Positions 1-64,000 of a DNA stretch of 64,000 nt are shown piece by piece. Position 1 is the stretch's first letter; the number at the start of each line of letters is the position of its first letter. The position numbers were made by a program, and so were the translations under genes. The notes below the pieces were generated by a model. That model saw only the letters and a program-made list of their open reading frames with translations. It searched no databases and had not been told where the DNA came from. Source of the stretch: an uncultured Rhodospirillales bacterium (GTDB lineage Bacteria > Pseudomonadota > Alphaproteobacteria > Rhodospirillales > UBA2165); NCBI GenBank assembly GCA_913055735.1, contig CAJXKD010000002.1, positions 908,150 through 972,149 of the forward strand, in the 5' to 3' direction.

Positions 1-154
1 CCGCCGCGCCTGGCGCGACACATTGCCCCGTTTCGCCTTGCGCCCTGCGGCTTTCGATGCCGGTCGCTACGCACGTTTCGCAGTATTTCTTAAAGAGCAC
101 GGCCTGATCGAGACCGTTCAACCGGTGGAAAATTACGCCATCGAACTGCGCTGA
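1..154 (+). CDS. ABC transporter substrate-binding protein, C-terminal fragment (NMT1/THI5-like)
   Basis: The reading frame enters from the left edge (codons begin at base 2) and stops at TGA 152-154, giving about 50 residues. The piece FDAGRYARFAVFLKEHGLI followed by a proline-valine turn and a short end in IELR resembles the last helices of NMT1/THI5-type periplasmic binding proteins, which bring thiamine precursors or similar small molecules to an ABC importer. The call rests only on this tail, so the substrate is unknown and the family is an inference. The next gene starts 146 bases downstream in the same direction but has an unrelated function. Confidence 0.5.
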   Translation, partial: RRAWRDTLPRFALRPAAFDAGRYARFAVFLKEHGLIETVQPVENYAIELR

Positions 155-203
155 CCTCTTGGGCCGGATTTTGCTCTATTTGAGACCGGTTTGCGTTGTC
201 ATG

Positions 204-273
204 CCGCCGGAAAGCCGCTAATTATTTGGCGCTTTTCGGCGGTGGCCCACTGGGCGGCCGTCCCAATAATTAG
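204..273 (+). promoter_or_regulatory. Nested inverted repeats in the leader of the antiporter operon
   Basis: Bases 204-215 pair with 231-242 over 12 positions (one G-U pair), leaving a 15-base loop. Most of that loop (218-229, CTAATTATTTGG) is complementary to 263-273 (CCAATAATTAG), with one bulged base. The two pairings are nested so that the loop of the first stem could pair downstream, as in a pseudoknot or in alternative leader structures. No T-run follows the first stem, so a simple terminator is less likely. The structure ends 16 bases before the ribosome-binding site of the first antiporter gene. Function is inferred from position only. Confidence 0.4.
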
Positions 274-299
274 GTAACGAGCCGATCCAGGGGGCTCTA

Positions 300-803
300 T
301 TGGTTCGATCGCTCTTGTTGGCGCTGGTGTTATTCGGTTTGTGGCTGCTGTTGTCCGGCCACTACACGCCGCTCATCATCGGTTTTGGCATCCTTTCCAG
401 CTTGCTGGTCGCTTTCATCTGTCACCGGATGGATGTGGCGGACCACGAGGGATTTCCCATTCATCTGAGTTCCAGAGCCCTGACCTATTGGCCGTGGCTC
501 GCCTGGGAAATCGTGAAAGCCAACATCGATGTGACCCGCATCATCCTGTCGCCCAAGCTGCCTATCAGCCCTACTCTATTCCAAGTTCCGAGCACTCAAG
601 AAACGGAACTGGGCCACGTCGTCTACGCCAATTCCATCACCTTGACCCCTGGCACGGTGACCGTCGACATCGTCGATGGCATGCTCGAGGTGCATGCCCT
701 GACCCGCGGGGCCGCCGACGAATTGGAGAACGGACGCATGGATCGCAAGGCAACGGCCATGGAAGGGCTTGGCGGTGCGTCAAAAGCCGGAGGCACAGCC
801 TGA
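300..803 (+). CDS. mnhE: Multisubunit Na+/H+ antiporter subunit E (MnhE/MrpE/MbhA family)
   Basis: This 167-residue membrane protein is a small accessory subunit of Mrp-type cation/proton antiporters. Two hydrophobic segments fill residues 3-40. The family signature follows: a W-x-EI-KANIDV stretch near residues 69-79 and YANSITLTPGTVTVDIV near residues 109-125, matching MrpE. The start is TTG at 300, with AGGGGG at 289-294 and a five-base spacer; no ATG fits. It is the first gene of a tightly overlapping operon and its TGA overlaps the next ATG. A poorly conserved hydrophilic tail follows the core domain. Confidence 0.9.
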   Translation: MVRSLLLALVLFGLWLLLSGHYTPLIIGFGILSSLLVAFICHRMDVADHEGFPIHLSSRALTYWPWLAWEIVKANIDVTRIILSPKLPISPTLFQVPSTQETELGHVVYANSITLTPGTVTVDIVDGMLEVHALTRGAADELENGRMDRKATAMEGLGGASKAGGTA

Positions 804-1090
804 TGTTTGTCGCGGCGACTCTCGCTCTCCTCGTGACCATGGCCATGGCGTTGACCCGGGCGTTCCTGGGCCCCACGGTTTATGACCGGATCGTCGCGGT
901 GAACATGTTCGGCACCAAGGCGCTTCTGCTGATCGCGGTTCTCGGATTCCTTACCGAACGCCCGGAATTTTTGGACATTGCCCTGGTCTACGCGCTGATC
1001 AACTTTGTCGGCGTCATCGCGATCATGAAGTTCTTCCGCTACAGCCATCTCGGCATGCCGCATGCCAAAGACGATTTGGGGGACCTGTAA
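803..1090 (+). CDS. mnhF: Multisubunit Na+/H+ antiporter subunit F (MnhF/MrpF/MbhB)
   Basis: A 95-residue protein with three predicted membrane helices. The sequence RAFLGPTVYDRIVAVN near residues 19-34 is the MrpF hallmark, followed by a second helix and by DIALVYALINFVGVIA. Subunit F is a small scaffold subunit next to E and G in the Mrp and Mbh complexes. The ATG at 803 shares bases with the TGA of mnhE, so translation is probably coupled. A longer frame open from 341 is rejected because it would overlap mnhE out of phase and lacks a family match upstream of this methionine. Confidence 0.9.
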   Translation: MFVAATLALLVTMAMALTRAFLGPTVYDRIVAVNMFGTKALLLIAVLGFLTERPEFLDIALVYALINFVGVIAIMKFFRYSHLGMPHAKDDLGDL

Positions 1091-1440
1091 TGGCCGCCGA
1101 TATCGTCAGCTGGATCTTCATCCTTCTCGGCTGCTTCTTCCTGGTCGTCGGCGGCATCGGCGTGCTGCGCCTGCCCGATGTTTACACGCGCATGCACGCG
1201 GCGGGCATCACCGACACCATGGCCACCGGTCTACTGGTCGTTGGCATGGCGTTCCAGGCGGGCTTCACGCTGGTCACGGTGAAACTCCTGCTGATCGTGC
1301 TGTTCACCTTTTTCGCCAGCCCCACCGCGTCACATGCGCTTGCGCAGGCGGCGCTGAGCGCGGGCATCAAGCCTCAGCTGGCAGATGACCGCCGGCCAGG
1401 CGCCAAAGGCGGCGCGCCGTCCGAAGGAGAAGACCGATAG
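1090..1440 (+). CDS. mnhG: Multisubunit Na+/H+ antiporter subunit G (MnhG/MrpG/MbhC)
   Basis: A 116-residue membrane protein of three helices. GGIGVLRLPDVYTRMHAAG near residues 18-36 is the diagnostic MrpG motif, and the third helix ends in the SPTASHALAQAAL stretch typical of the family. The ATG at 1090 overlaps the TAA of mnhF by one base. The last 20 residues are hydrophilic, and the DNA coding for them carries a strong ribosome-binding site (AAGGAGA, 1424-1430) for the next gene. Role: scaffold subunit of the antiporter complex in the inner membrane. Confidence 0.9.
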   Translation: MAADIVSWIFILLGCFFLVVGGIGVLRLPDVYTRMHAAGITDTMATGLLVVGMAFQAGFTLVTVKLLLIVLFTFFASPTASHALAQAALSAGIKPQLADDRRPGAKGGAPSEGEDR

Positions 1441-2027
1441 ATCTTTTTATCGACATTTTCCTGCTACTGCTCATGGCGGCGACGGCCATTGCCATCGTCC
1501 GCAGCCGCAAACTGTTCGCGGCGGTCATGCTGAGCGGTATTTTCAGCCTTATCGCAGCGGTGTTTTACGTGCATCTGACGGCCGTTGATGTCGCTTTCAC
1601 CGAAGCGGCGGTGGGCGCCGGTATCTCGACCCTACTGTTTTTGGCGACACTCGCCCTCACCCACACCTCGACCGAGGAGCCGCACAAGCCCGTGCGTCCG
1701 CTTCCTCTTTTGATCGTCGTCGTCACTGGCGCCGTACTCATATACGGAACGCTCGACATGCCGGCCTATGGCGACCCGGAAGCGCCGCCGAATACACATG
1801 TCATCCCGCGTTATATCAATGAGTCGGGCACCGAAGTCGGTGTGCCCAACATCGTCACCTCGGTGCTGGCAAGCTACCGGGGTTACGACACGCTCGGCGA
1901 AACGGTGGTGATCTTCACCGCCGGCATCGGTGTTCTGGTGCTGCTCGGCCGGGGACGGCGGCGCTGGCGCCCCGGTCTCAAATCGAAAAATGAAGACGAC
2001 GAACCTGGGCGGGGGGCCGAGGCATGA
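1437..2027 (+). CDS. DUF4040/MbhD-MbhE-like antiporter subunit (equivalent to MrpA C-terminus)
   Basis: The frame encodes a DUF4040 domain (about residues 1-80, containing AVDVAFTEAAVGAGISTLLF) fused to an MbhE-like part that ends in the conserved NIVTSVLASYRGYDTLGE motif. In classical Mrp these domains are the C-terminal end of MrpA; in archaeal Mbh they are separate subunits D and E. The nearest ATG (1473) has no ribosome-binding site and would cut off part of the first helix. An AAGGAGA at 1424-1430 sits six bases before ATA 1437, which overlaps the mnhG stop as ATAG. I therefore place the start at ATA 1437, giving about 196 residues; this is inference, and ATG 1473 is the fallback. Confidence 0.85.
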   Translation: MDLFIDIFLLLLMAATAIAIVRSRKLFAAVMLSGIFSLIAAVFYVHLTAVDVAFTEAAVGAGISTLLFLATLALTHTSTEEPHKPVRPLPLLIVVVTGAVLIYGTLDMPAYGDPEAPPNTHVIPRYINESGTEVGVPNIVTSVLASYRGYDTLGETVVIFTAGIGVLVLLGRGRRRWRPGLKSKNEDDEPGRGAEA

Positions 2028-2446
2028 ACCGCCATTCCATCCTCCGCGTCGTGGCGAAGTTCATGATCCCCTACATCATGCTGTTCGCCCTCTATGTTCA
2101 ATTTCACGGTGACTTTGGTCCCGGCGGTGGCTTCCAAGCCGGCGTGATTTTTGCCGTCGGTTTTATCCTGTATGCCCTAATTTTCGGAATCGAGAACGGC
2201 CGCAAGGTCTTGCCCGCCGGTGTCAATCGCATCCTGCTGGCGGGAGGCGTCCTGCTCTACGCTGGCGTCGGCGTCGCGGGCCTCCTGCTGGAGGGGAATT
2301 ATCTCGACTATTTTGTCCTCGCACACGATCCGGTGCATGGCCAACACTTGGGAATCCTCCTGGTTGAACTCGGCGTCGGTATCACCGTTGCCTCGACCAT
2401 GATCGCGCTGTTCTACGTGTTCTCCGGACAGGATGTGCGGCGATGA
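2024..2446 (+). CDS. mnhB: Multisubunit Na+/H+ antiporter subunit B (MnhB/MrpB/MbhF)
   Basis: A 140-residue protein with four predicted helices. The N-terminal part contains ALYVQFHGDFGPGGGFQAGV near residues 21-40, the signature of MrpB and of the MbhF subunit, in which the glycine-rich stretch is almost invariant. ATG 2024 overlaps the TGA of the preceding gene as ATGA, and its own TGA overlaps the start of mnhC. In Mrp structures this subunit lies beside the MrpA C-terminal region and helps form the cation path. Confidence 0.92.
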   Translation: MNRHSILRVVAKFMIPYIMLFALYVQFHGDFGPGGGFQAGVIFAVGFILYALIFGIENGRKVLPAGVNRILLAGGVLLYAGVGVAGLLLEGNYLDYFVLAHDPVHGQHLGILLVELGVGITVASTMIALFYVFSGQDVRR

Positions 2447-2799
2447 ACGTGCTCGGCCTGTTCAACTATTGGATCGTGGTTATCCTCATGATGGCCGGCT
2501 TCTACGTGGTCATTGCCCAGGAGAACATGATCAAAAAGCTGGTCGGGTTGAACGTGTTCCAAGTTGCGGTATTCGTTTTCTACATCTCCATGAGCAAGAT
2601 CGACGGCGCGACCGCGCCGATCCTGGGTGACGAATTCGAGGTCTATGCTAATCCCCTCCCCCACGTGTTGATCCTCACCGCCATCGTCGTCGGCGTCGCG
2701 ACGACCGCCCTCGGCCTCGCGCTCATTGTGCGTATCCGCGACGCCTACGACACCGTCGAGGACGACGAAATCCAGCGCATCGAGGAGACCGAGGCGTGA
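2443..2799 (+). CDS. mnhC: Multisubunit Na+/H+ antiporter subunit C, NuoK-like (MnhC/MrpC/MbhG)
   Basis: A 118-residue protein with three helices, homologous to NuoK of respiratory complex I. Helix 1 holds the N-terminal YWIVVILMMAGFYVVIAQENM stretch, helix 2 follows a KKLVGLNVFQVAVF sequence, and the loop YANPLPHVLILTAIVVGVA matches the conserved MrpC region. It bridges the small subunits and the antiporter-like D subunits. ATG 2443 and the mnhB stop overlap as ATGA. The stop at 2797-2799 overlaps the GTG of the next gene. Confidence 0.92.
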   Translation: MNVLGLFNYWIVVILMMAGFYVVIAQENMIKKLVGLNVFQVAVFVFYISMSKIDGATAPILGDEFEVYANPLPHVLILTAIVVGVATTALGLALIVRIRDAYDTVEDDEIQRIEETEA

Positions 2800-4277
2800 T
2801 CTCAGCCCACCTTCCGATCCTACAGGTGGTGGTGCCGTTGATCGCCGCCCCGCTCGGCTTGTTGTTCCGGCGCACCCCTAATCTGGCGTGGCTGCTGACC
2901 CTGGTAATCAGCTGGTTGACGCTCGCCATATCGGTGGCTTTGCTGGCGCAAGTTCTGACCGGCGGACCAATTTCCTATGAGCTCGGCAGTTGGGCGCCGC
3001 CATGGGGCATCGAATACCGGATCGATATTCTGTCGGCCTTTGTGCTGCTGATCGTGTCCGGTGTCGGCGCGCTGGTTATCCTCTATGCACGCCAAAGCGT
3101 CGAAGCGGAAATACCCGGCGACCGCATTTATCTGTTCTACACCATGTATCTGCTGGCGCTCGCCGGTCTGTTGGGGATCGTAACCACCGGCGACGCCTTC
3201 AATCTGTTCGTTTTCCTCGAAATTTCGTCGCTGTCGTCCTACGTACTAATCGCGCTCGGCGCCGAGCGGCGCGCGCTCACCGCCGCCTTCCGGTATCTCG
3301 TCCTCGGCACCATCGGCGCGACCTTCTACGTCATCGGCGTCGGCCTGATGTATCAGATGACCGGCACCCTCAACATCGCCGATCTCGCCGCACGTTTGCC
3401 CGATGTCGTGCAAACCCGGACCATGCTCGTCGCCATCGGCTTCCTCACCGTCGGCATCGGCCTCAAGCTCGGCCTGTTCCCGGTGCATGTGTGGCTTCCC
3501 AACGCTTACACCTACGCGCCGTCGGTGGTTACGGCTTTCCTCGCCGCGACGGCGACCAAGGTCGCGGTCTACGTGCTGCTGCGCATGTACTACACGGTGT
3601 TCCAAGGACACCTTTTTGCGCCGCTGCCCGTCGACGAAATCCTGTTCGTGCTCGGCATCCTGGCGATGCTCGCCATGTCGGCGGTGGCCATTTTCCAGAC
3701 CAACGCCAAGCGCCTGCTCGCCTATTCGAGTGTCGCGCAGATCGGCTACATGATCCTCGGCATCAGTCTGGTGACCGTGACTGGCCTCACCGCCGGCGTC
3801 CTGCATCTGTTCAATCACGCACTCATGAAAGCGGCGCTGTTCCTCGCCCTCGGCTGCGTGTTTTTGCGCATCCGCTCGGCCAAGGTCGATGACATGGCGG
3901 GCCTCGGCAAAGCCATGCCTTGGACCATGGCGGCCTTCGTGCTCGGTGGGTTCAGCCTCATCGGCGTGCCGCTCACCGTCGGTTTCATCAGCAAGTGGTA
4001 TCTGATCCTCGCCGCGTTGGAAAAAGATTGGTGGTGGCTTGCCGCCATTATCCTGATCAGTTCGCTGCTCGCCGTGATCTATATCTGGCGCGTGGTCGAG
4101 GTGGCTTATTTCCGTGCCCGGCCGGCCGAGGCGCCACCGGTCACCGAGGCGCCCTTGTTCATGCTGGTGCCCATGTGGGCGCTGGTCCTCGCCAACATCT
4201 ATTTCGGTATCGATACCGATCTGACCGTCGGCACCGCCGCGCGCGCCGCGCAGTTTCTGATGGGAGTGGGAAGTTGA
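2796..4277 (+). CDS. mnhD: Antiporter-like subunit D, first copy (MnhD/MrpD, NuoL/M/N family)
   Basis: This 493-residue, roughly 14-helix protein belongs to the proton-conducting family of complex I subunits NuoL/M/N. The two residues needed for ion transport are seen: Glu142 in LFVFLEIS (helix 5) and Lys224 in GLKLGLFPVHVWLP (helix 7). The downstream APSVVTAFLAATATKVAVYV and FNHALMKAALFLALG stretches also match MrpD. The start is GTG 2796, overlapping the mnhC stop as GTGA. It is the first of three D-type subunits in the operon and the most MrpD-like. Confidence 0.93.
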   Translation: MISAHLPILQVVVPLIAAPLGLLFRRTPNLAWLLTLVISWLTLAISVALLAQVLTGGPISYELGSWAPPWGIEYRIDILSAFVLLIVSGVGALVILYARQSVEAEIPGDRIYLFYTMYLLALAGLLGIVTTGDAFNLFVFLEISSLSSYVLIALGAERRALTAAFRYLVLGTIGATFYVIGVGLMYQMTGTLNIADLAARLPDVVQTRTMLVAIGFLTVGIGLKLGLFPVHVWLPNAYTYAPSVVTAFLAATATKVAVYVLLRMYYTVFQGHLFAPLPVDEILFVLGILAMLAMSAVAIFQTNAKRLLAYSSVAQIGYMILGISLVTVTGLTAGVLHLFNHALMKAALFLALGCVFLRIRSAKVDDMAGLGKAMPWTMAAFVLGGFSLIGVPLTVGFISKWYLILAALEKDWWWLAAIILISSLLAVIYIWRVVEVAYFRARPAEAPPVTEAPLFMLVPMWALVLANIYFGIDTDLTVGTAARAAQFLMGVGS

Positions 4278-5764
4278 GCGCCGATACCGCCATCCTCGCC
4301 GCCCTCGCCACGCCCTTGATCGGCGGGCTGTTGATTTTGCTGACGGGATCGATCCCCAATCTGCGCGAAGCCGTGACCCTGGTGACGGCGGCGGTGCTGT
4401 TCCTCATTGTCGCCTCCATCACGCCAACGGTTTTGGCGGGCGACCGGCCGGAAGTTACGTTACTGCAGATGCTGCCGGGCCTCGACATCACCTTCCGCGT
4501 CGAACCGCTCGGCATGTTGTTCGGGCTCATCGCCTCCGGCCTATGGATCATCAATTCGATCTATTCCATCGGCTATATGCGCGGCAACGACGAAGGCCAT
4601 CAGACGCGCTTCTATTTCTTCTTCGCCGTTGCCCTGTCGAGCGCCGTCGGCGTCGCCTTCTCCGGTAACATGCTGACGCTGTTCGTCTGCTACGAGGTCC
4701 TGACCCTCAGCACCTATCCGCTGGTCACCCATCACGGCGACGCCAACTCGCTGCGCTCGGGCCGCATCTATATGGGCATCCTGCTCGGCACCTCCATCGG
4801 CCTGCTGCTGTTCGGTATGGTGTGGACCTGGCATGTCGCCGGCACCCTCAACTTCACCCAGGGCGGCATTTTGGAGGGCAAGGCCGACGAAACCATCACC
4901 GTCGCGCTGCTGTTCCTCTATATGTTCGGTATCGGCAAGGCGGCGCTCATGCCCATCCACCGCTGGCTGCCCGCCGCCATGGTCGCGCCGACCCCGGTGA
5001 GCGCCCTGTTGCATGCCGTCGCCGTGGTCAAGGCGGGCGCCTTCACCGTGGTGAAGGTCATCGTCTATATCTTCGGGGTTGATTTCCTGGCCGACACCGG
5101 CGCCACGGAATGGCTGATGATCGTCGCCGCCGCGACACTGCTGATAGCCTCCGTCGTCGCCATGCGCAAGGACAACCTCAAGGCGCGGCTCGCCTATTCG
5201 ACCATCAGCCAACTGTCCTACATCGTACTCGGCGCGGCGCTGGTCACGGGCACCGCCATCATCGGCGCCGGGATGCATCTCGCCATGCACGCCATGGGCA
5301 AGATCACCCTGTTCTTCTGCGCCGGCGCCATCTACACCGCTGCGCATAAGACCGAGATCAGCCAACTCAACGGCATCGGCCGCACCATGCCCATCACCAT
5401 GGGCGCCTTCGCCATCGCGTCCCTCAGCATCATCGGCATCCCGCCGTTGGGCGGCTCCTGGAGCAAGTTCCAATTGATGCTCGGCGCCGCCGAGGGCGAT
5501 CACCTCGTCTATGTGTTTGTTTACGCAGCATCATCGCTGTTGAGCGCCGCCTATCTGGTGCCCATCATCGCGCGCGCCTTCCTGCTGCCGCCCGAGGCGA
5601 AGTCGGCCGGCGCCGCCGCGGCCCACGAAGGCGGCATCCAGGAAGCGCCGCTGCCCTGCCTGATCGCCTTGTGCACCACGGCGGTCGGCGCCATCGCCCT
5701 TTTCTTCTACGCCGACGCCATCGCGGCGTTGCTTGCCCCCATCACCGGCCCCATAACCGGTTAG
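4274..5764 (+). CDS. Antiporter-like subunit D, second copy
   Basis: A second NuoL/M/N-family antiporter subunit of 496 residues. Glu141 in FVCYEVLTL and Lys222 in FGIGKAALMPIHRWLP match the helix 5 glutamate and helix 7 lysine required for proton movement; PTPVSALLHAVAVVKAG is the conserved helix 7-8 stretch. TTG 4274 overlaps the stop of the first D gene as TTGA, consistent with coupled translation. The frame is open much further upstream (from 3920), but that part only shadows the first D gene. This copy is closer to NuoL/NuoM-like D subunits than to MrpD proper. Confidence 0.88.
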   Translation: MSADTAILAALATPLIGGLLILLTGSIPNLREAVTLVTAAVLFLIVASITPTVLAGDRPEVTLLQMLPGLDITFRVEPLGMLFGLIASGLWIINSIYSIGYMRGNDEGHQTRFYFFFAVALSSAVGVAFSGNMLTLFVCYEVLTLSTYPLVTHHGDANSLRSGRIYMGILLGTSIGLLLFGMVWTWHVAGTLNFTQGGILEGKADETITVALLFLYMFGIGKAALMPIHRWLPAAMVAPTPVSALLHAVAVVKAGAFTVVKVIVYIFGVDFLADTGATEWLMIVAAATLLIASVVAMRKDNLKARLAYSTISQLSYIVLGAALVTGTAIIGAGMHLAMHAMGKITLFFCAGAIYTAAHKTEISQLNGIGRTMPITMGAFAIASLSIIGIPPLGGSWSKFQLMLGAAEGDHLVYVFVYAASSLLSAAYLVPIIARAFLLPPEAKSAGAAAAHEGGIQEAPLPCLIALCTTAVGAIALFFYADAIAALLAPITGPITG

Positions 5765-5783
5765 ATCGAGACGGGAGCCCGAC

Positions 5784-6080
5784 ATGGAACAACCTGGCCA
5801 AGAAGAGTTCTTCCGCCATCCCGACCGCCGCGCGGAAGGCGAGAAGACCAATTGGATCGACCGCCGCCGCAACGTGCACAAGATCTTCTGGGTGCTGGTG
5901 GTCGTGTGTGCCGCGCTGATGGCGTCCGATCTGCTGCTGCACAAACATTCCAAGTTCGGCTTCGAACATTGGTTCGGCTTTTTCGGCTTCTACGGTTTCT
6001 GCTTGTCGTTCCTGCTGGTGATCACATCGAAGCAACTGCGCAAGATCCTGATGCGCGGCGAGGATTACTATGATCGCTAG
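5784..6080 (+). CDS. Small two-helix membrane protein between D2 and D3
   Basis: A 98-residue protein with a charged N-terminus (about 33 residues including a DRRAE and a DRRR cluster) and two hydrophobic helices at about residues 34-51 and 62-82, ending in basic and acidic residues. I do not recognise a named family. It lies 19 bases after the second D gene and overlaps the third by 11 bases, with a GACGGGAG ribosome-binding site before ATG 5784. The placement suggests an accessory subunit of the same complex, linking the two extra D proteins. That role is inferred from the operon only. Confidence 0.75.
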   Translation: MEQPGQEEFFRHPDRRAEGEKTNWIDRRRNVHKIFWVLVVVCAALMASDLLLHKHSKFGFEHWFGFFGFYGFCLSFLLVITSKQLRKILMRGEDYYDR

Positions 6081-7761
6081 CATCCCGCCCGGACTGATCA
6101 TGATCCTCGGCGCCGTTTTGGTGCCGTTCCTGCCCGCGCGCGTGCGCGGCGCCTACATGCTCGCGCTCCCCATCCTCGGGCTGTGGCAGTTGCTGATGCT
6201 CGACATGGGCTCGTTCGGGCAGATGACGCTGTTCGGCTACGAGCTGATGCATGTGCGCGTCGATAAGCTCAGCTTCATTTTCGGCGTCATCTTCTATATC
6301 GCCGCCATCGTCGGGGTGATCTATGCGCTCCACACCAACGACAAGATGGAGCAGACCTCGGCCACCGCCTATATGGGCGCGGCCATCGGCGCCGCTTTCG
6401 CCGGCGACCTCATCACCCTGTTCATCTATTGGGAACTGACGGCCATCACCTCGGTGTTCGTCGTCTGGGCGGGGCGCACGCAACACGCCTATAGGGCGGG
6501 CTTCCGCTATCTGATCGTTCAGGTGACGTCGGGCGTGCTGCTGCTCGCGGGCGCGGTCATGCACGCCCAGGAAACGGGCTCGTTCGCCTTCGATTTCATC
6601 GGCATCGACAGTACGGGCGGCTGGCTGATCCTTGCCGCCTTCGGCATCAAGTGCGCCTTCCCGCTGCTGCACAACTGGCTGCAAGATGCCTATCCGGAAT
6701 CGAGCCCCACCGGCACCGTGTTCCTGTCGGCCTTCACCACCAAGCTCGCCGTCTATGCCCTGGCGCGCGGTTATCCCGGCACGGAAATGCTGATCTGGAT
6801 CGGCATCACCATGACCGCCTTCCCCATCTTCTACGCGGTGATCGAGAATGATCTGCGCCGGGTGCTCGCCTACAGCCTCAACAACCAGTTGGGCTTCATG
6901 GTGGCGGGCGTCGGCATCGGCACCGAACTGGCGATCAACGGCGCGGCCAGCCACGCCTTCGCGCACATCCTCTATAAGGCGCTGTTGTTCATGTCCATGG
7001 GCGCGGTGCTGCACCGAACGGGCACCGCCAAGGGCTCCGAACTCGGCGGGCTTTATCGAACCATGCCGTGGACGGCGGGTTTCTGTATCGTCGGCTCGGC
7101 CTCCATTTCTGCTTTTCCGCTGTTCTCCGGTTTCGTCACCAAGACCATGATCCTGACCGCGGCGGCATCCGAAGGCTACCTGATCCCCTATCTTGTGCTG
7201 CTGTTCGCGTCGGCGGGCGTGTTCCACCATTCGGGCATCAAGATCCCCTTCTTCGCCTTCTTCGCTCATGATTCCGGCATGCGGCCCAAGGAAGCACCGG
7301 CCAACATGCTCGTCGCCATGTTCCTGACGGCGGCGCTGTGCATCGGCATCGGCGTTTATCCCGATCCGCTCTATGCGATCCTGCCCTATGAGGTGACCTA
7401 CATCCCCTACACCACCGAGCATGTGATCAGCGATCTGCAATTGCTGATGTTCTCGGCGCTCGCCTTCGCCGTGCTGCAACGCACCGGGCTGTATCCGCCG
7501 GAACTGCGCTCGACGGTGCTGGATTTCGATTGGAGCTACCGCCGCCTCGCCCCCGCCGTCGTCGGCTGGGCCTTCAAGGATGGCGGGCAGATTTGGGCGG
7601 CCTTGATCGGCGGGTTGCAGCGGATATTGCGCGGCATCATCCAGGCGGTGTTCCACCTGCACGGCCCCGACGGCGTCATGGCCCGCACGCAAGAGATCGG
7701 CCGCTCCGCCCTGGTCATCACCGTGTTGCTGGTGATCTTCCTCGTCGCGTTTTATGTTTAG
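6070..7761 (+). CDS. Antiporter-like subunit D, third copy
   Basis: A third NuoL/M/N-family protein, 563 residues, longer than the other two because of an added C-terminal region (about residues 470-563) with a further terminal helix. The functional pair is retained: Glu122 in FIYWELTAI and Lys194 in GIKCAFPLLHNWLQ. A second lysine-containing stretch, SAFTTKLAVYALARG, follows. ATG 6070 lies inside the end of the small protein gene. It is the last gene of the operon and is followed after 45 bases by the convergent NACHT gene. Confidence 0.87.
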   Translation: MIASIPPGLIMILGAVLVPFLPARVRGAYMLALPILGLWQLLMLDMGSFGQMTLFGYELMHVRVDKLSFIFGVIFYIAAIVGVIYALHTNDKMEQTSATAYMGAAIGAAFAGDLITLFIYWELTAITSVFVVWAGRTQHAYRAGFRYLIVQVTSGVLLLAGAVMHAQETGSFAFDFIGIDSTGGWLILAAFGIKCAFPLLHNWLQDAYPESSPTGTVFLSAFTTKLAVYALARGYPGTEMLIWIGITMTAFPIFYAVIENDLRRVLAYSLNNQLGFMVAGVGIGTELAINGAASHAFAHILYKALLFMSMGAVLHRTGTAKGSELGGLYRTMPWTAGFCIVGSASISAFPLFSGFVTKTMILTAAASEGYLIPYLVLLFASAGVFHHSGIKIPFFAFFAHDSGMRPKEAPANMLVAMFLTAALCIGIGVYPDPLYAILPYEVTYIPYTTEHVISDLQLLMFSALAFAVLQRTGLYPPELRSTVLDFDWSYRRLAPAVVGWAFKDGGQIWAALIGGLQRILRGIIQAVFHLHGPDGVMARTQEIGRSALVITVLLVIFLVAFYV

Positions 7762-7806
7762 GTTGGCTTTGGCAAGGCTTCTTCTGGTGTTGGTCCAGTA
7801 GCGCCT

Positions 7807-10800
7807 CTAGTCACCAAACCAATCGATGACCTGTTCTAGGCGCTCCCTGTCAACTTGGGAAAATTCGGGATGATCGATAAGACGAGCAAAAGCCTCGCGT
7901 GCTTCAAAGTCTAAATTGGTAAATAGCAAACTATCGCTTAGTTCCAGCAATTCTTCGGCCGACAAATCTTCGGTACGAAGAAGGCGCATCAAGATGTCCC
8001 AAGCGTCGTGTACGTGACCACGCTGATACAATATTTCAGCGGCCCGCATAAGAAGCATCGGGTCATCGGAAACCGGATCGATGACGTTGTTAATAAGCTT
8101 GCTTACCTCTGATTTTCTACCAAACTCAGCCACCTCGTCACATGCCTCGAGCCGTTCCCATTGATCAACATCGCTGCTCTCAATAAACGACACCAATGTA
8201 TCGATAGCCTGCTCACCTCGATCAAGGTTGAATAGCGCCTGCGCGGCACCGTTCCAGCCGATCAGATGTTCTACAGCTCTGTCTTTGACTTGCTCGAATA
8301 CCCCTACTCCCAGCTCACGCAGGTGATGCCTGCCCAGCGTTCCCGCTATTTCGAATTTAATATCGGGGGTCAGCGCCTTTTCGTCTGCCAACGCCAGCAA
8401 GGCGTTTCTACCTTCATCTGTCGCTCGCAAATCTAAAAGCGCAGAGGCGACAGAAATACGATCATGCGCAGAAATTTCATCTTCGAGGAAGCGCAACAAC
8501 CTGCTTCGCGCCAACGAACGACAGCCCAACTTAGCAATTTTTTGCGCAGCCCAAATTCGGTAATACGTTGGCATGGTTGAGGTGAGGCTAAAATCAAGAA
8601 GCCATTCGATTCCCTGCGCCAAATTTTCCTTGTTCAATTTGGCGTAAGCCTCGATTGCGTCAATGAAGAAGAAAAAAGAATGATCCTCGTCAGTTAACTC
8701 GCTACGCACCTCTTTGATAAAATTTACAAGAAACTCTTCACCGGCATGCGCCCCCTCCGCGATCCCTATCTCGCGCGCCCGTTTACTGGCGAATTCACTG
8801 TTTTGAGTTTCACTCCGATCTATGTCGACCCCCATCTGCAAGATTAAATCAGCTGGGTCAGAGATATTTTGACCGGTGAATTTTAGCCCAATATGCGCTG
8901 CCAAATCTCGCTTGAGTGAGTAAGGGACAAATTCACTTTTTATCAATAGCCTTACTACAGCCTCATTTGGCTTCCTCTCATTAGCAGACGCCCAGTCATT
9001 GGACAGCTTGGATTCCTCAGATCCAAAATTTGCGGCTAAAATTCTTACGCGGAGTGGCTGAGCATCATCCGCAGCGAATGAAAAAAGTTGGTCAACAAAC
9101 TGTGTCTCCTCTACCCCAAGTTCGATCAGTTGGCCAATCGCCGTACATTTGCATTCAGTCGAACTACTTGGATTTAATAACAACTGCCAAGCCACTTCCT
9201 CCGCCTCTTCCTCGTATGCACGGATGCGAAGATAATTAACCGTCTCGATATGAATTTCCCAAGGCAGACTTTCGTTTTTCCCAATGCACTCTAGGTATTC
9301 CAACTCAACTGGCCAATCCATAAACTCTCCGATTGCATCAGCAAGGTGAAAACCCGAACGCAACTCTTGAATGTTGATTGGCATCATTCCTAGCAAATAC
9401 GACTCGATCTCCTCACATACTGACTCACACAGTGGTATATGAATGAGATCAATTGCTACCGCCTTTGTCGCAACTGTAGCGGATTCAGATCTAAGCAGTT
9501 TAGTCGCGATGCTTTGAATTTCTCGATCATACTTAGTGTGCAGGAATGAATCTGCACCTCGTAGCCACCAATCGGGTGCCTCCGCAAGCAATCGCTGCAA
9601 AGTACCAAACGCTGCATCCAGTTCACCATTCTCAGACAGCCAACGTGTGACGCTAACCAATAACTCTGGTTTGGCTCCGTTATCTGTGGACATATTGAGA
9701 ATTACATCCTTTAGCGTTCCGGTATCACTCCAAACTTCCGGTAAGTCGCCTGAATCAAAATGAGGTAAAATTTCTGCCGCTAATAGATCGGAGTAGTCGC
9801 GCAGCCTAGCGGCACCTTCGTATCCAAGTTCTTCTAGCGCCGCTATCCGATCACCGACGTCAGACAAAGGTGAGGATGCAATTGACTCCAGAATTGATTG
9901 CTCTAGAACCGGATTCGAAATTTGAAGCACTTTAGCTGCAGCGAGCCGGTCTTCTGTAGAATGGAAGGAATTGGTAGCAACAGAGTTGAGCATTTCCTCG
10001 GCATTCTTGTCGCCACGGTCGGCTAGTTTTCGCAGTACGAGCCAGCGCGTAGCGAAAACGCCTTCCAGAGATACGAGCTCCTGAAGCACCTCAGCCACAA
10101 AGGTTGTCTCCCCAAGTTCTTCAGCGAGAGCCAGAAATGCGCTTAGATTTTCACCCGCACGCCAAGCTTCCCTACCCGGTTTTGACGCTTCTTCTATAAC
10201 GGCTTCGCGATTTTCGAAGATGAGGTTCCGCGCTTTATCCTTAAAACCGGTAGCCAGGAGCCTCCGGGCGATCCTCAATTTGTCGTAAAGGCTTGCTTCC
10301 GGACGTTCGAGGAAATCAACCAAATACTGAGAAACGTTCTCGCCGTTTTCTGCGAGGCAATCGAGCGCGCCAATAAGAGACCATAGGTAAAAGTCGTCTG
10401 CTTCCTCAGCTTCTTTCAGCAGAAGCTCGTGGATTAGGTCTACTTTAGCACCGCCGAGCCGAACCAAAATTGCGGCCGCTTCCAGTCTATCTGGATAGTA
10501 TCCCTTCTGGTATTCCACTAAGGAGCGTAGTCCGAACACAGCCTCCTTTCGATATCCAAGGTGGTATAAGTGCTCAAGAGCCTTCAAATGGCTGAGGTCC
10601 AACTCACCGCGACTTCTCGAAATTTCTCTGAGTTCTCTAAGTGCTATTTCATGTTTTCGAGCCATCAATCCAATCAAGTCGACTGGATCATCTTTCGCCA
10701 AGCCACCACCACCGTCCTCCAGAACCTTAACGTATTTCCTGACAACACGCTCAACGATCTCGTTATTGACCGTTTCCACGCCTGCGATTATGCGCGATGC

Positions 10801-12456
10801 GGCAGCGAATCCTTCGTCGCCAAACTCGAACGCCCGTTCAAGTAGCTTGGTAATTGTCTTGCCAGAAACCGCCCACAACTCACCGACAAACTCCAAGGTC
10901 AGCCAACTAACTTTCCCAGGATCGAATTGTGACAAGAAAAACGATGTCTGTGGTTCTTCAGTTTTGGCAATCAAGCGGGCTGCAAAAAAATCGCCAAAAC
11001 TTTGATGAATGAAGGCCCACGATGATCCCGATTGAACGAGCAAACCCGTCGATGCAGCAACAGAGTTAGCAACAAGATTTTGCTCAACCGCAAATAGGCT
11101 TCTGTCATACCAGCCCTCACGTTTACCAAACTCAACCAGCTCTGCTTCGGAAAGGCGATGCCCTTCGGAAGAAGCCACCTGGGCAAACAGGCTCCAAAGG
11201 TCTACCTCGCCCGTCACTTTTGTAGAGAACGATCGTTTGGAGGCGATTCTTTCACGGACGAATTCGTTGAATAGACCGCTTAGGCTTTCTGGAACTCGCC
11301 CCTCATCCTTAAAAATTATAGCGGTCAACGTTAAAAAGAGCGGGACTTCGAAGAAACTTCGGTTCGACATTCCTTCCGTTTCGGTCAAGAACCTTCTGGC
11401 CTCAGAGGCGTTACCAATTATCTTTTGGGCCAATTCGCGCCGTGCCTCTGGGGCAAGGGATTGAACAGCCACACATTCGAATTCACTCCAAACTGGTTCT
11501 CTCTTGGCCCCAATAGGCCGTGTTGACGCGATCAGACGATAGCCTGGGTTGATCCAAAGGCGGTTTAGTGACCGAATAATTTCGTTGCGTCGATCTGCGG
11601 GAAATATTTCGTCAATCCCATCGACAACAACTAGCCATGCGCTTGGGGAATCTGGCGCTCTTACATCGAAAAATCTTTCCGGAATTCGAAAATCTAGATG
11701 ATCCGCGAGTTGGCTGTTCGCACATTCGAATAACTTCCCCTCTAACGCCCCAGTCGCTTTCGCAAACTCAGCTGCAGGAATGTACGCCGGCAGAGGAGAG
11801 CTACTGAAAATCTTCGGGTCTGCCTCCTCTAGCAGTTTCGTGACCCGGTCCAGCACCAATTTTCTTAGGTTTGTTGACTTGCCCATGCCAGCACCACCAA
11901 GAACCAATAGATTCTTTTGTTCTGCGGCACTGATGGCTTCTTCAAGCGAATTGTAGATTCTGAGCCGGGGCGGCGCGGTTCGAGTTGGTCTTTCGAGCGA
12001 TTTAGACTCTGTAACTTGCTGAGAAACATGAACCAGCTCAATATCATGCGCCGGAATATATTCCCCTAGGTTTGGTAGCTGCGAGCACCACGAACTCAGC
12101 GCAAGCAAGTAATCACGGCGATAGACTAAACATTCTAGTTCGCTGCGTGCCTCGTTGTCGCTTCCAAGGATTTGCTCAATATAGTCACGAGTTATCCTTT
12201 CTTTCTCTGCCAACGTAGACGCGTCTTTAAGACGAACAGCTAAATCGTCCTCCAATCCTGAGCGGCGAATTGCCGATACAATCGCATCAAGTGTCGCCCC
12301 AGCAAATCCGACCAATTTCCTCCCGGCTTTTTTTGTGCTGTACTCGATGAGTTGCTGGCGGGCGCTTTCTTCAAAGGAACCAAGCAATTCGGATACATGG
12401 CCCGACCAATCGGGAGCAATTTGGCTCAATTCTCTCAAAAGAGACTGAAAATCCAT
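7807..12456 (-). CDS. NACHT-domain NTPase with long C-terminal alpha-solenoid (STAND family, candidate defence protein)
   Basis: A 1549-residue protein. The first 160 residues are helical with no recognised domain. A NACHT NTPase follows: Walker A GGAGMGKST (187-195), Walker B WLVVVDGIDEI (274-284), an STRP sensor-like motif (311-314) and the FIHQSFGDFFAA helix (482-493) usual at the end of NACHT modules. From about residue 580 to the end there are degenerate helical repeats of HEAT or TPR type, such as RLEAAAILVRLG, the usual form of a ligand-sensing part. No membrane helix, protease or nuclease domain is visible, so the effector would have to lie in the N-terminal helices. The gene is clearly richer in A+T than both neighbours, which suggests recent transfer. 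Bacterial NACHT proteins of this plan are known antiphage genes; that role here is inference. Confidence 0.85.
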   Translation of the reverse strand: MDFQSLLRELSQIAPDWSGHVSELLGSFEESARQQLIEYSTKKAGRKLVGFAGATLDAIVSAIRRSGLEDDLAVRLKDASTLAEKERITRDYIEQILGSDNEARSELECLVYRRDYLLALSSWCSQLPNLGEYIPAHDIELVHVSQQVTESKSLERPTRTAPPRLRIYNSLEEAISAAEQKNLLVLGGAGMGKSTNLRKLVLDRVTKLLEEADPKIFSSSPLPAYIPAAEFAKATGALEGKLFECANSQLADHLDFRIPERFFDVRAPDSPSAWLVVVDGIDEIFPADRRNEIIRSLNRLWINPGYRLIASTRPIGAKREPVWSEFECVAVQSLAPEARRELAQKIIGNASEARRFLTETEGMSNRSFFEVPLFLTLTAIIFKDEGRVPESLSGLFNEFVRERIASKRSFSTKVTGEVDLWSLFAQVASSEGHRLSEAELVEFGKREGWYDRSLFAVEQNLVANSVAASTGLLVQSGSSWAFIHQSFGDFFAARLIAKTEEPQTSFFLSQFDPGKVSWLTLEFVGELWAVSGKTITKLLERAFEFGDEGFAAASRIIAGVETVNNEIVERVVRKYVKVLEDGGGGLAKDDPVDLIGLMARKHEIALRELREISRSRGELDLSHLKALEHLYHLGYRKEAVFGLRSLVEYQKGYYPDRLEAAAILVRLGGAKVDLIHELLLKEAEEADDFYLWSLIGALDCLAENGENVSQYLVDFLERPEASLYDKLRIARRLLATGFKDKARNLIFENREAVIEEASKPGREAWRAGENLSAFLALAEELGETTFVAEVLQELVSLEGVFATRWLVLRKLADRGDKNAEEMLNSVATNSFHSTEDRLAAAKVLQISNPVLEQSILESIASSPLSDVGDRIAALEELGYEGAARLRDYSDLLAAEILPHFDSGDLPEVWSDTGTLKDVILNMSTDNGAKPELLVSVTRWLSENGELDAAFGTLQRLLAEAPDWWLRGADSFLHTKYDREIQSIATKLLRSESATVATKAVAIDLIHIPLCESVCEEIESYLLGMMPINIQELRSGFHLADAIGEFMDWPVELEYLECIGKNESLPWEIHIETVNYLRIRAYEEEAEEVAWQLLLNPSSSTECKCTAIGQLIELGVEETQFVDQLFSFAADDAQPLRVRILAANFGSEESKLSNDWASANERKPNEAVVRLLIKSEFVPYSLKRDLAAHIGLKFTGQNISDPADLILQMGVDIDRSETQNSEFASKRAREIGIAEGAHAGEEFLVNFIKEVRSELTDEDHSFFFFIDAIEAYAKLNKENLAQGIEWLLDFSLTSTMPTYYRIWAAQKIAKLGCRSLARSRLLRFLEDEISAHDRISVASALLDLRATDEGRNALLALADEKALTPDIKFEIAGTLGRHHLRELGVGVFEQVKDRAVEHLIGWNGAAQALFNLDRGEQAIDTLVSFIESSDVDQWERLEACDEVAEFGRKSEVSKLINNVIDPVSDDPMLLMRAAEILYQRGHVHDAWDILMRLLRTEDLSAEELLELSDSLLFTNLDFEAREAFARLIDHPEFSQVDRERLEQVIDWFGD

Positions 12457-12686
12457 TTCTCAATCAGTTGAGTTGCCGCCACTTCAGTCAGTGGTTGTGG
12501 AATTTTAGGCAAATGCCACTGAGTCACAATACCAGACTGCAATCGGCACATTGCTCAAAACAGCTTGGCCGGCGAATGGTAAAAGTTGAAACAAAGAGCG
12601 GCTCTAACTCATTGAATTAGATTCGTTTCTTCTGATAGAGGGGCAGGAATCAAATCTGCGATTCTAGGCTGTCCGTCTAACGGCAC
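12457..12686. other. AT-richer gap holding the NACHT gene promoter
   Basis: These 230 bases between the NACHT gene and the end of the Panacea gene keep the lower G+C of the NACHT gene until about 12665, where high-G+C sequence resumes. This is the right edge of the presumed transferred segment. I found no direct repeat, integrase or tRNA end that would mark an attachment site and no convincing small gene. Confidence 0.5.
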
Positions 12687-13301
12687 CTATTTCGGCGGGC
12701 TGACCTTGCGCGGGCGCCAGGCCTGCACGGCGACGGGCGCGCCGTGTTGCGGCGAGTGCAGGATGCGCGGCTTGACGATCTTTTCCACCGGCGGCGACTC
12801 ATGCGCCTTGCGGAACGACAGGTGCATGGCCTTGAGCGGGATTTCGGTGCGCAGCGCGTAATCGAAGGACGCCTGATAGGCCGGGTTCTTGCGCACCAGC
12901 CGGGTGAGATGCTCCTGCGAATGATGGCCGAAGCGGTTCCAGATGCTTTCCAATAGTTCTTCGACCTCTTCTGGGAGGAACAGATCGGCCTCGAAGTTGG
13001 GCCGCCCCTGGCTCCAGGCGCGGTAGACGGACGGCTCGATGGGCCCGACCTCCTCGGCGACGAAGACGGCGGGCGCGAGCTTGTGGCCGTCATGGGCGAC
13101 GGCGTAATAGGCCTGCGCCAGGAACAGCAGGAACTGCAGCTTCAACGGCGCTAGATATTCGTTGTCGTTGAGCGCCCGGTCGGTGAACCAGAAGGCGACG
13201 TCAAACACCGTCTCCACCGCGGCGGGCTGAACGTGGTTGGGAATCCGGGGCTTTTGAGGTCGGGAGCTGGGCATGGCCTTCCTGGAATGTTCTGAACGCA
13301 T
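12687..13301 (-). CDS. Panacea-domain (SocA-like) protein
   Basis: A 204-residue soluble protein. After a basic, disordered N-terminus, the stretch from about residue 30 (FDVAFWF..., then LKLQFLLFLAQAYYAV and EEVGPIEPSVYRAW) follows the Panacea/SocA fold, seen in adaptor proteins and antitoxins of many two-gene systems. The C-terminal 40 residues are low-complexity and basic. Two starts are possible: ATG 13301, and ATG 13274, which has an AGGA five bases upstream and may be the true one. G+C content is like the chromosomal neighbours and unlike the NACHT gene. No partner toxin is seen beside it, so a host adaptor role is equally possible. Confidence 0.65.
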   Translation of the reverse strand: MRSEHSRKAMPSSRPQKPRIPNHVQPAAVETVFDVAFWFTDRALNDNEYLAPLKLQFLLFLAQAYYAVAHDGHKLAPAVFVAEEVGPIEPSVYRAWSQGRPNFEADLFLPEEVEELLESIWNRFGHHSQEHLTRLVRKNPAYQASFDYALRTEIPLKAMHLSFRKAHESPPVEKIVKPRILHSPQHGAPVAVQAWRPRKVSPPK

Positions 13302-13359
13302 TTAACCCCAAGCTCCCTTAAAATTCCGTTCAGCCCCGAACAGCCGCCTCACGATTAAG

Positions 13360-13376
13360 TGGCCGCCCTGCGGCCA
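13360..13376. promoter_or_regulatory. Palindrome in the Panacea/coxS divergent promoter region
   Basis: TGGCCGC and GCGGCCA form perfect 7-base arms around CCT. The site lies 58 bases upstream of the Panacea gene and 143 bases upstream of coxS, in the only gap between these divergent genes. It could be an operator, but G+C-rich sequence forms such repeats easily by chance. Confidence 0.25.
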
Positions 13377-13519
13377 GGGATGGGCCGCACCCCCCGGAAA
13401 TCCGGCGAAATCGTTTGCTCCGCCGGGGACGTTTTGTAAATATACGCGCCAATCGAAACACACCTTGCCCCCGCAATCGGAGGGACAAGGAGCAAGCACC
13501 GGAAGGACACGAGGGGCGG

Positions 13520-13993
13520 ATGTCTTCATACAGCATTAAAATGACCGTGAACGGGAAGGAAGTGTCTGGGGAGGTCGAAGGCCGGACGCTTTTGGTACAG
13601 TTTCTGCGGGACCATTTGGGCCTGACGGGGACGCATGTTGGCTGCGACACGACCCAGTGCGGGGCGTGCACGGTGCATGTGAACGGCCGGGCGATGAAGT
13701 CGTGCACGCTCTTGGCGGCCCATGCCGACGGCGCGGACGTGACGACCATCGAGGGTCTGGCGGATGGGGATAATTTGCACCCCATGCAGGAAGCCTTCCG
13801 CGAGCATCACGCGCTGCAATGCGGCTTCTGCACGCCGGGGATGGTGATGAGCGCCATCGGCCTGGTGAAGGACAATCCGAAGATGAGCGAGAAGGACGTG
13901 CGCCACGGTCTCGAAGGCAACATCTGCCGCTGCACGGGCTACCACAACATCGTGGAAGCCATTCTCGACGCGCAGACGAAGATGGGGGCTTAA
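13520..13993 (+). CDS. Molybdenum hydroxylase small [2Fe-2S] subunit (CoxS/XdhA-iron-sulfur type)
   Basis: A 157-residue protein with both iron-sulfur clusters of the xanthine dehydrogenase/CO dehydrogenase family. The ferredoxin-like cluster is bound by Cys42, Cys47, Cys50 and Cys62 (CDTTQCGAC...C), and the helical one by Cys101, Cys104, Cys136 and Cys138 (CGFC and CRC). It passes electrons from the molybdenum subunit to the FAD subunit. ATG 13520 follows an AGGGGCGG-type ribosome-binding site. The FAD subunit gene starts three bases after its stop. The molybdenum-binding large subunit normally found in such operons is absent nearby. Confidence 0.93.
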
Positions 13994-13996
13994 TCC

Positions 13997-14791
13997 ATGT
14001 ACGATTTCACTTATCAGCGGGCCAGTTCCCTCGACGACGCCAAGTCCAAGTTCTCGGGCGCCGACGATGCGCGTTACATGGCGGGCGGCATGACCCTCTT
14101 GCCGGTGCTCAAGCAGCGCCTCGATCAGCCTTCCGATCTGGTCGATCTCGGCTTCCTGGATGACCTCAAGGGGATCAGTGAGGACGGCGGCAACCTCGTC
14201 ATCAAGGCGATGACCGTGCATCACGCGGTCAACACCTCCGACCTCGTAAAGTCCAAGATCCCTGCTTTGGCCCATCTGGCCGGCACCATCGGCGATCCCA
14301 TGGTGCGCAACCGGGGCACCATCGGCGGTTCCTTGGCCAACAACGACCCGGCGGCGAGCTATCCCTCCGCGGTTCTGGCCCTCAATGCCACCATCCACAC
14401 CGATGGCCGCACCATTGCGGCGGATGATTTCTTCACCGGTATGTTCGACACGGCCCTCAACGAAGGCGAGCTGATCACCCAAGTCTCCTTCCCCATCCCC
14501 GAGAAGGCGGGCTATTGCCACTTCCCCAACCCGGCGTCGCGTTATCCCATCGTCGGTGTGTTCGTGGCCAAGACCGCGGACGGGCCCCGGGTGGCCGTCA
14601 CCGGCGCGGGTGCCTGCGTCTTCCAGGTGCCCGAGATGGAGAGCGCCCTGGCGTCGAACTGGTCCCCTGATGCGGTGGCGAACGTCAAATGTTCCGCCGA
14701 CGGGCTCAACGAGGACATCCACGCCAGTCCCGAATACCGCGCCCATCTCATCACCGTCATGGCCAAACGCGCCATCGAAGCGGCGGGCTAA
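13997..14791 (+). CDS. Molybdenum hydroxylase FAD-binding medium subunit (CoxM type)
   Basis: A 264-residue protein of the CoxM family that binds FAD and hands electrons to the acceptor. The two FAD-binding signatures are present: AGGMTLLPVLKQR near residues 29-41 and GDPMVRNRGTIGGSLANNDP near residues 98-117. The C-terminal part matches the CO_deh_flav_C domain. The gene begins three bases after coxS. Its length is slightly short of the usual 280-290 residues. The substrate cannot be told without the large subunit. Confidence 0.92.
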   Translation: MYDFTYQRASSLDDAKSKFSGADDARYMAGGMTLLPVLKQRLDQPSDLVDLGFLDDLKGISEDGGNLVIKAMTVHHAVNTSDLVKSKIPALAHLAGTIGDPMVRNRGTIGGSLANNDPAASYPSAVLALNATIHTDGRTIAADDFFTGMFDTALNEGELITQVSFPIPEKAGYCHFPNPASRYPIVGVFVAKTADGPRVAVTGAGACVFQVPEMESALASNWSPDAVANVKCSADGLNEDIHASPEYRAHLITVMAKRAIEAAG

Positions 14792-14908
14792 CGCGCTACA
14801 AATACTGGCGGTATCCGCTTCAGCGGCCTAGATTAAAGGTCGGGCACCCAATCGGTGCGCGCCGGTCCCAACATGCCCGGCGCAGGAAACATGTGGCGTG
14901 AGGGGCGA

Positions 14909-15913
14909 ATGGGCGAAATCGACGAAGTTCTGGAACAAGCGACGGACTGGTTGTCCTCCGGCAAGAAGGTCGCGCTGGCGACCGTGATCGGTACGTGGGG
15001 CTCGTCGCCCCGTCCCGTCGGCAGCCAGCTCGCCGTAGATGAGAGCGGCGCCTTTGTCGGCTCGGTCTCGGGCGGCTGCATCGAAGGCGCCGTGGTCGGC
15101 GAAGCGTTGCAGACCATCGGCGACGGCAAGCCGCGCACCCTCGATTTCGGCGTGTCCGACGAACAGGCGTGGGAAGTCGGCCTCGCCTGCGGCGGCAATA
15201 TCAAGGTCTATGTCGAGAAAGAACCGGACAAGGCGCCGCTCGACCGTATGCTCGGCGCGCGGCCCGTCGCCACCGTGACCGACCTCGCCACCGGCCAGCG
15301 GTCTTTCGTTACTCTCGATAATGTCGACGGCGATCTCGACCTCGATGACGAGACCGTGGCCCTCGCCCGTCAGGCCATGCGCGACGATGTCAGTAAGGTA
15401 TTCGACGTCGGCGGCAAATCCTTGTTCGTCCGCGTCTTCAATGCACCGTTGCGCATGTTCTGCATCGGTGCGGTACACATCTCCCAGTTCCTGGTGCCCA
15501 TGGCGGCCCTCGCCGGGTTCGACGTGACCGTGGTCGATCCCCGCGAATCCTTCGCCACCTCGGACCGCTTCCCCGGCACGGCGCTGTCGACCGAATGGCC
15601 GGACGACGCCCTCGACGAGTTGAAACCCGATATGCGGACCGCCGTCGTCGCCCTGACCCACGATCCCAAGCTCGACGATCCCGCCCTCGACCGGGCGCTC
15701 AAATCCGATGCCTTCTATATCGGTGCGCTGGGCTCCAAGCGGACGGCGGCAAAACGGGCCGAACGCCTGGAAGACGCAGGCTTCACCGCCGCCGATATCG
15801 ACCGCATCCACGGGCCCATCGGCTTGCGCATCGGCGCGACCTCGCCCGCCGAGATCGCGGTGTCCATCCTGTCGGAAATCGTCGCCGTCAAACACGGCAA
15901 GACGGAGCTTTAA
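14909..15913 (+). CDS. XdhC/CoxI family molybdenum cofactor maturation protein
   Basis: A 334-residue protein of the XdhC/CoxI family, which binds molybdenum cofactor and brings it, sulfurated, to molybdenum hydroxylases. The N-terminal XdhC_CoxI domain shows the VGSVSGGCIEGAVV signature, and the C-terminal Rossmann domain shows AVVALTHDPKLDD and GALGSKRTAAKR. I chose ATG 14909, with GAGGGG five bases upstream and the usual MxEIDEVLE beginning; ATG 14891 and ATG 14855 are also in frame. Its TAA overlaps the next ATG. The neighbours place it in the assembly set for the CoxSM-type enzyme. Confidence 0.9.
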   Translation: MGEIDEVLEQATDWLSSGKKVALATVIGTWGSSPRPVGSQLAVDESGAFVGSVSGGCIEGAVVGEALQTIGDGKPRTLDFGVSDEQAWEVGLACGGNIKVYVEKEPDKAPLDRMLGARPVATVTDLATGQRSFVTLDNVDGDLDLDDETVALARQAMRDDVSKVFDVGGKSLFVRVFNAPLRMFCIGAVHISQFLVPMAALAGFDVTVVDPRESFATSDRFPGTALSTEWPDDALDELKPDMRTAVVALTHDPKLDDPALDRALKSDAFYIGALGSKRTAAKRAERLEDAGFTAADIDRIHGPIGLRIGATSPAEIAVSILSEIVAVKHGKTEL

Positions 15914-17559
15914 TGAAGTTCGGCCGCATTCCGCTCGACGACGCCGAGGGCGCGCTGCTCGCCCATGCGACGCATGTCGCGGGCCGGCGGCTCAAGAAAG
16001 GCCATCTACTCACCGCCGAAAACATCGAAGACCTGCGCGAGGCGGGCTACGACGACATCATCGCCGCCAAACTGGACGCCGACGACGTGCCCGAGGACGA
16101 GGCGGCATCCATCGTCGCACAGGCGATCGCGGGCGATCATCTGGAAGTCGGCAAATCCTTCACCGGCCGTTGCAACCTGATCGCCAAGGAACACGGCGTC
16201 ATCGCCATCGACCGCGAGCGGCTCGATCAACTCAATCTGGTGGACGAAGCGGTCACCGTCGCGACCGTGGCGCCCTACGACATCGTCTCGCCCGGCCAGT
16301 TGGTGGCGACGATCAAGATCATTCCCTTTTCCGTTTCGCGGCCGTTGCTGGACACGGCCGTCGCGGTCGGCGCCTCCGGCGGGCCGTTCATCAACGTCGC
16401 GCCCTTTACCGCGAAGAAAGTCGCGCTGATCCAAACCCGCCTGCCGGGCATGAAAGAGAGCATTCTCGACAAGACAACCGACGTCACCGCGCAGCGGTTG
16501 GAATCCCTCGGCAGCACGATCAGTCTCGAGGACCGGTGCGATCACAACCGAAATGACGTAGTCAGAAGTTTGAAAAAAGCGCAACAGGCCGGCTGCGATC
16601 TGTTTCTCATCTTCGGCGCCTCGGCGACCGTCGACCGGGAAGACGTAGTGCCCGGCGGCGTTGTCGAAGCGGGCGGCGAGGTCGAGCATTTCGGCATGCC
16701 CGTCGATCCCGGCAACCTGTTGTTCATCGGCAATTTGGACGGCGTCCCCGTTATCGGCATGCCCGGTTGCGCCCGCTCGCCCAAGATCAACGGATTCGAT
16801 TGGGTTCTGTGGCGCGTGCTGGCCGACGTGGCGGTGAGCGGCGAGGACATCATGAGAATGGGCGCCGGCGGCTTGCTGAAGGAAATCGCCGAACGCGGTC
16901 AGCGCCGCGAGGAAACGAAAAGTTCCGGCGGTGCAGCGGGTAAGGCGAGCGCGCCCAATATCGGTGTCGTCGTCCTCGCCGCCGGCGCGTCGCGCCGCAT
17001 GGGCGCGCAGAATAAACTTCTTGCCGACGTGAATGGCAAACCCATGGTCGCGAATGTGGTCGACACGGTTATGAGCGCCGTGAAAGGCCCAACCATTGTC
17101 GTAACGGGACACGAACCCGAGAAAGTCGAAAAAGCGCTCGCGGCCCATGACGTGACCTTCGTTCACAACCCGGACTACGCCATGGGTTTGAGTACGTCGT
17201 TGCGTACCGGCATTCGTGCCCTGCCCGATGATGTGGATGCGGTGCTCGTCTGTTTGGGCGACATGCCGCTGGTGACCGCGGATCACATCGCGCGTTTGAT
17301 CCAGGCTTTCGATCCGGTCGAAGGCCGGTCCATTTGCTTGCCGGTCCATGGCCGCAAACGCGGCAACCCCGTTCTGTGGGCGAAGAAATTCCTTCCCGAA
17401 ATGGCGCGGGTCACCGGCGACGTCGGCGCGCGCCAGTTATTGGAAGAGCATAGCGACGAGATTTGCGAAGTGGAGATCGCGGACGACGGCGTGCTGTTCG
17501 ACGTCGACACGCCAGAACGCCTCGCCCATCTTGCGGAGCGGGCCAATTCAGCGGCGTAA
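15913..17559 (+). CDS. Fused molybdopterin-binding domain and MocA-type cofactor nucleotidyltransferase
   Basis: A 548-residue fusion. Residues 1-340 form a MoeA/MogA-like molybdopterin-binding part (RLPGMKESILDKTTDVTAQR, then the FLIFGASATVDRED and GMPVDPGNLLFIG motifs). Residues 350-548 form a MobA/MocA-like nucleotidyltransferase with VVVLAAGASRRMGAQNKLL and VLVCLGDMPLV. MocA proteins attach CMP to the cofactor to give the dinucleotide form used by xanthine-dehydrogenase-type enzymes, so CDP-type cofactor synthesis for the local hydroxylase is likely. ATG 15913 overlaps the XdhC stop. This two-domain form is common in alphaproteobacteria. Confidence 0.88.
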   Translation: MKFGRIPLDDAEGALLAHATHVAGRRLKKGHLLTAENIEDLREAGYDDIIAAKLDADDVPEDEAASIVAQAIAGDHLEVGKSFTGRCNLIAKEHGVIAIDRERLDQLNLVDEAVTVATVAPYDIVSPGQLVATIKIIPFSVSRPLLDTAVAVGASGGPFINVAPFTAKKVALIQTRLPGMKESILDKTTDVTAQRLESLGSTISLEDRCDHNRNDVVRSLKKAQQAGCDLFLIFGASATVDREDVVPGGVVEAGGEVEHFGMPVDPGNLLFIGNLDGVPVIGMPGCARSPKINGFDWVLWRVLADVAVSGEDIMRMGAGGLLKEIAERGQRREETKSSGGAAGKASAPNIGVVVLAAGASRRMGAQNKLLADVNGKPMVANVVDTVMSAVKGPTIVVTGHEPEKVEKALAAHDVTFVHNPDYAMGLSTSLRTGIRALPDDVDAVLVCLGDMPLVTADHIARLIQAFDPVEGRSICLPVHGRKRGNPVLWAKKFLPEMARVTGDVGARQLLEEHSDEICEVEIADDGVLFDVDTPERLAHLAERANSAA

Positions 17560-17582
17560 ACTTTGAGAATTTCTTTTAGAAG

Positions 17583-18005
17583 TTAGGACCTCAAACTGAG
17601 GGTCCGGCCACGGCGCGGCGTCTCGTTTTCAAGAGTATCCGAAGAACTCGCATAGGTACCGATCCCGGCCGAAACGACACCGGCAGCCGCGCGCTTCGCG
17701 GGTGTGCCACCGGTTTCCGGCGCCGCAAAGGCGTCGGCGAATCCTTTGCTCGTCTCGAGCAGCAGTCCGGAGATCAAGCGGCGGGATCGTTGACGGCGCG
17801 CATCACCGCCGCCGATACCGTCGTCGCCGGCCTCGAATTTCTCGTAGTGTAGCGTATCGTTGTCGCGCGTCAGGGCCGCTGATGGATCCACCGCCTCCAA
17901 GGGCGTGGAATTCGCCGATGCCACGTTACTGCCCGAGGTTTGATATCGCCCCGGACTGACCGGTGGCACCGAACTGGCCCCAACTCTGTTGGGTACCGAT
18001 GCCAT
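17583..18005 (-). CDS. Hypothetical protein, low-complexity N-terminus
   Basis: A 140-residue frame convergent with the cofactor gene and 24 bases from it. I recognise no family. The first 50 residues are rich in Ser, Pro and Ala, residues 52-68 are acidic (LHYEKFEAGDDGIGGGD), and a helical segment around RRLISGLLLETSKGFADAF follows. A GGGAAG lies eight bases before ATG 18005, and an AT-rich stretch with TATAAA-like sequence lies further upstream, supporting a real gene. No signal peptide or membrane helix is seen. Confidence 0.5.
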   Translation of the reverse strand: MASVPNRVGASSVPPVSPGRYQTSGSNVASANSTPLEAVDPSAALTRDNDTLHYEKFEAGDDGIGGGDARRQRSRRLISGLLLETSKGFADAFAAPETGGTPAKRAAAGVVSAGIGTYASSSDTLENETPRRGRTLSLRS

Positions 18006-18130
18006 TCGGCTGACTTCCCGTTCTGTTAACTTTTATATTCTTCTATTCTAATTTAAATAGCAAAAATGTCTAGTCCGAGCGCGCCGCCCTCCTCCGCGCC
18101 TGTTAACTAATTCATTGAAATACATACAAA

Positions 18131-18161
18131 TTCAGCGGATTCCCGAGGAGAATCCGCTGAA
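18131..18161 (-). terminator. Rho-independent terminator of the glycine-zipper lipoprotein gene
   Basis: TTCAGCGGATTC (18131-18142) and GAATCCGCTGAA (18150-18161) form a perfect 12-base stem around a 7-base loop. Read on the minus strand it is followed by a T-rich stretch (TTTGTATGTATTTC) and lies 36 bases beyond the stop of the lipoprotein gene. Confidence 0.75.
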
Positions 18162-18196
18162 CCATAACGCGTTAACCATTTGCCGCAGCCGGGTGC

Positions 18197-18682
18197 TTAG
18201 GACGCCCCGCCGCCCAGCTGCCAGGGGCCGGCCTCATACCGGCAGGCCCGGCCCTGCCCGTTGCCGATCCCTTCCGGCGCCGCGAACGTCGCTTCGTAAT
18301 CCCGGCACACCCGGCCATCGCGCGCGTAATAGTAACTGCGCACCGGTCTCACGGTGCCGACCACGCCCGTCTGCGGATTGTGCCAGTTCATAATCTGGCC
18401 GTCCGGCGCGGTGTCCAATGCCTGGCGTGTCGAGCTTTCGAACGCCTGCATATCCGACGCATCCATATACTGACCGAAGCCGTAACCGACACCGGCACCA
18501 ACGGCGGCACCGGTGAGGGCGAACAAGGTCGACGCGGTTCCGCCGCCGAACTGGCTGCCGATCATCGCGCCGGCAACGGCGCCGACGCCCGTACCTGCAA
18601 TCTCACTTGGGGTCATCGCGATCGTTCCCGTCTGGCAGGCGGAAAGCGAAATCGCCGACGCGAGAAGAATGGCTTTCTTCAT
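18197..18682 (-). CDS. Glycine-zipper outer-membrane lipoprotein
   Basis: A 161-residue lipoprotein. The signal peptide MKKAILLASAISLSAC ends in a lipobox with Cys16. Residues 32-75 are a glycine-zipper segment (GTGVGAVAGAMIGSQFGGG, then GAAVGAGVGYGFGQYM), as in the SmpA/17-kDa antigen-like surface proteins. The C-terminal part has a GRVCRDYEATF motif common to RcsF-independent surface antigen proteins of Rhodospirillales. ATG 18682 with GGGAGAG upstream is preferred over an in-frame ATG at 18742, which would put extra residues before the signal peptide. The role is probably structural in the outer membrane. Confidence 0.82.
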   Translation of the reverse strand: MKKAILLASAISLSACQTGTIAMTPSEIAGTGVGAVAGAMIGSQFGGGTASTLFALTGAAVGAGVGYGFGQYMDASDMQAFESSTRQALDTAPDGQIMNWHNPQTGVVGTVRPVRSYYYARDGRVCRDYEATFAAPEGIGNGQGRACRYEAGPWQLGGGAS

Positions 18683-18826
18683 ATCCGTTCTCTCCCACAA
18701 TGGCCACTCACCCGCGGGCGCTCCCAACGACCATGGGAACAATCACCGAGGGTCAATGGTTAACGGTTTATTACCAATATGGGGAGTGCTGTGCCGGATT
18801 GAAGACCCGGAGCAAATAATTGTTTT

Positions 18827-18842
18827 CGTTAATAAATTAACG
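18827..18842. repeat. CGTTAAT-AA-ATTAACG palindrome
   Basis: Perfect 7-base arms around AA, overlapping the stop codon of the neighbouring small lipoprotein gene. It is one of several GTTAA-type palindromes between 18 and 29 kb (see findings). Confidence 0.35.
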
Positions 18843-19145
18843 TTTCTGGCAACGAAAATGGGCGCGGGCAGGAGCCATGAGCGGGCACTCTAGATAGTCA
18901 TGACGCTCGAATACCGCCCGCTTGCCAAAGCGGCCACACTCGTCGGCCGCCATCTTCAGGAGCGCCTGCGGTGTCGTCGAGCGCCGATTGTAACAAATCT
19001 CAACCGAAGTCCGGTCCGTGGGTTCCTTCGCGAAGTCTACGTGGTCACGGTTGAACTCATTGGCGTCATAGATAAACGGCTCCTGCGCGCAGGCCGCGAC
19101 CAAAAAAACCAACAAGACAGAGAAAGATGTTCGAATGCGACTCAT
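18837..19145 (-). CDS. Small lipoprotein of unknown function
   Basis: A 102-residue protein. The N-terminus MSRIRTSFSVLLVFLVAAC is a lipoprotein signal peptide with Cys19 at the lipobox. The mature part carries three more cysteines (CYNRR, DECGRFG, LECPL) and ends in FRCQKR, which suggests disulfides in the periplasm. Similar ICYNRRSTTP...AADECG sequences occur in small alphaproteobacterial lipoproteins without known function. It is followed downstream by the glycine-zipper lipoprotein gene on the same strand, 150 bases away. Confidence 0.75.
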   Translation of the reverse strand: MSRIRTSFSVLLVFLVAACAQEPFIYDANEFNRDHVDFAKEPTDRTSVEICYNRRSTTPQALLKMAADECGRFGKRAVFERHDYLECPLMAPARAHFRCQKR

Positions 19146-19194
19146 CCCGACTCTATAGCGCCGGTCCCGTTTTCATACAATGGCGGCGTTTCCG

Positions 19195-22100
19195 TTACTT
19201 CTCTTCATCCAGTGACGCCGCCAAGGACAACAGCGCGGCATTTCCGCCAGCCGCCGCCGTATTGACCGATACCGTCCGCTCGACCGCAAACCGATCAAGG
19301 TAATGGGGGCCGCCCGCCTTGGGCCCTGTGCCCGACAACCCCTCGCCACCAAACGGCTGCACGCCGACAACCGCCCCGATCATGTTACGGTTCACGTAGA
19401 TATTTCCGACTTCGAGCCGAGATACGAGGTCATTGACGGTCGTTTCGACCCGGCTGTGAATCCCGAGGGTCAAGCCATACCCCGCGTCATTGATTGCCTC
19501 GACCACCTCGTCGATTTCCGCCGTCCGATAGCGGATCACATGCAGCACGGGCCCGAAAACTTCCTCTTCCAGCCTCGAAAGACGATCAATCGCGTAAATT
19601 CGTGGTGCGAAGAAGCATCCATCCGAGGTTGAGGTCGGTAATTCGGCCTCGAACAACAATTCAGCTTCCTTATTCATGCGGGAGGCATGCGCCCCGAGCT
19701 TCTTAAGCGCCTCGTCATCGATCACCGGCCCGACATCGGTCTCGAGCCGTCCCGGATCGCCGATCACGAGTTCGGCAGCCTTTCCAACCAGCATCTTGAT
19801 CAATCCGTCGGCGATATCGTCCTGAACGAACAGGACCCGAAGCGCGGAACAACGCTGTCCAGCGCTCCGGAAAGCCGAGAGGACGGCATCATCGACGACT
19901 TGCTCCGGCAACGCCGTCGAATCGACGATCATGGCGTTCATGCCGCCGGTTTCGGCGATCAACGGCACAATCGCGCCAGTCCGAGCCGCAAGCCCCCGGT
20001 TAATGGCTTGGCCCGTCTCAACCGATCCAGTGAAAGCAATCCCACCGATCCGGGCGTCGGCAACCAGCTTTGCGCCGATCCGCGCTCCCTCACCGGGCAA
20101 TAGATTTAAAACCTCCCCGGGCACGCCAGCTTCGTGCAGACATCGGACCGCCAGCGTGGCAATCAGGGGTGTTTGCTCCGCCGGCTTGGCAATAACGGCG
20201 TTTCCGGCCGCCAAAGCGGCCGTCACCTGACCGGTGAAGATCGCCAAAGGAAAGTTCCAGGGGCTGATGCAGGCGAACACACCGCGTCCCCGCATATACA
20301 AGCGGTTCTCTTCACCGGTCGGTCCCGGCAATACCGTTGGATCGGCGAACCGGGACCGCGCCAAATAGGCGTAGTACCGGCAGAAATCAGCCGCTTCCCG
20401 GACCTCCGCGACCGCATCCACCAATGTTTTGCCCGCTTCGCGGATACAAAGTGCGTAAAACGCTTCGCGGCGGGCTTCGATCAAGTCAGCGGCTGCCTCC
20501 AAAATCGCCGCGCGATCGTGCGGTGACAATTGCTCCCAATTGCCAGAAGCGTGAAAGGCCTGGGAAACCGCCGTTTCGATGTCACTGTCACTGGCATCAC
20601 GGACCTGGCCGACAATTTTGCGGCGATTTGCAGGCTCCGCCACATCGCGTGCTTGCGATCCGCGGCCCTCATTGCCACCGATGATAGGCGCAGCGGACCA
20701 AGTTTCCGTATTGCGCAAATTCTCGGACAGGCGACGCAATGTCTGCCGATCGGACAAGTCGACGCCTTCCGAGTTGTGCCATGCGTCATACAGGTTCTCA
20801 GGAAGGGCAATCGCTGGGCTGCGCACTTGGGACTTGCCGCGCAGGACATCGGCGGGATCCGCGATGATGTCCTCTATAGGCGCCTGATCGTCGGCTAAAC
20901 GGTTCACAAATGAGCTATTCGCACCGTTTTCGAGCAATCTGCGTACCAAATAGGCCAATAAATCCACATGTCCGCCCACAGGGGCGTAGATTCGGCATCC
21001 GAATTGCCCATTTTCGTCCACAAGCTGGTTATAAAGCGGCCCTCCCATGCCATGGAGACGTTGAAACTCGTAACTCGCCGCGCCAATCCCCGCCGACCGA
21101 ACCATTTCGGAAATCGCCACAACGGTATGGGCATTATGCGTGGCGAACATGGGGTAGAACGCCTCGGGATCCGCAATCAAACGCCTCGCCGCGGCTAGAT
21201 AGGAGACATCCGTCGCCTCTTTGCGGGTGAAAACGGGAAAGTCGGAGAAGCCCCCCTCCTGCGTCCGCTTGATCTCCGTATCCCAATAAGCTCCCTTGAC
21301 CAGGCGGACCATAAATCGCCGCTTTTGATGGCGTGACAAATCCGCCAACCACTCAATTACCGGCAACGCTCTCTTCTGATAAGCCTGAACGGCTAAGCCG
21401 ATCCCGGGCCAGTTTTCGAGTTCCCGGGCGCCGCCAACCGCCTCAATGATATCGAGGGACAACTCCAGCCGATCGGCCTCCTCGGCATCAACCGTTAGGC
21501 CAATACCGGCTTTTTCCGCCGCTGCGCAAAGAGCTGTCAGCTTCGGGACCAAGTCCGGCAAGACCTGTGCCTGGTGCGCCTCCTCGTAGCGGGGATGGAG
21601 GGCAGACAACTTGACTGAAACGCCGGGCGCCGAACGAATATCCGGCCAATTTCCTGAATTGCCGATGGCGGCGATGGCGGCGCCGTAATTCGCGAAGTAT
21701 CGATCCGCATCCGTTCGCGTCCGCGCGCCTTCGCCCAGCATATCGAAAGAAAACCGGTAGGCCGCGAAATCCTTCCCGGACGACCGCTTGAGGGCCTCTT
21801 CAATGGTTTCGCCCATTACGAATTGGCGGCCGATGATGTGCATTGCGTGCCGCAAAGCCTGCCGGATAACCGGTTCGCCGCTTTTTGCGACCAATTGCGC
21901 CAGCAACCCCACCGGCTCGCCGTCTTCCTGCTCGATTTGGGGCGCAACGATCCGGCCGGTGAGTAAAAGGGCCCAGGTGGAGGCATTTACGAAGAGGGAA
22001 TCCGACTGCCCCAGATGCCGCTGCCAATCGGCGCCGCCGATCTTGTCCCGAATCAGCTTATCCGCGGTATCCGCGTCCGGCACCCGCAGCAACGATTCGG

Positions 22101-22362
22101 CCAGACACATGAGGGTTATCCCCTCTTCGGTCGACAAATCGTACTCATGAAGGAAAATATCGAGCCCCCCGGCCGTTTGCCGGTTTTCCCGAATGGTTTC
22201 GACCAGTTTCCGCGCCCCCGCCGCGATCCGGGTGCGTATTTCCGGCTCGACCGCGGCCTCGGCTATGAGACGGCGAACGACCTGCTCTTCGTCCTCCCGA
22301 TATGCGCCTTCTATGGCGCGGCGGCGCGGCGAGGGTTCGGGTGGCGGCGTCTCGAAGATCAT
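19195..22362 (-). CDS. putA: Bifunctional proline dehydrogenase / pyrroline-5-carboxylate dehydrogenase PutA
   Basis: A 1055-residue enzyme that oxidises proline to glutamate in two steps, feeding electrons to the quinone pool by FAD and to NAD+. The FAD barrel is seen at about residues 170-470 (VRLVKGAYWDTEIKR and the LHGMGGPLYNQL region), and the aldehyde dehydrogenase at about 540-1040, with catalytic Cys838 in GQRCSALR and the LIAETGGMNAMIV glutamate loop. It lacks the N-terminal ribbon-helix-helix DNA-binding domain of enterobacterial PutA, so it cannot regulate its own promoter; residues 1-170 are the usual arm of short PutA forms. It is divergent from a luciferase-like gene, and a perfect palindrome lies 33 bases upstream. 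Confidence 0.95.
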   Translation of the reverse strand: MIFETPPPEPSPRRRAIEGAYREDEEQVVRRLIAEAAVEPEIRTRIAAGARKLVETIRENRQTAGGLDIFLHEYDLSTEEGITLMCLAESLLRVPDADTADKLIRDKIGGADWQRHLGQSDSLFVNASTWALLLTGRIVAPQIEQEDGEPVGLLAQLVAKSGEPVIRQALRHAMHIIGRQFVMGETIEEALKRSSGKDFAAYRFSFDMLGEGARTRTDADRYFANYGAAIAAIGNSGNWPDIRSAPGVSVKLSALHPRYEEAHQAQVLPDLVPKLTALCAAAEKAGIGLTVDAEEADRLELSLDIIEAVGGARELENWPGIGLAVQAYQKRALPVIEWLADLSRHQKRRFMVRLVKGAYWDTEIKRTQEGGFSDFPVFTRKEATDVSYLAAARRLIADPEAFYPMFATHNAHTVVAISEMVRSAGIGAASYEFQRLHGMGGPLYNQLVDENGQFGCRIYAPVGGHVDLLAYLVRRLLENGANSSFVNRLADDQAPIEDIIADPADVLRGKSQVRSPAIALPENLYDAWHNSEGVDLSDRQTLRRLSENLRNTETWSAAPIIGGNEGRGSQARDVAEPANRRKIVGQVRDASDSDIETAVSQAFHASGNWEQLSPHDRAAILEAAADLIEARREAFYALCIREAGKTLVDAVAEVREAADFCRYYAYLARSRFADPTVLPGPTGEENRLYMRGRGVFACISPWNFPLAIFTGQVTAALAAGNAVIAKPAEQTPLIATLAVRCLHEAGVPGEVLNLLPGEGARIGAKLVADARIGGIAFTGSVETGQAINRGLAARTGAIVPLIAETGGMNAMIVDSTALPEQVVDDAVLSAFRSAGQRCSALRVLFVQDDIADGLIKMLVGKAAELVIGDPGRLETDVGPVIDDEALKKLGAHASRMNKEAELLFEAELPTSTSDGCFFAPRIYAIDRLSRLEEEVFGPVLHVIRYRTAEIDEVVEAINDAGYGLTLGIHSRVETTVNDLVSRLEVGNIYVNRNMIGAVVGVQPFGGEGLSGTGPKAGGPHYLDRFAVERTVSVNTAAAGGNAALLSLAASLDEEK

Positions 22363-22394
22363 GGCCGTTTCTTACCGGAATCTGCGGATCAGCA

Positions 22395-22408
22395 ATTGAC
22401 CGGTCAAT
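22395..22408. promoter_or_regulatory. Palindrome upstream of putA
   Basis: ATTGACCGGTCAAT is a perfect 14-base palindrome, 33 bases upstream of the putA start and close to where an operator would act. The regulator is unknown. Confidence 0.4.
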
Positions 22409-22431
22409 AGGTTAACAAATCTTCTAGCGCC

Positions 22432-22454
22432 TGGCATGCGGTGCACGCGTGCCA
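22432..22454. promoter_or_regulatory. Inverted repeat upstream of the luciferase-like gene
   Basis: TGGCATGCG (22432-22440) and CGCGTGCCA (22446-22454) match at 8 of 9 positions around a 5-base centre. The site ends 29 bases before the start of the monooxygenase gene. The spacing of GG and GC does not fit a sigma-54 promoter, so an operator is the better reading. Confidence 0.4.
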
Positions 22455-22483
22455 AATGACACAAAGCCGGTATACTTACGGCG

Positions 22484-23539
22484 ATGACAACCGATGCCCA
22501 GCCCCTCCTTTTAAGCGTCCTCGATCAATCGCCGGTCCGGGCCGGCGGCAGCGCGGCCGCGTCGATACGTGAATCGGTGGCCCTGGCGGAAGCCGCCGAA
22601 GCCGCTGGATACCACCGCTATTGGTTGGCCGAACACCACGCCACGCCTGCGCTTGCCGGTCCCGCGCCCGAAATCCTGGTCGCACGCATTGCCGCCGCCA
22701 CGCAGCACATGCGGATCGGCACCGGTGGCGTGATGTTGAGCCACTATAGCCCGCTCAAAGTGGCCGAGACTTTCCGCGTCCTGGAAGCTCTATATCCGGG
22801 CCGAATCGACCTCGGAATCGGCCGCGCCCCCGGCAGTGACGGGCTCACGGCAGCTGCGTTGGCCTATGGATCGGCCGTCGGAACCGAGTATTTTCCGACC
22901 CGTGTCGCCGATATGATGGCCTTTTTGTCCGATACCCCACCCGTTACCGACGCGTTTTCGCCCATCAGCGTGACTCCCAAGACCGAAACCCGGCCCGAGG
23001 TCTGGTTGCTGGGCTCCAGCGATCAAAGCGCCCTTTTGGCGGCGAAATTCGGTCTGGCCTTCTCTTTTGCCCAATTTATCACGTCCGAAGGTGGCGATGA
23101 GGTGGTTCACGCATACCGGAACTATTTTCAGCCGTCTGAGTTCTACGGTGCCCCGCGTGCCAGCCTCGGCGTGTTCGTGATCTGTGCCGAAACCGAAGAA
23201 GAGGCGATGCGGCTGGGCAAAAGCCGCGATCTCGCCATGCTTTTGCGGACCCGGGCGGGGTTCGGCCCATTCCCTTCCGTCGAAGAGGCCGAGGCCTATC
23301 CCTATACCGCGCAAGATCTGCAAATTATGGATCGGAACCGGCAGCGCTGCTTCTATGGTGACCCGGACCAATGCCGCGAAAGGTTAACGGCGCTGGCCGA
23401 AGCCTATGCGGTCGACGAGCTGGTCGTCCTGACGATCACCTACGATCCGGAGGCCCGGCGCCGCTCCTACGAGCTCCTGGCCGAAGCATTTGCGTTAAAC
23501 AGTGTTTCCCGTGGGACAGAAACTAAAGTTTTAGTTTAG
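22484..23539 (+). CDS. Luciferase-like monooxygenase family protein (group 1 LLM)
   Basis: A 351-residue flavin-dependent monooxygenase-like protein with the bacterial luciferase fold. The start LLLSVLDQSPVRAG, then GYHRYWLAEHHATPALAG, GTGGVMLSHYSPLKVAE and RIDLGIGRAPGSDG are hallmarks of the group 1 branch that is widespread in bacteria and acts on unknown substrates with reduced FMN. ATG 22484 is used, 121 bases from the divergent putA. A link to proline metabolism is suggested only by position. Confidence 0.9.
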   Translation: MTTDAQPLLLSVLDQSPVRAGGSAAASIRESVALAEAAEAAGYHRYWLAEHHATPALAGPAPEILVARIAAATQHMRIGTGGVMLSHYSPLKVAETFRVLEALYPGRIDLGIGRAPGSDGLTAAALAYGSAVGTEYFPTRVADMMAFLSDTPPVTDAFSPISVTPKTETRPEVWLLGSSDQSALLAAKFGLAFSFAQFITSEGGDEVVHAYRNYFQPSEFYGAPRASLGVFVICAETEEEAMRLGKSRDLAMLLRTRAGFGPFPSVEEAEAYPYTAQDLQIMDRNRQRCFYGDPDQCRERLTALAEAYAVDELVVLTITYDPEARRRSYELLAEAFALNSVSRGTETKVLV

Positions 23540-23570
23540 ATTATATAAACTAAACTATTGATATTATTGT

Positions 23571-23591
23571 GTTAACTATTGAATAGTTAAC
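23571..23591. promoter_or_regulatory. GTTAACTATT-G-AATAGTTAAC palindrome
   Basis: A perfect inverted repeat with 10-base arms and a single central base, 31 bases after the luciferase-like gene. It sits in a 230-base AT-rich gap holding two further GTTAAC sites (23612 and 23748). No T-run follows it, so it looks more like a protein-binding site than a terminator. Confidence 0.45.
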
Positions 23592-23769
23592 GTGAAACGG
23601 GCAAAAAAACGGTTAACGGCCGATTGGCCGATGCCGAGAAATTTATTACCCCTTTGCCCGTTTTCGGATGTAGACTCGGCGCTTGGCATTTGGTCGCAAA
23701 TGAGAGCGAACCGGACGCCGGCAGCGCGCATCGGAAATGGTTAATTCGTTAACGTAGGGGATGTGCATC

Positions 23770-24078
23770 ATGCGATATGCAATACCGGGATTTCGGGCCG
23801 AGGATCGGGGAGCCGTTCCGACGCTCATCGAAATGACCGCCAAGCGCTGGAAGGCGTGGGTGGTCATTTCCTACGTCTTGGGATGGTCAGGCCTGGGCCT
23901 TGTCGGCTGGCAGATTTGGGGTGGCGTCTATCGCCCCCTGATCGATGGACAGATGTTTACCTATACCGGGGTGGACGCCTTTGTCGGGCCCGCCGGGATC
24001 GCCGGGTTCGCCCTTTTTGCCATTGCGTTGGGCATTTCCATTTATGCCCGTTTTATGGCCTGGTGGCACCACGGATGA
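23770..24078 (+). CDS. Small two-helix membrane protein
   Basis: A protein of about 102 residues with two hydrophobic helices (about residues 32-52 and 74-94) and charged ends. No family recognised. ATG 23770 has AGGGG nine bases upstream; an ATG at 23761 touches that site directly and is less likely, and ATG 23833 would keep only the membrane part. Its stop overlaps the start of the VWA-domain gene, so the two are translated together. Confidence 0.6.
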   Translation: MRYAIPGFRAEDRGAVPTLIEMTAKRWKAWVVISYVLGWSGLGLVGWQIWGGVYRPLIDGQMFTYTGVDAFVGPAGIAGFALFAIALGISIYARFMAWWHHG

Positions 24079-24968
24079 GCCGGGGGCGCACCGCCCTTCT
24101 CCATGTCGCGGTAGCGGCGGTTACCGCTCTTGGATTAACTAATTTTGAGTTAAACATCGCCCACCCGGCAATGGCGGCCGAGGCTGTCGACCTGGAGTTG
24201 GTTATCGCCACCGACGTTTCCCGCTCCATCGACGTTTCGGAGGCCCGCCTCCAACGGGAGGGGGTTGCGGCGGCACTTCGCACGCCCGCCGTCATCGACG
24301 CCATCCGCGGCGGATACCATAAGAAGATCGCGGTCGCCTATATCGATTATTCCAATGCCTCGGAAACCTTCATTGTTGTCGATTGGCGGATCATCGATAG
24401 CCAGCAGAGCGCCGAGGCCTTCGCCGAGATCCTCACCGAAGCGGATCTGAATTTTGGTCGCCGCACCTCGATCAGCGAAGGCATTGAGTTCGCGGCACGG
24501 ATGATCGAGGAAAATGCCTATGAGGGGTTGCGGCGGGTCATTGATGTTTCCGGGGATGGCCCCAACAATCACGGTCGCCTGGTCGCCGAGGTTCGCAACG
24601 AGACCATAGCCAAGCGAATCACCATCAACGGCCTGCCGATTGTCGACCGCGGGGTCGGCTTTGCTAGTCAATTCGCCCTGGACGACCTCGACAAATATTA
24701 CCGGGGCTGCGTTATCGGTGGCCCGAACGCCTTTATGGTTGTCGCACGGGATTTCCCGGACTTCGCCCGGGCTATCCGGCGAAAATTGATTTTCGAACTC
24801 GCCGGGATTTCACCTCGACAGGCGCCCGATGCTGCCACTGCCTTGCTCCATAAAGTAGCGGACACTCCTAACCCGACGGGATACGTTTATGAGCGTGGTT
24901 GCGATATCGGCGAGCGCATCTGGCAACAACGCTGGGGCGGAGGTTACTCCCCCGATATAAACCGATAA
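24075..24968 (+). CDS. Exported DUF1194 von Willebrand factor A domain protein
   Basis: A 297-residue secreted protein. An N-terminal signal peptide (about residues 1-35, ending near PAMAAEA) precedes a DUF1194 VWA domain. The metal-binding MIDAS residues are visible: DVSRS near residue 48, the TSIS threonine stretch, and DVSGDGPNN. VWA domains of this class bind protein partners in the periplasm; the partner is unknown. ATG 24075 overlaps the stop of the small membrane protein gene, and DUF3572 begins two bases after the stop, giving a three-gene operon. Confidence 0.85.
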   Translation: MSRGRTALLHVAVAAVTALGLTNFELNIAHPAMAAEAVDLELVIATDVSRSIDVSEARLQREGVAAALRTPAVIDAIRGGYHKKIAVAYIDYSNASETFIVVDWRIIDSQQSAEAFAEILTEADLNFGRRTSISEGIEFAARMIEENAYEGLRRVIDVSGDGPNNHGRLVAEVRNETIAKRITINGLPIVDRGVGFASQFALDDLDKYYRGCVIGGPNAFMVVARDFPDFARAIRRKLIFELAGISPRQAPDAATALLHKVADTPNPTGYVYERGCDIGERIWQQRWGGGYSPDINR

Positions 24969-24970
24969 CA

Positions 24971-25246
24971 ATGACCCAAGACGAAGCACAAACAATCGCC
25001 CTGTGGGCCACCAGCTACCTCTTGGAGGACGACCGGGCCCGCGACGGGTTTCTGGCCTTAACCGGCGTAACGCCGGACGAGCTTAAGGAAAATCTCGCCG
25101 ACCCCGGGTTCCTGGCGGGCATCCTCGATCATGTTCTCGGCAACGAACCCATGCTGCTTGCGTTCTGCGGGCAACGTGACCTATCCCCGGACCGGCCGGC
25201 CAAGGCCAGGCAGGTATTGTCACCTGATGAGTATTGGGGAGAGTAG
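24971..25246 (+). CDS. DUF3572 family protein
   Basis: A 91-residue soluble protein with the DUF3572 pattern: ALWATSYLLEDDRARDGFLAL, then LADPGFLAGILDHVLGNEPM and LLAFC. The family is nearly confined to alphaproteobacteria and its function is not known. ATG 24971 is chosen because the family begins a few residues before the first conserved alanine and the gene starts two bases after the VWA gene. It ends six bases before the convergent EAL gene. Confidence 0.85.
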   Translation: MTQDEAQTIALWATSYLLEDDRARDGFLALTGVTPDELKENLADPGFLAGILDHVLGNEPMLLAFCGQRDLSPDRPAKARQVLSPDEYWGE

Positions 25247-25252
25247 CGTTTC

Positions 25253-26509
25253 TTAGGTGAGGTGTGCGTTCGACTCTGGGTTCTGAGCCGGTTTCGGCGG
25301 CGGAACCATGCCGGCGTTTGCCTTCTCGCGCACCAAATAAGCTTCAATAAGATTGCTCATCAGGCGGTCGACCTGGCCGCTATAGGCGTTAAGCCCCTGG
25401 ATCTTGCGCACGACTTCGGAAAAATCGATGCCACGACGGTAAACGGCACGAATGATGTCGAGGCCCAACTCCCGCATTTTCCGATGCGGAATCTCAATGG
25501 CGACGAATGCCGGCAAATAAGCCAACTTCTGCCCCGGCCCATAATACCAGCGGCCGAAGCGGCAGTTTTCCGGATCGTGTTCGATCTCTTGCTCGAATGC
25601 CGACGGGTCCCGGTCGTCGGCAGGACTGCCGTATTGGCACATGACCGTGCTGACAATCGACTTGCGATAGGTGGAAAGCGAAGACTGCAAGTTGAATAGA
25701 GTGCTAATCTGGGTGCCCGGCAGCAGGTCTGCATTATGCGCAAAATCGATGAAATCGGTGAGTGGCAAAGGCCGGCTGATGTAATAGCCCTGGGCCTCCG
25801 TGCACCCCAGCATCTGTAGGGTCAGATAGTCGCCCCGCGATTCCACGCCCTCGGCCACCGTATCGATGTTCAAGTCGTGCGACAGATGCACGATCCCTTT
25901 GACAATACGGTAATTCTTCAAACTGCCGGCCATACGAGAAATCAGGCCCATGTCGAGCTTAACGTAGGAGAATGGGAACTTACTCAAGACGTCGATGGAC
26001 GAATAACCGGTACCGAAATCATCCATCAGCAACTTGATGCCGTAGTCCAAGAGCCGTTTGATGGACTGCCGGATCCGGGTGTCGTCGTTGAGCACAATCG
26101 ATTCGGTGATTTCGACCTGAAAATCGCGGCCATCCATATCGTTGTCGCAGCACAATTGGTAAAGCAACTCGCCGGTATCCGACACCATCAAGTCATCGGA
26201 CGACATATTGATGGAAACCGGGATATCGATGCCGACGGATTTCAACGCTTTTGCATCTTCAACCGCGGTCGGAACCATGCCGCTAAACAATTCGGGTCCG
26301 ATGCCTTCCTGTTGGGCAACGGGAATGAATTCTGCCGGCGGAATGATGCGGTCATCGTGACGCCAACGCATCAACGCTTCCGCACCGACCAATTGGCCGG
26401 TTTCGAAGTTCGTCTTTGGCTGATAGCAGTAAAAGAACTCGCCGTTGCGAAGCCCGCTGCGAATATCCTCAGCCGTCAATTTTGGTGACCTAATTTGGTC
26501 CATGTGCAC
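25253..26509 (-). CDS. EAL-domain c-di-GMP phosphodiesterase with C-terminal CZB-like domain
   Basis: A 418-residue cytoplasmic protein. The EAL domain spans about residues 12-255 and keeps the catalytic set: Glu44 in the EAL motif, Asn101, Glu133, the DDFGTGYSS loop (163-171), Lys184, Asp186 and Glu220, so it should hydrolyse c-di-GMP. Residues 275-400 resemble the chemoreceptor zinc-binding (CZB) domain: CRFGRWYYG (316-324) and PHRKMRELG (341-349). Cys316 and His342 match zinc ligands, but the first histidine of the family is not visible and the last is Arg346. It overlaps the upstream receiver gene by 20 bases, so both belong to the kinase-receiver operon. Confidence 0.88.
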   Translation of the reverse strand: MHMDQIRSPKLTAEDIRSGLRNGEFFYCYQPKTNFETGQLVGAEALMRWRHDDRIIPPAEFIPVAQQEGIGPELFSGMVPTAVEDAKALKSVGIDIPVSINMSSDDLMVSDTGELLYQLCCDNDMDGRDFQVEITESIVLNDDTRIRQSIKRLLDYGIKLLMDDFGTGYSSIDVLSKFPFSYVKLDMGLISRMAGSLKNYRIVKGIVHLSHDLNIDTVAEGVESRGDYLTLQMLGCTEAQGYYISRPLPLTDFIDFAHNADLLPGTQISTLFNLQSSLSTYRKSIVSTVMCQYGSPADDRDPSAFEQEIEHDPENCRFGRWYYGPGQKLAYLPAFVAIEIPHRKMRELGLDIIRAVYRRGIDFSEVVRKIQGLNAYSGQVDRLMSNLIEAYLVREKANAGMVPPPKPAQNPESNAHLT

Positions 26510-26939
26510 TATCCAGTTTAGGTCTGCCAGATTCCAAGAGTTCCCGAACCACTTTGATCAGCTCACTTGGCAGAAACGGTTTCTTCAGAACCCGATCGGC
26601 GCCAAGCTCTCCCGCCACTTTCAGACTGTCATTGCTGCCGTTGTTAGTGGCCTTACGCGACATGCTCGGCCCGCCGGAAATCGCAATGACACAAAGCTCC
26701 GGCCATCGCTGCCGGATGTCGACAATTGTTTCGAAGCCCTCTTTCTCCGGCATAAAAATGTCCGTCACAACGATATCTACCGGGTATTTCTCGAGCAGAC
26801 GAAGGCCATAGTTGCCGTGCGGCGCCTCCAACGTGTTGAAGTCCTCAAGCTGCAACGCTGCGGACAATGCCTCCCGGATGTCCTCATCGTCATCGATGAT
26901 CAGTACCGTTGTCATTGGTTCGTGTCCTGTATCCGTCAT
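26490..26939 (-). CDS. Single-domain response regulator (CheY-like receiver)
   Basis: A 149-residue receiver. The acidic pocket IIDDDED is at residues 14-20, the phosphate acceptor is Asp60 in VVTDIFMP, and the conserved lysine lies in RVLKKPF. No output domain follows, so it acts by protein contact or phosphate relay. Its ATG (26939) overlaps the stop of the hybrid kinase as ATGA and its end overlaps the EAL gene, which supports a relay kinase to receiver to EAL protein; that order is inference. A loop with extra residues (SRKATNNGSNDSLK) before the lysine is a little unusual. Confidence 0.88.
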   Translation of the reverse strand: MTDTGHEPMTTVLIIDDDEDIREALSAALQLEDFNTLEAPHGNYGLRLLEKYPVDIVVTDIFMPEKEGFETIVDIRQRWPELCVIAISGGPSMSRKATNNGSNDSLKVAGELGADRVLKKPFLPSELIKVVRELLESGRPKLDSAHGPN

Positions 26940-28540
26940 GCCGCATCAAGAGCCTGATACACGGCATGAGCGAGGTTGCTGCTCGAACAGGGCTTGCGCA
27001 AAAAGCGTTTTACGCCGTGCTCGCGCGCAATCTGCCGGTCGATATCCATGCTGAAACCGCTGGTTATAATAATTGGCAACTCCGGCCGAATTGCGTGAAA
27101 TTCCTTGGCCAACTCCATTCCCGTCCATCCCGGCATGGTCTGATCCGTAATGACCAGATCCCAAGACCTGGGCTCCGAGCGAAACGTATCGAGCGCGGAC
27201 TCGGCATCGGAAACACCGGTACAGAGATATCCAATATTCGATAACTGCGTGCACATGATTTCGACCAGGTCCTGCTCGTCATCGATACACAAAATGCGTT
27301 CTTGATGGCCGGTCGGAACATCCTCGTCAGACTCTTCACTATTGGCCGCGGTGCCTACGGTGTCGGCAAGAGGCAGAAACACCTCGTAACGCGTTCCCCG
27401 GCGCGGCCCACTTTCGATACGCAGCGCACCATTGTGTTCAAGGATCGTATCCCGCGCCGCGATCATCCTGAGGCCGCCCTCCTCGCCAGTGTGATCTTCT
27501 GGGATGTCCTCCCAATCCATTTCGGCGCCCGCGGGGGCGAATTGCATCGCGGACGCATGTCGTCCGGTATCCTTGATCCACATCTTCGCGTAGTCGCCTG
27601 GCTGGATCATGCCGTGCCAACTAAGATAGCCGCCCGCGCCATTACTCTCGGGGCCGCCGTTGATGGAAAGCTTCTTCAACATTGCTTCCGTGACCTTCAC
27701 TTGGCCGAGGCCAATGGTGATCCGTCCTTTCTCCGGCTCGATCATCTGCACCGAATTGACGCAGATATTGACCAGCACCTGTTGCACCAAGCTGACCGGC
27801 ATCGAGACTGTCACCGGCTTGCGCGCGATGGACCGGCCAACTTCTATCGTCGCCGGCACCATGGCGCGGATAATCTTCATCGTGTCCTCGATCACGGCGT
27901 TTAAGCGCACTTGGTCATCGCTCGAGCCGAAATCCGTGTTGTAGAGAACGATCTGGTTGATCAAGTCCTTGGCCCGGGCAGAGGATTTCAACACCCGTTC
28001 CATGTTCTCAGTGTTCTGTCCGGCTGTTTCCGCCTCGCGGATGGCCAGTTCCGAAAACCCCATGATGCCGCCGAGAATATTGTTAAAGTCGTGCACGATG
28101 CGCGATGCCAACGCCCCTAGAGCCTCCGTCTTCTGCGCCCGCTTGAAGAGATTCTTGAGCCATTTGTTTTCGTTCTCGACGGCTTTGCGCCCTGTGATAT
28201 CGATAATTGCACCGAGAAATCCGACAACATCCCCGGCATCGTTGCGTTCGGCGACTGCCTCGCTCTGAACCCAGACCGTCGATCCATCGATCCGCTGGCA
28301 CTTGTATTCGGCGGAAAACGGAATTCCCGAGAGAACCGCCTTACGCCACTGTTCCTCGACCCTGCGACGATCATCCGTTTCGATGACGTCGATCCACCCC
28401 TGTGGTACCGCCTTCTCCGCAGACAACCCAGTGACTTCCGACCAGCGCCTATTTACATAGGCGTAGAGCCCGTCCGCGTCGCAGACGAACACGCCGACAG
28501 GCAGGCGATCTGCCAGGGCAGTTTCGGATTGACTGAACAA
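26936..28540 (-). CDS. PAS-domain hybrid sensor histidine kinase
   Basis: A 534-residue soluble kinase without membrane helices. A PAS domain (about residues 10-118), a dimerisation helix with phosphate-accepting His150 in RIVHDFNNILGG, an ATPase domain (about 225-395) and a C-terminal receiver (about 413-534) with Asp466 in ITDQTMPG follow in order. The ATPase N-box (VNICVNSVQM) and D-box (IKDTGRH) are partly degenerate: the second glycine of the usual DxGxG is replaced, so kinase activity may be weak. It heads an operon with the single receiver and the EAL phosphodiesterase. Confidence 0.88.
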   Translation of the reverse strand: MFSQSETALADRLPVGVFVCDADGLYAYVNRRWSEVTGLSAEKAVPQGWIDVIETDDRRRVEEQWRKAVLSGIPFSAEYKCQRIDGSTVWVQSEAVAERNDAGDVVGFLGAIIDITGRKAVENENKWLKNLFKRAQKTEALGALASRIVHDFNNILGGIMGFSELAIREAETAGQNTENMERVLKSSARAKDLINQIVLYNTDFGSSDDQVRLNAVIEDTMKIIRAMVPATIEVGRSIARKPVTVSMPVSLVQQVLVNICVNSVQMIEPEKGRITIGLGQVKVTEAMLKKLSINGGPESNGAGGYLSWHGMIQPGDYAKMWIKDTGRHASAMQFAPAGAEMDWEDIPEDHTGEEGGLRMIAARDTILEHNGALRIESGPRRGTRYEVFLPLADTVGTAANSEESDEDVPTGHQERILCIDDEQDLVEIMCTQLSNIGYLCTGVSDAESALDTFRSEPRSWDLVITDQTMPGWTGMELAKEFHAIRPELPIIITSGFSMDIDRQIAREHGVKRFLRKPCSSSNLAHAVYQALDAA

Positions 28541-28616
28541 TTCATCCTCTTTCCGGGGTGACCATCGTCAGCACCCCCCAATGAACGATGTTGTTCGGTA
28601 TCTGTCAGGATCGGAT

Positions 28617-28835
28617 TTAGGCGGCCGGATGCAGCGGGGATCCGGTGCCGGCGCTCCCCGACACGTCGTCCAGCAGTTCGATGGTGCCGGAGATCAAATC
28701 GTTAATGAACTCCATGCGCTCTTCCATCGCCATTTCCGGAAACGGAACCTTTCCGGCATTACTGACCGGCGACGATAACTCGCGGATGCTTTCCAGCGCG
28801 TGCAGGCAATAAACCCACTTCTCCTTGGTATTCAT
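28617..28835 (-). CDS. Small acidic helical protein between two hybrid kinases
   Basis: A 72-residue protein, family not recognised. Its pattern (CLHALESIRELSS, then MAMEERMEFINDLISGTIEL) predicts two amphipathic helices. ATG 28835 has GAGGAG nine bases upstream, which supports translation. It stands alone between the two kinase genes on the same strand, with a near-perfect 15-base inverted repeat 26 bases upstream. It could be a small partner of the kinases; that is position-based inference. Confidence 0.6.
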   Translation of the reverse strand: MNTKEKWVYCLHALESIRELSSPVSNAGKVPFPEMAMEERMEFINDLISGTIELLDDVSGSAGTGSPLHPAA

Positions 28836-28860
28836 TTTCTTTTGCTCCTCTTTGACCCTC

Positions 28861-28899
28861 CAAAATGGTTAACGCTGGTTTTGGGCGTTAATCATTTTG
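28861..28899. promoter_or_regulatory. 15-base inverted repeat upstream of the 72-residue gene
   Basis: CAAAATGGTTAACGC and GCGTTAATCATTTTG pair at 14 of 15 positions around a 9-base spacer. The site lies 26 bases before the small-protein start, where it could be a regulator-binding site or a leader hairpin. Confidence 0.45.
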
Positions 28900-29002
28900 C
28901 CTGGATACTTCAGTAAAGCCTCCGGCCTCACTAAGCAGATAACGGCGCATCCTCGCGATTTGGCCGTTAACGAGCAAGAAACCATGGGTAATGAAATGTA
29001 TC

Positions 29003-29024
29003 CGCCTGTAAGACCGGACAGGCG
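29003..29024 (-). terminator. Possible terminator after the second hybrid kinase
   Basis: CGCCTGT and ACAGGCG form a 7-base stem with an 8-base loop, 53 bases beyond the stop of the kinase gene. The following minus-strand sequence is only moderately T-rich, so this is a weak call. Confidence 0.3.
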
Positions 29025-29076
29025 TTAGAGAAAATCCCAGGAGAATGGAAAAAGTTGTTACTTTATAGGAGGTTAT

Positions 29077-30624
29077 TCAAGCGTCCGCGCAGCGCCCGAC
29101 ATCGATCGTGTTACGAATTTCGGCGGCGAGATCACGGCGCGAATAGGGCTTCGCCAACACCTTAAATCCATGCACTTCGGCACTGTTGGCAGACTCCCGG
29201 TATCCGGATGCGAGGAGAACCGGCAGCCCGGGGTAGGTCGTCTTGACGATCTCGGCGAGCTGCTCGCCATCGACGCCGCCCGGCATGACGATATCGCTGA
29301 AAACAAGCGTCGGTTTGAGCCCGTCATTGAGGATATCGACCGCATGGCGGCCCGTTTCGGCCTGCACCACGCGATAGCCGAGATCGCCGAGAATTTCGGC
29401 GGCAATACGCCGAACCTCCTCGTCGTCCTCTACCACCAGAACCGTTTCATCGGATTTGGCGCGCTGAATCTCCGCGCCGGAGCGCTTTTGCCGGGAAACT
29501 TGCTCCGAGGCCGGTAGGAAGAGTGCAACCGAGGTTCCCCGCTGCGGCGACGTGTCGAGGGTGATCTCGCCCCCCGACTGACGGACAAAACCATAAACCA
29601 TGCTCAACCCGAGGCCGCTGCCCGCCCCTTTGGGCTTGGTCGTAAAAAACGGATCGAATGCCCGGTCGGCGACTTCACGCGACATCCCGCAGCCGGAATC
29701 GGCGACGGAAACCACAACGAAGCCGTTCTCCGGCGGTTCCCGGTCCAAAATGGCAGGCCAATTTTCGGCCCGGCCGCGGTTAACGGAAACATTGATTTCT
29801 CCACCGTCGGGCATCGAATCCCGGGCGTTGAGCAGCAGGTTCATAAGCGCCGCCTCGAATTGCGTGGGATCCGCCGAAATCGAGGGCGCGCCGCCATCAT
29901 TCTTGACGGCGATATCGATATTGCTGCCAAGGGAATCGCCAACACGGGCAACGACGCCGGCAATGGCCTGGGTCGCATCGACATTCTCCGCCCGGAACGG
30001 CCGGCGTCCGGCAAACGTCAACAAGCGTTGCGTCAGATCCGCGCCGCGCGCAGTAGCCCGCAGGGCCGAACCGACCCAATCAACCACCCGATCATCCGTC
30101 GCCGCAAATTCTTCGATAAGCTCGAGGTTTCCCTGGATGATCGTCATCAAATTGTTGAGATCGTGCGCGATACCGCCGGTCAACTGACCGATGGAGTGCA
30201 TCTTCTCCGCGTGGCGATGCTGCAATTCGCGCTCGCGTATCGTTGTGACGTCGTGAAGCACCCACAGCCAGTCGCCGTTGCTGAGATCACAGCGGATACA
30301 CTGGAACCAGCGGCCGTCCCGGTGACGAATTTCCAAGGACCGGGCGTCGGTCAGCTCCGCCAGTTCCTCCGCGCTCAACGACTCGATGGCGACCGTGTTT
30401 TCCCACTCGAAATCGCCATTGACGAGCGTATCCCGCACGAGATCCCCGAAGGCCGTGCCGGGCCTAACCGAACAATTGGACTGGAAAAATAAATCGCGAA
30501 ACGCCGCGTTGGCCCCAATGATGGCGCCATCGGTTCCGAACCGCGCGGCCGCCGCCTGAATGGTTTCGACCATATCGGCAGCTTCGATTTCCGTCCCCAA
30601 TAAGGCGTTATTGATTTCCGTCAC
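29077..30624 (-). CDS. PAS-type hybrid sensor histidine kinase
   Basis: A 515-residue soluble hybrid kinase. A PAS-like domain occupies about residues 20-130, His154 in GGIAHDLNNLM is the phosphate-accepting residue, and the ATPase domain has a good N-box (NLLLNARDSM) and G-box (VADSGCGMS). A receiver follows at about residues 393-508, with Asp444 in VFSDIVMPGG and a KPYSRRDL lysine motif. This layout (PAS, kinase, receiver) is common in alphaproteobacteria. No output regulator is fused, and the OmpR-type regulator gene lies divergently 485 bases away. All kinase motifs are intact, unlike the other kinase here. Confidence 0.9.
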   Translation of the reverse strand: MTEINNALLGTEIEAADMVETIQAAAARFGTDGAIIGANAAFRDLFFQSNCSVRPGTAFGDLVRDTLVNGDFEWENTVAIESLSAEELAELTDARSLEIRHRDGRWFQCIRCDLSNGDWLWVLHDVTTIRERELQHRHAEKMHSIGQLTGGIAHDLNNLMTIIQGNLELIEEFAATDDRVVDWVGSALRATARGADLTQRLLTFAGRRPFRAENVDATQAIAGVVARVGDSLGSNIDIAVKNDGGAPSISADPTQFEAALMNLLLNARDSMPDGGEINVSVNRGRAENWPAILDREPPENGFVVVSVADSGCGMSREVADRAFDPFFTTKPKGAGSGLGLSMVYGFVRQSGGEITLDTSPQRGTSVALFLPASEQVSRQKRSGAEIQRAKSDETVLVVEDDEEVRRIAAEILGDLGYRVVQAETGRHAVDILNDGLKPTLVFSDIVMPGGVDGEQLAEIVKTTYPGLPVLLASGYRESANSAEVHGFKVLAKPYSRRDLAAEIRNTIDVGRCADA

Positions 30625-31108
30625 TCCACGTCTCTGGTCTTAGAGTGCGAGGCCGTCATGGCCCTGGTTTGGAGTGCGTACGGATTGTTTTTCTGGGTGG
30701 ATTGCTCGGAATAAGTCTGCAATCGCCCTTCGTCTCGTCACCCCGGCTGAATAGCGGCACCTTATTACAATCCATAGTAGGGGACTGACCGAAGCCGCGA
30801 AAGACCCATTACCTGATCTTTGACGCGAGTCTAATCCGTTTCGGAAATCAGCAACAGAACCGCTGCGTGTCATTTTGTAACAAGCTGTTACAAATCGTTT
30901 CAGAAACTTGTGAATTTATAAATAAAATAAAAATAGTTTTTTGATGTCCTCTCATACGAGCGGTTGGTACGTCATAGTCTAGCGCCATGGAATTACTGAT
31001 CGAACTCAAGACTACAGCGTCGCATACAAATAAACTCATTTGTATGAAGACCGCAAAATATGGGGGATTTCTGCACCTTTTGGCTCAAATCAGGAGGGCC
31101 TGAACAGC
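30625..31108. other. Long intergenic region between the kinase and the OmpR-type regulator
   Basis: These 484 bases lie between divergent genes. Short frames exist but look unlike proteins. The right half is AT-rich (30905-30945 is almost all A and T), as expected of promoter and upstream elements, and holds the TGTTACAAA palindrome listed separately. Nothing else was recognised. Confidence 0.5.
30874..30894. promoter_or_regulatory. TTTGTAACA-AGC-TGTTACAAA palindrome
   Basis: Perfect 9-base arms around AGC, 215 bases upstream of the OmpR-type regulator and beside a very AT-rich tract. A dimeric regulator is the natural reading; autoregulation by the neighbouring response regulator is possible, although OmpR-type proteins usually bind direct repeats. 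Confidence 0.5.
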
Positions 31109-31843
31109 GTGTCAAAAATTCTCATCGTCGACGACGAAGAGGAAATTTGTAAGTTCCTCAGAGACTACCTCGTTAACCACGGTTACGAGGTCTATACCGC
31201 GAATCACGGGGACGGAATGCGTTCCGTCATGGAGAAACATCCCGTCGACCTGGTCATCCTCGACTTGATGATGCCGGGCGAAGACGGTTTGACCCTCACC
31301 CGATACCTACGCGACACGTCGGAAGTCGCTATCATCATTCTGACCGGCAAGGACGAAGATGTTGACCGAATCGTCGGGCTGGAAATGGGCGCCGATGATT
31401 ACATCAACAAACCCTTCAATGCCCGGGAGCTCCTCGCGCGGGTCAAAACGGTCTTGCGCCGGACCGCGGGTGGCGATGCACCCGCACCCCACGCCAACGG
31501 CAACCAGATATCTCTCACCCAATTTGCCGGTTGGCGTTTCGACAAGATTTCGCGCAAGTTGACTGACCCCGAGGGCGAGGAAGTTCCGTTGACGACAATG
31601 GAATTCAACTTGCTGAGCACCTTCACCGACAATCCCAACGAAGTGCTCGATCGGGATCAACTTTTGGAAAAGCTCCAGAACCGGAGTTGGGAGCCGTATG
31701 ACCGTAGCATCGACGTTCTCGTCGGCCGTCTGCGCAGCAAAATCGAACGCGATCCCAAAAAACCGCAGTTAATCAAAACGGTTCGTGGCGCCGGTTATGT
31801 ATTGGCGACGACGGTACAGCACGTACAGCCGGAAACGACGTAA
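31109..31843 (+). CDS. OmpR/PhoB-family response regulator
   Basis: A 244-residue DNA-binding regulator. The receiver (about residues 1-118) has IVDDEEE, phosphate acceptor Asp52 in VILDLMMPGEDG and INKPFNARELLARV. A winged-helix domain follows (about 140-235) with LTTMEFNLLSTF and SIDVLVGRLRSKIE. I chose GTG 31109, with AGGAGGG ten bases upstream and the receiver starting at once; an in-frame ATG at 31040 would add 23 unrelated residues. No cognate membrane kinase is adjacent; the soluble hybrid kinase on the other side of the gap is a possible partner. Confidence 0.9.
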   Translation: MSKILIVDDEEEICKFLRDYLVNHGYEVYTANHGDGMRSVMEKHPVDLVILDLMMPGEDGLTLTRYLRDTSEVAIIILTGKDEDVDRIVGLEMGADDYINKPFNARELLARVKTVLRRTAGGDAPAPHANGNQISLTQFAGWRFDKISRKLTDPEGEEVPLTTMEFNLLSTFTDNPNEVLDRDQLLEKLQNRSWEPYDRSIDVLVGRLRSKIERDPKKPQLIKTVRGAGYVLATTVQHVQPETT

Positions 31844-31855
31844 AGCGCGTTTTCG

Positions 31856-33925
31856 CTACGCGTCGAGCCAAAGTTGTTCCGCTTTTGCCGACAACCATCC
31901 ACGTAAATCCGCCGGCGCATCGGCCTCCGGCAGGACACCCACCGCGATCGGCATCAACGGCCGGTCGTGATGGAGTCGCAAAACCCGCCGTGGCACCTTA
32001 ATGCCATAAGATGGGGAAACCCATCCGTCCTCGACGGTCGCCGACCACTCCCCTTCTCCATCTACGAGAAACAAAAACGCCTGACCGTTTGCCGTAAGCC
32101 GCCACCGGCCCACGCCATCCTCGACAACCGACACGCCGGGAGCGAAGTGATAAGCGACATCGACCCAGTGATCGCTGCTGCCCTCGAACCGGTCGAGCAC
32201 CACGAGCGCGTGATGTTTCTTGTCGAGAAAGAAGCCACGGCTGACGGTCACGGGGGATACCAGACGCTGATAACCGGTGTGGGCTGCGATCAACTCTTCG
32301 CCGCCGGATCCCCTGCGCCATCGGCGGATGACGGCCCGGGTATCGTCGGCAAGCATGAAGGGTTCCCCGGCCGGAATTCGGTTCTGCTCCTCCCCGTCTA
32401 CCATGGGCGTATTGTGCGCCGCAGTCGCGCGGAACCGGTCCCGCTCCGCAAGATCGGCGGTATAAACGAAACTGCCGCTGTCGGTAATCAGCGATACCCC
32501 GGCGAGAACGGCCTCAAACGACAGACAATCGTTGTGGCCATGAACGCCACGCCCGGCAAACCCAACACCGCCCGCATCGACGAACACATGATCCTCCCCA
32601 GCCGCCAGCACATAGACACCGGCTTCGGAAAAGGCCGCACTTTCGCGCCCGGCATCGTCTTCGTTGGCGGCCGCCTCCGCCGCCTCGATCCCCAGCGCCC
32701 ATACGATTTCGGCCAACGCCTCGCGCGTGGGGCGACGTCCGGCGGGCTTGGTGCCGCAAACGGTTGCCAGTAATGCCGGTAAATAACTGTGATCTGAAAT
32801 TGGCTGCCCGCCGAACGGCAAGACACGGCTGTCATCACCGTCCCCCCATAGCGGGGCTCGCCCATCGGGTCTCGTATAAGCGGTGGTAAAGCCCGCCATT
32901 TTGGCGAGACGCGCCAAGACATTGCCCGGGGCCTCGAGCCCCATGACCTGACGATAGCGGACCGCCCACATGAAGAGCTCAGCCACGAGCCGGTGGTATC
33001 CCACCGACAGTTCGAAACAAACGCCGTCGCCATGCACCTGACGCGGCAATTCACGGCGCAAAACTTCCCAGCCCCTTTTTGCCCAACGCTGCGCCGGACC
33101 GGATCCGAAAAACAATCCGCCGAAGACGAGCGCCGACGCGTCGGCCGTGAGATGGTTGCCGTTGACGCCGAAGTCCTCGAGATGGCGGTGAATGAAATGG
33201 AGATGGCCATAGAGACATCTGAGAAAACGCAATCTGAATTCGGGATCGGCCCACGGTGCAGAGTTCTTGAACACATGGAAGAACCAAGCCCAGGTAAAGA
33301 CGCGCATCGCCGGTTCCATCGTCGTCGCCCAGTTGGGGCCTTGGCCGTAGGCATTACCGTCGATCCACTCTTCGAGAATGTCGCGAACGAATGCGGCATG
33401 CGCGGGATCGCCGTCGAGCAGGTAGGACTGCCCGACCGGCACGAGCCACTGCAGACGCGACACTTCCCACGGCATTTTGATGTCGGACGGTTGAGCGTGA
33501 TCCAAAACGTCGATATCGCGGAAGAAATTCGCCGGCCACTCGATCCCGCTTTTGACGTCGCGGTGCCAACGCACCGGCTTATCAAGCGGCACCAAACCGG
33601 ATCCCAGCACCGAAACCATGCGTCTTTTGGCAAGATCGGCCGCCGCCAGAACGCGGGCACGTTCGCCAGGCAGAAGGGCGTCGAGCCGGTCGGGATCGAT
33701 GCCGCCGAATACAACCGGGAATGGCCTTGCCGCCAATTCGCCCCAAAGATCGTCGATATCAATGGCATCGAAACGGCCGGCGAAACCTTCGGCATTCTGT
33801 CCTGCCGTCGGATCCCCCAGGACGCGCACGCTTTGCGCCTTGATCTCGAACCACAAGCGGTGCGCCAACTCCCCCGGCGACCGCCGCAGTCCGCGACGCA
33901 ATCTCTCTCCCCACACTCCACTCAT
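31856..33925 (-). CDS. Heparinase II/III family protein
   Basis: A 689-residue protein of the heparinase II/III-like polysaccharide lyase family. The N-terminal part is an alpha-barrel (about residues 60-380, with FGVNGNHLTADASALVFGG), and the C-terminal beta-domain has GRGVHGHNDCLSFEAVLAG near residues 450-470, in which the histidine and asparagine belong to the active-site region. No signal peptide is evident. In alphaproteobacteria such genes often go with exopolysaccharide handling. ATG 33925 is preferred to ATG 34039, which would leave only 27 bases before the divergent aldo/keto reductase. Confidence 0.85.
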   Translation of the reverse strand: MSGVWGERLRRGLRRSPGELAHRLWFEIKAQSVRVLGDPTAGQNAEGFAGRFDAIDIDDLWGELAARPFPVVFGGIDPDRLDALLPGERARVLAAADLAKRRMVSVLGSGLVPLDKPVRWHRDVKSGIEWPANFFRDIDVLDHAQPSDIKMPWEVSRLQWLVPVGQSYLLDGDPAHAAFVRDILEEWIDGNAYGQGPNWATTMEPAMRVFTWAWFFHVFKNSAPWADPEFRLRFLRCLYGHLHFIHRHLEDFGVNGNHLTADASALVFGGLFFGSGPAQRWAKRGWEVLRRELPRQVHGDGVCFELSVGYHRLVAELFMWAVRYRQVMGLEAPGNVLARLAKMAGFTTAYTRPDGRAPLWGDGDDSRVLPFGGQPISDHSYLPALLATVCGTKPAGRRPTREALAEIVWALGIEAAEAAANEDDAGRESAAFSEAGVYVLAAGEDHVFVDAGGVGFAGRGVHGHNDCLSFEAVLAGVSLITDSGSFVYTADLAERDRFRATAAHNTPMVDGEEQNRIPAGEPFMLADDTRAVIRRWRRGSGGEELIAAHTGYQRLVSPVTVSRGFFLDKKHHALVVLDRFEGSSDHWVDVAYHFAPGVSVVEDGVGRWRLTANGQAFLFLVDGEGEWSATVEDGWVSPSYGIKVPRRVLRLHHDRPLMPIAVGVLPEADAPADLRGWLSAKAEQLWLDA

Positions 33926-34066
33926 GCGCTTACAATAGGCGATCGGTTGATGATCTCCAGAGCGAGTTTTTATGACGGCCCTGTCTTCAGTTTTGCCCAA
34001 GCTTTTGAGCCGTTTCTTCAAACGCACCGCGTACGCCAAAATCCGAATTCCTCGCCCGGCGGCACC

Positions 34067-34882
34067 ATGCTGACCCGTGCGATTCCCTCGAGCGGTGAGG
34101 AAATCGGTGTCATCGGGCTTGGCACATACCGGGCCTTTGACGCCCAGCTAACGGCCGACAAGAAACGCGATCTCACTGATGTTCTAACCCTGTTTTTTGA
34201 CGCCGGCGGCAGTGTGATCGATTCGTCGCCCATGTATGGGCGCGCCGAAGACACGGTGGGTCAATTACTGTCGGAGATGAAGGCACACGACCAGGCGTGG
34301 CTCGCCACCAAAGTATGGACGCGGGGACGGGACAAAGGCGTACGCGAAATGGACCGCTCACTGGACAAGCTCGCCGCACCGCATATTGCCTTGATGCAGG
34401 TACACAATCTGGTGGATTGCGACACCCATCTCGACACGTTGCGGAACTGGAAGGCCGAAGGCCGCATCCGCTATATCGGAATCACCCACTACACATCGTC
34501 GGCGCTGGACGAGTTGTCGGCTTATTTGAAACGCGGCGGGATCGATTTCGTCCAATTCCCCTATTCCATCGAGGACCGGGTGGCCGAGGATTGGTTCCTG
34601 CCGCTGTGCGCGGATTTGGGCGTCGCGACGCTGATCAACCGGCCGCTCGAGCAAGGCGGGTTTGCACGCCTGTTCCGCACGCCCGTTCCCGGCTGGGCCG
34701 CCGACATCGGATGCACGACATGGCCGCAGTTGCTCCTCAAATATCTGCTCGCCGATCCAGCGGTAACCTGCTTGATCCCCGCGACTAGTAATCCCGATCA
34801 CATGCGCGACAACCTTCGGGCAGGGGTCGGAGACCTTCCCGACGCCACATTGCGACGGCGTCTCCGCAACGAAATCGGATAA
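34067..34882 (+). CDS. Aldo/keto reductase
   Basis: A 271-residue NAD(P)H-dependent reductase. The catalytic tetrad of the family is visible: Asp and Tyr in VIDSSPMYGRAE, Lys in LATKVWTRG and His in IALMQVHNLVD. The phosphate-binding end PATSNPDHMRDNL matches the cofactor site. The protein is shorter than the 310-330 residues of many relatives but has no missing core element. The frame is open upstream to 32993, antisense to the heparinase gene, and that part is rejected. Substrate unknown. Confidence 0.88.
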   Translation: MLTRAIPSSGEEIGVIGLGTYRAFDAQLTADKKRDLTDVLTLFFDAGGSVIDSSPMYGRAEDTVGQLLSEMKAHDQAWLATKVWTRGRDKGVREMDRSLDKLAAPHIALMQVHNLVDCDTHLDTLRNWKAEGRIRYIGITHYTSSALDELSAYLKRGGIDFVQFPYSIEDRVAEDWFLPLCADLGVATLINRPLEQGGFARLFRTPVPGWAADIGCTTWPQLLLKYLLADPAVTCLIPATSNPDHMRDNLRAGVGDLPDATLRRRLRNEIG

Positions 34883-35077
34883 GCGGATAAATACCTGCCG
34901 AAGCACGAATTCCGCACCGCAAAACAAAAACTCTGAATCTCAATGCCGGAGTACCCCAGAAATCTGGGAAAAATTGAACTATCAACTCTTCCCTGGAATT
35001 TTCACGATAAGAGGCAATATTTTCAGTAGCGGTGTTTCGCGGAATTCACCGCCTCCTTCAGATTAGGGGGAATACAC

Positions 35078-35314
35078 GTGGCCGACGGTAGAAAACAGCT
35101 ACCGGAACGTCGCAAGGAGGACCGGCGAAGCGGCAAAGACCGCCGCAAACAAGATCGGCAAGACGGTCCGGAGCAGCGAAGCGGAAACGACAGACGAAAG
35201 GGTGACGACCGGCGCCGGTGGTGCGTGGTCTGCGGGTTGCCCTATAGCGGCGCGACCGACGGACGAAATTGTCAGTGCAGGTTGAACGCTTTCCGCAAAC
35301 CGGGCGGCGTCTGA
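35078..35314 (+). CDS. Small Arg/Asp-rich protein with C-terminal zinc-like CxxC...CxC motif
   Basis: A 78-residue protein starting at GTG 35078 behind GGGGGAA. Residues 10-47 consist of imperfect copies of a DRR/GKDRR unit ([14 protein letters not shown], then [12 protein letters not shown]). The end holds CVVCGLP and NCQC, a likely metal-binding pair. Comparable arginine-rich repeat proteins occur in many proteobacteria with no known role. RNA, DNA or membrane phosphate binding is plausible from the charge pattern. It lies just before the tryptophan dioxygenase gene, 37 bases away, but has no clear link to it. Confidence 0.6.
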
Positions 35315-35351
35315 ACGAGCTTCCTGTCAAATCCTGTGTTACTATCCCGTC

Positions 35352-36206
35352 ATGAGCACATCGAAGCGGGACCCTCTCCGTTCGTCGGAAGGCGCCGACA
35401 AGGCGCATACCGATTTTTACGACACCATGAGCTACGGCGACTATCTCGCCCTCGATCAATTGCTCTCCTCTCAAAAACCGCTCAGCGACCACCACGACGA
35501 AATGCTCTTCGTGGTGATGCATCAAACGGCGGAGTTGTGGATGAAACTGATCATTCACGAGATCCGTGCCGCCATGGATCGGCTCCGTCACGACGATCTG
35601 CAGCCCGTCTTCAAGATGCTGGCACGTGTCTCGCGTATTCAAGCGCAACTCATCCAGCAATGGGATGTCTTGTCGACGCTCACACCGGCCGAGTATCTCG
35701 GCTTCCGCGACGAGCTTGGCCATGCCTCCGGTTTTCAATCCCACCAATACCGGATGATCGAGTTTCTACTCGGCAATAAGAACGCGCAAATGGTGGAGCC
35801 CCATCGCCACCAACCGGAAACGGCGAAACAGTTGGAAGACGCGCTGAACGAGCCGTCTTTATACGACGAAGCCATTCGGCTACTGGCACGCCGGGGGCAT
35901 TCCGTTGACGAGACCTGTCTTTCCCGCGATTGGAAGGCGCCCTACACGCCCAACGACAGTGTCCGTGATGCCTGGCTAAGTATTTACCGTGCGCCCGAAA
36001 CCCATTGGGAAGAATATGAGCTTGCCGAGAAACTGGTCGACCTCGAAGACTGGTTCCAACAGTGGCGGTTCCGTCACCTCAAGACCGTGGAGCGCATCAT
36101 CGGTTTCAAGACCGGCACCGGCGGCACCGCAGGCGTCAGTTACCTCCGTCACGCCATCGATTTCTATTTCTTCCCGGAGCTTTGGCAGGTCCGGACGATT
36201 CTTTGA
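35352..36206 (+). CDS. kynA: Tryptophan 2,3-dioxygenase
   Basis: A 284-residue haem enzyme that opens the indole ring of tryptophan to N-formylkynurenine, the first step of the kynurenine pathway. The family motifs are clear: [35 protein letters not shown] (with the substrate-binding residues), [17 protein letters not shown], and the haem-ligand histidine in [20 protein letters not shown]. Kynureninase is encoded convergently 11 bases away, so both enzymes flanking kynurenine are here. The formamidase step is not encoded next to them. Confidence 0.95.
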
Positions 36207-36217
36207 GCCCAGGCGGC

Positions 36218-37483
36218 CTAGGTAACGGTGGCCTTGGTCCGATAGGCGGGATCGTCCCAGGCGCCGCTTTCCATCACGTCACGGAGTACATCAACCGCGC
36301 CCCACAAATCGGTATAGCAGAGATACAACGGTGCAAAGCCGAACCGGAGAATATCCGGCGCCCGGAAATCGCCGATGACACCGCGGGCGATCAGCGCCTG
36401 CATAATGGCGTAGCCCTCGGGATGACGGAAACAAATCTGGCTCCCCCGATGCTCGGGGACTTCCGGCGAGGCAAGCGCAAAGCCATGCTCGCCGCAGCGC
36501 TCCTCGACCAACGCGACGAACAGCTCCCCCATGTGCATCGACTTGCGCCGGATCAACGCGGGATCCGCTTTGAGCGCCAGATCGACGCCGCATTCCAACG
36601 CCGCCAACGCAAGAATGGACGGCGTCCCGCAGAGAGCCTGGGCGATCCCGTCGGCAGGCCGGTAATCGGGATCGAAGGCAAAGGGCGCCGCATGCCCCAT
36701 CCAACCGGACAGAGGCTGTTCGAACGCCGCGAGGTGTTTGTCGGCGACGAACAGATAAGCCGGCGCCCCGGGGCCGCCGTTGAGGTACTTGTATCCGCAG
36801 CCAACAGCGAGATCAGCCCCGCAGTCATTGAGATCGACCGGCACGGCACCCGCGCTGTGCGACAGGTCCCACAACATCAACGCGCCTTCGGCCTGCACCT
36901 GTGCCGTCATGTCGGCCATGTCGTGCATGGCGCCGGTGCGATAATCGACATGGGTGAGCGACACGACAGCCGTGTCCACGTCCAACGCATCGAGAATTTT
37001 GTCGCGGGCCACCATGCGCAATTCGACATCCCCGCCGAGATGGCGCGCCAGACCCTGGGCAATATAGAGATCCGTGGGAAAGTTCGTCTCTTCGGTCACG
37101 ATCACCCGCCGGTCCGGACGCAGCCTTAGCGCCGCCGCCAACAGCTTAAATAGATTGATCGATGTCGAATCGGCGGCGATCACCTCGTGCGGCGCTGCGC
37201 CGATCAAACCGGCAATCTTGGCGCCGATGCGTTGCGGCATATCGATCCAGCCGTGTTTGTTCCACGAGGTGATGAGGTCCGCGCCCCACTCCGTCTCGAC
37301 AACGTCTTGGAGTCGCGTTTGCGCCGCCTTGGGCAGCGGGCCCAGGGAATTGCCATCGAGATAAATAACGTTTTCAGGGAGCTGAAACGCATCTCTGAAC
37401 ACGCGCAAGGGATCGGCAGCATCCCGCCGGTCTAAATCAGCGCGTGTGAATTGCGCCGTCACTGCGGCAGCCGCGCGATCCAC
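36218..37483 (-). CDS. kynU: Kynureninase
   Basis: A 421-residue PLP enzyme that cleaves kynurenine to anthranilate and alanine. The motifs VIYLDGNSLGPLPK, SWNKHGWIDMPQRIG, LWDLSHSAGAVPVDLN and the PLP lysine in GCGYKYLNGGPGAPA are those of KynU. It is convergent with kynA, and its 5' end overlaps the 3' end of the downstream-read dehalogenase-like gene by 25 bases on the same strand, so all three genes on this strand are probably one transcript. Confidence 0.95.
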   Translation of the reverse strand: MDRAAAAVTAQFTRADLDRRDAADPLRVFRDAFQLPENVIYLDGNSLGPLPKAAQTRLQDVVETEWGADLITSWNKHGWIDMPQRIGAKIAGLIGAAPHEVIAADSTSINLFKLLAAALRLRPDRRVIVTEETNFPTDLYIAQGLARHLGGDVELRMVARDKILDALDVDTAVVSLTHVDYRTGAMHDMADMTAQVQAEGALMLWDLSHSAGAVPVDLNDCGADLAVGCGYKYLNGGPGAPAYLFVADKHLAAFEQPLSGWMGHAAPFAFDPDYRPADGIAQALCGTPSILALAALECGVDLALKADPALIRRKSMHMGELFVALVEERCGEHGFALASPEVPEHRGSQICFRHPEGYAIMQALIARGVIGDFRAPDILRFGFAPLYLCYTDLWGAVDVLRDVMESGAWDDPAYRTKATVT

Positions 37484-38346
37484 TCGGCAACGGCGCGGCC
37501 GAGTTCATGAGGCGCGTCCTCTTGGATGTAATGCTTACCGTCGAGGGTGATTTCGTCCTGGTTCGGCCAGGTGCGGCAGAATTCCCGATTGCGCCCCAGC
37601 AACGCGTGACCGCTGGTGGTGTTAATAAACAGCTTGGGGATATCCGTACTCGACGCCAACCAATCGGCATAGGCCTGCACGGTTTCATGATTGTCCGCCG
37701 GGTCGCCGTCGAACGGGATTTCCCGCGGCCATTGTACGGTCGGCAACCGCTCTTCCAGATTCTCGTACGGCGCCCGATACACCGCCATCTCCGCCTCCGA
37801 CAATCCGCGCTTCACGCCGTTGGGCAGAACCTTCTCGACGAATACATTCGCCTCCAAGGCGCTCTGCAACCCTTCGGGCGTACGGAACCCCTGGAACGTT
37901 TTGCGGTAATCTTCGGGCAGGTCGATCCATTTGCGCGGTTGTACCATCGCTTCCATATAGCAGATACCGCGCACCCGGTCGCGGTGCCGATTGGCCCAAT
38001 CGAAACACAGGGCGGCTCCCCAATCCTGGACGACGAAAATGATCTCACCCTCCGGCACGACCGCATCGAACCAAGCGCCGAGATATTTCGCATGATCGGG
38101 ATAGCGGTAGCCGCACCCTGGCACCTTGCCCGATTGGCCCATGCCGATAAGGTCCGGCGCCAAACAACGGCCCAACCCTTCCAAATGGGGGATCACGTTC
38201 CGCCAGATATAGGACGACGTCGGATTGCCATGCACCAGCACGATGGGCGTACCGGTCCCCGCTTCGATATAGGCCATCTCGGAATCGAGCACCGGAACAC
38301 GGCGGTAGTCATACGGATTGTCGGTGGAAATCGCTGCGTCATTCAT
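37459..38346 (-). CDS. Haloalkane dehalogenase-like alpha/beta hydrolase, copy A
   Basis: A 295-residue alpha/beta hydrolase close to the LinB/DhaA group of haloalkane dehalogenases. Nucleophile Asp108 lies in VVQDWGAAL, the halide-binding pair is Asn41 (HGNPTSSYIWRN) and Trp109, the acid is the Glu in ICYMEAMVQP, and the histidine lies in GKHYIQEDAPHELG. All catalytic positions of subfamily II are thus present. ATG 38346 overlaps the stop of copy B as ATGA. The frame extends to 39105, but that part shadows copy B. The true substrate may be a haloalkane or another ester-like compound. Confidence 0.88.
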   Translation of the reverse strand: MNDAAISTDNPYDYRRVPVLDSEMAYIEAGTGTPIVLVHGNPTSSYIWRNVIPHLEGLGRCLAPDLIGMGQSGKVPGCGYRYPDHAKYLGAWFDAVVPEGEIIFVVQDWGAALCFDWANRHRDRVRGICYMEAMVQPRKWIDLPEDYRKTFQGFRTPEGLQSALEANVFVEKVLPNGVKRGLSEAEMAVYRAPYENLEERLPTVQWPREIPFDGDPADNHETVQAYADWLASSTDIPKLFINTTSGHALLGRNREFCRTWPNQDEITLDGKHYIQEDAPHELGRAVAEWIARLPQ

Positions 38347-39254
38347 TCGTCGTCTCCCAGGTTCCGGTACCAATCCGCCAGCGCCGCGCCAATCTCGTGC
38401 GGGCTGTCCTCGTGAACGTAATGCAGCCCGTTCACCGTCACTTCGTGCTGATTGGGAAAGGTGCGCACATTGTCGAGAATTGCCGCCTTGAGAACCGTTT
38501 CCGGCGTGCAGTGGATGAATAGTTTGGGGAGAGGCGAGGCCTTCATCCAGGCATTGTTCGCCTCGATAATCTCGAGCACGTCGGCCGGTTCCCCTTCCAC
38601 CGGAATTTCGCGCGGCCAGGTGAGCGTCGGGCGCCGATCCTCGCCGGGATTGCGGTAGGGCCGCCGGTATTCGTCCCAAACCTCGTCTGGGATATCGCGG
38701 ATGACCATGGCCGGCAGGATCTTCTCGACGAAATAGTTTTCCTCCAGCACCAATTTCTCGCCCTCCTCCGAGCGGAACCGGCGCATCAAGTCGGCCACCT
38801 GAGGCGGCCAATAGTCCCAGCCGAAATTGCCCATGACGCCTTGGGTATAGGCGATGGCCTTGACGCGGTCCGTGTTGCGGCGCGCCCAGGTCAGGCCCAG
38901 TTGCGCGCCCCAATCGTGCAACATCAAGGTCACCCGGTCGCCGAGATCGAGTTGATCCAGCAATCCGTCGATATAGCTTTGATGCTCGGCAAGCCGGTAC
39001 GACCCCGGCCCGGAGTTGGGCAGCTTCGCCGAATCCCCCTGGCCGATATTGTCGATGGCAATACATCGCGCGGCATCCGCCACATGGGGAATGACGTTCC
39101 GCCACATATAGCTCGACGTGATGTTGCCGTGAAAAAACACGATGGGATCGGCGTTTGCGCCGGAAGCCGGGCCCGTGTCGACATAGGCCATGCGAAGCCC
39201 GTTGACCTCGGCATAGGACTTATCATACGGCATGTGAGATGCGATATCGGTCAT
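38343..39254 (-). CDS. Haloalkane dehalogenase-like alpha/beta hydrolase, copy B
   Basis: A 303-residue relative of copy A. Nucleophile Asp114 lies in MLHDWGAQLG, with Asn44 (HGNITSSYMWRN) and Trp115 at the halide-binding positions and the histidine in GLHYVHEDSPHEIG. At the place of the subfamily II acid (MEA in copy A) it has TQG, so the usual glutamate is a glutamine. Another acid could serve, or the activity may differ. ATG 39254, behind GGGGAGGAG, is preferred to an in-frame ATG at 39374 that would run into the divergent MATE gene. Confidence 0.86.
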   Translation of the reverse strand: MTDIASHMPYDKSYAEVNGLRMAYVDTGPASGANADPIVFFHGNITSSYMWRNVIPHVADAARCIAIDNIGQGDSAKLPNSGPGSYRLAEHQSYIDGLLDQLDLGDRVTLMLHDWGAQLGLTWARRNTDRVKAIAYTQGVMGNFGWDYWPPQVADLMRRFRSEEGEKLVLEENYFVEKILPAMVIRDIPDEVWDEYRRPYRNPGEDRRPTLTWPREIPVEGEPADVLEIIEANNAWMKASPLPKLFIHCTPETVLKAAILDNVRTFPNQHEVTVNGLHYVHEDSPHEIGAALADWYRNLGDDE

Positions 39255-39361
39255 GAACTCCTCCCCGCCGGTAGCGTACCGCTGCACTGCGGACTGTCCA
39301 CCGCAATCCAACACACCAACCCGAGCGTAACCCACGGAAACCAAAGGCTCTCGAACCGTCC

Positions 39362-40705
39362 ATGACCGACCCACAGTCCAGCGCCATACCGCCGAATGCC
39401 GCCGCCCTCAACCGGCGCGTCTGGCGTCTTGCGGGTCCGATCATTCTGGCGAACCTTTCCGTGCCGCTGTTGGGCGCTGTGGACACGGCCGTCATGGGTC
39501 ACTTGCCCGATCCTATGTTTCTCGGCGCCGTCGCCGTCGGCGGCACCATCATTCATTTTATTTTCTGGGGGCTCGGCTTTTTGCGCATGGGAACCGCCGG
39601 ACTGACCGCGCAAGCCTATGGTGCGACGGACGGGGCGGAAATGCGCGCCGTTCTGGCCCGCGCCGGCGGATTGGGACTGGCGCTCGGCATCGCGCTTTGG
39701 CTGGTGCAATGGCCCGCCTTGCAGATCGGGCTCTATCTGTTCGAGGCCAGTGCCGATGTCGAAGCCCTGGCCGGCACCTATTTCCTGGTGCGTATCTGGA
39801 GCGCGCCGGCCGTCCTCATCAACTATGCCATCGTCGGCTGGTTCGTCGGTGTTCAGAACACGCGCGCGGTTCTTTTGCTGCAGGTCGTCATGAACGGCCT
39901 CAACATTGCCCTCGACCTGCTGTTCGTCATCGGTTTCGGCTGGGACGTCGCGGGGGTCGCCGCGGCGACGGTGCTCGCCGAAGTCGCGGCACTCGGCCTC
40001 GGCGCCGTATTGGTTCGCCGCGAATTGAAACGCATGAGCGGCAGGTGGGCCGACATCGATTTTTGGGACCGGGATAAAATCAAACGTCTGATCGCCATCA
40101 ACCGCGATATTTTTATCCGCACCTTCTGTTTGATGTTCGCCTTCGCGTTCTTTACCGCCCGGGCGGCGAAGTTGGGCGACGACACCCTGGCGGCCAACGC
40201 CGTGCTGATCCAATTCCAGCATTTCTTGTCCTTCGGGCTCGACGGCTTTGCCCACGCCGCCGAGGCGCTCGTCGGCGGCGCCTTGGGCGCCCGCGATCAA
40301 CGGACACTTCGCCTCGCCGTCAAGATTTGCGGCGCCTGGGCCGCCCTCATCGCTACCTTCTACACGGTCGTCTATGCCGCCGCCGGGCCGCTGATCATCG
40401 ACCTCCTGACTAATATCGACAACGTGCGGGAACTCGCCCGGGAGTACCGCTGGTGGCTGGTGATCTCCCCTGTGATCTCGGTCTGGTCCTTTACCCTCGA
40501 CGGCATCTTCATCGGCGCGACCCGGACCGGCGCCATGCGAAACGGCATGGTGATTTCCCTGGCCGCCTTCCTGGTCGCGGCCGTCACGCTACAGCCTCTG
40601 TGGGGCAACCACGGCTTATGGCTGTCGTTGATGATTTTCATGGTGGCCCGGGCCCTGACCCTCGGCGCCGCCTACCCCAAGATCGAGAAAGCGGCGGTCG
40701 GCTGA
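39362..40705 (+). CDS. MATE-family multidrug/toxin efflux transporter
   Basis: A 447-residue, twelve-helix exporter of the DinF-like branch of the MATE family, which drives drugs or metabolites out with protons or sodium ions. The N-terminal LAGPIILANLSVPLLGAVDT and LGFLRMGTAGLTAQAYGA, and the second-half FGLDGFAHAAEALVGGALGA, are family signatures. It is divergent from the dehalogenase-like operon with 107 bases between starts. Sodium coupling would fit the sodium-linked operon at the left end but is not shown. Confidence 0.9.
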   Translation: MTDPQSSAIPPNAAALNRRVWRLAGPIILANLSVPLLGAVDTAVMGHLPDPMFLGAVAVGGTIIHFIFWGLGFLRMGTAGLTAQAYGATDGAEMRAVLARAGGLGLALGIALWLVQWPALQIGLYLFEASADVEALAGTYFLVRIWSAPAVLINYAIVGWFVGVQNTRAVLLLQVVMNGLNIALDLLFVIGFGWDVAGVAAATVLAEVAALGLGAVLVRRELKRMSGRWADIDFWDRDKIKRLIAINRDIFIRTFCLMFAFAFFTARAAKLGDDTLAANAVLIQFQHFLSFGLDGFAHAAEALVGGALGARDQRTLRLAVKICGAWAALIATFYTVVYAAAGPLIIDLLTNIDNVRELAREYRWWLVISPVISVWSFTLDGIFIGATRTGAMRNGMVISLAAFLVAAVTLQPLWGNHGLWLSLMIFMVARALTLGAAYPKIEKAAVG

Positions 40706-40736
40706 CCGGCCCCACAAAAAGCCCAAAACCGCCCGA

Positions 40737-40759
40737 AAATGGCCGAAATTGGGCCGTTT
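40737..40759 (+). terminator. Possible terminator after the MATE gene
   Basis: AAATGGCC and GGCCGTTT can form an 8-base stem (one G-U pair) with a 7-base loop 31 bases after the stop; a short T-run follows later (CTTTT at 40766-40770). Weak. Confidence 0.3.
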
Positions 40760-40929
40760 CCTCAACTTTTCATAAAGGTCTTACAGTTAATGTCCGTTCA
40801 CCTTCAGTGACGTCGTAATCCGGCCACGCCGACCCATTTGGTGGGGGGTTGGGGAAGACCGGCGTTAATCGAACTTCGACTGAAATATTAAAAATTTTAA
40901 ATAAGATAACGGCGGACAAGGATTTTTCG

Positions 40930-41535
40930 ATGAACTCGCAAACGCTTCTCCCAGCGGCCGTTGCTGCTACCTTGCTGGCAAGCGCAGGCGCCGCGGCGCT
41001 CGCCCTATTTCTGGATGTGGGTGGCATGCCGACGGGGACCGGCCCCCGGATGGCCGACCAGACGGAAAAAAATACGAACCTTGCGCTGGCCTGCGCCGGG
41101 GCCCCCGAGCTGCCGAGCGGCAAGGAAGAACTGACGACCTTCGACGTCCGTACCGCCATCGAGCAACATCTGGCACGTGCGGGGATCGAAGGCGCCAGCA
41201 TCGAACTGACGGTGACGGACGACCACACCTATCATGTTCATATCGCCGACGCCGGGCAGGCGCCGGTCGAAATGGAAGTGGATCCCGCCTCCGCCCGGGT
41301 TGTCGCCATCAGCGGGTTCGAAGATCCGACCGGCGGTTTTGCTACGGCCTCCGGCGACGACGCGTCACCGCCCGATCAGGAAAACGACTACCGGCAACAA
41401 CTGCGCCGCCACATGCTCGGTGACGGGAGCGGTTGGGCGAACTGGGTCGGCATGTTCGACAAACAACCGGACTGTGGCGGCGATTACAGCGCCGGCGGCC
41501 CGAACATCCCCGCCGTCCAGTCAGGCGTCAAATAA
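40930..41535 (+). CDS. Exported protein with PepSY-like region
   Basis: A 201-residue protein with a signal-anchor or signal peptide (about residues 5-30, LLPAAVAATLLASAGAAALAL). Residues 70-125 (RTAIEQHLARAGIEGASIEL, then HVHIADAGQAPVEMEVDPAS) have the helix-plus-sheet pattern of PepSY-type periplasmic domains, with a low-confidence match. The C-terminal tail contains a few Gly and Pro residues and one cysteine. ATG 40930 has AAGGA eight bases upstream; an earlier in-frame ATG at 40849 is unlikely. It is followed by a strong two-way terminator. Function unknown. Confidence 0.65.
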   Translation: MNSQTLLPAAVAATLLASAGAAALALFLDVGGMPTGTGPRMADQTEKNTNLALACAGAPELPSGKEELTTFDVRTAIEQHLARAGIEGASIELTVTDDHTYHVHIADAGQAPVEMEVDPASARVVAISGFEDPTGGFATASGDDASPPDQENDYRQQLRRHMLGDGSGWANWVGMFDKQPDCGGDYSAGGPNIPAVQSGVK

Positions 41536-41550
41536 TCCCGCAGATAACGA

Positions 41551-41583
41551 AAAAGCGCTCCCGGTTCCCCGCGGAGCGCTTTT
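41551..41583. terminator. Bidirectional rho-independent terminator
   Basis: AAAAGCGCTCC (41551-41561) and GGAGCGCTTTT (41573-41583) form a perfect 11-base stem with an 11-base loop, with A-runs before and T-runs after. It lies between convergent genes and can end both transcripts. Confidence 0.85.
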
Positions 41584-41601
41584 CGGTTGTTCGTGGGGGC
41601 C

Positions 41602-42063
41602 CTAGGCAGGCATGGCTAGGTCCTCGGGCAACGGCTTACCGGTCAGAAATTCCGCCCGTTCGATATTGATCGAAACCGCAAATCCCTTCTTCTCCGGGTC
41701 GTTGTCCCGTTCCGGCTGCACCATCTTGTTCCAGACCGCTTCGTAGACATCGCCGTCCTTATGGACCGTTGCGGTTCCGTAGAAACGAGCGATGCCTCCG
41801 GCCGGCAGCATGCCGTTGCCGCCTCTCGCACCAAAGGCCCGGTTGCGGTAATAGACCGCGAGTTTAGTCCCTTCGGTGACGCCCTCGGCGGTCGTTCCAC
41901 CGCCGCGCAACCAGAAACCCATGGTTTCATCGTCGAGTACCACCACGCTGCCGCGCGGGCTGATCTGCGGATAACCATCCGCCTGAATGCTCCCCACAAG
42001 GCACACGTTATCGGGAAAGGCCGTGTTGATATGCTCGTGAAGAACGCGTGGAACTATTGCCAT
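41602..42063 (-). CDS. Pyridoxamine 5'-phosphate oxidase-family (FMN-binding split barrel) protein
   Basis: A 153-residue protein with the split-barrel fold. The stretch NVCLVGSIQADGYPQISPRG near residues 19-38 is the typical first beta-hairpin, and RFYGTATVHKDGDVYEAVW the later one. These proteins bind FMN, F420 or haem and reduce or bind small molecules. ATG 42063, with GGGAG seven bases upstream, is preferred to the longer frame from 42150. Neighbour genes give no clear hint of substrate. Confidence 0.8.
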   Translation of the reverse strand: MAIVPRVLHEHINTAFPDNVCLVGSIQADGYPQISPRGSVVVLDDETMGFWLRGGGTTAEGVTEGTKLAVYYRNRAFGARGGNGMLPAGGIARFYGTATVHKDGDVYEAVWNKMVQPERDNDPEKKGFAVSINIERAEFLTGKPLPEDLAMPA

Positions 42064-42249
42064 AAGGCACTCCCTGTATTTTGCTTCATGGTTGAATAGG
42101 CATTGAATAGCCCGGCAGATTACGGAAACACCGCGACGCCGACAAGCCACTCGCGCACACGTGACAACCTACGCCGAGAGGTATAGTACGGTAGGCAACA
42201 ATTCGCCGGGAACCATGGGTTCACCAACAGGGACGACGGAACGCGCACG

Positions 42250-42882
42250 ATGATCTACGAAATGAGAACCTACACCACGCCACCGAACCAGGCCGGGAAG
42301 TTCCTGGAAATCTATGGCGATGCCTATGAAACCTACCGGAAGAAATTTTCCGAAATGGCGGGGTGCTGGTATACGGAAATCGGGCCGCTCAATCAGGTCA
42401 TCACCATCTGGCCTTACAAAAATCTCGCCGAACGGGACAAAATCAGGGCCGCCGCCAGCAAAGAAGAAGGCTGGCCGCCGCACCTTGGCCAACTGACCAC
42501 TGGTGGAACGGTGGAGGTCTTTGCCCCCTTTTCTTTTTCACCCCTGCTCGAGCCCGGCAACCACGGCCCGATCTATGAGATGCGGAGCTATCAAGTCGTG
42601 CCCGGCACCTACGACGATCTCATCGCCGGTTGGGAAAAGGGATTACCGGAACGAACAAGCCGTTCGCCGATCAGCGTCCTGATGCTCAGCGATCTCGGCG
42701 TCTCACACAAGCTGGTGCACATCTGGCCCTATCAGACCTTCGATCAGCGTGCCGAAGTTCGTGGCAATGCGGTCGCCGACAAAATCTGGCCACCGAGTAT
42801 CATCCACGTGCCGAAGCAGCCGACCCTGACGACCCAGGAAAATCTCATTATGCTGCCGGCGAAATTTTCGCCGATGCAATAG
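42250..42882 (+). CDS. NIPSNAP family protein (two tandem domains)
   Basis: A 210-residue protein with two ferredoxin-like NIPSNAP domains: the first starts IYEMRTYTTPP at residue 2 and holds VITIWPYKNLAERD, the second starts IYEMRSYQVVPG near residue 113 and holds VHIWPYQTFDQR. The repeated pattern shows an internal duplication. NIPSNAP proteins are small dimeric proteins of unclear function, often beside oxygenases or amino-acid catabolic genes. It converges on the Kbl gene with 17 bases between the stops. Confidence 0.9.
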   Translation: MIYEMRTYTTPPNQAGKFLEIYGDAYETYRKKFSEMAGCWYTEIGPLNQVITIWPYKNLAERDKIRAAASKEEGWPPHLGQLTTGGTVEVFAPFSFSPLLEPGNHGPIYEMRSYQVVPGTYDDLIAGWEKGLPERTSRSPISVLMLSDLGVSHKLVHIWPYQTFDQRAEVRGNAVADKIWPPSIIHVPKQPTLTTQENLIMLPAKFSPMQ

Positions 42883-42899
42883 GCGGGGTTCTCGCCGAG

Positions 42900-44126
42900 C
42901 TACGCTTCGAAGCTGGCCAAAATACCCAGCACCTCATCGATATCGCCGGGCGTATGATCGGCGGAAATCTGGAAACGGATTTCCTCGTCGCCCTTTGGCA
43001 CGACGGGATAGTTCAACCCCGTCGCCAACACGCCACCAGCCCGAAGGTGCGCGATGAGTGCCGCCGTTTTAGCCGTATCGCGCACCATCAATGGCACGAC
43101 GGGATGTTCGCCTGGGATGGTCTCGAAGCCGAGGTCCGCGAGCCCCTTTTCGAACCGCCGGGTCATCGCCCGCAAATGGTCGAGAAGTTTCTGACCGGAC
43201 GGGCTATCGACAATATCGATCGCCGTTTTCGCCGCCGCCGCTTCGGCCGGCGTAATGGGATTGGAGTAGACATAAAACGGTGACGTTTCGCGCAGATAGT
43301 CGATGAACGGGCGCGCGCCGACGACATAACCGCCGTTGACGCCGAAGGCCTTCCCCAACGTGGCGACCAGCAAATCGACACCCGTTGCCTTCACATATTC
43401 CTCCGTTCCGCGTCCCGTTTCACCAAAAGCGCCGACGCCATGCGAGTCATCGACAATGACGATGACATTCTCGGGAAATGCAGAGTCATGCTTCTCGGCA
43501 ATAGCGCAAATCTGATCCAACGGCGCATGATCGCCGCGCATGCTGAAAATCCCGTCCGTCACGATGATCGCGCGCACGCAGTCGCCCGCCGCCTCCGCAA
43601 GTTGCCGGTCCAGCTCGGCCATATCCAAATGCCGGTAAATGCGCTTCTGTTTGGGCTGGGCCAGACGGGTGGCATTGATAATGCAGTTGTGATTGAGTTC
43701 GTCGCTGATCACCACCGTCTGATCGGTCACCAGCGGCGGCAATACCCCCATGACGGTGGCATACGCCGACGAGTAAATCATTGCGGCATCGCGCTGGTGA
43801 AACGCCGCCAAGCGGGCTTCCAGCTCCTTGTGCGGCGACCAGGTTCCACTGATAAACCGCACCGCGCCCGGCCCGGTCCCATAGCGTTTCACCGCACGGT
43901 CCTCGGCTTCGCGGACGCGGCGGTCGAGGGCCAACCCCAGATATCCGTTGGAATTCATGCGGATGTAAGGACGATTGGGATCATCCAACAGGACGTAGCG
44001 CGGCCCCCACGTAAATGACGGCTCGATCACACGGTCGATGACCGTTTCGCGCCCTTTTCGGGTCCCCTGTTCATCGAGTTCCCGCAAACGGCCGGCAAGA
44101 ATGGATTCGAGACGTTGATGCGGCAC
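42900..44126 (-). CDS. kbl: Glycine C-acetyltransferase (2-amino-3-ketobutyrate CoA ligase)-like
   Basis: A 408-residue PLP enzyme of the alpha-oxoamine synthase family. The PLP lysine lies in LLVATLGKAFGVNGGYVVG, with IVIVDDSHGVGAFGETGRG and NHNCIINATRLAQPKQK also diagnostic. It splits 2-amino-3-ketobutyrate and CoA into glycine and acetyl-CoA, the second step of threonine breakdown. The threonine dehydrogenase gene lies upstream on the same strand, 82 bases away, which identifies this member as Kbl and not as BioF or HemA. Confidence 0.9.
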   Translation of the reverse strand: MPHQRLESILAGRLRELDEQGTRKGRETVIDRVIEPSFTWGPRYVLLDDPNRPYIRMNSNGYLGLALDRRVREAEDRAVKRYGTGPGAVRFISGTWSPHKELEARLAAFHQRDAAMIYSSAYATVMGVLPPLVTDQTVVISDELNHNCIINATRLAQPKQKRIYRHLDMAELDRQLAEAAGDCVRAIIVTDGIFSMRGDHAPLDQICAIAEKHDSAFPENVIVIVDDSHGVGAFGETGRGTEEYVKATGVDLLVATLGKAFGVNGGYVVGARPFIDYLRETSPFYVYSNPITPAEAAAAKTAIDIVDSPSGQKLLDHLRAMTRRFEKGLADLGFETIPGEHPVVPLMVRDTAKTAALIAHLRAGGVLATGLNYPVVPKGDEEIRFQISADHTPGDIDEVLGILASFEA

Positions 44127-44208
44127 GATATGTCCTCCCCAATTTAATTCGAGCCCATTGATGGGTCCGTTTCTTGGACCTTTCGTCTGTCCAATCCCGT
44201 TGGAAAAT

Positions 44209-45159
44209 CTATCGGGCGGACTTCACCTTTGCCCCGACATGCTCGAGCATATCCTTGGTCATCATGGCCAGATCGTAAGTCGGGGTCCAGCCCCACTCGG
44301 CGCGCGCGGCACTGTCATCCATGAAGCGCGGCCAACTGTCGGCGATGGCTTGACGCATCGGATCGACGTCATACTCGATGACGAATTCCGGAATGTGCTT
44401 TCGGATCTCGTCCGCAATTTCCGTCGGCGTGAAATTCATCGCCGTCACGTTGAAGGCGTTGCGGTGCTTGAACTTGCTCGCGTCCGCTTCCATCAACTTG
44501 ATCATCGCCCCGATGGCATCCGGCAGATACATCATGTCGAGGCGCGTATCTTCCGACAGGAAGCAGGTGTAATGGCGATAGCGGACGGCCTGATAGAATA
44601 TCTCCACCGCGTAATCGGTGGTGCCCCCGCCCGGCGGCGCCGTATAGGAAATCAAACCGGGCAAGCGAAGGCCGCGCGTATCGAGGCCGAAACGGGTCGC
44701 ATAATAGTCGCACAGCAGTTCGCCCGAAACCTTGGTCACCCCGTAAATCGTTGTCGGGCGTTGGATGGTGTCCTGCGGCGTGCCGTCACGCGGCGTGGTC
44801 GGTCCGAACGCACCGATGGAACTTGGGAAGAACACCGAACAATTGTGCAGACGCGCAAGCTCGAGAACGTTGTAGAGGCCGCCCATATTGACCTCCCACG
44901 CCAACTGCGGCTTGTCTTCGGCGACAGCCGACAGAAGCGCTGCCATATGGTAGATCCGGCTGATCTTGTGACGTCGGAAGACATCTTGAAGCTGGTTGGG
45001 CTGAGTGACGTCGATCCACTCGAACGGCGCCTCTATCTCGCCGGTAGGCATACGGAAATCCGCCGCGATAACCTGATCCGCGCCGTACTTGTCCCTCAGT
45101 GCCGGAACCAGTTCGGACCCGATCTGCCCCAGCGCGCCGGTAACGAGGATACGGCTCAC
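44209..45159 (-). CDS. L-threonine 3-dehydrogenase, short-chain (epimerase-like) type
   Basis: A 316-residue NAD-dependent dehydrogenase of the extended SDR fold. ILVTGALGQIGSELV binds NAD, and the catalytic Ser/Tyr/Lys set is seen in FFPSSIGAFGP and TIYGVTKVSGELLCDYY. Sequences such as GLRLPGLISYTAPPGGGTTD and DTRLDMMYLPDAI are typical of the SDR threonine dehydrogenase group. It oxidises threonine to 2-amino-3-ketobutyrate, which the adjacent Kbl converts to glycine and acetyl-CoA. Confidence 0.92.
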   Translation of the reverse strand: MSRILVTGALGQIGSELVPALRDKYGADQVIAADFRMPTGEIEAPFEWIDVTQPNQLQDVFRRHKISRIYHMAALLSAVAEDKPQLAWEVNMGGLYNVLELARLHNCSVFFPSSIGAFGPTTPRDGTPQDTIQRPTTIYGVTKVSGELLCDYYATRFGLDTRGLRLPGLISYTAPPGGGTTDYAVEIFYQAVRYRHYTCFLSEDTRLDMMYLPDAIGAMIKLMEADASKFKHRNAFNVTAMNFTPTEIADEIRKHIPEFVIEYDVDPMRQAIADSWPRFMDDSAARAEWGWTPTYDLAMMTKDMLEHVGAKVKSAR

Positions 45160-45192
45160 GCGGATTCTCCCCTTTTGGTGTACGGCCCTTGA

Positions 45193-45693
45193 CTATCTTA
45201 TCGTCATCTTAGCGGCCGCGGGCGGCGGAACCAATCCGATGGCATCGAGTGCGATGAAGCCACCAAACAGGATCAATATCAGCATTATCGCCAACAACAT
45301 ATACCGATGAACATTCGCTTCCAGATTACTTTTGACCGCACGCACATCGCGGAAGAACGAAGACATACTCTTCGTCACACCGGCAATCTTCTTGCCTTCG
45401 GTGGCCTGCCAGAACTGGTAGATCACGATGATCAGGATGGCGCCCGTCGCCACCAGAATGACTCCGATCTTGAGCAATGCGACGAAACCGGCTGCCGAGG
45501 AAACGAACTTCACAAGCCCGATCATCACCAAATACAAAAGTAGGGCCGACCCGACCGTTCGCCACTGCAACTGCTTGGCGAACAGGATCGACCGGACGGA
45601 ATCGTCATAGATCCGCAGCATTTCACCGTGGGTCATTTCATCCAGGCTGGATGGGCTGTTTTCCGGCCCGCTGTCGGCTTCAGTATCTGCCAT
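45193..45693 (-). CDS. Three-helix membrane protein of unknown function
   Basis: A 166-residue protein. A hydrophilic N-terminus (about 45 residues, acidic) precedes three hydrophobic helices (about residues 46-66, 72-95 and 130-153), with a basic loop KSMSSFFRDVRAVKSNLEANVHR between the second and third. I know no family. It lies 33 bases upstream of the threonine dehydrogenase gene on the same strand and may share its transcript, although a functional link is not evident. Confidence 0.65.
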   Translation of the reverse strand: MADTEADSGPENSPSSLDEMTHGEMLRIYDDSVRSILFAKQLQWRTVGSALLLYLVMIGLVKFVSSAAGFVALLKIGVILVATGAILIIVIYQFWQATEGKKIAGVTKSMSSFFRDVRAVKSNLEANVHRYMLLAIMLILILFGGFIALDAIGLVPPPAAAKMTIR

Positions 45694-45954
45694 AAGGCCC
45701 TCCTTCTAGCGCCTATTAAAAGGATGGGCAGTCGGCTAAGCGGTTACAAGAGCGCGAAAAATTGGGCTTTCCCTAGGCTTTGGAGGGTCTGGCGGTTGTC
45801 TTTCCATATTTATACAACCCCGCCTCGTTAACCTTTGGCAAAATTGTTAAGACCAGCTGCACGCAATTTACTTAAAAATCCTGTAATTCACTGCCTTGAC
45901 CCGCCCTCCCGCTTATTCAAAAATGCGCATGCGTCGCAGAAATACGGCAACCCC

Positions 45955-46698
45955 ATGGGAGCGCACCGGGTGGCTACCACGCCTTCAATCTCGTGTTTTA
46001 CGTGCCAAGCTCGTGAGCGAACCGAGTGGTGCGTACTCTCGGACCGTGAGCTCAAGCTCATTGATGACCACCGCGTCACGCGCGATCTATTTCCCGGAGA
46101 ATTGGTCTATAGCGAAGGTGATGAATGCCGCGGTGTCTATTGCATCGAGAGCGGCCTCGTCGGTATCAGAAAATACGATGCCGACGGCCATTCCATCCTG
46201 CTACATCTCGCGGAGCCCGGCGAAACCTTGGGTTACCGCTGCCTGCTGACCGGCCATGAATTCCTATCAAGTGCCGAAACCTTGGAACCGACACGCGTCT
46301 GTTACATCGATGCGCCGACGGTGCGCACGCTGCTCGAACACAATCCGGCGCTCGGCCTTCGCTTCCTGCAACGCGCGTCGAATGAATTGGAAGAAGCCGA
46401 AGAGAAAATTTTCCAAAACGTCACCCTTTCGGTACGTGCCCGCTTTGCACACCTACTGATGGTACTCATCGATCGATCCGGGACGGAGCGGAGCGCCTCC
46501 CCCATCGAGGTCAAGATGCCAATCTCGCGCACCGATATGGCGTCCATGATCGGAACAACGCCGGAATCCATCTCGCGCACAATCCGCAAGATGGAAGATG
46601 AAGGCATCGTGGAATTCTTCGGCGCCAATGGCCGTATGCTAAAGGTCCCGGACATCACCGTTCTCGCCGACGAGTTCGAACCGCGCGACTTCATGTAG
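45955..46698 (+). CDS. Crp/Fnr-family regulator with Fnr-like cysteine set
   Basis: A 247-residue regulator. N-terminal Cys14, Cys17 and Cys26 (CFTCQARERTEWC) plus Cys116 in TRVCYIDAP copy the spacing of the four cluster-binding cysteines of Fnr, so an oxygen- or redox-sensing [4Fe-4S] cluster is likely. A cyclic-nucleotide-type barrel (about residues 40-130) precedes a helix-turn-helix (ISRTDMASMIGTTPESISRT). ATG 45955 follows the promoter-like gap; the frame is open further upstream to 45835 but without homology. No Fnr box was found next to it. Confidence 0.88.
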   Translation: MGAHRVATTPSISCFTCQARERTEWCVLSDRELKLIDDHRVTRDLFPGELVYSEGDECRGVYCIESGLVGIRKYDADGHSILLHLAEPGETLGYRCLLTGHEFLSSAETLEPTRVCYIDAPTVRTLLEHNPALGLRFLQRASNELEEAEEKIFQNVTLSVRARFAHLLMVLIDRSGTERSASPIEVKMPISRTDMASMIGTTPESISRTIRKMEDEGIVEFFGANGRMLKVPDITVLADEFEPRDFM

Positions 46699-46747
46699 CC
46701 GGCGCTGCACGGCATCGGGCCGCGCCTCAGGACTATCCGAAAGGAAT

Positions 46748-46978
46748 TTAACGAACGACGAGCGAGGGCGGGCGCCCTTTGGTTTCGCTCTTATTCTTAC
46801 GGCTACGGGTCAGTTCGCGAACGGCAGGATCGAACTTGCGCCAGCGTTCCTGCTCAGCAAAGGCCTGCTTGTACGCGGCAGCCTTGGTTTCATGGATGCC
46901 GACAATCTGTTCGGCGACCCCTGTATCGATAACGGCCCAATTTTTTTGCTTACTTTGGTATCGAACGGAGAAACGCAT
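46748..46978 (-). CDS. Small protein of unknown function
   Basis: A 76-residue protein. Its N-terminal part (RFSVRYQSKQKNWAVIDTG, then AYKQAFAEQERWRKFD) has the beta-hairpin plus helix pattern seen in many short alphaproteobacterial proteins of unknown role. A GAAGAGGG lies six bases before ATG 46978, supporting translation. The basic tail (RSRKNKSETKGRP) suggests nucleic-acid contact. It sits between two unrelated divergent or convergent genes. Confidence 0.6.
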   Translation of the reverse strand: MRFSVRYQSKQKNWAVIDTGVAEQIVGIHETKAAAYKQAFAEQERWRKFDPAVRELTRSRKNKSETKGRPPSLVVR

Positions 46979-47127
46979 CCCGGGCCCTCTTCTCTTGATA
47001 ACGAAGCCAGCATGTCAGCCGTTGCTTTAAATTTGGTGAATATATGGCTCGATCCGGCCACATTGTGCGTGCAAACTCGGCCCCACGGCGGCATGAATGA
47101 GGACCAACAGGGCAAAGGGCTTGCAGG

Positions 47128-48228
47128 ATGAGCGAACAAACTATCGCCGCGATGCGGACAACCAGCGAAATCGTCAAACTGGCGCGGCAGCGCCTGGACC
47201 AGAATGCCTGGGACTATCTGACCGGCGGGGCCGAAACCGAGACCACGCTTCTTCGTAACCGTCAGGCCCTGGACGAGATTGCCTTCCGCCCGCGGGTTCT
47301 CAACAATGTTTCGGATATTGATTTGAGCCGCGAATTTCTCGGCATGAAGATGCGGCTACCAGTTTTCCTGGCGCCCATCGGCGGCCTCCAGCAAATTTGC
47401 CCCAATGGTGGCGGGCTTCCCGCTCTCAAGGCCGCGGAGGACTTCGGTATTCTGTCGATCCTCAGTTCGGTTACCGAACCCGGTATGGATGTCGCAAAGG
47501 CCGAGGTGAAATCGCCCCTTGGCTATCAGCTTTATGTCCATGGCGACGACGCCTGGGTTTTCGACATCCTAGATCAGGTTCAAGCACTCGGTTTCGTTGC
47601 ATTCTGTCTCACCGTCGATACCGCGATCTACAGCCGGCGGGAACGTGATCTGATAAAGGGGCATACGCCGCGCGGCCGCCAGCGAGCCGGCCTCGACCGT
47701 GATTACCAGGCCAAGCTCGATTGGGATCAAATCGACCGTATTCGCGACAAATGCAAAGTAGCCTTGGTGGCCAAGGGAATCGCGACGGCGGAGGACGCCC
47801 GCCTCGCCGTCGAGCATGGAATCGATATTGTCTATATCTCCAACCACGGCGGGCGCCAGTTGGATCACGGGCGCGGGGCCATCGCGGTGCTCCCCGAAGT
47901 TGTCGAGGCTGTCGACGGAAAGGCCAAGGTGGTGGTCGACGGCGGCTTCGTGCGCGGCACCGATATCATCAAGGCAATCGCATTGGGCGCCGATGCGGTC
48001 GGAATCGGTAAGCTCTATGGCTGGGGTTTGGCGGCCGGCGGGCAAGAAGGCGTTGCCCGTGTCCTCGACATCCTCGAAGAGGAAATGCAGGTGTCCATGG
48101 GGCTCTTGGGCGCGAATGCCCTCGACAAACTAACGCCGGCACACCTTTATCGCGACGCGCGCCCGGTGCGCGCTCCGTCGGTGACGAGCGGCTTCCCGCA
48201 CATCAAGTTCCCCGACTTCGACTATTAA
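47128..48228 (+). CDS. FMN-dependent alpha-hydroxy-acid oxidase/dehydrogenase
   Basis: A 366-residue enzyme of the glycolate oxidase/lactate dehydrogenase family that oxidises 2-hydroxyacids to 2-oxoacids. The catalytic base is His240 in YISNHGGRQLD, the FMN phosphate site is VVVDGGFVRGTDIIKAIALG, and the active-site LGYQLYVHGD region is clear. The family is broad (glycolate, lactate, mandelate), and the exact substrate is not shown by the sequence. It is convergent with the TRAP operon nine bases away. Confidence 0.9.
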   Translation: MSEQTIAAMRTTSEIVKLARQRLDQNAWDYLTGGAETETTLLRNRQALDEIAFRPRVLNNVSDIDLSREFLGMKMRLPVFLAPIGGLQQICPNGGGLPALKAAEDFGILSILSSVTEPGMDVAKAEVKSPLGYQLYVHGDDAWVFDILDQVQALGFVAFCLTVDTAIYSRRERDLIKGHTPRGRQRAGLDRDYQAKLDWDQIDRIRDKCKVALVAKGIATAEDARLAVEHGIDIVYISNHGGRQLDHGRGAIAVLPEVVEAVDGKAKVVVDGGFVRGTDIIKAIALGADAVGIGKLYGWGLAAGGQEGVARVLDILEEEMQVSMGLLGANALDKLTPAHLYRDARPVRAPSVTSGFPHIKFPDFDY

Positions 48229-48237
48229 CGTAAGTAC

Positions 48238-50187
48238 CTAGGATGGGGATGTGGTAGCAGCCGCGCGCTGTTTGCGGCTGGCGACGAGTTCCCACGTGAT
48301 CAGCAGCAGGCCCGCCACAAAGCCGGCGATATCCGTAATCAAGGCACCCTCGAAGGCCGAGGCCGGCATGAGCAACCCTAAACCGGCGGCCCCAAATAGC
48401 AGACGATGCACGGGGCTCAGAGAGCGCAGGAAATACCCGATCACGGCGATGGAAACCAACCACACGCCCCCTGCGGCGGAGATCGCCGCTAGAATAATCG
48501 CCGACCATTCGCCCTGCATGAGCAAGGTGGGCGACATCACAAACAAAAATGGCACGACATAGGCGAACCAGCCGAACCGCATGGCCATGAAGCCCGTCTT
48601 CATGGCATCAGCCCCGGTCAGAGTCGCCGCGGCGAAGGCGGCAATGGCCACCGGCGGTGTGATCATCGACATCATTCCGAAATAGAGAATGAACAGGTGC
48701 GCGGCGATCCTGTCGATGCCGACATCGATCATCGGCGGCACGACCAAGGTCACCAGCAGCAAATAGACCGCGACCGTGGGCATGCCCATGCCGAGCACGA
48801 TGCAGATTCCCGCCGATACCAAAAGCAAGGTGAAGATATTCGAACTGCCCATTTCGACGAGCACCAGGGACAGGCCGAAACCGATCCCGGTAATGTCGAG
48901 CACCCCAATGATTACCCCGGCCGCCGCCGCAATCATCACGATATCGAGCACCGCCGTGCCGGTATCGCGTACCGCCGCCAAAACATCCATGAGTGAAAGA
49001 CGCTTGCCTTTGTAGCCGATAAGCATGCCCGTCGCGATAATCACCAATGACGCGATTAAGGCCGAGGCCTCGGGCGAGAAATTCCAACCGAACAAGGCAA
49101 CGATCAGGACCACGAACGGCAGCGGGAAGTACCACCCGTCTTTGAGGATGGGCATAAGAGCGGGAATGTCTTCCTTGTTCATCGGCTTGATGTTGGTGCG
49201 CCCCGCCTCGAGATCGGCGAGGATGAACAAAGCGACGTAGTAAAGAACCGCCGGGATAAGGGCCGCGACGACGACGTCCGTATAGGGAATTTCCAGGAAT
49301 TCGGCCATCAGGAAGGCGGCGGCCCCCATGATCGGTGGCATCAACTGCCCACCGGTTGAGGCCACCGCTTCGATGGCGCCGGCCTGCACCGCGCGATACC
49401 CACCGCGTTGCATCAACGGTATGGTGATCACGCCGGTGGTCACCACGTTGGAAACGACGCTGCCGGAAATGGAGCCAAAGAAACCCGACGCGGTCACGGC
49501 AATCTTGGCCTGACCGCCGCGGTAACGGCCGACCAGCACCATCGAGGCTTCGGTAAAAAAGGACGAACCGCCCGACTTGGCCAGAATCTGGCCGAAAAAC
49601 ACATACGCGATGACAATGGTCGAAACGACCCGCATCGGTGTGCCGAGGATACCCGAGGGATCCCACGACAAATAATAAAACAGATTTTGCCAATCGATCT
49701 GACGGCCCGCGAGGGTGCCCGGAATGAAATGGCCGAGCAACCCGAGCAAGATGAAACACGTAACGAGCACCGTCAGGACCAAGCCGACCGTGCGGCGGAG
49801 ACCTTCCACCACCAGCACCATCATGATGGTACCGGCGATCAAACCGTCGACCGGGCTCGCGGCAACCAGTTGCGCAAGCTCCGGGTAGTTCACGGTGATA
49901 TAGGCCGCCGATGCAAACCCGGCGACCGCAAAGGCAACGTCGTACCAAGGTGGAAACTTGGTCGTGCGGTTGCCGTCGATCCCGATCAGCGCATACACAA
50001 GCGGCAAAGCGATGGCCAGAATGCCGCTCAACGCCTGTTCGGTATAAAGCTGGAGGCCGACCTCGCGCGTGAGATCAGCCGCCCAAGCGAGCGCAACCAA
50101 CGTCAGAAGAATGGCGAGAGCTGACGCTAGTCCGCTCATCTGCCCTTCTTCCGACGATGCTTTCGTTTTTGTTGGTTCGTTAGACAA
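48238..50187 (-). CDS. TRAP transporter fused permease, TAXI type, unit 1
   Basis: A 649-residue membrane protein that fuses the small (DctQ-like) and large (DctM-like) TRAP subunits into one chain of about 15-17 helices. The large-subunit core GSISGSVVSNVVTTGVITIP near residues 232-251 and the FGMMSMITPPVAIAAFAAATL stretch are typical of TAXI-type fused permeases, which drive organic-acid uptake with sodium or proton gradients. The binding-protein gene lies 14 bases upstream on the same strand. It is closely related to the second permease (51331-53271), so the units arose by duplication. Confidence 0.93.
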   Translation of the reverse strand: MSNEPTKTKASSEEGQMSGLASALAILLTLVALAWAADLTREVGLQLYTEQALSGILAIALPLVYALIGIDGNRTTKFPPWYDVAFAVAGFASAAYITVNYPELAQLVAASPVDGLIAGTIMMVLVVEGLRRTVGLVLTVLVTCFILLGLLGHFIPGTLAGRQIDWQNLFYYLSWDPSGILGTPMRVVSTIVIAYVFFGQILAKSGGSSFFTEASMVLVGRYRGGQAKIAVTASGFFGSISGSVVSNVVTTGVITIPLMQRGGYRAVQAGAIEAVASTGGQLMPPIMGAAAFLMAEFLEIPYTDVVVAALIPAVLYYVALFILADLEAGRTNIKPMNKEDIPALMPILKDGWYFPLPFVVLIVALFGWNFSPEASALIASLVIIATGMLIGYKGKRLSLMDVLAAVRDTGTAVLDIVMIAAAAGVIIGVLDITGIGFGLSLVLVEMGSSNIFTLLLVSAGICIVLGMGMPTVAVYLLLVTLVVPPMIDVGIDRIAAHLFILYFGMMSMITPPVAIAAFAAATLTGADAMKTGFMAMRFGWFAYVVPFLFVMSPTLLMQGEWSAIILAAISAAGGVWLVSIAVIGYFLRSLSPVHRLLFGAAGLGLLMPASAFEGALITDIAGFVAGLLLITWELVASRKQRAAATTSPS

Positions 50188-50201
50188 GTGCTCTTAGCGC
50201 C

Positions 50202-51164
50202 TTAGGATTTGGGCGGCCACATGCCCTTTTCCTTGTAGAACTTGATGGCGCCGGGGTGATACTCAAGCCCCTTGAAGTTGATGGCCATGTTCTCCGGCTT
50301 GAAAAGCCGCATGGCCGGAACCGCTTTAGACAGGTCGGCAGTGTTGTCATGCAGCGCCTTGACCACCTTGTAGACCGTGTCCTCGGACACATCCGCGCCG
50401 GCGGCCAGCGTGTGATAGTAGGCCATCACGTGCATGTCCTTATCCACACCGATGTTGGCCTTGGAGGGCGATACGGGGAAGCCGAATGCCGGCGGCACGG
50501 CCGCGCGGGCCGCGGCAAGTGGGCCGGGTTCGATGCTGAACGGCAGAACCCGCAGACCGCCGACCTTGGCGGCTGTTTCGCGGACCTTACCGGCACCGAA
50601 AACGAACAGGAAGGCATCGGTCTTGCCAGCGGCAAAATCGTCGGCGCCCTTGACCACGTTCGGCGCGGGAACCTGCGTCACGTCTTTCGCGTAATCCAGA
50701 CCGGCATTCGCCAAGTTCCCTTCCATTAGCGGCTGAATAATGCGCTGGCTGGCCCAACCGCCAGGAACACGTTTGCCCTTCAAATCGCCCATGGTTTTGA
50801 TATCCGAATCGGCGCGGACATAGATGCCGTTGCGGAACGGAATGGTCGTCGACACGACGCGGATATTGGGATGCTTCTTGTCGTAAATGCCGGTGCCGGA
50901 AACCGCGTAATAGGCTTCCAACTCGTTCACCAGACAGAATTCCAACTGACCGGCGTCCATGGCCGGCACATAGACGCTCGAACCGCCGAACGGCTGCGAC
51001 CGCATCTGCAAATCGGTCTTCTGGGACACCACTTTGGACAGTGCCTGCCCCATCTGGTTGGTGAAACCGCCCTTCGTGGTTCCGATACCAACGGTCTGCG
51101 CCATCGCGGCGCTCGACATCAGCATGACACCTGCCGATACGGCGAGAATTCGATTGAGCTTCAT
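50202..51164 (-). CDS. TAXI-family TRAP solute-binding protein, unit 1
   Basis: A 320-residue periplasmic protein. The signal peptide MKLNRILAVSAGVMLMSSAAMAQ cuts after AMA. The mature part shows the TAXI pattern VGIGTTKGGFTNQMGQALSK, FGGSSVYVPAMDAGQLEFCL and LKGKRVPGGWASQRI. It delivers substrate to the fused permease. ATG 51164, behind GGGAG, fits the signal peptide; the longer frame to 51302 is rejected. A small hairpin lies 14 bases upstream of the start, as in unit 2. Confidence 0.92.
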   Translation of the reverse strand: MKLNRILAVSAGVMLMSSAAMAQTVGIGTTKGGFTNQMGQALSKVVSQKTDLQMRSQPFGGSSVYVPAMDAGQLEFCLVNELEAYYAVSGTGIYDKKHPNIRVVSTTIPFRNGIYVRADSDIKTMGDLKGKRVPGGWASQRIIQPLMEGNLANAGLDYAKDVTQVPAPNVVKGADDFAAGKTDAFLFVFGAGKVRETAAKVGGLRVLPFSIEPGPLAAARAAVPPAFGFPVSPSKANIGVDKDMHVMAYYHTLAAGADVSEDTVYKVVKALHDNTADLSKAVPAMRLFKPENMAINFKGLEYHPGAIKFYKEKGMWPPKS

Positions 51165-51178
51165 ATTTTGTCTCCCTC

Positions 51179-51197
51179 CGCCGTCCCTGTGACGGCG
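51179..51197 (-). promoter_or_regulatory. Leader hairpin before the unit 1 binding-protein gene
   Basis: In the minus-strand transcript, CGCCGUC and GACGGCG form a 7-base stem with a 5-base loop, ending 14 bases before the start codon and just before GAGGGAG. The second unit has the same hairpin at the same distance. Confidence 0.55.
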
Positions 51198-51330
51198 TTT
51201 TCTGGGTTGATCAAATTCCGGCGGAACGGCGCTTAAGGGCGAATGCCCACACCGTTTGCCGGGGCGACAAGATAACGTCGGAACCTTATAAAGGCCAGCC
51301 ATCTAGGCTTACGGATTTCCCCAGTCTTTC

Positions 51331-53271
51331 CTAGCTTCTAGAGGTAACGGCACGTGCCTGCCGGGCAAAAAGGAACTCCCGGCCCACAAGAACGATGCCA
51401 AGGATAAGGCCCGCGATATCGGTGACATGCGCGCCGTCGAAGGCAGACGCGGGAACCAACAAACCAAGTCCGGCGAGCGCGAACAGAAGCCGGAACAGCA
51501 CATTTAGCGGCCGCGAGAAATACCCGATGATGGCGACGGAGACGAGCCAAACGCCGACGGCTGCCGTAATTGCCGCCAAAACAATCGCAGCGGGCGCTCC
51601 CTGCATGATCAATTCCGGACTGAATACGAACAGGAATGGAATCAAATACGCGAGCCAACCGAATTTCATGGCAGCCAACCCGGTCTTCATCGCATCGGCG
51701 CCGGACAGGCTTGCCGCGGCAAAGGCGGCAATGGCCACCGGCGGCGTGATCATCGACATCATGCCGAAATAGAGGATGAAGAGATGCGCCGCCATGGGCA
51801 GAATGCCGACCTCGACGAGCGACGAGGCCACCAGCGTCGACAACAGGATGTAAACGCCCGCCGTCGGCATTCCCATGCCCAGAATGATACAGACCACCGC
51901 CGAGACGAGGAGCAGCAACAGCATATTGCCGCCGCCGAGACTGATCAGCATTTGCGTAAGCGCATAGGCCAAACCGGTAATACCCAGCGCGCCGATGACG
52001 ACGCCCGCGGCCGCACCGATCATGATGATATCGAGCACGGCGATACCCGTATCGCGGACCGCCGCATAGACCTCCATCGGTTTCAGGCGTTTGCCCTTGT
52101 AACCGAAGATCGCAGAACAGATGACGATAACCACGGCGGACAAAAGCGCCGCTTTTTCCGGCGACATGTTGAGCCAGAACAGGGCGTAGATCAGCGCGAC
52201 GAACGGCAGCGAGAAAAACCAGCCTTCCCTTAGCACCTTGATCGGACGGGGAATTTGCGCACGGTCGACCGCCTTGATGCCGCTTTTGGCGGCTTCGAGA
52301 TCCGCCAGGATGAACAGGGCCACGTAATAGAGAATGGCCGGGATCAGCGCCGCAAGAACCACTTCCTTGTATTCGACTTCGAGGAACTCGGCCATGAGGA
52401 AGGCGGCCGCCCCCATGATCGGTGGCATCAGCTGCCCGCCCGTCGACGCCACGGCCTCGATGGCGCCGGCCTTGTGGACGTCGTAGCCGGCGTTGCGCAT
52501 CAGCGGAATGGTGATAACCCCCGTCGTCGCCACGTTGGAAACCGCACTGCCGGAAATGGATCCGAACATGCCCGACGCGGTGACCGCGATCTTGGCCTGA
52601 CCGCCGCGGAAACGGCCGACAAGGATCATAGACAATTCGGTGAAAAATTCGGATCCGCCTGAAACGAGCAGAATGTGCCCGAAGAGAACGAAGGAGACCA
52701 CGACGGTCGACACGATCTCCATGGGCAGACCGAGCATCGCCGTCGGATCCCACGCAAACGTATAGAACAGGATCGCCGGCGGAATGTAGCGGGCTTGCAA
52801 ATCACCGGGTATCAAATGGCCGACCAGCCCGAGCAGAGCAAAGAAGACCACGACGCCGGTAAAAACATGGCCGACCGTACGGCGTGTTCCCTCCACCACG
52901 ACGAGCAGGATGATCGTTCCGACGATCAGCCCGTCCGCGGGCGTCTCCATAACCATTTCGGCAAGCACCGGATAGCGAGCCGCCATATAGACGGACGCTC
53001 CGAAACCGAGCACACCGGCAAGGATGTCATACCACGGCGGAACACCGCCGCGCCGGCCGGAAACACGATAAACGAGGAACACGAGGGGGATCGACACGGC
53101 CAGCATGCCGATCAGAAATTGCTGCGTATAGAGGACGAGCCCGAAGACACGGAAGAGGTCCGTCGACCAGGCAATCGCCCCCACCATCAGCACGACGGCG
53201 AGGGTGGCAATAAGGCCACCCAACGCCGCCGGAACTGACTTTTCTTGTTTTTCTAATTCGGTATCGGACAA
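51331..53271 (-). CDS. TRAP transporter fused permease, TAXI type, unit 2
   Basis: A 646-residue fused permease, strongly similar along its whole length to unit 1. It has the same GSISGSAVSNVATTGVITIP core and MGAAAFLMAEFLEVEYKEVV region, and the end FGMMSMITPPVAIAAFAAASL matches too. The binding-protein gene lies 11 bases upstream on the same strand. Differences in charged loops suggest a different substrate from unit 1. Confidence 0.93.
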   Translation of the reverse strand: MSDTELEKQEKSVPAALGGLIATLAVVLMVGAIAWSTDLFRVFGLVLYTQQFLIGMLAVSIPLVFLVYRVSGRRGGVPPWYDILAGVLGFGASVYMAARYPVLAEMVMETPADGLIVGTIILLVVVEGTRRTVGHVFTGVVVFFALLGLVGHLIPGDLQARYIPPAILFYTFAWDPTAMLGLPMEIVSTVVVSFVLFGHILLVSGGSEFFTELSMILVGRFRGGQAKIAVTASGMFGSISGSAVSNVATTGVITIPLMRNAGYDVHKAGAIEAVASTGGQLMPPIMGAAAFLMAEFLEVEYKEVVLAALIPAILYYVALFILADLEAAKSGIKAVDRAQIPRPIKVLREGWFFSLPFVALIYALFWLNMSPEKAALLSAVVIVICSAIFGYKGKRLKPMEVYAAVRDTGIAVLDIIMIGAAAGVVIGALGITGLAYALTQMLISLGGGNMLLLLLVSAVVCIILGMGMPTAGVYILLSTLVASSLVEVGILPMAAHLFILYFGMMSMITPPVAIAAFAAASLSGADAMKTGLAAMKFGWLAYLIPFLFVFSPELIMQGAPAAIVLAAITAAVGVWLVSVAIIGYFSRPLNVLFRLLFALAGLGLLVPASAFDGAHVTDIAGLILGIVLVGREFLFARQARAVTSRS

Positions 53272-53282
53272 TCAAAGACGCC

Positions 53283-54242
53283 TTATTTCGGCGGCCACTG
53301 GCCGATTTCCTTGTAATACTTGATGGCACCGGCGTGGTAGCTCACGCCTTCAAAATTCTTCGCCATGCTGTCCGGCGAGAACAGGCGCAGTGCGGGAAAT
53401 GCCGACGCCAGCCCCTTCGGGTTGTCGTGCATCGCCTTGACCAGCTTATAGACGACATCCTCGGAAACCTTCGAGTTGGTCAGCACGAGATAGTCGTAAG
53501 CCATCACCGCCGTGGGCTCGAAAACACCCAGGTTCGCCGGAGAAGGATTGTTGTTGTAGACATATGCCGGCGGCACGTGCTTGCGCATACGGGCAACGGC
53601 TTCGGGCGAGGTATCGATCCCGACCACCTGAACGCCACCGACCTTGGCATCCGTTTCCTTCACCTTGCCGGAACCGAACGCAAAGAAGAAGACGTCGGTC
53701 TTGCCAGCGGCAAAATCGTCAGCGCTTTGCACGACGTTCGCGACAGGAACCTGAACGACGTCGTCATAGGTCAGCCCGGCATTTGCCAACACACCGTTCA
53801 TCAGAACGCCGATGATCTTCTGGCTGGTCCAGCCCGACGGCACGCGCTTGCCTCTAAGATCGGCGCCCGTTTTGATGCCCGAGCCTTTTTTGGCATAAAC
53901 GGCGGAGCGGAACGGGGTCAAAACCGTTGCAATTTGCAGATCGGGCTGTTTGCGGCCCTTGTAAATGCCGGTGCCGGTCGCCGCGTAATAGGTTTCGAGC
54001 TGGTTGGCGAGGCCGAATTGCATGATCCCGGCGCTAACCTGCGGCACGTAAACGCTCGACCCACCGAAAGTCTGGGTCCGCATTTTCACGTCGGTATTTT
54101 CGGAAACGACTTTCGCGATCGCTGCACCGGCCTGAGACGTAAAGCCGGCCTTGGAAGCGGCAATACCGACCGTTTGCGCCATCGCGGTACCCGATAGCAT
54201 TATCAAGCCCGCAGATACGGCTAGAATACGATTGAACTTCAT
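53283..54242 (-). CDS. TAXI-family TRAP solute-binding protein, unit 2
   Basis: A 319-residue exported protein with signal peptide MKFNRILAVSAGLIMLSGTA and a mature part like unit 1 (TVGIAASKAGFTSQAGAAIA, then FGGSSVYVPQVSAGIMQFGL). ATG 54242 gives the best signal peptide and an AGGGAG ribosome-binding site; ATG 54248 is also in frame. Substrate-contact residues differ from unit 1 in several loops, which fits a different specificity. Confidence 0.92.
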   Translation of the reverse strand: MKFNRILAVSAGLIMLSGTAMAQTVGIAASKAGFTSQAGAAIAKVVSENTDVKMRTQTFGGSSVYVPQVSAGIMQFGLANQLETYYAATGTGIYKGRKQPDLQIATVLTPFRSAVYAKKGSGIKTGADLRGKRVPSGWTSQKIIGVLMNGVLANAGLTYDDVVQVPVANVVQSADDFAAGKTDVFFFAFGSGKVKETDAKVGGVQVVGIDTSPEAVARMRKHVPPAYVYNNNPSPANLGVFEPTAVMAYDYLVLTNSKVSEDVVYKLVKAMHDNPKGLASAFPALRLFSPDSMAKNFEGVSYHAGAIKYYKEIGQWPPK

Positions 54243-54256
54243 GTGCATCTCCCTCA

Positions 54257-54275
54257 CGCCGCCGCTGGGACGGCG
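54257..54275 (-). promoter_or_regulatory. Leader hairpin before the unit 2 binding-protein gene
   Basis: In the minus-strand transcript CGCCGUC (54275 to 54269) pairs with GGCGGCG (54263 to 54257) over 7 positions with one G-U pair and a 5-base loop, ending 14 bases before the start codon. Spacing and stem match unit 1. Confidence 0.5.
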
Positions 54276-54311
54276 TCCCTTGGGTTAGTTAATGTCTTCG
54301 ACAATCAGGCG

Positions 54312-54911
54312 TTAGTTAACGTCTTCGACAGTGATAAGGAACGTGGCCCACGGCCAACGCCCCTCCTCTTCTTCGGTGGCCATACGATTTTCAGCCGCCG
54401 GAGAAAATACGAGCCATAAGGGCCCCCGCTGTCCGATCCCAAGATAGCGGCCATTTTCCCTAAAGGCCACCAGCCAGTCCCGTCCATCCAACTCTTCGGT
54501 CCCGATTTCGACCCCGAAGCCATCCAGCGCGACCGCGGTAATACCCCGCGTTTTCGCACCGACCACGTCGAGCAACGCGTCCAACTTCACGCCTTCAAGC
54601 TCCCGGCGCGTCGGATCGCCCGGCATCCGGATCACCATCTTGGTCGTTCCGATGGCTTCAAGCATGCCGTAATCGAACGCCGCGGCGCGGGTGAATTCCT
54701 TTTCGTGGTACTTGAAGAACAAATCCAGTTTGGCGTCGTAGGCCGGACGGTTGGTCTCCGAAATGTCGCCGGTGATCGTCACGACGACGGGCCCGGACGG
54801 ACGCGCCAAGCCCTCAGCATTGGCCGAAAATGCGGTCAGCAACAGAACGGTTGCCGCAAAAACCGCACAGGCCGATCTCCGGCCACTTCCTATACACGCT
54901 AACACTCTCAT
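54312..54911 (-). CDS. Exported sulfite-oxidase-fold (molybdopterin-binding domain) protein
   Basis: A protein of about 199 residues with a signal peptide (residues 1-32, ending near SANA). The mature part follows the Moco-binding domain of sulfite-oxidase-type enzymes: VVVTITGDISETN at the start, LEGVKLDALLDVVGAKTRG, ALDGFGVEIGTEEL and the GIGQRGPLWLVFSPA end. The cysteine that binds molybdenum in active members is not visible, so it may bind the cofactor weakly or not at all. ATG 54911 touches AGGGAG directly; GTG 54905 would give better spacing. It is transcribed toward the TRAP genes and divergently from the dioxygenase gene. Confidence 0.72.
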   Translation of the reverse strand: MRVLACIGSGRRSACAVFAATVLLLTAFSANAEGLARPSGPVVVTITGDISETNRPAYDAKLDLFFKYHEKEFTRAAAFDYGMLEAIGTTKMVIRMPGDPTRRELEGVKLDALLDVVGAKTRGITAVALDGFGVEIGTEELDGRDWLVAFRENGRYLGIGQRGPLWLVFSPAAENRMATEEEEGRWPWATFLITVEDVN

Positions 54912-55150
54912 CTCCCTGGCAAAGAAAGAAGCGTAGTTGATTGAAATATAACGAAATAAATGGAGATAAACGGTCGATTGCATTGGTTTATTATTAGCGG
55001 ACACTAACATAGGACTACGCCTTTCGCCATGGCGATGTTTGGAGCTGAAGCCTTTGTTTTCAGCCATTTGACCAAGATCAATGCAATTCTTAACGGGCCG
55101 CTCTATGTGTTGAAACTCCAGGTAGACGTGAAGGTACGGAGGAAAGACCG

Positions 55151-56173
55151 ATGGATGCCAAAACTATGCCCCCACAAGAAGAGCCTTTGCAGGATATTGC
55201 TCATCTCGGCCATGTCGAGTTGATGACCCCCAAACCAAATGAAAGTCTGTGGTATTTCCGCGACCTCCTTGGCATGGAGGTCGTCCACCAGGAAGGTCAG
55301 TCAGCGTACCTGCGCGGCTACGGCGATTACGCCGCATGGACACTCAAGCTGACCGAAGGCAAGCTGCCCGGTGTCGGCCATATCTCCTTCCGCACCGTCA
55401 GTCCGCAGGCGCTCGAGCGCCGCGCCGCCGCCATCGAGGAATCGGGCCTCGGCATCGGCTGGGCCAATGGCGATTACGGTCACGGCCGCTGCTACCGCTT
55501 CCGCGATCCAGACGGCCACTACATGGAAATCTACTACGAGGAAGAAAAATACGTCGCGCCGCCGGAGCTGCACTCCACCCTGATGAACCAGCCGATGAAA
55601 TTCACCGGGCGCGGGGCTTGCGTGCGACAAACGGACCATCTCGCCGTGTGCTGCAAGGACGTCGATGCCAACCGTAAGTTCGTCGAGCAGACGCTGGGCC
55701 TCAAGCTCCGCGAGCAAGTGATGTTCGAAAACGGCAAGACCGAGATCGGCTCGTGGATGAGTTCGACGACCAAACACCATGAACTGGCCTACGTGCTCGA
55801 TATCAAAGGCCTGCATGGACGCCTCCACCACTTCTCCCTGTGGGTGGACGACAAGTCCGACGTTTTGCGGACCGCCGACATCTTCGCCGAGAACGGGATC
55901 GAGATCGAAGCGGGTCCGTCCAAGCACAACAACTCGCAGGCGTTCTACCTCTATTCTTTCGAGCCGGGCGGCAACCGGATTGAAGTCTATACTTCTGGCT
56001 TCTTCGTCTATGCGCCGGACTTTGAACCGGTGGTTTGGGACGAGGACACTCGGGGAACGGGCGTATATTGGGGCGCGGCCCTGCCGGAAAGCTTCCTCAA
56101 TTATGCGACCCCCAATATAGAGAAGGAGTCCGAATTCGACCTCGAACACCTCCCGGTGTTCTCGCCCCATTAG
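55151..56173 (+). CDS. Extradiol (catechol 2,3-type) ring-cleavage dioxygenase
   Basis: A 340-residue two-domain VOC-fold enzyme. The iron ligands of type I extradiol dioxygenases are visible in the second domain: His163 in TDHLAVCC, His226 or His227 in LHHFSLWVDD, and Glu278 in NRIEVYTSG. The N-terminal domain (IAHLGHVELMTPKPNESLWY) lacks iron ligands, as usual. It would cleave a catechol-like ring next to its hydroxyl groups; the substrate is not shown by the sequence. A strong terminator follows. Confidence 0.9.
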   Translation: MDAKTMPPQEEPLQDIAHLGHVELMTPKPNESLWYFRDLLGMEVVHQEGQSAYLRGYGDYAAWTLKLTEGKLPGVGHISFRTVSPQALERRAAAIEESGLGIGWANGDYGHGRCYRFRDPDGHYMEIYYEEEKYVAPPELHSTLMNQPMKFTGRGACVRQTDHLAVCCKDVDANRKFVEQTLGLKLREQVMFENGKTEIGSWMSSTTKHHELAYVLDIKGLHGRLHHFSLWVDDKSDVLRTADIFAENGIEIEAGPSKHNNSQAFYLYSFEPGGNRIEVYTSGFFVYAPDFEPVVWDEDTRGTGVYWGAALPESFLNYATPNIEKESEFDLEHLPVFSPH

Positions 56174-56255
56174 TGGGGACTAGCTTGGGGCTGTTGGGAG
56201 ACAGGACTACCTGGAGCGCGACCGGCCGATTGGCATAGGCGGCCCAAGCGCAACG

Positions 56256-56286
56256 GAAACGGCGCGGAGCACTTCCGCGCCGTTTC
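56256..56286 (+). terminator. Rho-independent terminator after the dioxygenase gene
   Basis: GAAACGGCGCGGA (56256-56268) and TCCGCGCCGTTTC (56274-56286) form a perfect 13-base stem with a 5-base loop, followed by TCTTTTC. It can end both the dioxygenase and the convergent phosphate transporter transcripts. Confidence 0.85.
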
Positions 56287-56304
56287 TCTTTTCAGAACGG
56301 CCGT

Positions 56305-57813
56305 CTAAAGAAATATGTTGATGGCGTAGAAGATCGCGGCCGCGAGCAGCGCAGACGCCGGTACCGTAATCACCCAAGCCGCAGCAATCGTCGCCATGTG
56401 CCGGCGGCGGACCAGTTTCCGCTTGCGTGCCTTCGCCCAGCGGCGGAACTCCGCTTCTTCCAGCTCCTTCGCCGAGGCCGGAACCGGCGGCGCGGAAACG
56501 CCGATATGCGCGCCGCGGTTGGAAATGAACTCACGCAAGAACCCAACGCCGAACACAGCCCCGACGGCAATGTGCGTCGAACTCACCGGCAAGCCCAGTG
56601 TCGAGGCGATGATTACGGTGATCGCTGCCGATAGAGCGACACAGAAAGCGCGTACCCGGTCGAGCTTGGTAATCTTTTCACCAACGATCTCGATGATCTT
56701 GGGACCGAACAGCAGAAGCCCGACGGAAATCCCAACGGCGCCGATGGCCAGCACCCAGAACGGCAAGGTCACCTTCCCCGCGACTTGGCCTTCAGTCACC
56801 GCACTGACGATGGCGGCCAAGGGCCCGACCGCATTGGCCACGTCGTTGGACCCATGAGCGAAGGACAGCAAGGCCGCCGCGCAGATCAGCGGGATGGTGA
56901 ACAGGCTGCCGACCGACTTCCGCCGGTTTTCCAAATGAGCCGATGCCTTCACCACTGCCGCCTTGACGACAGCGAAAGAAATCACAAATGCGGCCGCGCC
57001 GATGGCGGTGATCATCCAGAGATCCGGCTTCCAGATCCGCTTGAAGCCTTTCATCATCAAATAGACCGAGAACGCAGTTGCCATGATCGCCACGACCACC
57101 GGCACCCAGCGCCGGGCCGCACCGAGCTTATCCTCACGATAAAGGACGAAGAATTTGATGAAGGCGAGAAATGCGGCGGCAATCACCCCGCCCAGCACCG
57201 GCGAAATCACCCAGCTGGCGGCAATTTGCGCCATCACGACCCAGTCCACGGTGGCGAAACCAGCCGCCGCGATCCCCGCGCCCATCACGCCACCAACGAT
57301 CGAGTGCGTGGTCGATACCGGCGCGCCCAGTACCGTCGCCAGGTTGACCCATACCGCCGCCGACAACAGCGCCGCCATCATCGCCCAGACGAAAACCGTC
57401 TGATCCGCGAAAGAGGATGGGCTGATAATGCCTTTGGAGATGGTCGATACTACCTCACCGCCCGCAATCAACGCACCCGCTGCCTCGAAAATGGCGGCAA
57501 TCGCCAGCGCCCCGATCATAGTTAGCGCCTTGGACCCCACCGCCGGGCCGACGTTGTTGGCAACATCGTTGGCACCGATGTTCATCGCCATGTAACCGCC
57601 GACAATGGCGGCGATGATCAGAATGGATTGGCCGCTGGCGCTCCCGGTCTGGAAAAAGGTGAACAACCAGACGCCCAACAGGAATAGAAGACCGAACCCT
57701 AGATTGAGGTTCCGCTGGCTGATCTTCGCCGTCGCCTTCTCGAGTTGGACGATGCGCTTGAGATCTTTGTCAACGGTGGTCTTCTTCGGATTGGAAACCG
57801 GAGTGTCGGGCAT
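56305..57813 (-). CDS. pit: PiT-family inorganic phosphate transporter
   Basis: A 502-residue membrane transporter with about ten helices. Two copies of the PiT signature are seen: NIGANDVANNVGPAVGSKAL in the first half and AHGSNDVANAVGPLAAIVSA in the second, separated by a central cytoplasmic region. It takes up inorganic phosphate with protons or cations. I place the start at ATG 57813 and not at ATG 57894, because a Pho box at 57908-57940 must lie upstream of the transcript start. It is divergent from a Nudix gene. Confidence 0.9.
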   Translation of the reverse strand: MPDTPVSNPKKTTVDKDLKRIVQLEKATAKISQRNLNLGFGLLFLLGVWLFTFFQTGSASGQSILIIAAIVGGYMAMNIGANDVANNVGPAVGSKALTMIGALAIAAIFEAAGALIAGGEVVSTISKGIISPSSFADQTVFVWAMMAALLSAAVWVNLATVLGAPVSTTHSIVGGVMGAGIAAAGFATVDWVVMAQIAASWVISPVLGGVIAAAFLAFIKFFVLYREDKLGAARRWVPVVVAIMATAFSVYLMMKGFKRIWKPDLWMITAIGAAAFVISFAVVKAAVVKASAHLENRRKSVGSLFTIPLICAAALLSFAHGSNDVANAVGPLAAIVSAVTEGQVAGKVTLPFWVLAIGAVGISVGLLLFGPKIIEIVGEKITKLDRVRAFCVALSAAITVIIASTLGLPVSSTHIAVGAVFGVGFLREFISNRGAHIGVSAPPVPASAKELEEAEFRRWAKARKRKLVRRRHMATIAAAWVITVPASALLAAAIFYAINIFL

Positions 57814-57907
57814 GATCGGCTGCGAAGATTGTTGGTCGCGCCAAAAATGACGCCGGGACAAAGGGTGCCCCTGTCGCTTAGCGGGTTCCGGCATGGGGGG
57901 TCAATTG

Positions 57908-57940
57908 AATTGTGACATTTTTATTTCATTTTTATGACAA
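57908..57940 (-). promoter_or_regulatory. Three-repeat Pho box (PhoB site) upstream of pit
   Basis: On the minus strand the sequence is three successive 11-base units: TTGTCATAAAA, ATGAAATAAAA and ATGTCACAATT. The Pho box consensus is TGTCA-type repeats of 7 bases separated by 4 AT-rich bases, so the 11-base spacing and the first and third repeats fit well. Orientation and position point to pit. PhoB may activate or repress; in Sinorhizobium the pit operon is repressed by PhoB. Confidence 0.78.
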
Positions 57941-57995
57941 TCCCTGTCTGGAACCGCTTGACGCCGTGACTGCCGCGCACAATCCTGCGCGCCGC

Positions 57996-58442
57996 ATGAT
58001 CAATTTCGGAAACATCCAGCAAGCCGGTGTGCTGCCCTATGAAATCCGCAAGGGGAAGCTGCGGGTGCTGCTCATTACCTCGACCGGCACCCGGCGCTGG
58101 ATTATTCCCAAAGGCTACGTGGAACCCAAGCTGACGGCGCGTGAATCCGCCGAATTCGAGGCCTATGAGGAAGCGGGCGTATCCGGCCGCCTCGCCGCCA
58201 CCAGCATCGGCGCCTACACCTATGTGAAGCGGGACGAAAAAGGCGGCGGTCGTTTCCGGGTGAAAGTCTACCCCATGGAAGTCACCCGGATTCTCGACGA
58301 CTACCCCGAGGCCGCACAGCGCAAACGCAAATGGATGAAAGTCGACGACGCCATTAAGGCCGTCGAAGAACCGGGCCTAAAAACGATTTTGCGGACCTTC
58401 GCCCGGCGCCACGCGGCAAAAACCGGCGCGGAAAAGAAATAA
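57996..58442 (+). CDS. Nudix hydrolase-fold protein with variant Nudix box
   Basis: A 148-residue protein with the Nudix fold: GVLPYEIRKGKLRVLLITS, TRRWIIPKGYVEPKLTARES and FEAYEEAGVSGRL. Nudix enzymes hydrolyse nucleoside diphosphates linked to other groups. The box here is GYVEPKLTARESAEFEAYEE, where the usual R-E-U-x-E-E part reads F-E-A-Y-E-E, so the conserved arginine is lost; the two glutamates that bind metal remain. I chose ATG 57996; GTG 57966 is in frame, and an ATG at 57912 lies inside the Pho box and is unlikely. Confidence 0.78.
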   Translation: MINFGNIQQAGVLPYEIRKGKLRVLLITSTGTRRWIIPKGYVEPKLTARESAEFEAYEEAGVSGRLAATSIGAYTYVKRDEKGGGRFRVKVYPMEVTRILDDYPEAAQRKRKWMKVDDAIKAVEEPGLKTILRTFARRHAAKTGAEKK

Positions 58443-58461
58443 GAAAAAGCGCTGAGGCTCT

Positions 58462-59100
58462 CTACTTGAACAAGTCCTGCCAAGGCTGCCAGGCGGCGAT
58501 CAAGTCGGCAGCGACCTGATAACCGGCGCCGGACGGGTGCAGACCGTCGCGCTCATGCAGCGACGCCATGTAGACGTCGCTTTCGAGCAGCGGCGTCAGC
58601 AAGTCCATATAAGGAATATCCAACTCCAGCGCGACCTTGGCATAGCTGGCATTGAGTTCCTTCAGCCGGTCATTCGCATGCCACAACACAACACCTGGAC
58701 GCGGCCGCATGGGCATCATGTCCTCGGCCACCGGGGTCGGCCCCACCCACACGGTCGGCTTCCACGCCTTCATGTTGGTGGCGGCGGCGGTAACGTTGGC
58801 GATGGTTTGTTCGAGGGGAATACGAATGCCCTCGCCTTCGATCTCGGCGCAGTCGTTGAGCCCGAAGGAAATGACCAGTGCGCCGTCCATATCGTCGGCG
58901 ATACGGATACGGCATTCCCGCTCCCAACGGTCGGCGATCTGATCGGTAGTTTCGCCGCCGATACCCAGATTGAAGAAGCTGGTCGGCGTGCCCAGCGCCG
59001 GCGGCATCATGGTCAACCGGCCCGCCCAGCCCCGACGTTCCTCGTCGCCAACGCCTTCAACGTTGCTCGCGCCCATGAAGCAAAGCCGTTTTAAAGCCAT
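58462..59100 (-). CDS. SGNH/GDSL-type hydrolase
   Basis: A 212-residue esterase-like protein. The four SGNH blocks are visible: block I FMGASNVEGVG with Ser12 (GAS in place of GDS), block II FFNLGIGGETT, block III ISFGLNDC and block V RDGLHPSGAGY with the Asp-x-x-His pair. These enzymes cleave esters of small acids or lipids. No signal peptide is seen, so it should be cytoplasmic. It is convergent with the Nudix gene and divergent from the CoxL-type gene. Confidence 0.88.
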   Translation of the reverse strand: MALKRLCFMGASNVEGVGDEERRGWAGRLTMMPPALGTPTSFFNLGIGGETTDQIADRWERECRIRIADDMDGALVISFGLNDCAEIEGEGIRIPLEQTIANVTAAATNMKAWKPTVWVGPTPVAEDMMPMRPRPGVVLWHANDRLKELNASYAKVALELDIPYMDLLTPLLESDVYMASLHERDGLHPSGAGYQVAADLIAAWQPWQDLFK

Positions 59101-59263
59101 GTCGATCCCTCCCGTTTGCGGTGCGGCCCCTACCTAGCTGATCGCATCCTGCGATGCCAGCCGCTTTCCCGGCATTTGACCGGTTATTGAGAGAATGTCC
59201 GAAACCCTGTACTGAAGTCCGTAAGAGGACGGTAAGTACGTCCCAATTTTGGACAGGGAACGG

Positions 59264-61588
59264 ATGACACATTCTGGCCACGGGATCGGGCAGCCGGTAC
59301 GGCGCCGCGAGGACCGGCGTTTCGTCACCGGCGCAGGGACATTCGCCGCCGACGTCACATTGCCGCAGCAAGCGTACGCCCACCTCCTGCTGTCGCCCCA
59401 TGCCCACGCCGCCATCGCCGCGATCGACACAAGCGCCGCCGAGGCCGCCCCGGGCGTACTGGCCGTTTTGACCGGCGAAGATATCAAGCGCGACGAACTC
59501 GGCGGCATTCCCTGCACGCAACTTGCGGGCACCGGCGGCGCCGTGAAGGCAGCCGATATCCGCCAACCCTTGTTGGCCGTCGATCGGGTTCGTCATGTGG
59601 GCGACCGGGTGGCGCTGGTCGTCGCCGAAACGCTGGATCAAGCCAAGGATGCGGCGGCCTTGATCGAGGTGAGTTACGATCCATTGCCGGCTGTCACCGA
59701 CGTCGATGCCGCGACAATGCCCAGCGCGCCGCAACTCTGGGACAATGTAGACAACAACATCGCATTCCAAGGCGCGTTCGGCGATGCTGCCGCGGTCGAT
59801 GCCGCCTTCAAGTCGGCGCACCGGATCACCAAGCTGGACACGCACAATACCCGCGTTTCGGCCCTGCCGCTGGAGCCGCGCGCCGCTCTCGCCGAGGTAC
59901 GCAACGGCCGCGCCACACTTTACAGCTGCGGCCAGAAGCCGCACACGGTGCGGCAAGTCCTCGCCAATTTCGTTTTCCATGAACCGGAGGCCGATTTCCA
60001 CGTCGTCTGCCCCGATGTCGGCGGTGGCTTCGGCCTGAAAGGCACCGTTTATCCGGAAGACGGATTGGTAGTCTGGGCGGCACGCCGGGTGGGCCGCCCG
60101 GTGAAATGGGTGGAAGACCGCAGCGAAGCCCTGCTCACCGACATCCAGGCGCGCGACCAGCACACCGCCGGCGAACTGGCCCTCGATGCCGACGGCCGCA
60201 TTCTGGCGCTGCGCGCAATGACGGCGACCAACCTCGGCGCTTATATGTCCATCTCGGCGCTGGTCTCCACGTTGCGCGGGCTGTTCAACCTGTCGAACGT
60301 CTACGCCATTCCGGCCATTCACGTCTCGGCCAAAGCGGTGTTCACCAACACCACGACCACCGGCCCCTATCGCGGCGCCGGTGTGCCCGAAACCGTCTAT
60401 CTTATGGAACGGTTGATGGATCAGGCCGCGCGCGAAACCAGCCTCGATCCCGGCGAGATACGGCGGCGCAACCTGATTTCCTCGTCCGCCCTGCCCTACG
60501 CCACCGCGCTGCAATATACATATGACAGCGGCGATTTCTCTCGCGTACTCGAGAGAGCACGAGATGCTGCCGACATGAACGGATTTGCCGCCCGCCGCGC
60601 CGAAAGCGAGGCACGCGGCAAGTTGCGCGGCATTGGCATCGGAAGCTACATCATCGCCATCACCGCGCACAGCGAACGCATGGATATCCGTGTCGACGCA
60701 CGCGGCAATGCCACCGTGCTTGCCGGAACGTTCTCCTACGGCCAGGGACACGAAACCGTTTACGCGCAGATGGTCAGCGACTGGCTCGGCCTCCCCTTGG
60801 ACAGCATCCGCTTTGCCCAGGGCGATACGGACCGGGTACCGTTCGGGCGCGGCTCCTACGGATCGCGCAGCATGAGCATGGGCGGTGGCGCCCTCAGGCT
60901 TGCCGCAGACGAGGTGATCGACAAAGGCAAACGCATCGCGGCGCACATGATGGAAGCGTCGGTGCAGGACATTGCGTTCGAGGACGGCACGTTTTCCGTC
61001 ACCGGCACCGACCGGTCGCGCAGCTTCGCCGAGGTCGCCGCCACGTCCTTTGCGCCGCTGGGTCTCCCGCCGAGCAGTGCCATCGGTCTCGACGGCACCG
61101 GTTATTTCGACGGGCCGTTCAATTTTCCCAATGGCTGCCATATCTGCGAGATTGAAATCGATCCGGACACCGGGAAACTTGATATTCTCCGCTACCTATC
61201 GGTCGACGATGTTGGGCGGGTGATCAATCCCCTCCTCACCCAAGGGCAGATCCGCGGCGGAATTGCCCAAGGGCTTGGACAGGCTTTTATGGAAAAGATC
61301 AGCATCGATCCCGCGACGGGCCAGAACCTGAGCGGCTCGCTGCTCGACTACGCGGTGCCACGCGCCACCGATCTTCCGGTTTTCTCGGGCGAGCTGATCG
61401 AAATTCCGACCGCCACCAACCCCATTGGCGTCAAAGGCGCCGGCGAAAACGGCATCATCCCGTCGACCCCGGCGCTGATCAACGCGGTCCTTGATGCGCT
61501 GGCGCCGCTCGGCGTCACCGAGTTCGAGCTTCCCGCGACACCGGAGCGGGTGTGGCGGGCAATTCGAAACGCCCGTCAAAGTTCGTAG
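59264..61588 (+). CDS. Molybdenum hydroxylase large subunit (CoxL-like, form II)
   Basis: A 774-residue molybdenum-binding subunit of the xanthine dehydrogenase/CO dehydrogenase family. PDVGGGFGLKG, YGQGHETVYAQ and RGSYGSRSMSMGGGAL bind the cofactor, and the catalytic Glu728 lies in GAGENGIIPS. The active-site loop reads PYRGAG (near residue 368) and not AYRCSFR, so it is not a form I CO dehydrogenase. ATG 59264, behind AGGGA, is preferred to TTG 59249. No small or medium subunit gene is beside it; the CoxS and CoxM genes at 13520-14791 lack a large subunit. It overlaps the convergent GST gene by 13 bases. Confidence 0.92.
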   Translation: MTHSGHGIGQPVRRREDRRFVTGAGTFAADVTLPQQAYAHLLLSPHAHAAIAAIDTSAAEAAPGVLAVLTGEDIKRDELGGIPCTQLAGTGGAVKAADIRQPLLAVDRVRHVGDRVALVVAETLDQAKDAAALIEVSYDPLPAVTDVDAATMPSAPQLWDNVDNNIAFQGAFGDAAAVDAAFKSAHRITKLDTHNTRVSALPLEPRAALAEVRNGRATLYSCGQKPHTVRQVLANFVFHEPEADFHVVCPDVGGGFGLKGTVYPEDGLVVWAARRVGRPVKWVEDRSEALLTDIQARDQHTAGELALDADGRILALRAMTATNLGAYMSISALVSTLRGLFNLSNVYAIPAIHVSAKAVFTNTTTTGPYRGAGVPETVYLMERLMDQAARETSLDPGEIRRRNLISSSALPYATALQYTYDSGDFSRVLERARDAADMNGFAARRAESEARGKLRGIGIGSYIIAITAHSERMDIRVDARGNATVLAGTFSYGQGHETVYAQMVSDWLGLPLDSIRFAQGDTDRVPFGRGSYGSRSMSMGGGALRLAADEVIDKGKRIAAHMMEASVQDIAFEDGTFSVTGTDRSRSFAEVAATSFAPLGLPPSSAIGLDGTGYFDGPFNFPNGCHICEIEIDPDTGKLDILRYLSVDDVGRVINPLLTQGQIRGGIAQGLGQAFMEKISIDPATGQNLSGSLLDYAVPRATDLPVFSGELIEIPTATNPIGVKGAGENGIIPSTPALINAVLDALAPLGVTEFELPATPERVWRAIRNARQSS

Positions 61589-62358
61589 GGAAAGGTTTCC
61601 AGCCCAGCAAGCGATTTCCCGGCCGGGCGCGACCGCACCTCGTCGGTATTGGGATCGAACACGAAACGCGCCGCGGGGCGGTCTTTCACGCGGCATTGCC
61701 ATGCCGCCACCTGCGGCACCGTCGCCGGATCGACCAAGGCCGGGCGGATTTCCCCGATCCGATGGACGATGGTGATCATGGAAATGTCGGCGAGGGAAAA
61801 ATCATCGCCCGCCAGCCACGGCGTTTCCGCGAGTTGGGCTTCCGCCTTGGCGATTCCCCAGGCGAACATCTCTTCGCGTTCGGCCAATTCTTTTTCGGAG
61901 AAACCGCCTTCGACCGTGTGACGCCAGCGCGCGCGCCGGTCAGGTACCGGGATAGCCGCCACCAATTTTTCCTTATCCGCGTCCGTTAGATCGTCCACCT
62001 TGCTTTGCAGCACGGCGGCATAGGTCATGTCCTGGACCGCGAGATGCAACATGTCGGCCGTCCAGGTCCATTGCCGCATGTTCCAGCGCGCCGCAGGGTC
62101 GGCGGGCCTGAGCGGCGGATCGGGAAACACGTCGTCAAGATATTCGTTGATGGTCAGCGCGTTATAGATCGCCTGTCCGTCATGGACCAAGGTCGGCACC
62201 ACGCCGTTGGGATTGAGCTTCAGGTAGTCGGGGTGGAGATTTTCATACCGCCACAGTTCGATGTAGCGACTCTCGTAGGCAAGCCCCTTCTCACGCAGCG
62301 CCAAGCGCACCTGTTTGGAACAGGTGGAGAGGCCGGAGTGGTAGAGAACGAGACTCAT
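61576..62358 (-). CDS. Glutathione S-transferase family protein
   Basis: A 260-residue two-domain protein. The N-terminal thioredoxin-like domain has YHSGLSTCSKQVRLALREKG (possible catalytic Ser or Cys near residues 8-13) and NPNGVVPTLVHDGQAI (the cis-proline glutathione site). The C-terminal helical domain has TPWLAGDDFSLADIS. It resembles bacterial GSTs that take part in breakdown of aromatic or halogenated compounds. The fumarylacetoacetate-hydrolase-family gene lies upstream on the same strand, 33 bases away, so both may act in one pathway. Confidence 0.9.
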   Translation of the reverse strand: MSLVLYHSGLSTCSKQVRLALREKGLAYESRYIELWRYENLHPDYLKLNPNGVVPTLVHDGQAIYNALTINEYLDDVFPDPPLRPADPAARWNMRQWTWTADMLHLAVQDMTYAAVLQSKVDDLTDADKEKLVAAIPVPDRRARWRHTVEGGFSEKELAEREEMFAWGIAKAEAQLAETPWLAGDDFSLADISMITIVHRIGEIRPALVDPATVPQVAAWQCRVKDRPAARFVFDPNTDEVRSRPAGKSLAGLETFPYEL

Positions 62359-62391
62359 TACACACTCCGGGCTCGTACCATTCCCATGTCC

Positions 62392-63345
62392 CTATGCCGC
62401 GCCTTTCTGCTCGGCTGGGGCATACTTGCCTGACAATTGCGGTGCCAGTGGCGGATCGAAGCCCATCTCGGCACGCTCCAACCGGGTTTCGGTCGCCCAG
62501 CGCCGCTTAAGCTCGTCACGCACGTCGATCTTGAGCCGCCCGAGTCCCTCGACCTCCAGTTCCACCACGTCACCGTCCTGGAAGGCGCCGAGGCCGCGAT
62601 GGTTGGTGCCGGTGGCGACGATGTCGCCCGGTTCCAGCGTATGGATCGAACTCACCCATTCGATGCAACGCGGGATTTTGTGGGCCATGTCGTCGGTGTT
62701 GAAGTTCTGTTTCAACACGCCGTTGACCCACAGTTGCACATGCAGTTTCTGCGGATCGTCGATCTCGTCGGCGGTAACGATGTACGGGCCCATAGGTGCG
62801 AACGTGTCGCGCGACTTCATCTGGAAGAAGGTATTCCCCGCCGGCGGTAGGCCGCGCGCCGAGCCGTCGATGAAGTTCACATAGCCGAAGATGTACTCCA
62901 TCGCGTCCTCGGCCTTCACGTTGGTGGCGCGCTTGCCGATCACCAGGCCGAGTTCCGCCTCGCCCTCGAACACAGTCGCCGGCACGTCCGGCAGCTCCAT
63001 CGTATCACCCGGGCCGATGACCCCGCTCGGCGACTTGTGAAACCCGTTGATGGGCGCCGGTTCGTCGCGGGTGCCGTCCTCCATATAGTTGACCGCCATG
63101 CAGTCGATGTTGACCGGCCGCGGCAGCGGCGGACGGACGCGCACACTCGAGACCGGCACACCGGCTCCGCTGGCCGCCGCCTCTTCGAGCTTCGCCCGGT
63201 AATCGTCGAAGCGCTCGATCAGCCCGCTGATCAGGTCATGCGGCCCCGTATGCGGGATGTCCTGCACCACCGCGGATACGTCGACCACTTCGCTGTCATC
63301 GCGGAGCACGCCCAATTTGAAATCGTCGAAATACAGTATTTTCAT
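62392..63345 (-). CDS. Fumarylacetoacetate hydrolase (FAH) family enzyme
   Basis: A 317-residue enzyme of the FAH superfamily, which cuts carbon-carbon bonds or hydrates and decarboxylates oxoacids. The metal ligands are seen in EGEAELGLVIGK and FIDGSARGLPP, with NYMEDGTRDEPAPINGFHKS at the active-site opening and EPGDIVATGTNHRGLG near the end. ATG 63345, behind GGGAGA, is chosen; the frame runs to 63804 without homology. A 19-base palindrome lies 21 bases upstream. The pairing with the GST gene suggests aromatic or maleyl-type compound degradation. Confidence 0.9.
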   Translation of the reverse strand: MKILYFDDFKLGVLRDDSEVVDVSAVVQDIPHTGPHDLISGLIERFDDYRAKLEEAAASGAGVPVSSVRVRPPLPRPVNIDCMAVNYMEDGTRDEPAPINGFHKSPSGVIGPGDTMELPDVPATVFEGEAELGLVIGKRATNVKAEDAMEYIFGYVNFIDGSARGLPPAGNTFFQMKSRDTFAPMGPYIVTADEIDDPQKLHVQLWVNGVLKQNFNTDDMAHKIPRCIEWVSSIHTLEPGDIVATGTNHRGLGAFQDGDVVELEVEGLGRLKIDVRDELKRRWATETRLERAEMGFDPPLAPQLSGKYAPAEQKGAA

Positions 63346-63365
63346 CGCTTGTCTCCCTGCACCCA

Positions 63366-63384
63366 TCCCACTCCGAGAGTGGGA
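63366..63384. promoter_or_regulatory. Palindrome upstream of the FAH-family gene
   Basis: TCCCACTC and GAGTGGGA form perfect 8-base arms around CGA, 21 bases before the FAH start, in the gap shared with the divergent amidohydrolase gene. It may be an operator for either gene. Confidence 0.4.
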
Positions 63385-63504
63385 CACGCTTGCTTTTGGG
63401 GAATGATGACCCCGCCAATAGGTCCCTGCAAGCCGCAACCGCTTGGCTGTCCGAAACCGGTGGCTACAATGACGGCAACAGAGAGATTCAAATTCGGGAA
63501 AGAC

Positions 63505-64000
63505 AATGACCAAGAAACTGATCAAGGGCGGCTGGGTGGTCTCCATGGACCCCCAAATCGGAATTCTCGACCGGGGCGACGTGCTCATCGACGGCGACAA
63601 GATCGCCAAGGTTGCCGCGTCAATCGATGGGCTCGGCGACGAGCCGGGTGTGGAAATTATCGACGCCTCCAACATGATCGTCATGCCGGGGCTGGTGAAC
63701 GCGCATCTGCACACTTGGCAGACCGGCATTCGCGGGATCGCCGGCAATTGGACCATGGGCGAATACCTGCGCGGCATGCATGCCAATCTGGCCACCGCTT
63801 TCACACCGCGCGATATCTATCTCGGCAATCTCGCCGGCGCGTTGCATCAGATCAACGGCGGCGTCACCACGGTTTTCGACTGGTGTCATAACAACCCGAC
63901 CCCCGATCACACGGACAGCGCCATCGAGGGTTTGAAAGAATCCGGTATGCGCGCCGTGTTCGGTCACGGCTCACCCAAACCCGACCCCAAGGAAGGCCAG
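63505..64000 (+). CDS. Amidohydrolase (TrzA/AtzA-like), N-terminal part
   Basis: The gene starts at ATG 63505 and runs off the right edge after 165 codons. The N-terminus has the composite beta-sandwich start (LIKGGWVVSMDPQ), and MPGLVNAHLHTWQTGIRG holds the HxH metal motif of amidohydrolases. The sequence YLRGMHANLATAFTPRDIYL and GGVTTVFDWCHN fit the deaminase/chlorohydrolase branch. The second half with the remaining metal ligands lies outside the window, so the substrate cannot be called. Confidence 0.85.

Follow-up and report, generated by a model that had tools for sequence, protein, structure and literature searches.

A three-unit Pho box upstream of pit in a Rhodospirillales bacterium and the predicted PhoB control of a PiT-family phosphate transporter

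In the stretch of DNA analysed here (64 kb in total; hereafter, the window), a three-unit Pho box (57908-57940, minus strand) lies upstream of, and points towards, the pit gene for a phosphate transporter of the PiT/PHO4 family, and we consider it probable (roughly 0.7) that this box is a PhoB operator that activates pit in phosphate starvation, alongside pstSCAB. The prediction that 57908-57940 is a real PhoB-type site is supported by its sequence, and PhoB control of pit is, as predicted from the comparison of genomes, well supported; the binding of PhoB itself, activation over repression, and a transcript start downstream of 57908 are what we infer. In the proposed mechanism, PhoR would phosphorylate PhoB at low phosphate, PhoB would bind head to tail along the three 11-base units of the box, the bound PhoB would recruit RNA polymerase to pit, and the PiT carrier would join the starvation-induced Pho regulon with pstSCAB. 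A Pit carrier is usually viewed as constitutive. Note that Pit is commonly treated as a low-affinity importer for plentiful phosphate, as stated in the available portions of two papers (PMC12981677, PMC10734472).

The box, the pit gene and the other boxes of the genome

Read on the minus strand from 57940 to 57908, the box is exactly TTGTCATAAAA ATGAAATAAAA ATGTCACAATT (units 57940-57930, 57929-57919, and 57918-57908). The three direct 11-base units with the half-site spacing of PhoB, as given in the original prediction, were thus borne out, with the letters exact and the units in register. According to the available text of PMC4415409, a Pho box consists of at least two tandem 11-base units, with a conserved part near CTGTCAT and four less conserved bases; the site at pit has three tandem 11-base units in register. 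The three-unit pattern (TGWMAY-N5-TGWMAY-N5-TGWMAY) matched the window only once, at 57912-57939, and occurred in none of 100 dinucleotide shuffles of the window. Scoring was also performed with a weight matrix, of which the weights were not fitted; the pit box was the top site of the window on both strands (three-unit score, 35.9 towards pit versus 20.4 on the opposite strand), every other site above the print threshold was a reading of these bases in a shifted register or on the reverse strand, and only 2 of the 344 370-base tiles of the window scored at least 17, both of them at the pit box and one per strand.

The pit gene (56305-57813, minus strand) encodes a protein that matched PF01384 with an E value of 1e-108 (363.9 bits; cut-off, 33.7) and a solved relative, the phosphate transporter 6L85, with an E value of 2.6e-71. 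In the alignment of ten Pit sequences (that of the window and nine relatives), GANDVAN and HG-NDVAN were invariant, so that both of the (G)ANDVAN-type repeats of a PiT carrier are present. As for the substrate, phosphate is predicted rather than sulfate because of the link with pho genes; a Pit homologue (at locus L041, see below) gave 121 bits with the model of the CysP sulfate permease and 63 bits with that of PitA, which are below the respective cut-offs of 400 and 800. The longest open reading frame of pit (529 amino acids) starts at ATG 57894, and a start there would put the box only 13 bases away. The conservation in the ten-sequence alignment starts only around KKTTVDKDL and therefore fits a start at the nearest ATG, 57813. 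The claim that pit starts at 57813 is thus plausible and not proved; an in-frame TTG at 57861, 6 bases after an AGGGG read by eye, is a possible alternative start. Elsewhere in the window, at 51331-54257, the list of open reading frames was read by eye as showing a fused permease of the TRAP type and a binding protein of the TAXI type. On the other side of the box, a divergent gene for a NUDIX hydrolase (57996-58442, plus strand; PF00293, E value of 6.7e-8) was found, of which the open reading frame begins at GTG 57912 and the likely start codon is ATG 57996. A NUDIX gene adjoins pit in many alphaproteobacteria (the window and L079-L157); in the window, as in some relatives, the two genes diverge, and in many Rhodobacterales the NUDIX gene lies upstream and points the same way as pit.

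As for the promoter, TTGACC (57899-57904, minus strand), a possible -35 element, follows the box at a distance of 3 bases, and CTAAGC at 57876-57881 sits 17 bases past TTGACC; the -10 element is not clear. TTGAC after the box is kept in four of the five aligned promoters (L001, L002, L003, and L005; it is absent from L008), no -10 was conserved among the aligned boxed promoters with TTGAC (L002, L003, and L005), and a consensus promoter scan detected none on the pit strand. At phoA of Escherichia coli, a two-unit box lies 6 bases before the -10 element. Counted from the first two units, the bases at this distance are CAATTC at the window pit, so no -10 of that type stands there, and TATAAG at four other loci (L010, L011, L020, and L099); among all 27 boxed promoters, the offset of 6 ranked only third of 26, and the E. 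coli geometry stood out only among 11 loci chosen after inspection. The pstS promoters of the family are like that of the window pit in having tandem 11-base units in the same orientation (eight scanned), and in five of the eight CCTA or CTTA stands 15 bases past the box. Such a pstS-like block 15 bases past the box was sought at the window pit and was not visible; the window pit thus differs from the pstS promoters in lacking the CCTA/CTTA block and in having TTGACC at a distance of 3 bases from the box.

A scan of the organism's genome with the same repeat, suggested together with the original prediction, gave four three-unit matches in 3.73 Mb (reversed-pattern control, 0), located at pstS, a lipid-metabolism locus, a phosphonate cluster, and pit; three of the four are plainly phosphorus loci. 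The pho locus of this genome has the order phoR-pstSCAB-phoU-phoB with the full pst operon kept, and the pstS box is placed between phoR and pstS. PhoB (C1:939953-940621) gave 345.9 bits (cut-off, 296.2), and the best match of PhoR was TIGR02966 (309 bits, below the cut-off of 334.2); a like box at pstS and the genes for PhoB and PhoR, as expected where a Pho box operates, are therefore all present. At the lipid locus (7084-9052 of L039, G000:C1:1848000-1864000), a lipid-kinase-type gene is divergent from a metallophosphoesterase gene, and the box lies between the two, upstream of the conserved part of the former; genes of the PlcP/Agt type serve phosphate-sparing lipid remodelling, which is a possible role of this locus. 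The phosphonate cluster (4633-8345 of L040, G000:C2:12000-27000) comprises genes for PEP mutase, a probable phosphonopyruvate decarboxylase (assigned by eye), and a PhnY-like dioxygenase; its box (7528-7555 of L040), which is weaker and consists of three TGAAAY units, adjoins the PEP mutase gene (395 bits; cut-off, 320) and is also near a gene of the methylphosphonate-hydroxylase family (155 bits versus a cut-off of 500). The stricter two-unit pattern TGTMAY-N5-TGTMAY gave five matches in the genome (control, 2), that is, two overlapping ones at pstS, one at the lipid locus, and those at C1:584819 and C1:636538; the pit box was missed because its middle unit is TGAAAT.

Conservation of the box and replacement of pst by pit in relatives

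Matches to Pit were obtained in 48 of 60 genomes, that of the window included, and 30 loci were fetched (19 from the family of the window and 11 from other families of the order). A box was scored as present with a two-unit score of at least 17 within 350 bases upstream, with 300 composition-only shuffles per locus. Under this condition, 15 of the 19 family pits scanned have the box (p at most 0.003); neither G018, whose pit shows 51% identity, nor the second pit gene of G012 was part of the scan. The boxless pits are L004, L006, L007, and L009, and the boxless genomes include one (G002) with both PhoB and PstB over the cut-off. Of the 11 loci fetched from outside the family, two (L028 and L030) reached 17, and L029 scored 14.4 with two units and 22.9 with three. 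Outside the family, a minority of the named GTDB loci passed (9 of 80; score of 17 and p of 0.01, with 100 shuffles each in which base composition only was kept), and these nine include two pits identical to L012 and L019. A boxed pit is also carried by Kiloniella spongiae (L082), a cultured relative. The best three-unit scores at the family pstS genes were 20 to 40 (eight scanned, with no shuffle control). A scan independent of pit, with the pattern TGTCATWAAANTGWMAY, covered 24 family genomes and gave 10 matches (control, 2). Of these, five were at pit and four at pstS, one of the pstS assignments having been made by eye from an open frame; the tenth fell within an open frame. With a stricter pattern, two matches were obtained in nine genomes, both at pit (control, 0). 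In G017, which has no PhoB over the cut-off, the middle unit is AGGAGATTAAA versus ATGACATTAAA in G010 and G015, and such damage is as expected if PhoB maintains the site. Five more genomes with no PhoB over the cut-off, several of them incomplete, retain the box. Within the family, the association of the box with PhoB was also considered and proved weak: the box was found in 9 of 10 PhoB-positive and 6 of 9 PhoB-negative genomes, the negative set as defined by the cut-off including several incomplete genomes.

Five relatives (G004, G007, G013, G019, and G022) have PhoB over the cut-off and no PstB over the cut-off, and the box is present at pit in all five. Four of them, G004, G007, G013, and G022 (completeness, 94%, 92%, 98%, and 68%; boxed pit loci, L011, L017, L019, and L010, respectively), have one PHO4 gene each and no match to the NptA family (PF02690), and Pit is the sole recognised phosphate importer there; G019 was left out of this list because of its second PHO4 gene. 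In G004, G013, G019, and G022 (L067-L070), phoR adjoins phoB, and pstSCAB-phoU is missing between them; G020, of the same genus, retains phoR-pstSCAB-phoU-phoB. No match to PhoU was obtained in G004 or G013, the two of these four genomes that were searched. Note that pstB and phoU lie at a contig end in G006, and that open frames on contig C219 of G009, a genome scored as having no PstB, were read by eye as PhoR and PstS; the list of genomes with no PstB over the cut-off therefore overstates the loss, and the loss of Pst was accepted as firm only in genomes whose phoR-phoB locus makes the absence visible.

In two lineages, pit occupies the usual place of pstSCAB within the pho operon, in the order phoR-box-pit-phoU-phoB. 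One is G007 (3177-7353 of L041, G007:C250:6000-20000), where PhoU and PhoB were over and PhoR was below the cut-off; the other is L099 (4834-8679), from another Rhodospirillales lineage, where phoB is cut by the contig end and the box score is only 14.5. No PstB over the cut-off was detected in either genome (the completeness of the L099 genome was not given), and Pit was not regarded as the sole importer of the L099 genome because a gene of the NptA family is present. At L120 (4790-13421), the order is phoR-box-pit-box-pstSCAB-phoU-phoB, with Pit and Pst in one operon and a box for each, which is a natural intermediate. L120 was near L099 in the Pit tree, a quick reconstruction with many weak forks (43 of the 104 inner branches starred), of which starred branches part G007 from the L099/L120 group. 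In the same tree, G008 and G014 were the sister of G007, and in G008 (1940-6782 of L058) pit is followed by a C-terminal remnant of pstB, a C-terminal remnant of phoB, and an EttA-type gene (named by eye), the last of which follows phoB in other genomes; the two remnants are traces of a lost pho operon. L116 and L117 were also considered as pho operons and were not counted; the box near pit is on the other strand and pstS is distant. According to the available part of a survey of 926 genomes, 99.4% of the genomes with PhoU also have Pst (PMC13170248). The pairing of PhoU with Pst and of PitR with PitA in the available part of that survey resembles the present case in that accessory regulators travel with the transporter; unlike the pattern there, G007 and L099 have a PhoU gene beside pit and no PstB over the cut-off in the genome (PMC13170248).

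Direction of control

The original prediction had proposed phosphate control of pit, perhaps as repression in starvation as in Sinorhizobium. The control is well supported, with a PhoB-type site conserved with pit and both PhoB and a boxed pst operon present; repression, by a box covering the promoter and with Pit swapped for the high-affinity Pst, is unlikely. In the available text of the two papers on orfA-pit of Sinorhizobium meliloti (PMC3131613, PMC8829014), the likeness is that of an alphaproteobacterial pit with a Pho box, repressed by PhoB there; under phosphate stress, few genes are repressed more strongly than this pit (PMC8829014), and its box is just upstream of the translation start (PMC3131613). 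It differs from the window pit in that position of the box, in the repression in starvation, and in the cotranscribed gene for an accessory protein, as far as these sources describe it. The genome of the window has Pst, so a swap from Pit to Pst is possible. The accessory protein (PitR) presumably belongs to the DUF47/PF01865 family, and no match to PF01865, and hence no gene of the PitR type to accompany pit, was obtained in the seven genomes searched, that of the window included. TTGAC, if it is the -35 element, sits downstream of the box and not beneath it. Moreover, repression would close the only recognised phosphate importer in G004, G007, G013, and G022, which carry a like box and PhoB, and activation is therefore favoured, as it also is by the two lineages in which pit belongs to the pho operon. 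A role of the box at the divergent NUDIX gene, by itself or shared with pit, is quite improbable: the end of the box is 55 bases upstream of ATG 57996, a NUDIX gene adjoins pit in many relatives, and sigma-70-like hexamers (GTGACA-18-GACAAT, 57912-57941, plus strand; 1 found versus 0.1 expected) lie inside the box on the NUDIX strand, but these hexamers are perhaps a by-product of the repeat itself, the repeat scores higher towards pit (see above), and the box is retained at pits for which no NUDIX homologue was found in the surrounding stretch (L010, L011, L013, and L017-L020, some of these stretches being cut by contig ends). Boxes can decay, as in the altered middle unit of G017, but a chance AT-rich repeat or a functionless relic is scarcely credible given the 0 of 100 shuffles, the family-wide conservation, and the presence of PhoB in the organism's genome.

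Activation of pit by PhoB, the reading preferred here, has a counterpart in pitH2 of Streptomyces coelicolor, of which the expression rises at limiting phosphate and the promoter is inactive in a phoP mutant, as given in the available text of a review (PMC7866108). This too is a gene for a PiT carrier with direct-repeat PHO boxes, and its neighbours are described in that text as unrelated to phosphate (PMC7866108); it differs in that the organism is an actinobacterium, the regulator is PhoP and not PhoB, and the box sequence is another one. A mesocosm paper, in the portion available, cites others for high pit expression at low phosphate in phytoplankton and bacteria; in the same study, pit is used as a low-affinity marker, and the pst/pit ratio of Rhodobacterales and Pseudomonadales rises as phosphate falls (PMC12981677). 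Caulobacter crescentus seems to lack a homologue of PitA/PitB, and its PhoB is active when pstS is deleted (PMC11208175). Against activation, the window pit has neither a clear -10 element nor the CCTA block, 4 of the 19 family pits are boxless, and boxed pits are a minority outside the family. Because the pst operon is kept in this organism and no clear -10 is seen at pit, the direction of control there is what we infer.

PhoP-activated pitH2 (PMC7866108) and PhoB-repressed orfA-pit (PMC3131613, PMC8829014) are thus already known from the available text of these sources; no paper describing Pit in place of Pst within the pho operon was identified in the open-licence literature, which was searched by title and abstract. 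As a tentative scenario, which we hold to be possible and somewhat doubtful, Pit in part of the Rhodospirillales may have gained a Pho box and so joined the PhoB regulon, may in certain lineages have moved into the pho operon, and Pst may then have been lost, with Pit becoming the starvation importer and the sensing partner of PhoU/PhoR; the window would represent an early stage, at which Pst and a PhoB-driven Pit occur together. The genomes with phoR and phoB and no pstSCAB-phoU (G004, G013, G019, and G022) raise the question of the signal to PhoR, and the order phoR-pit-phoU-phoB with no recognised Pst makes it testable whether sensing by PhoU/PhoR needs Pst or whether another importer suffices. 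If PhoB activates the gene for Pit, the sole recognised importer in some members, the reading of Pit as a low-affinity carrier for plentiful phosphate would be wrong for them.
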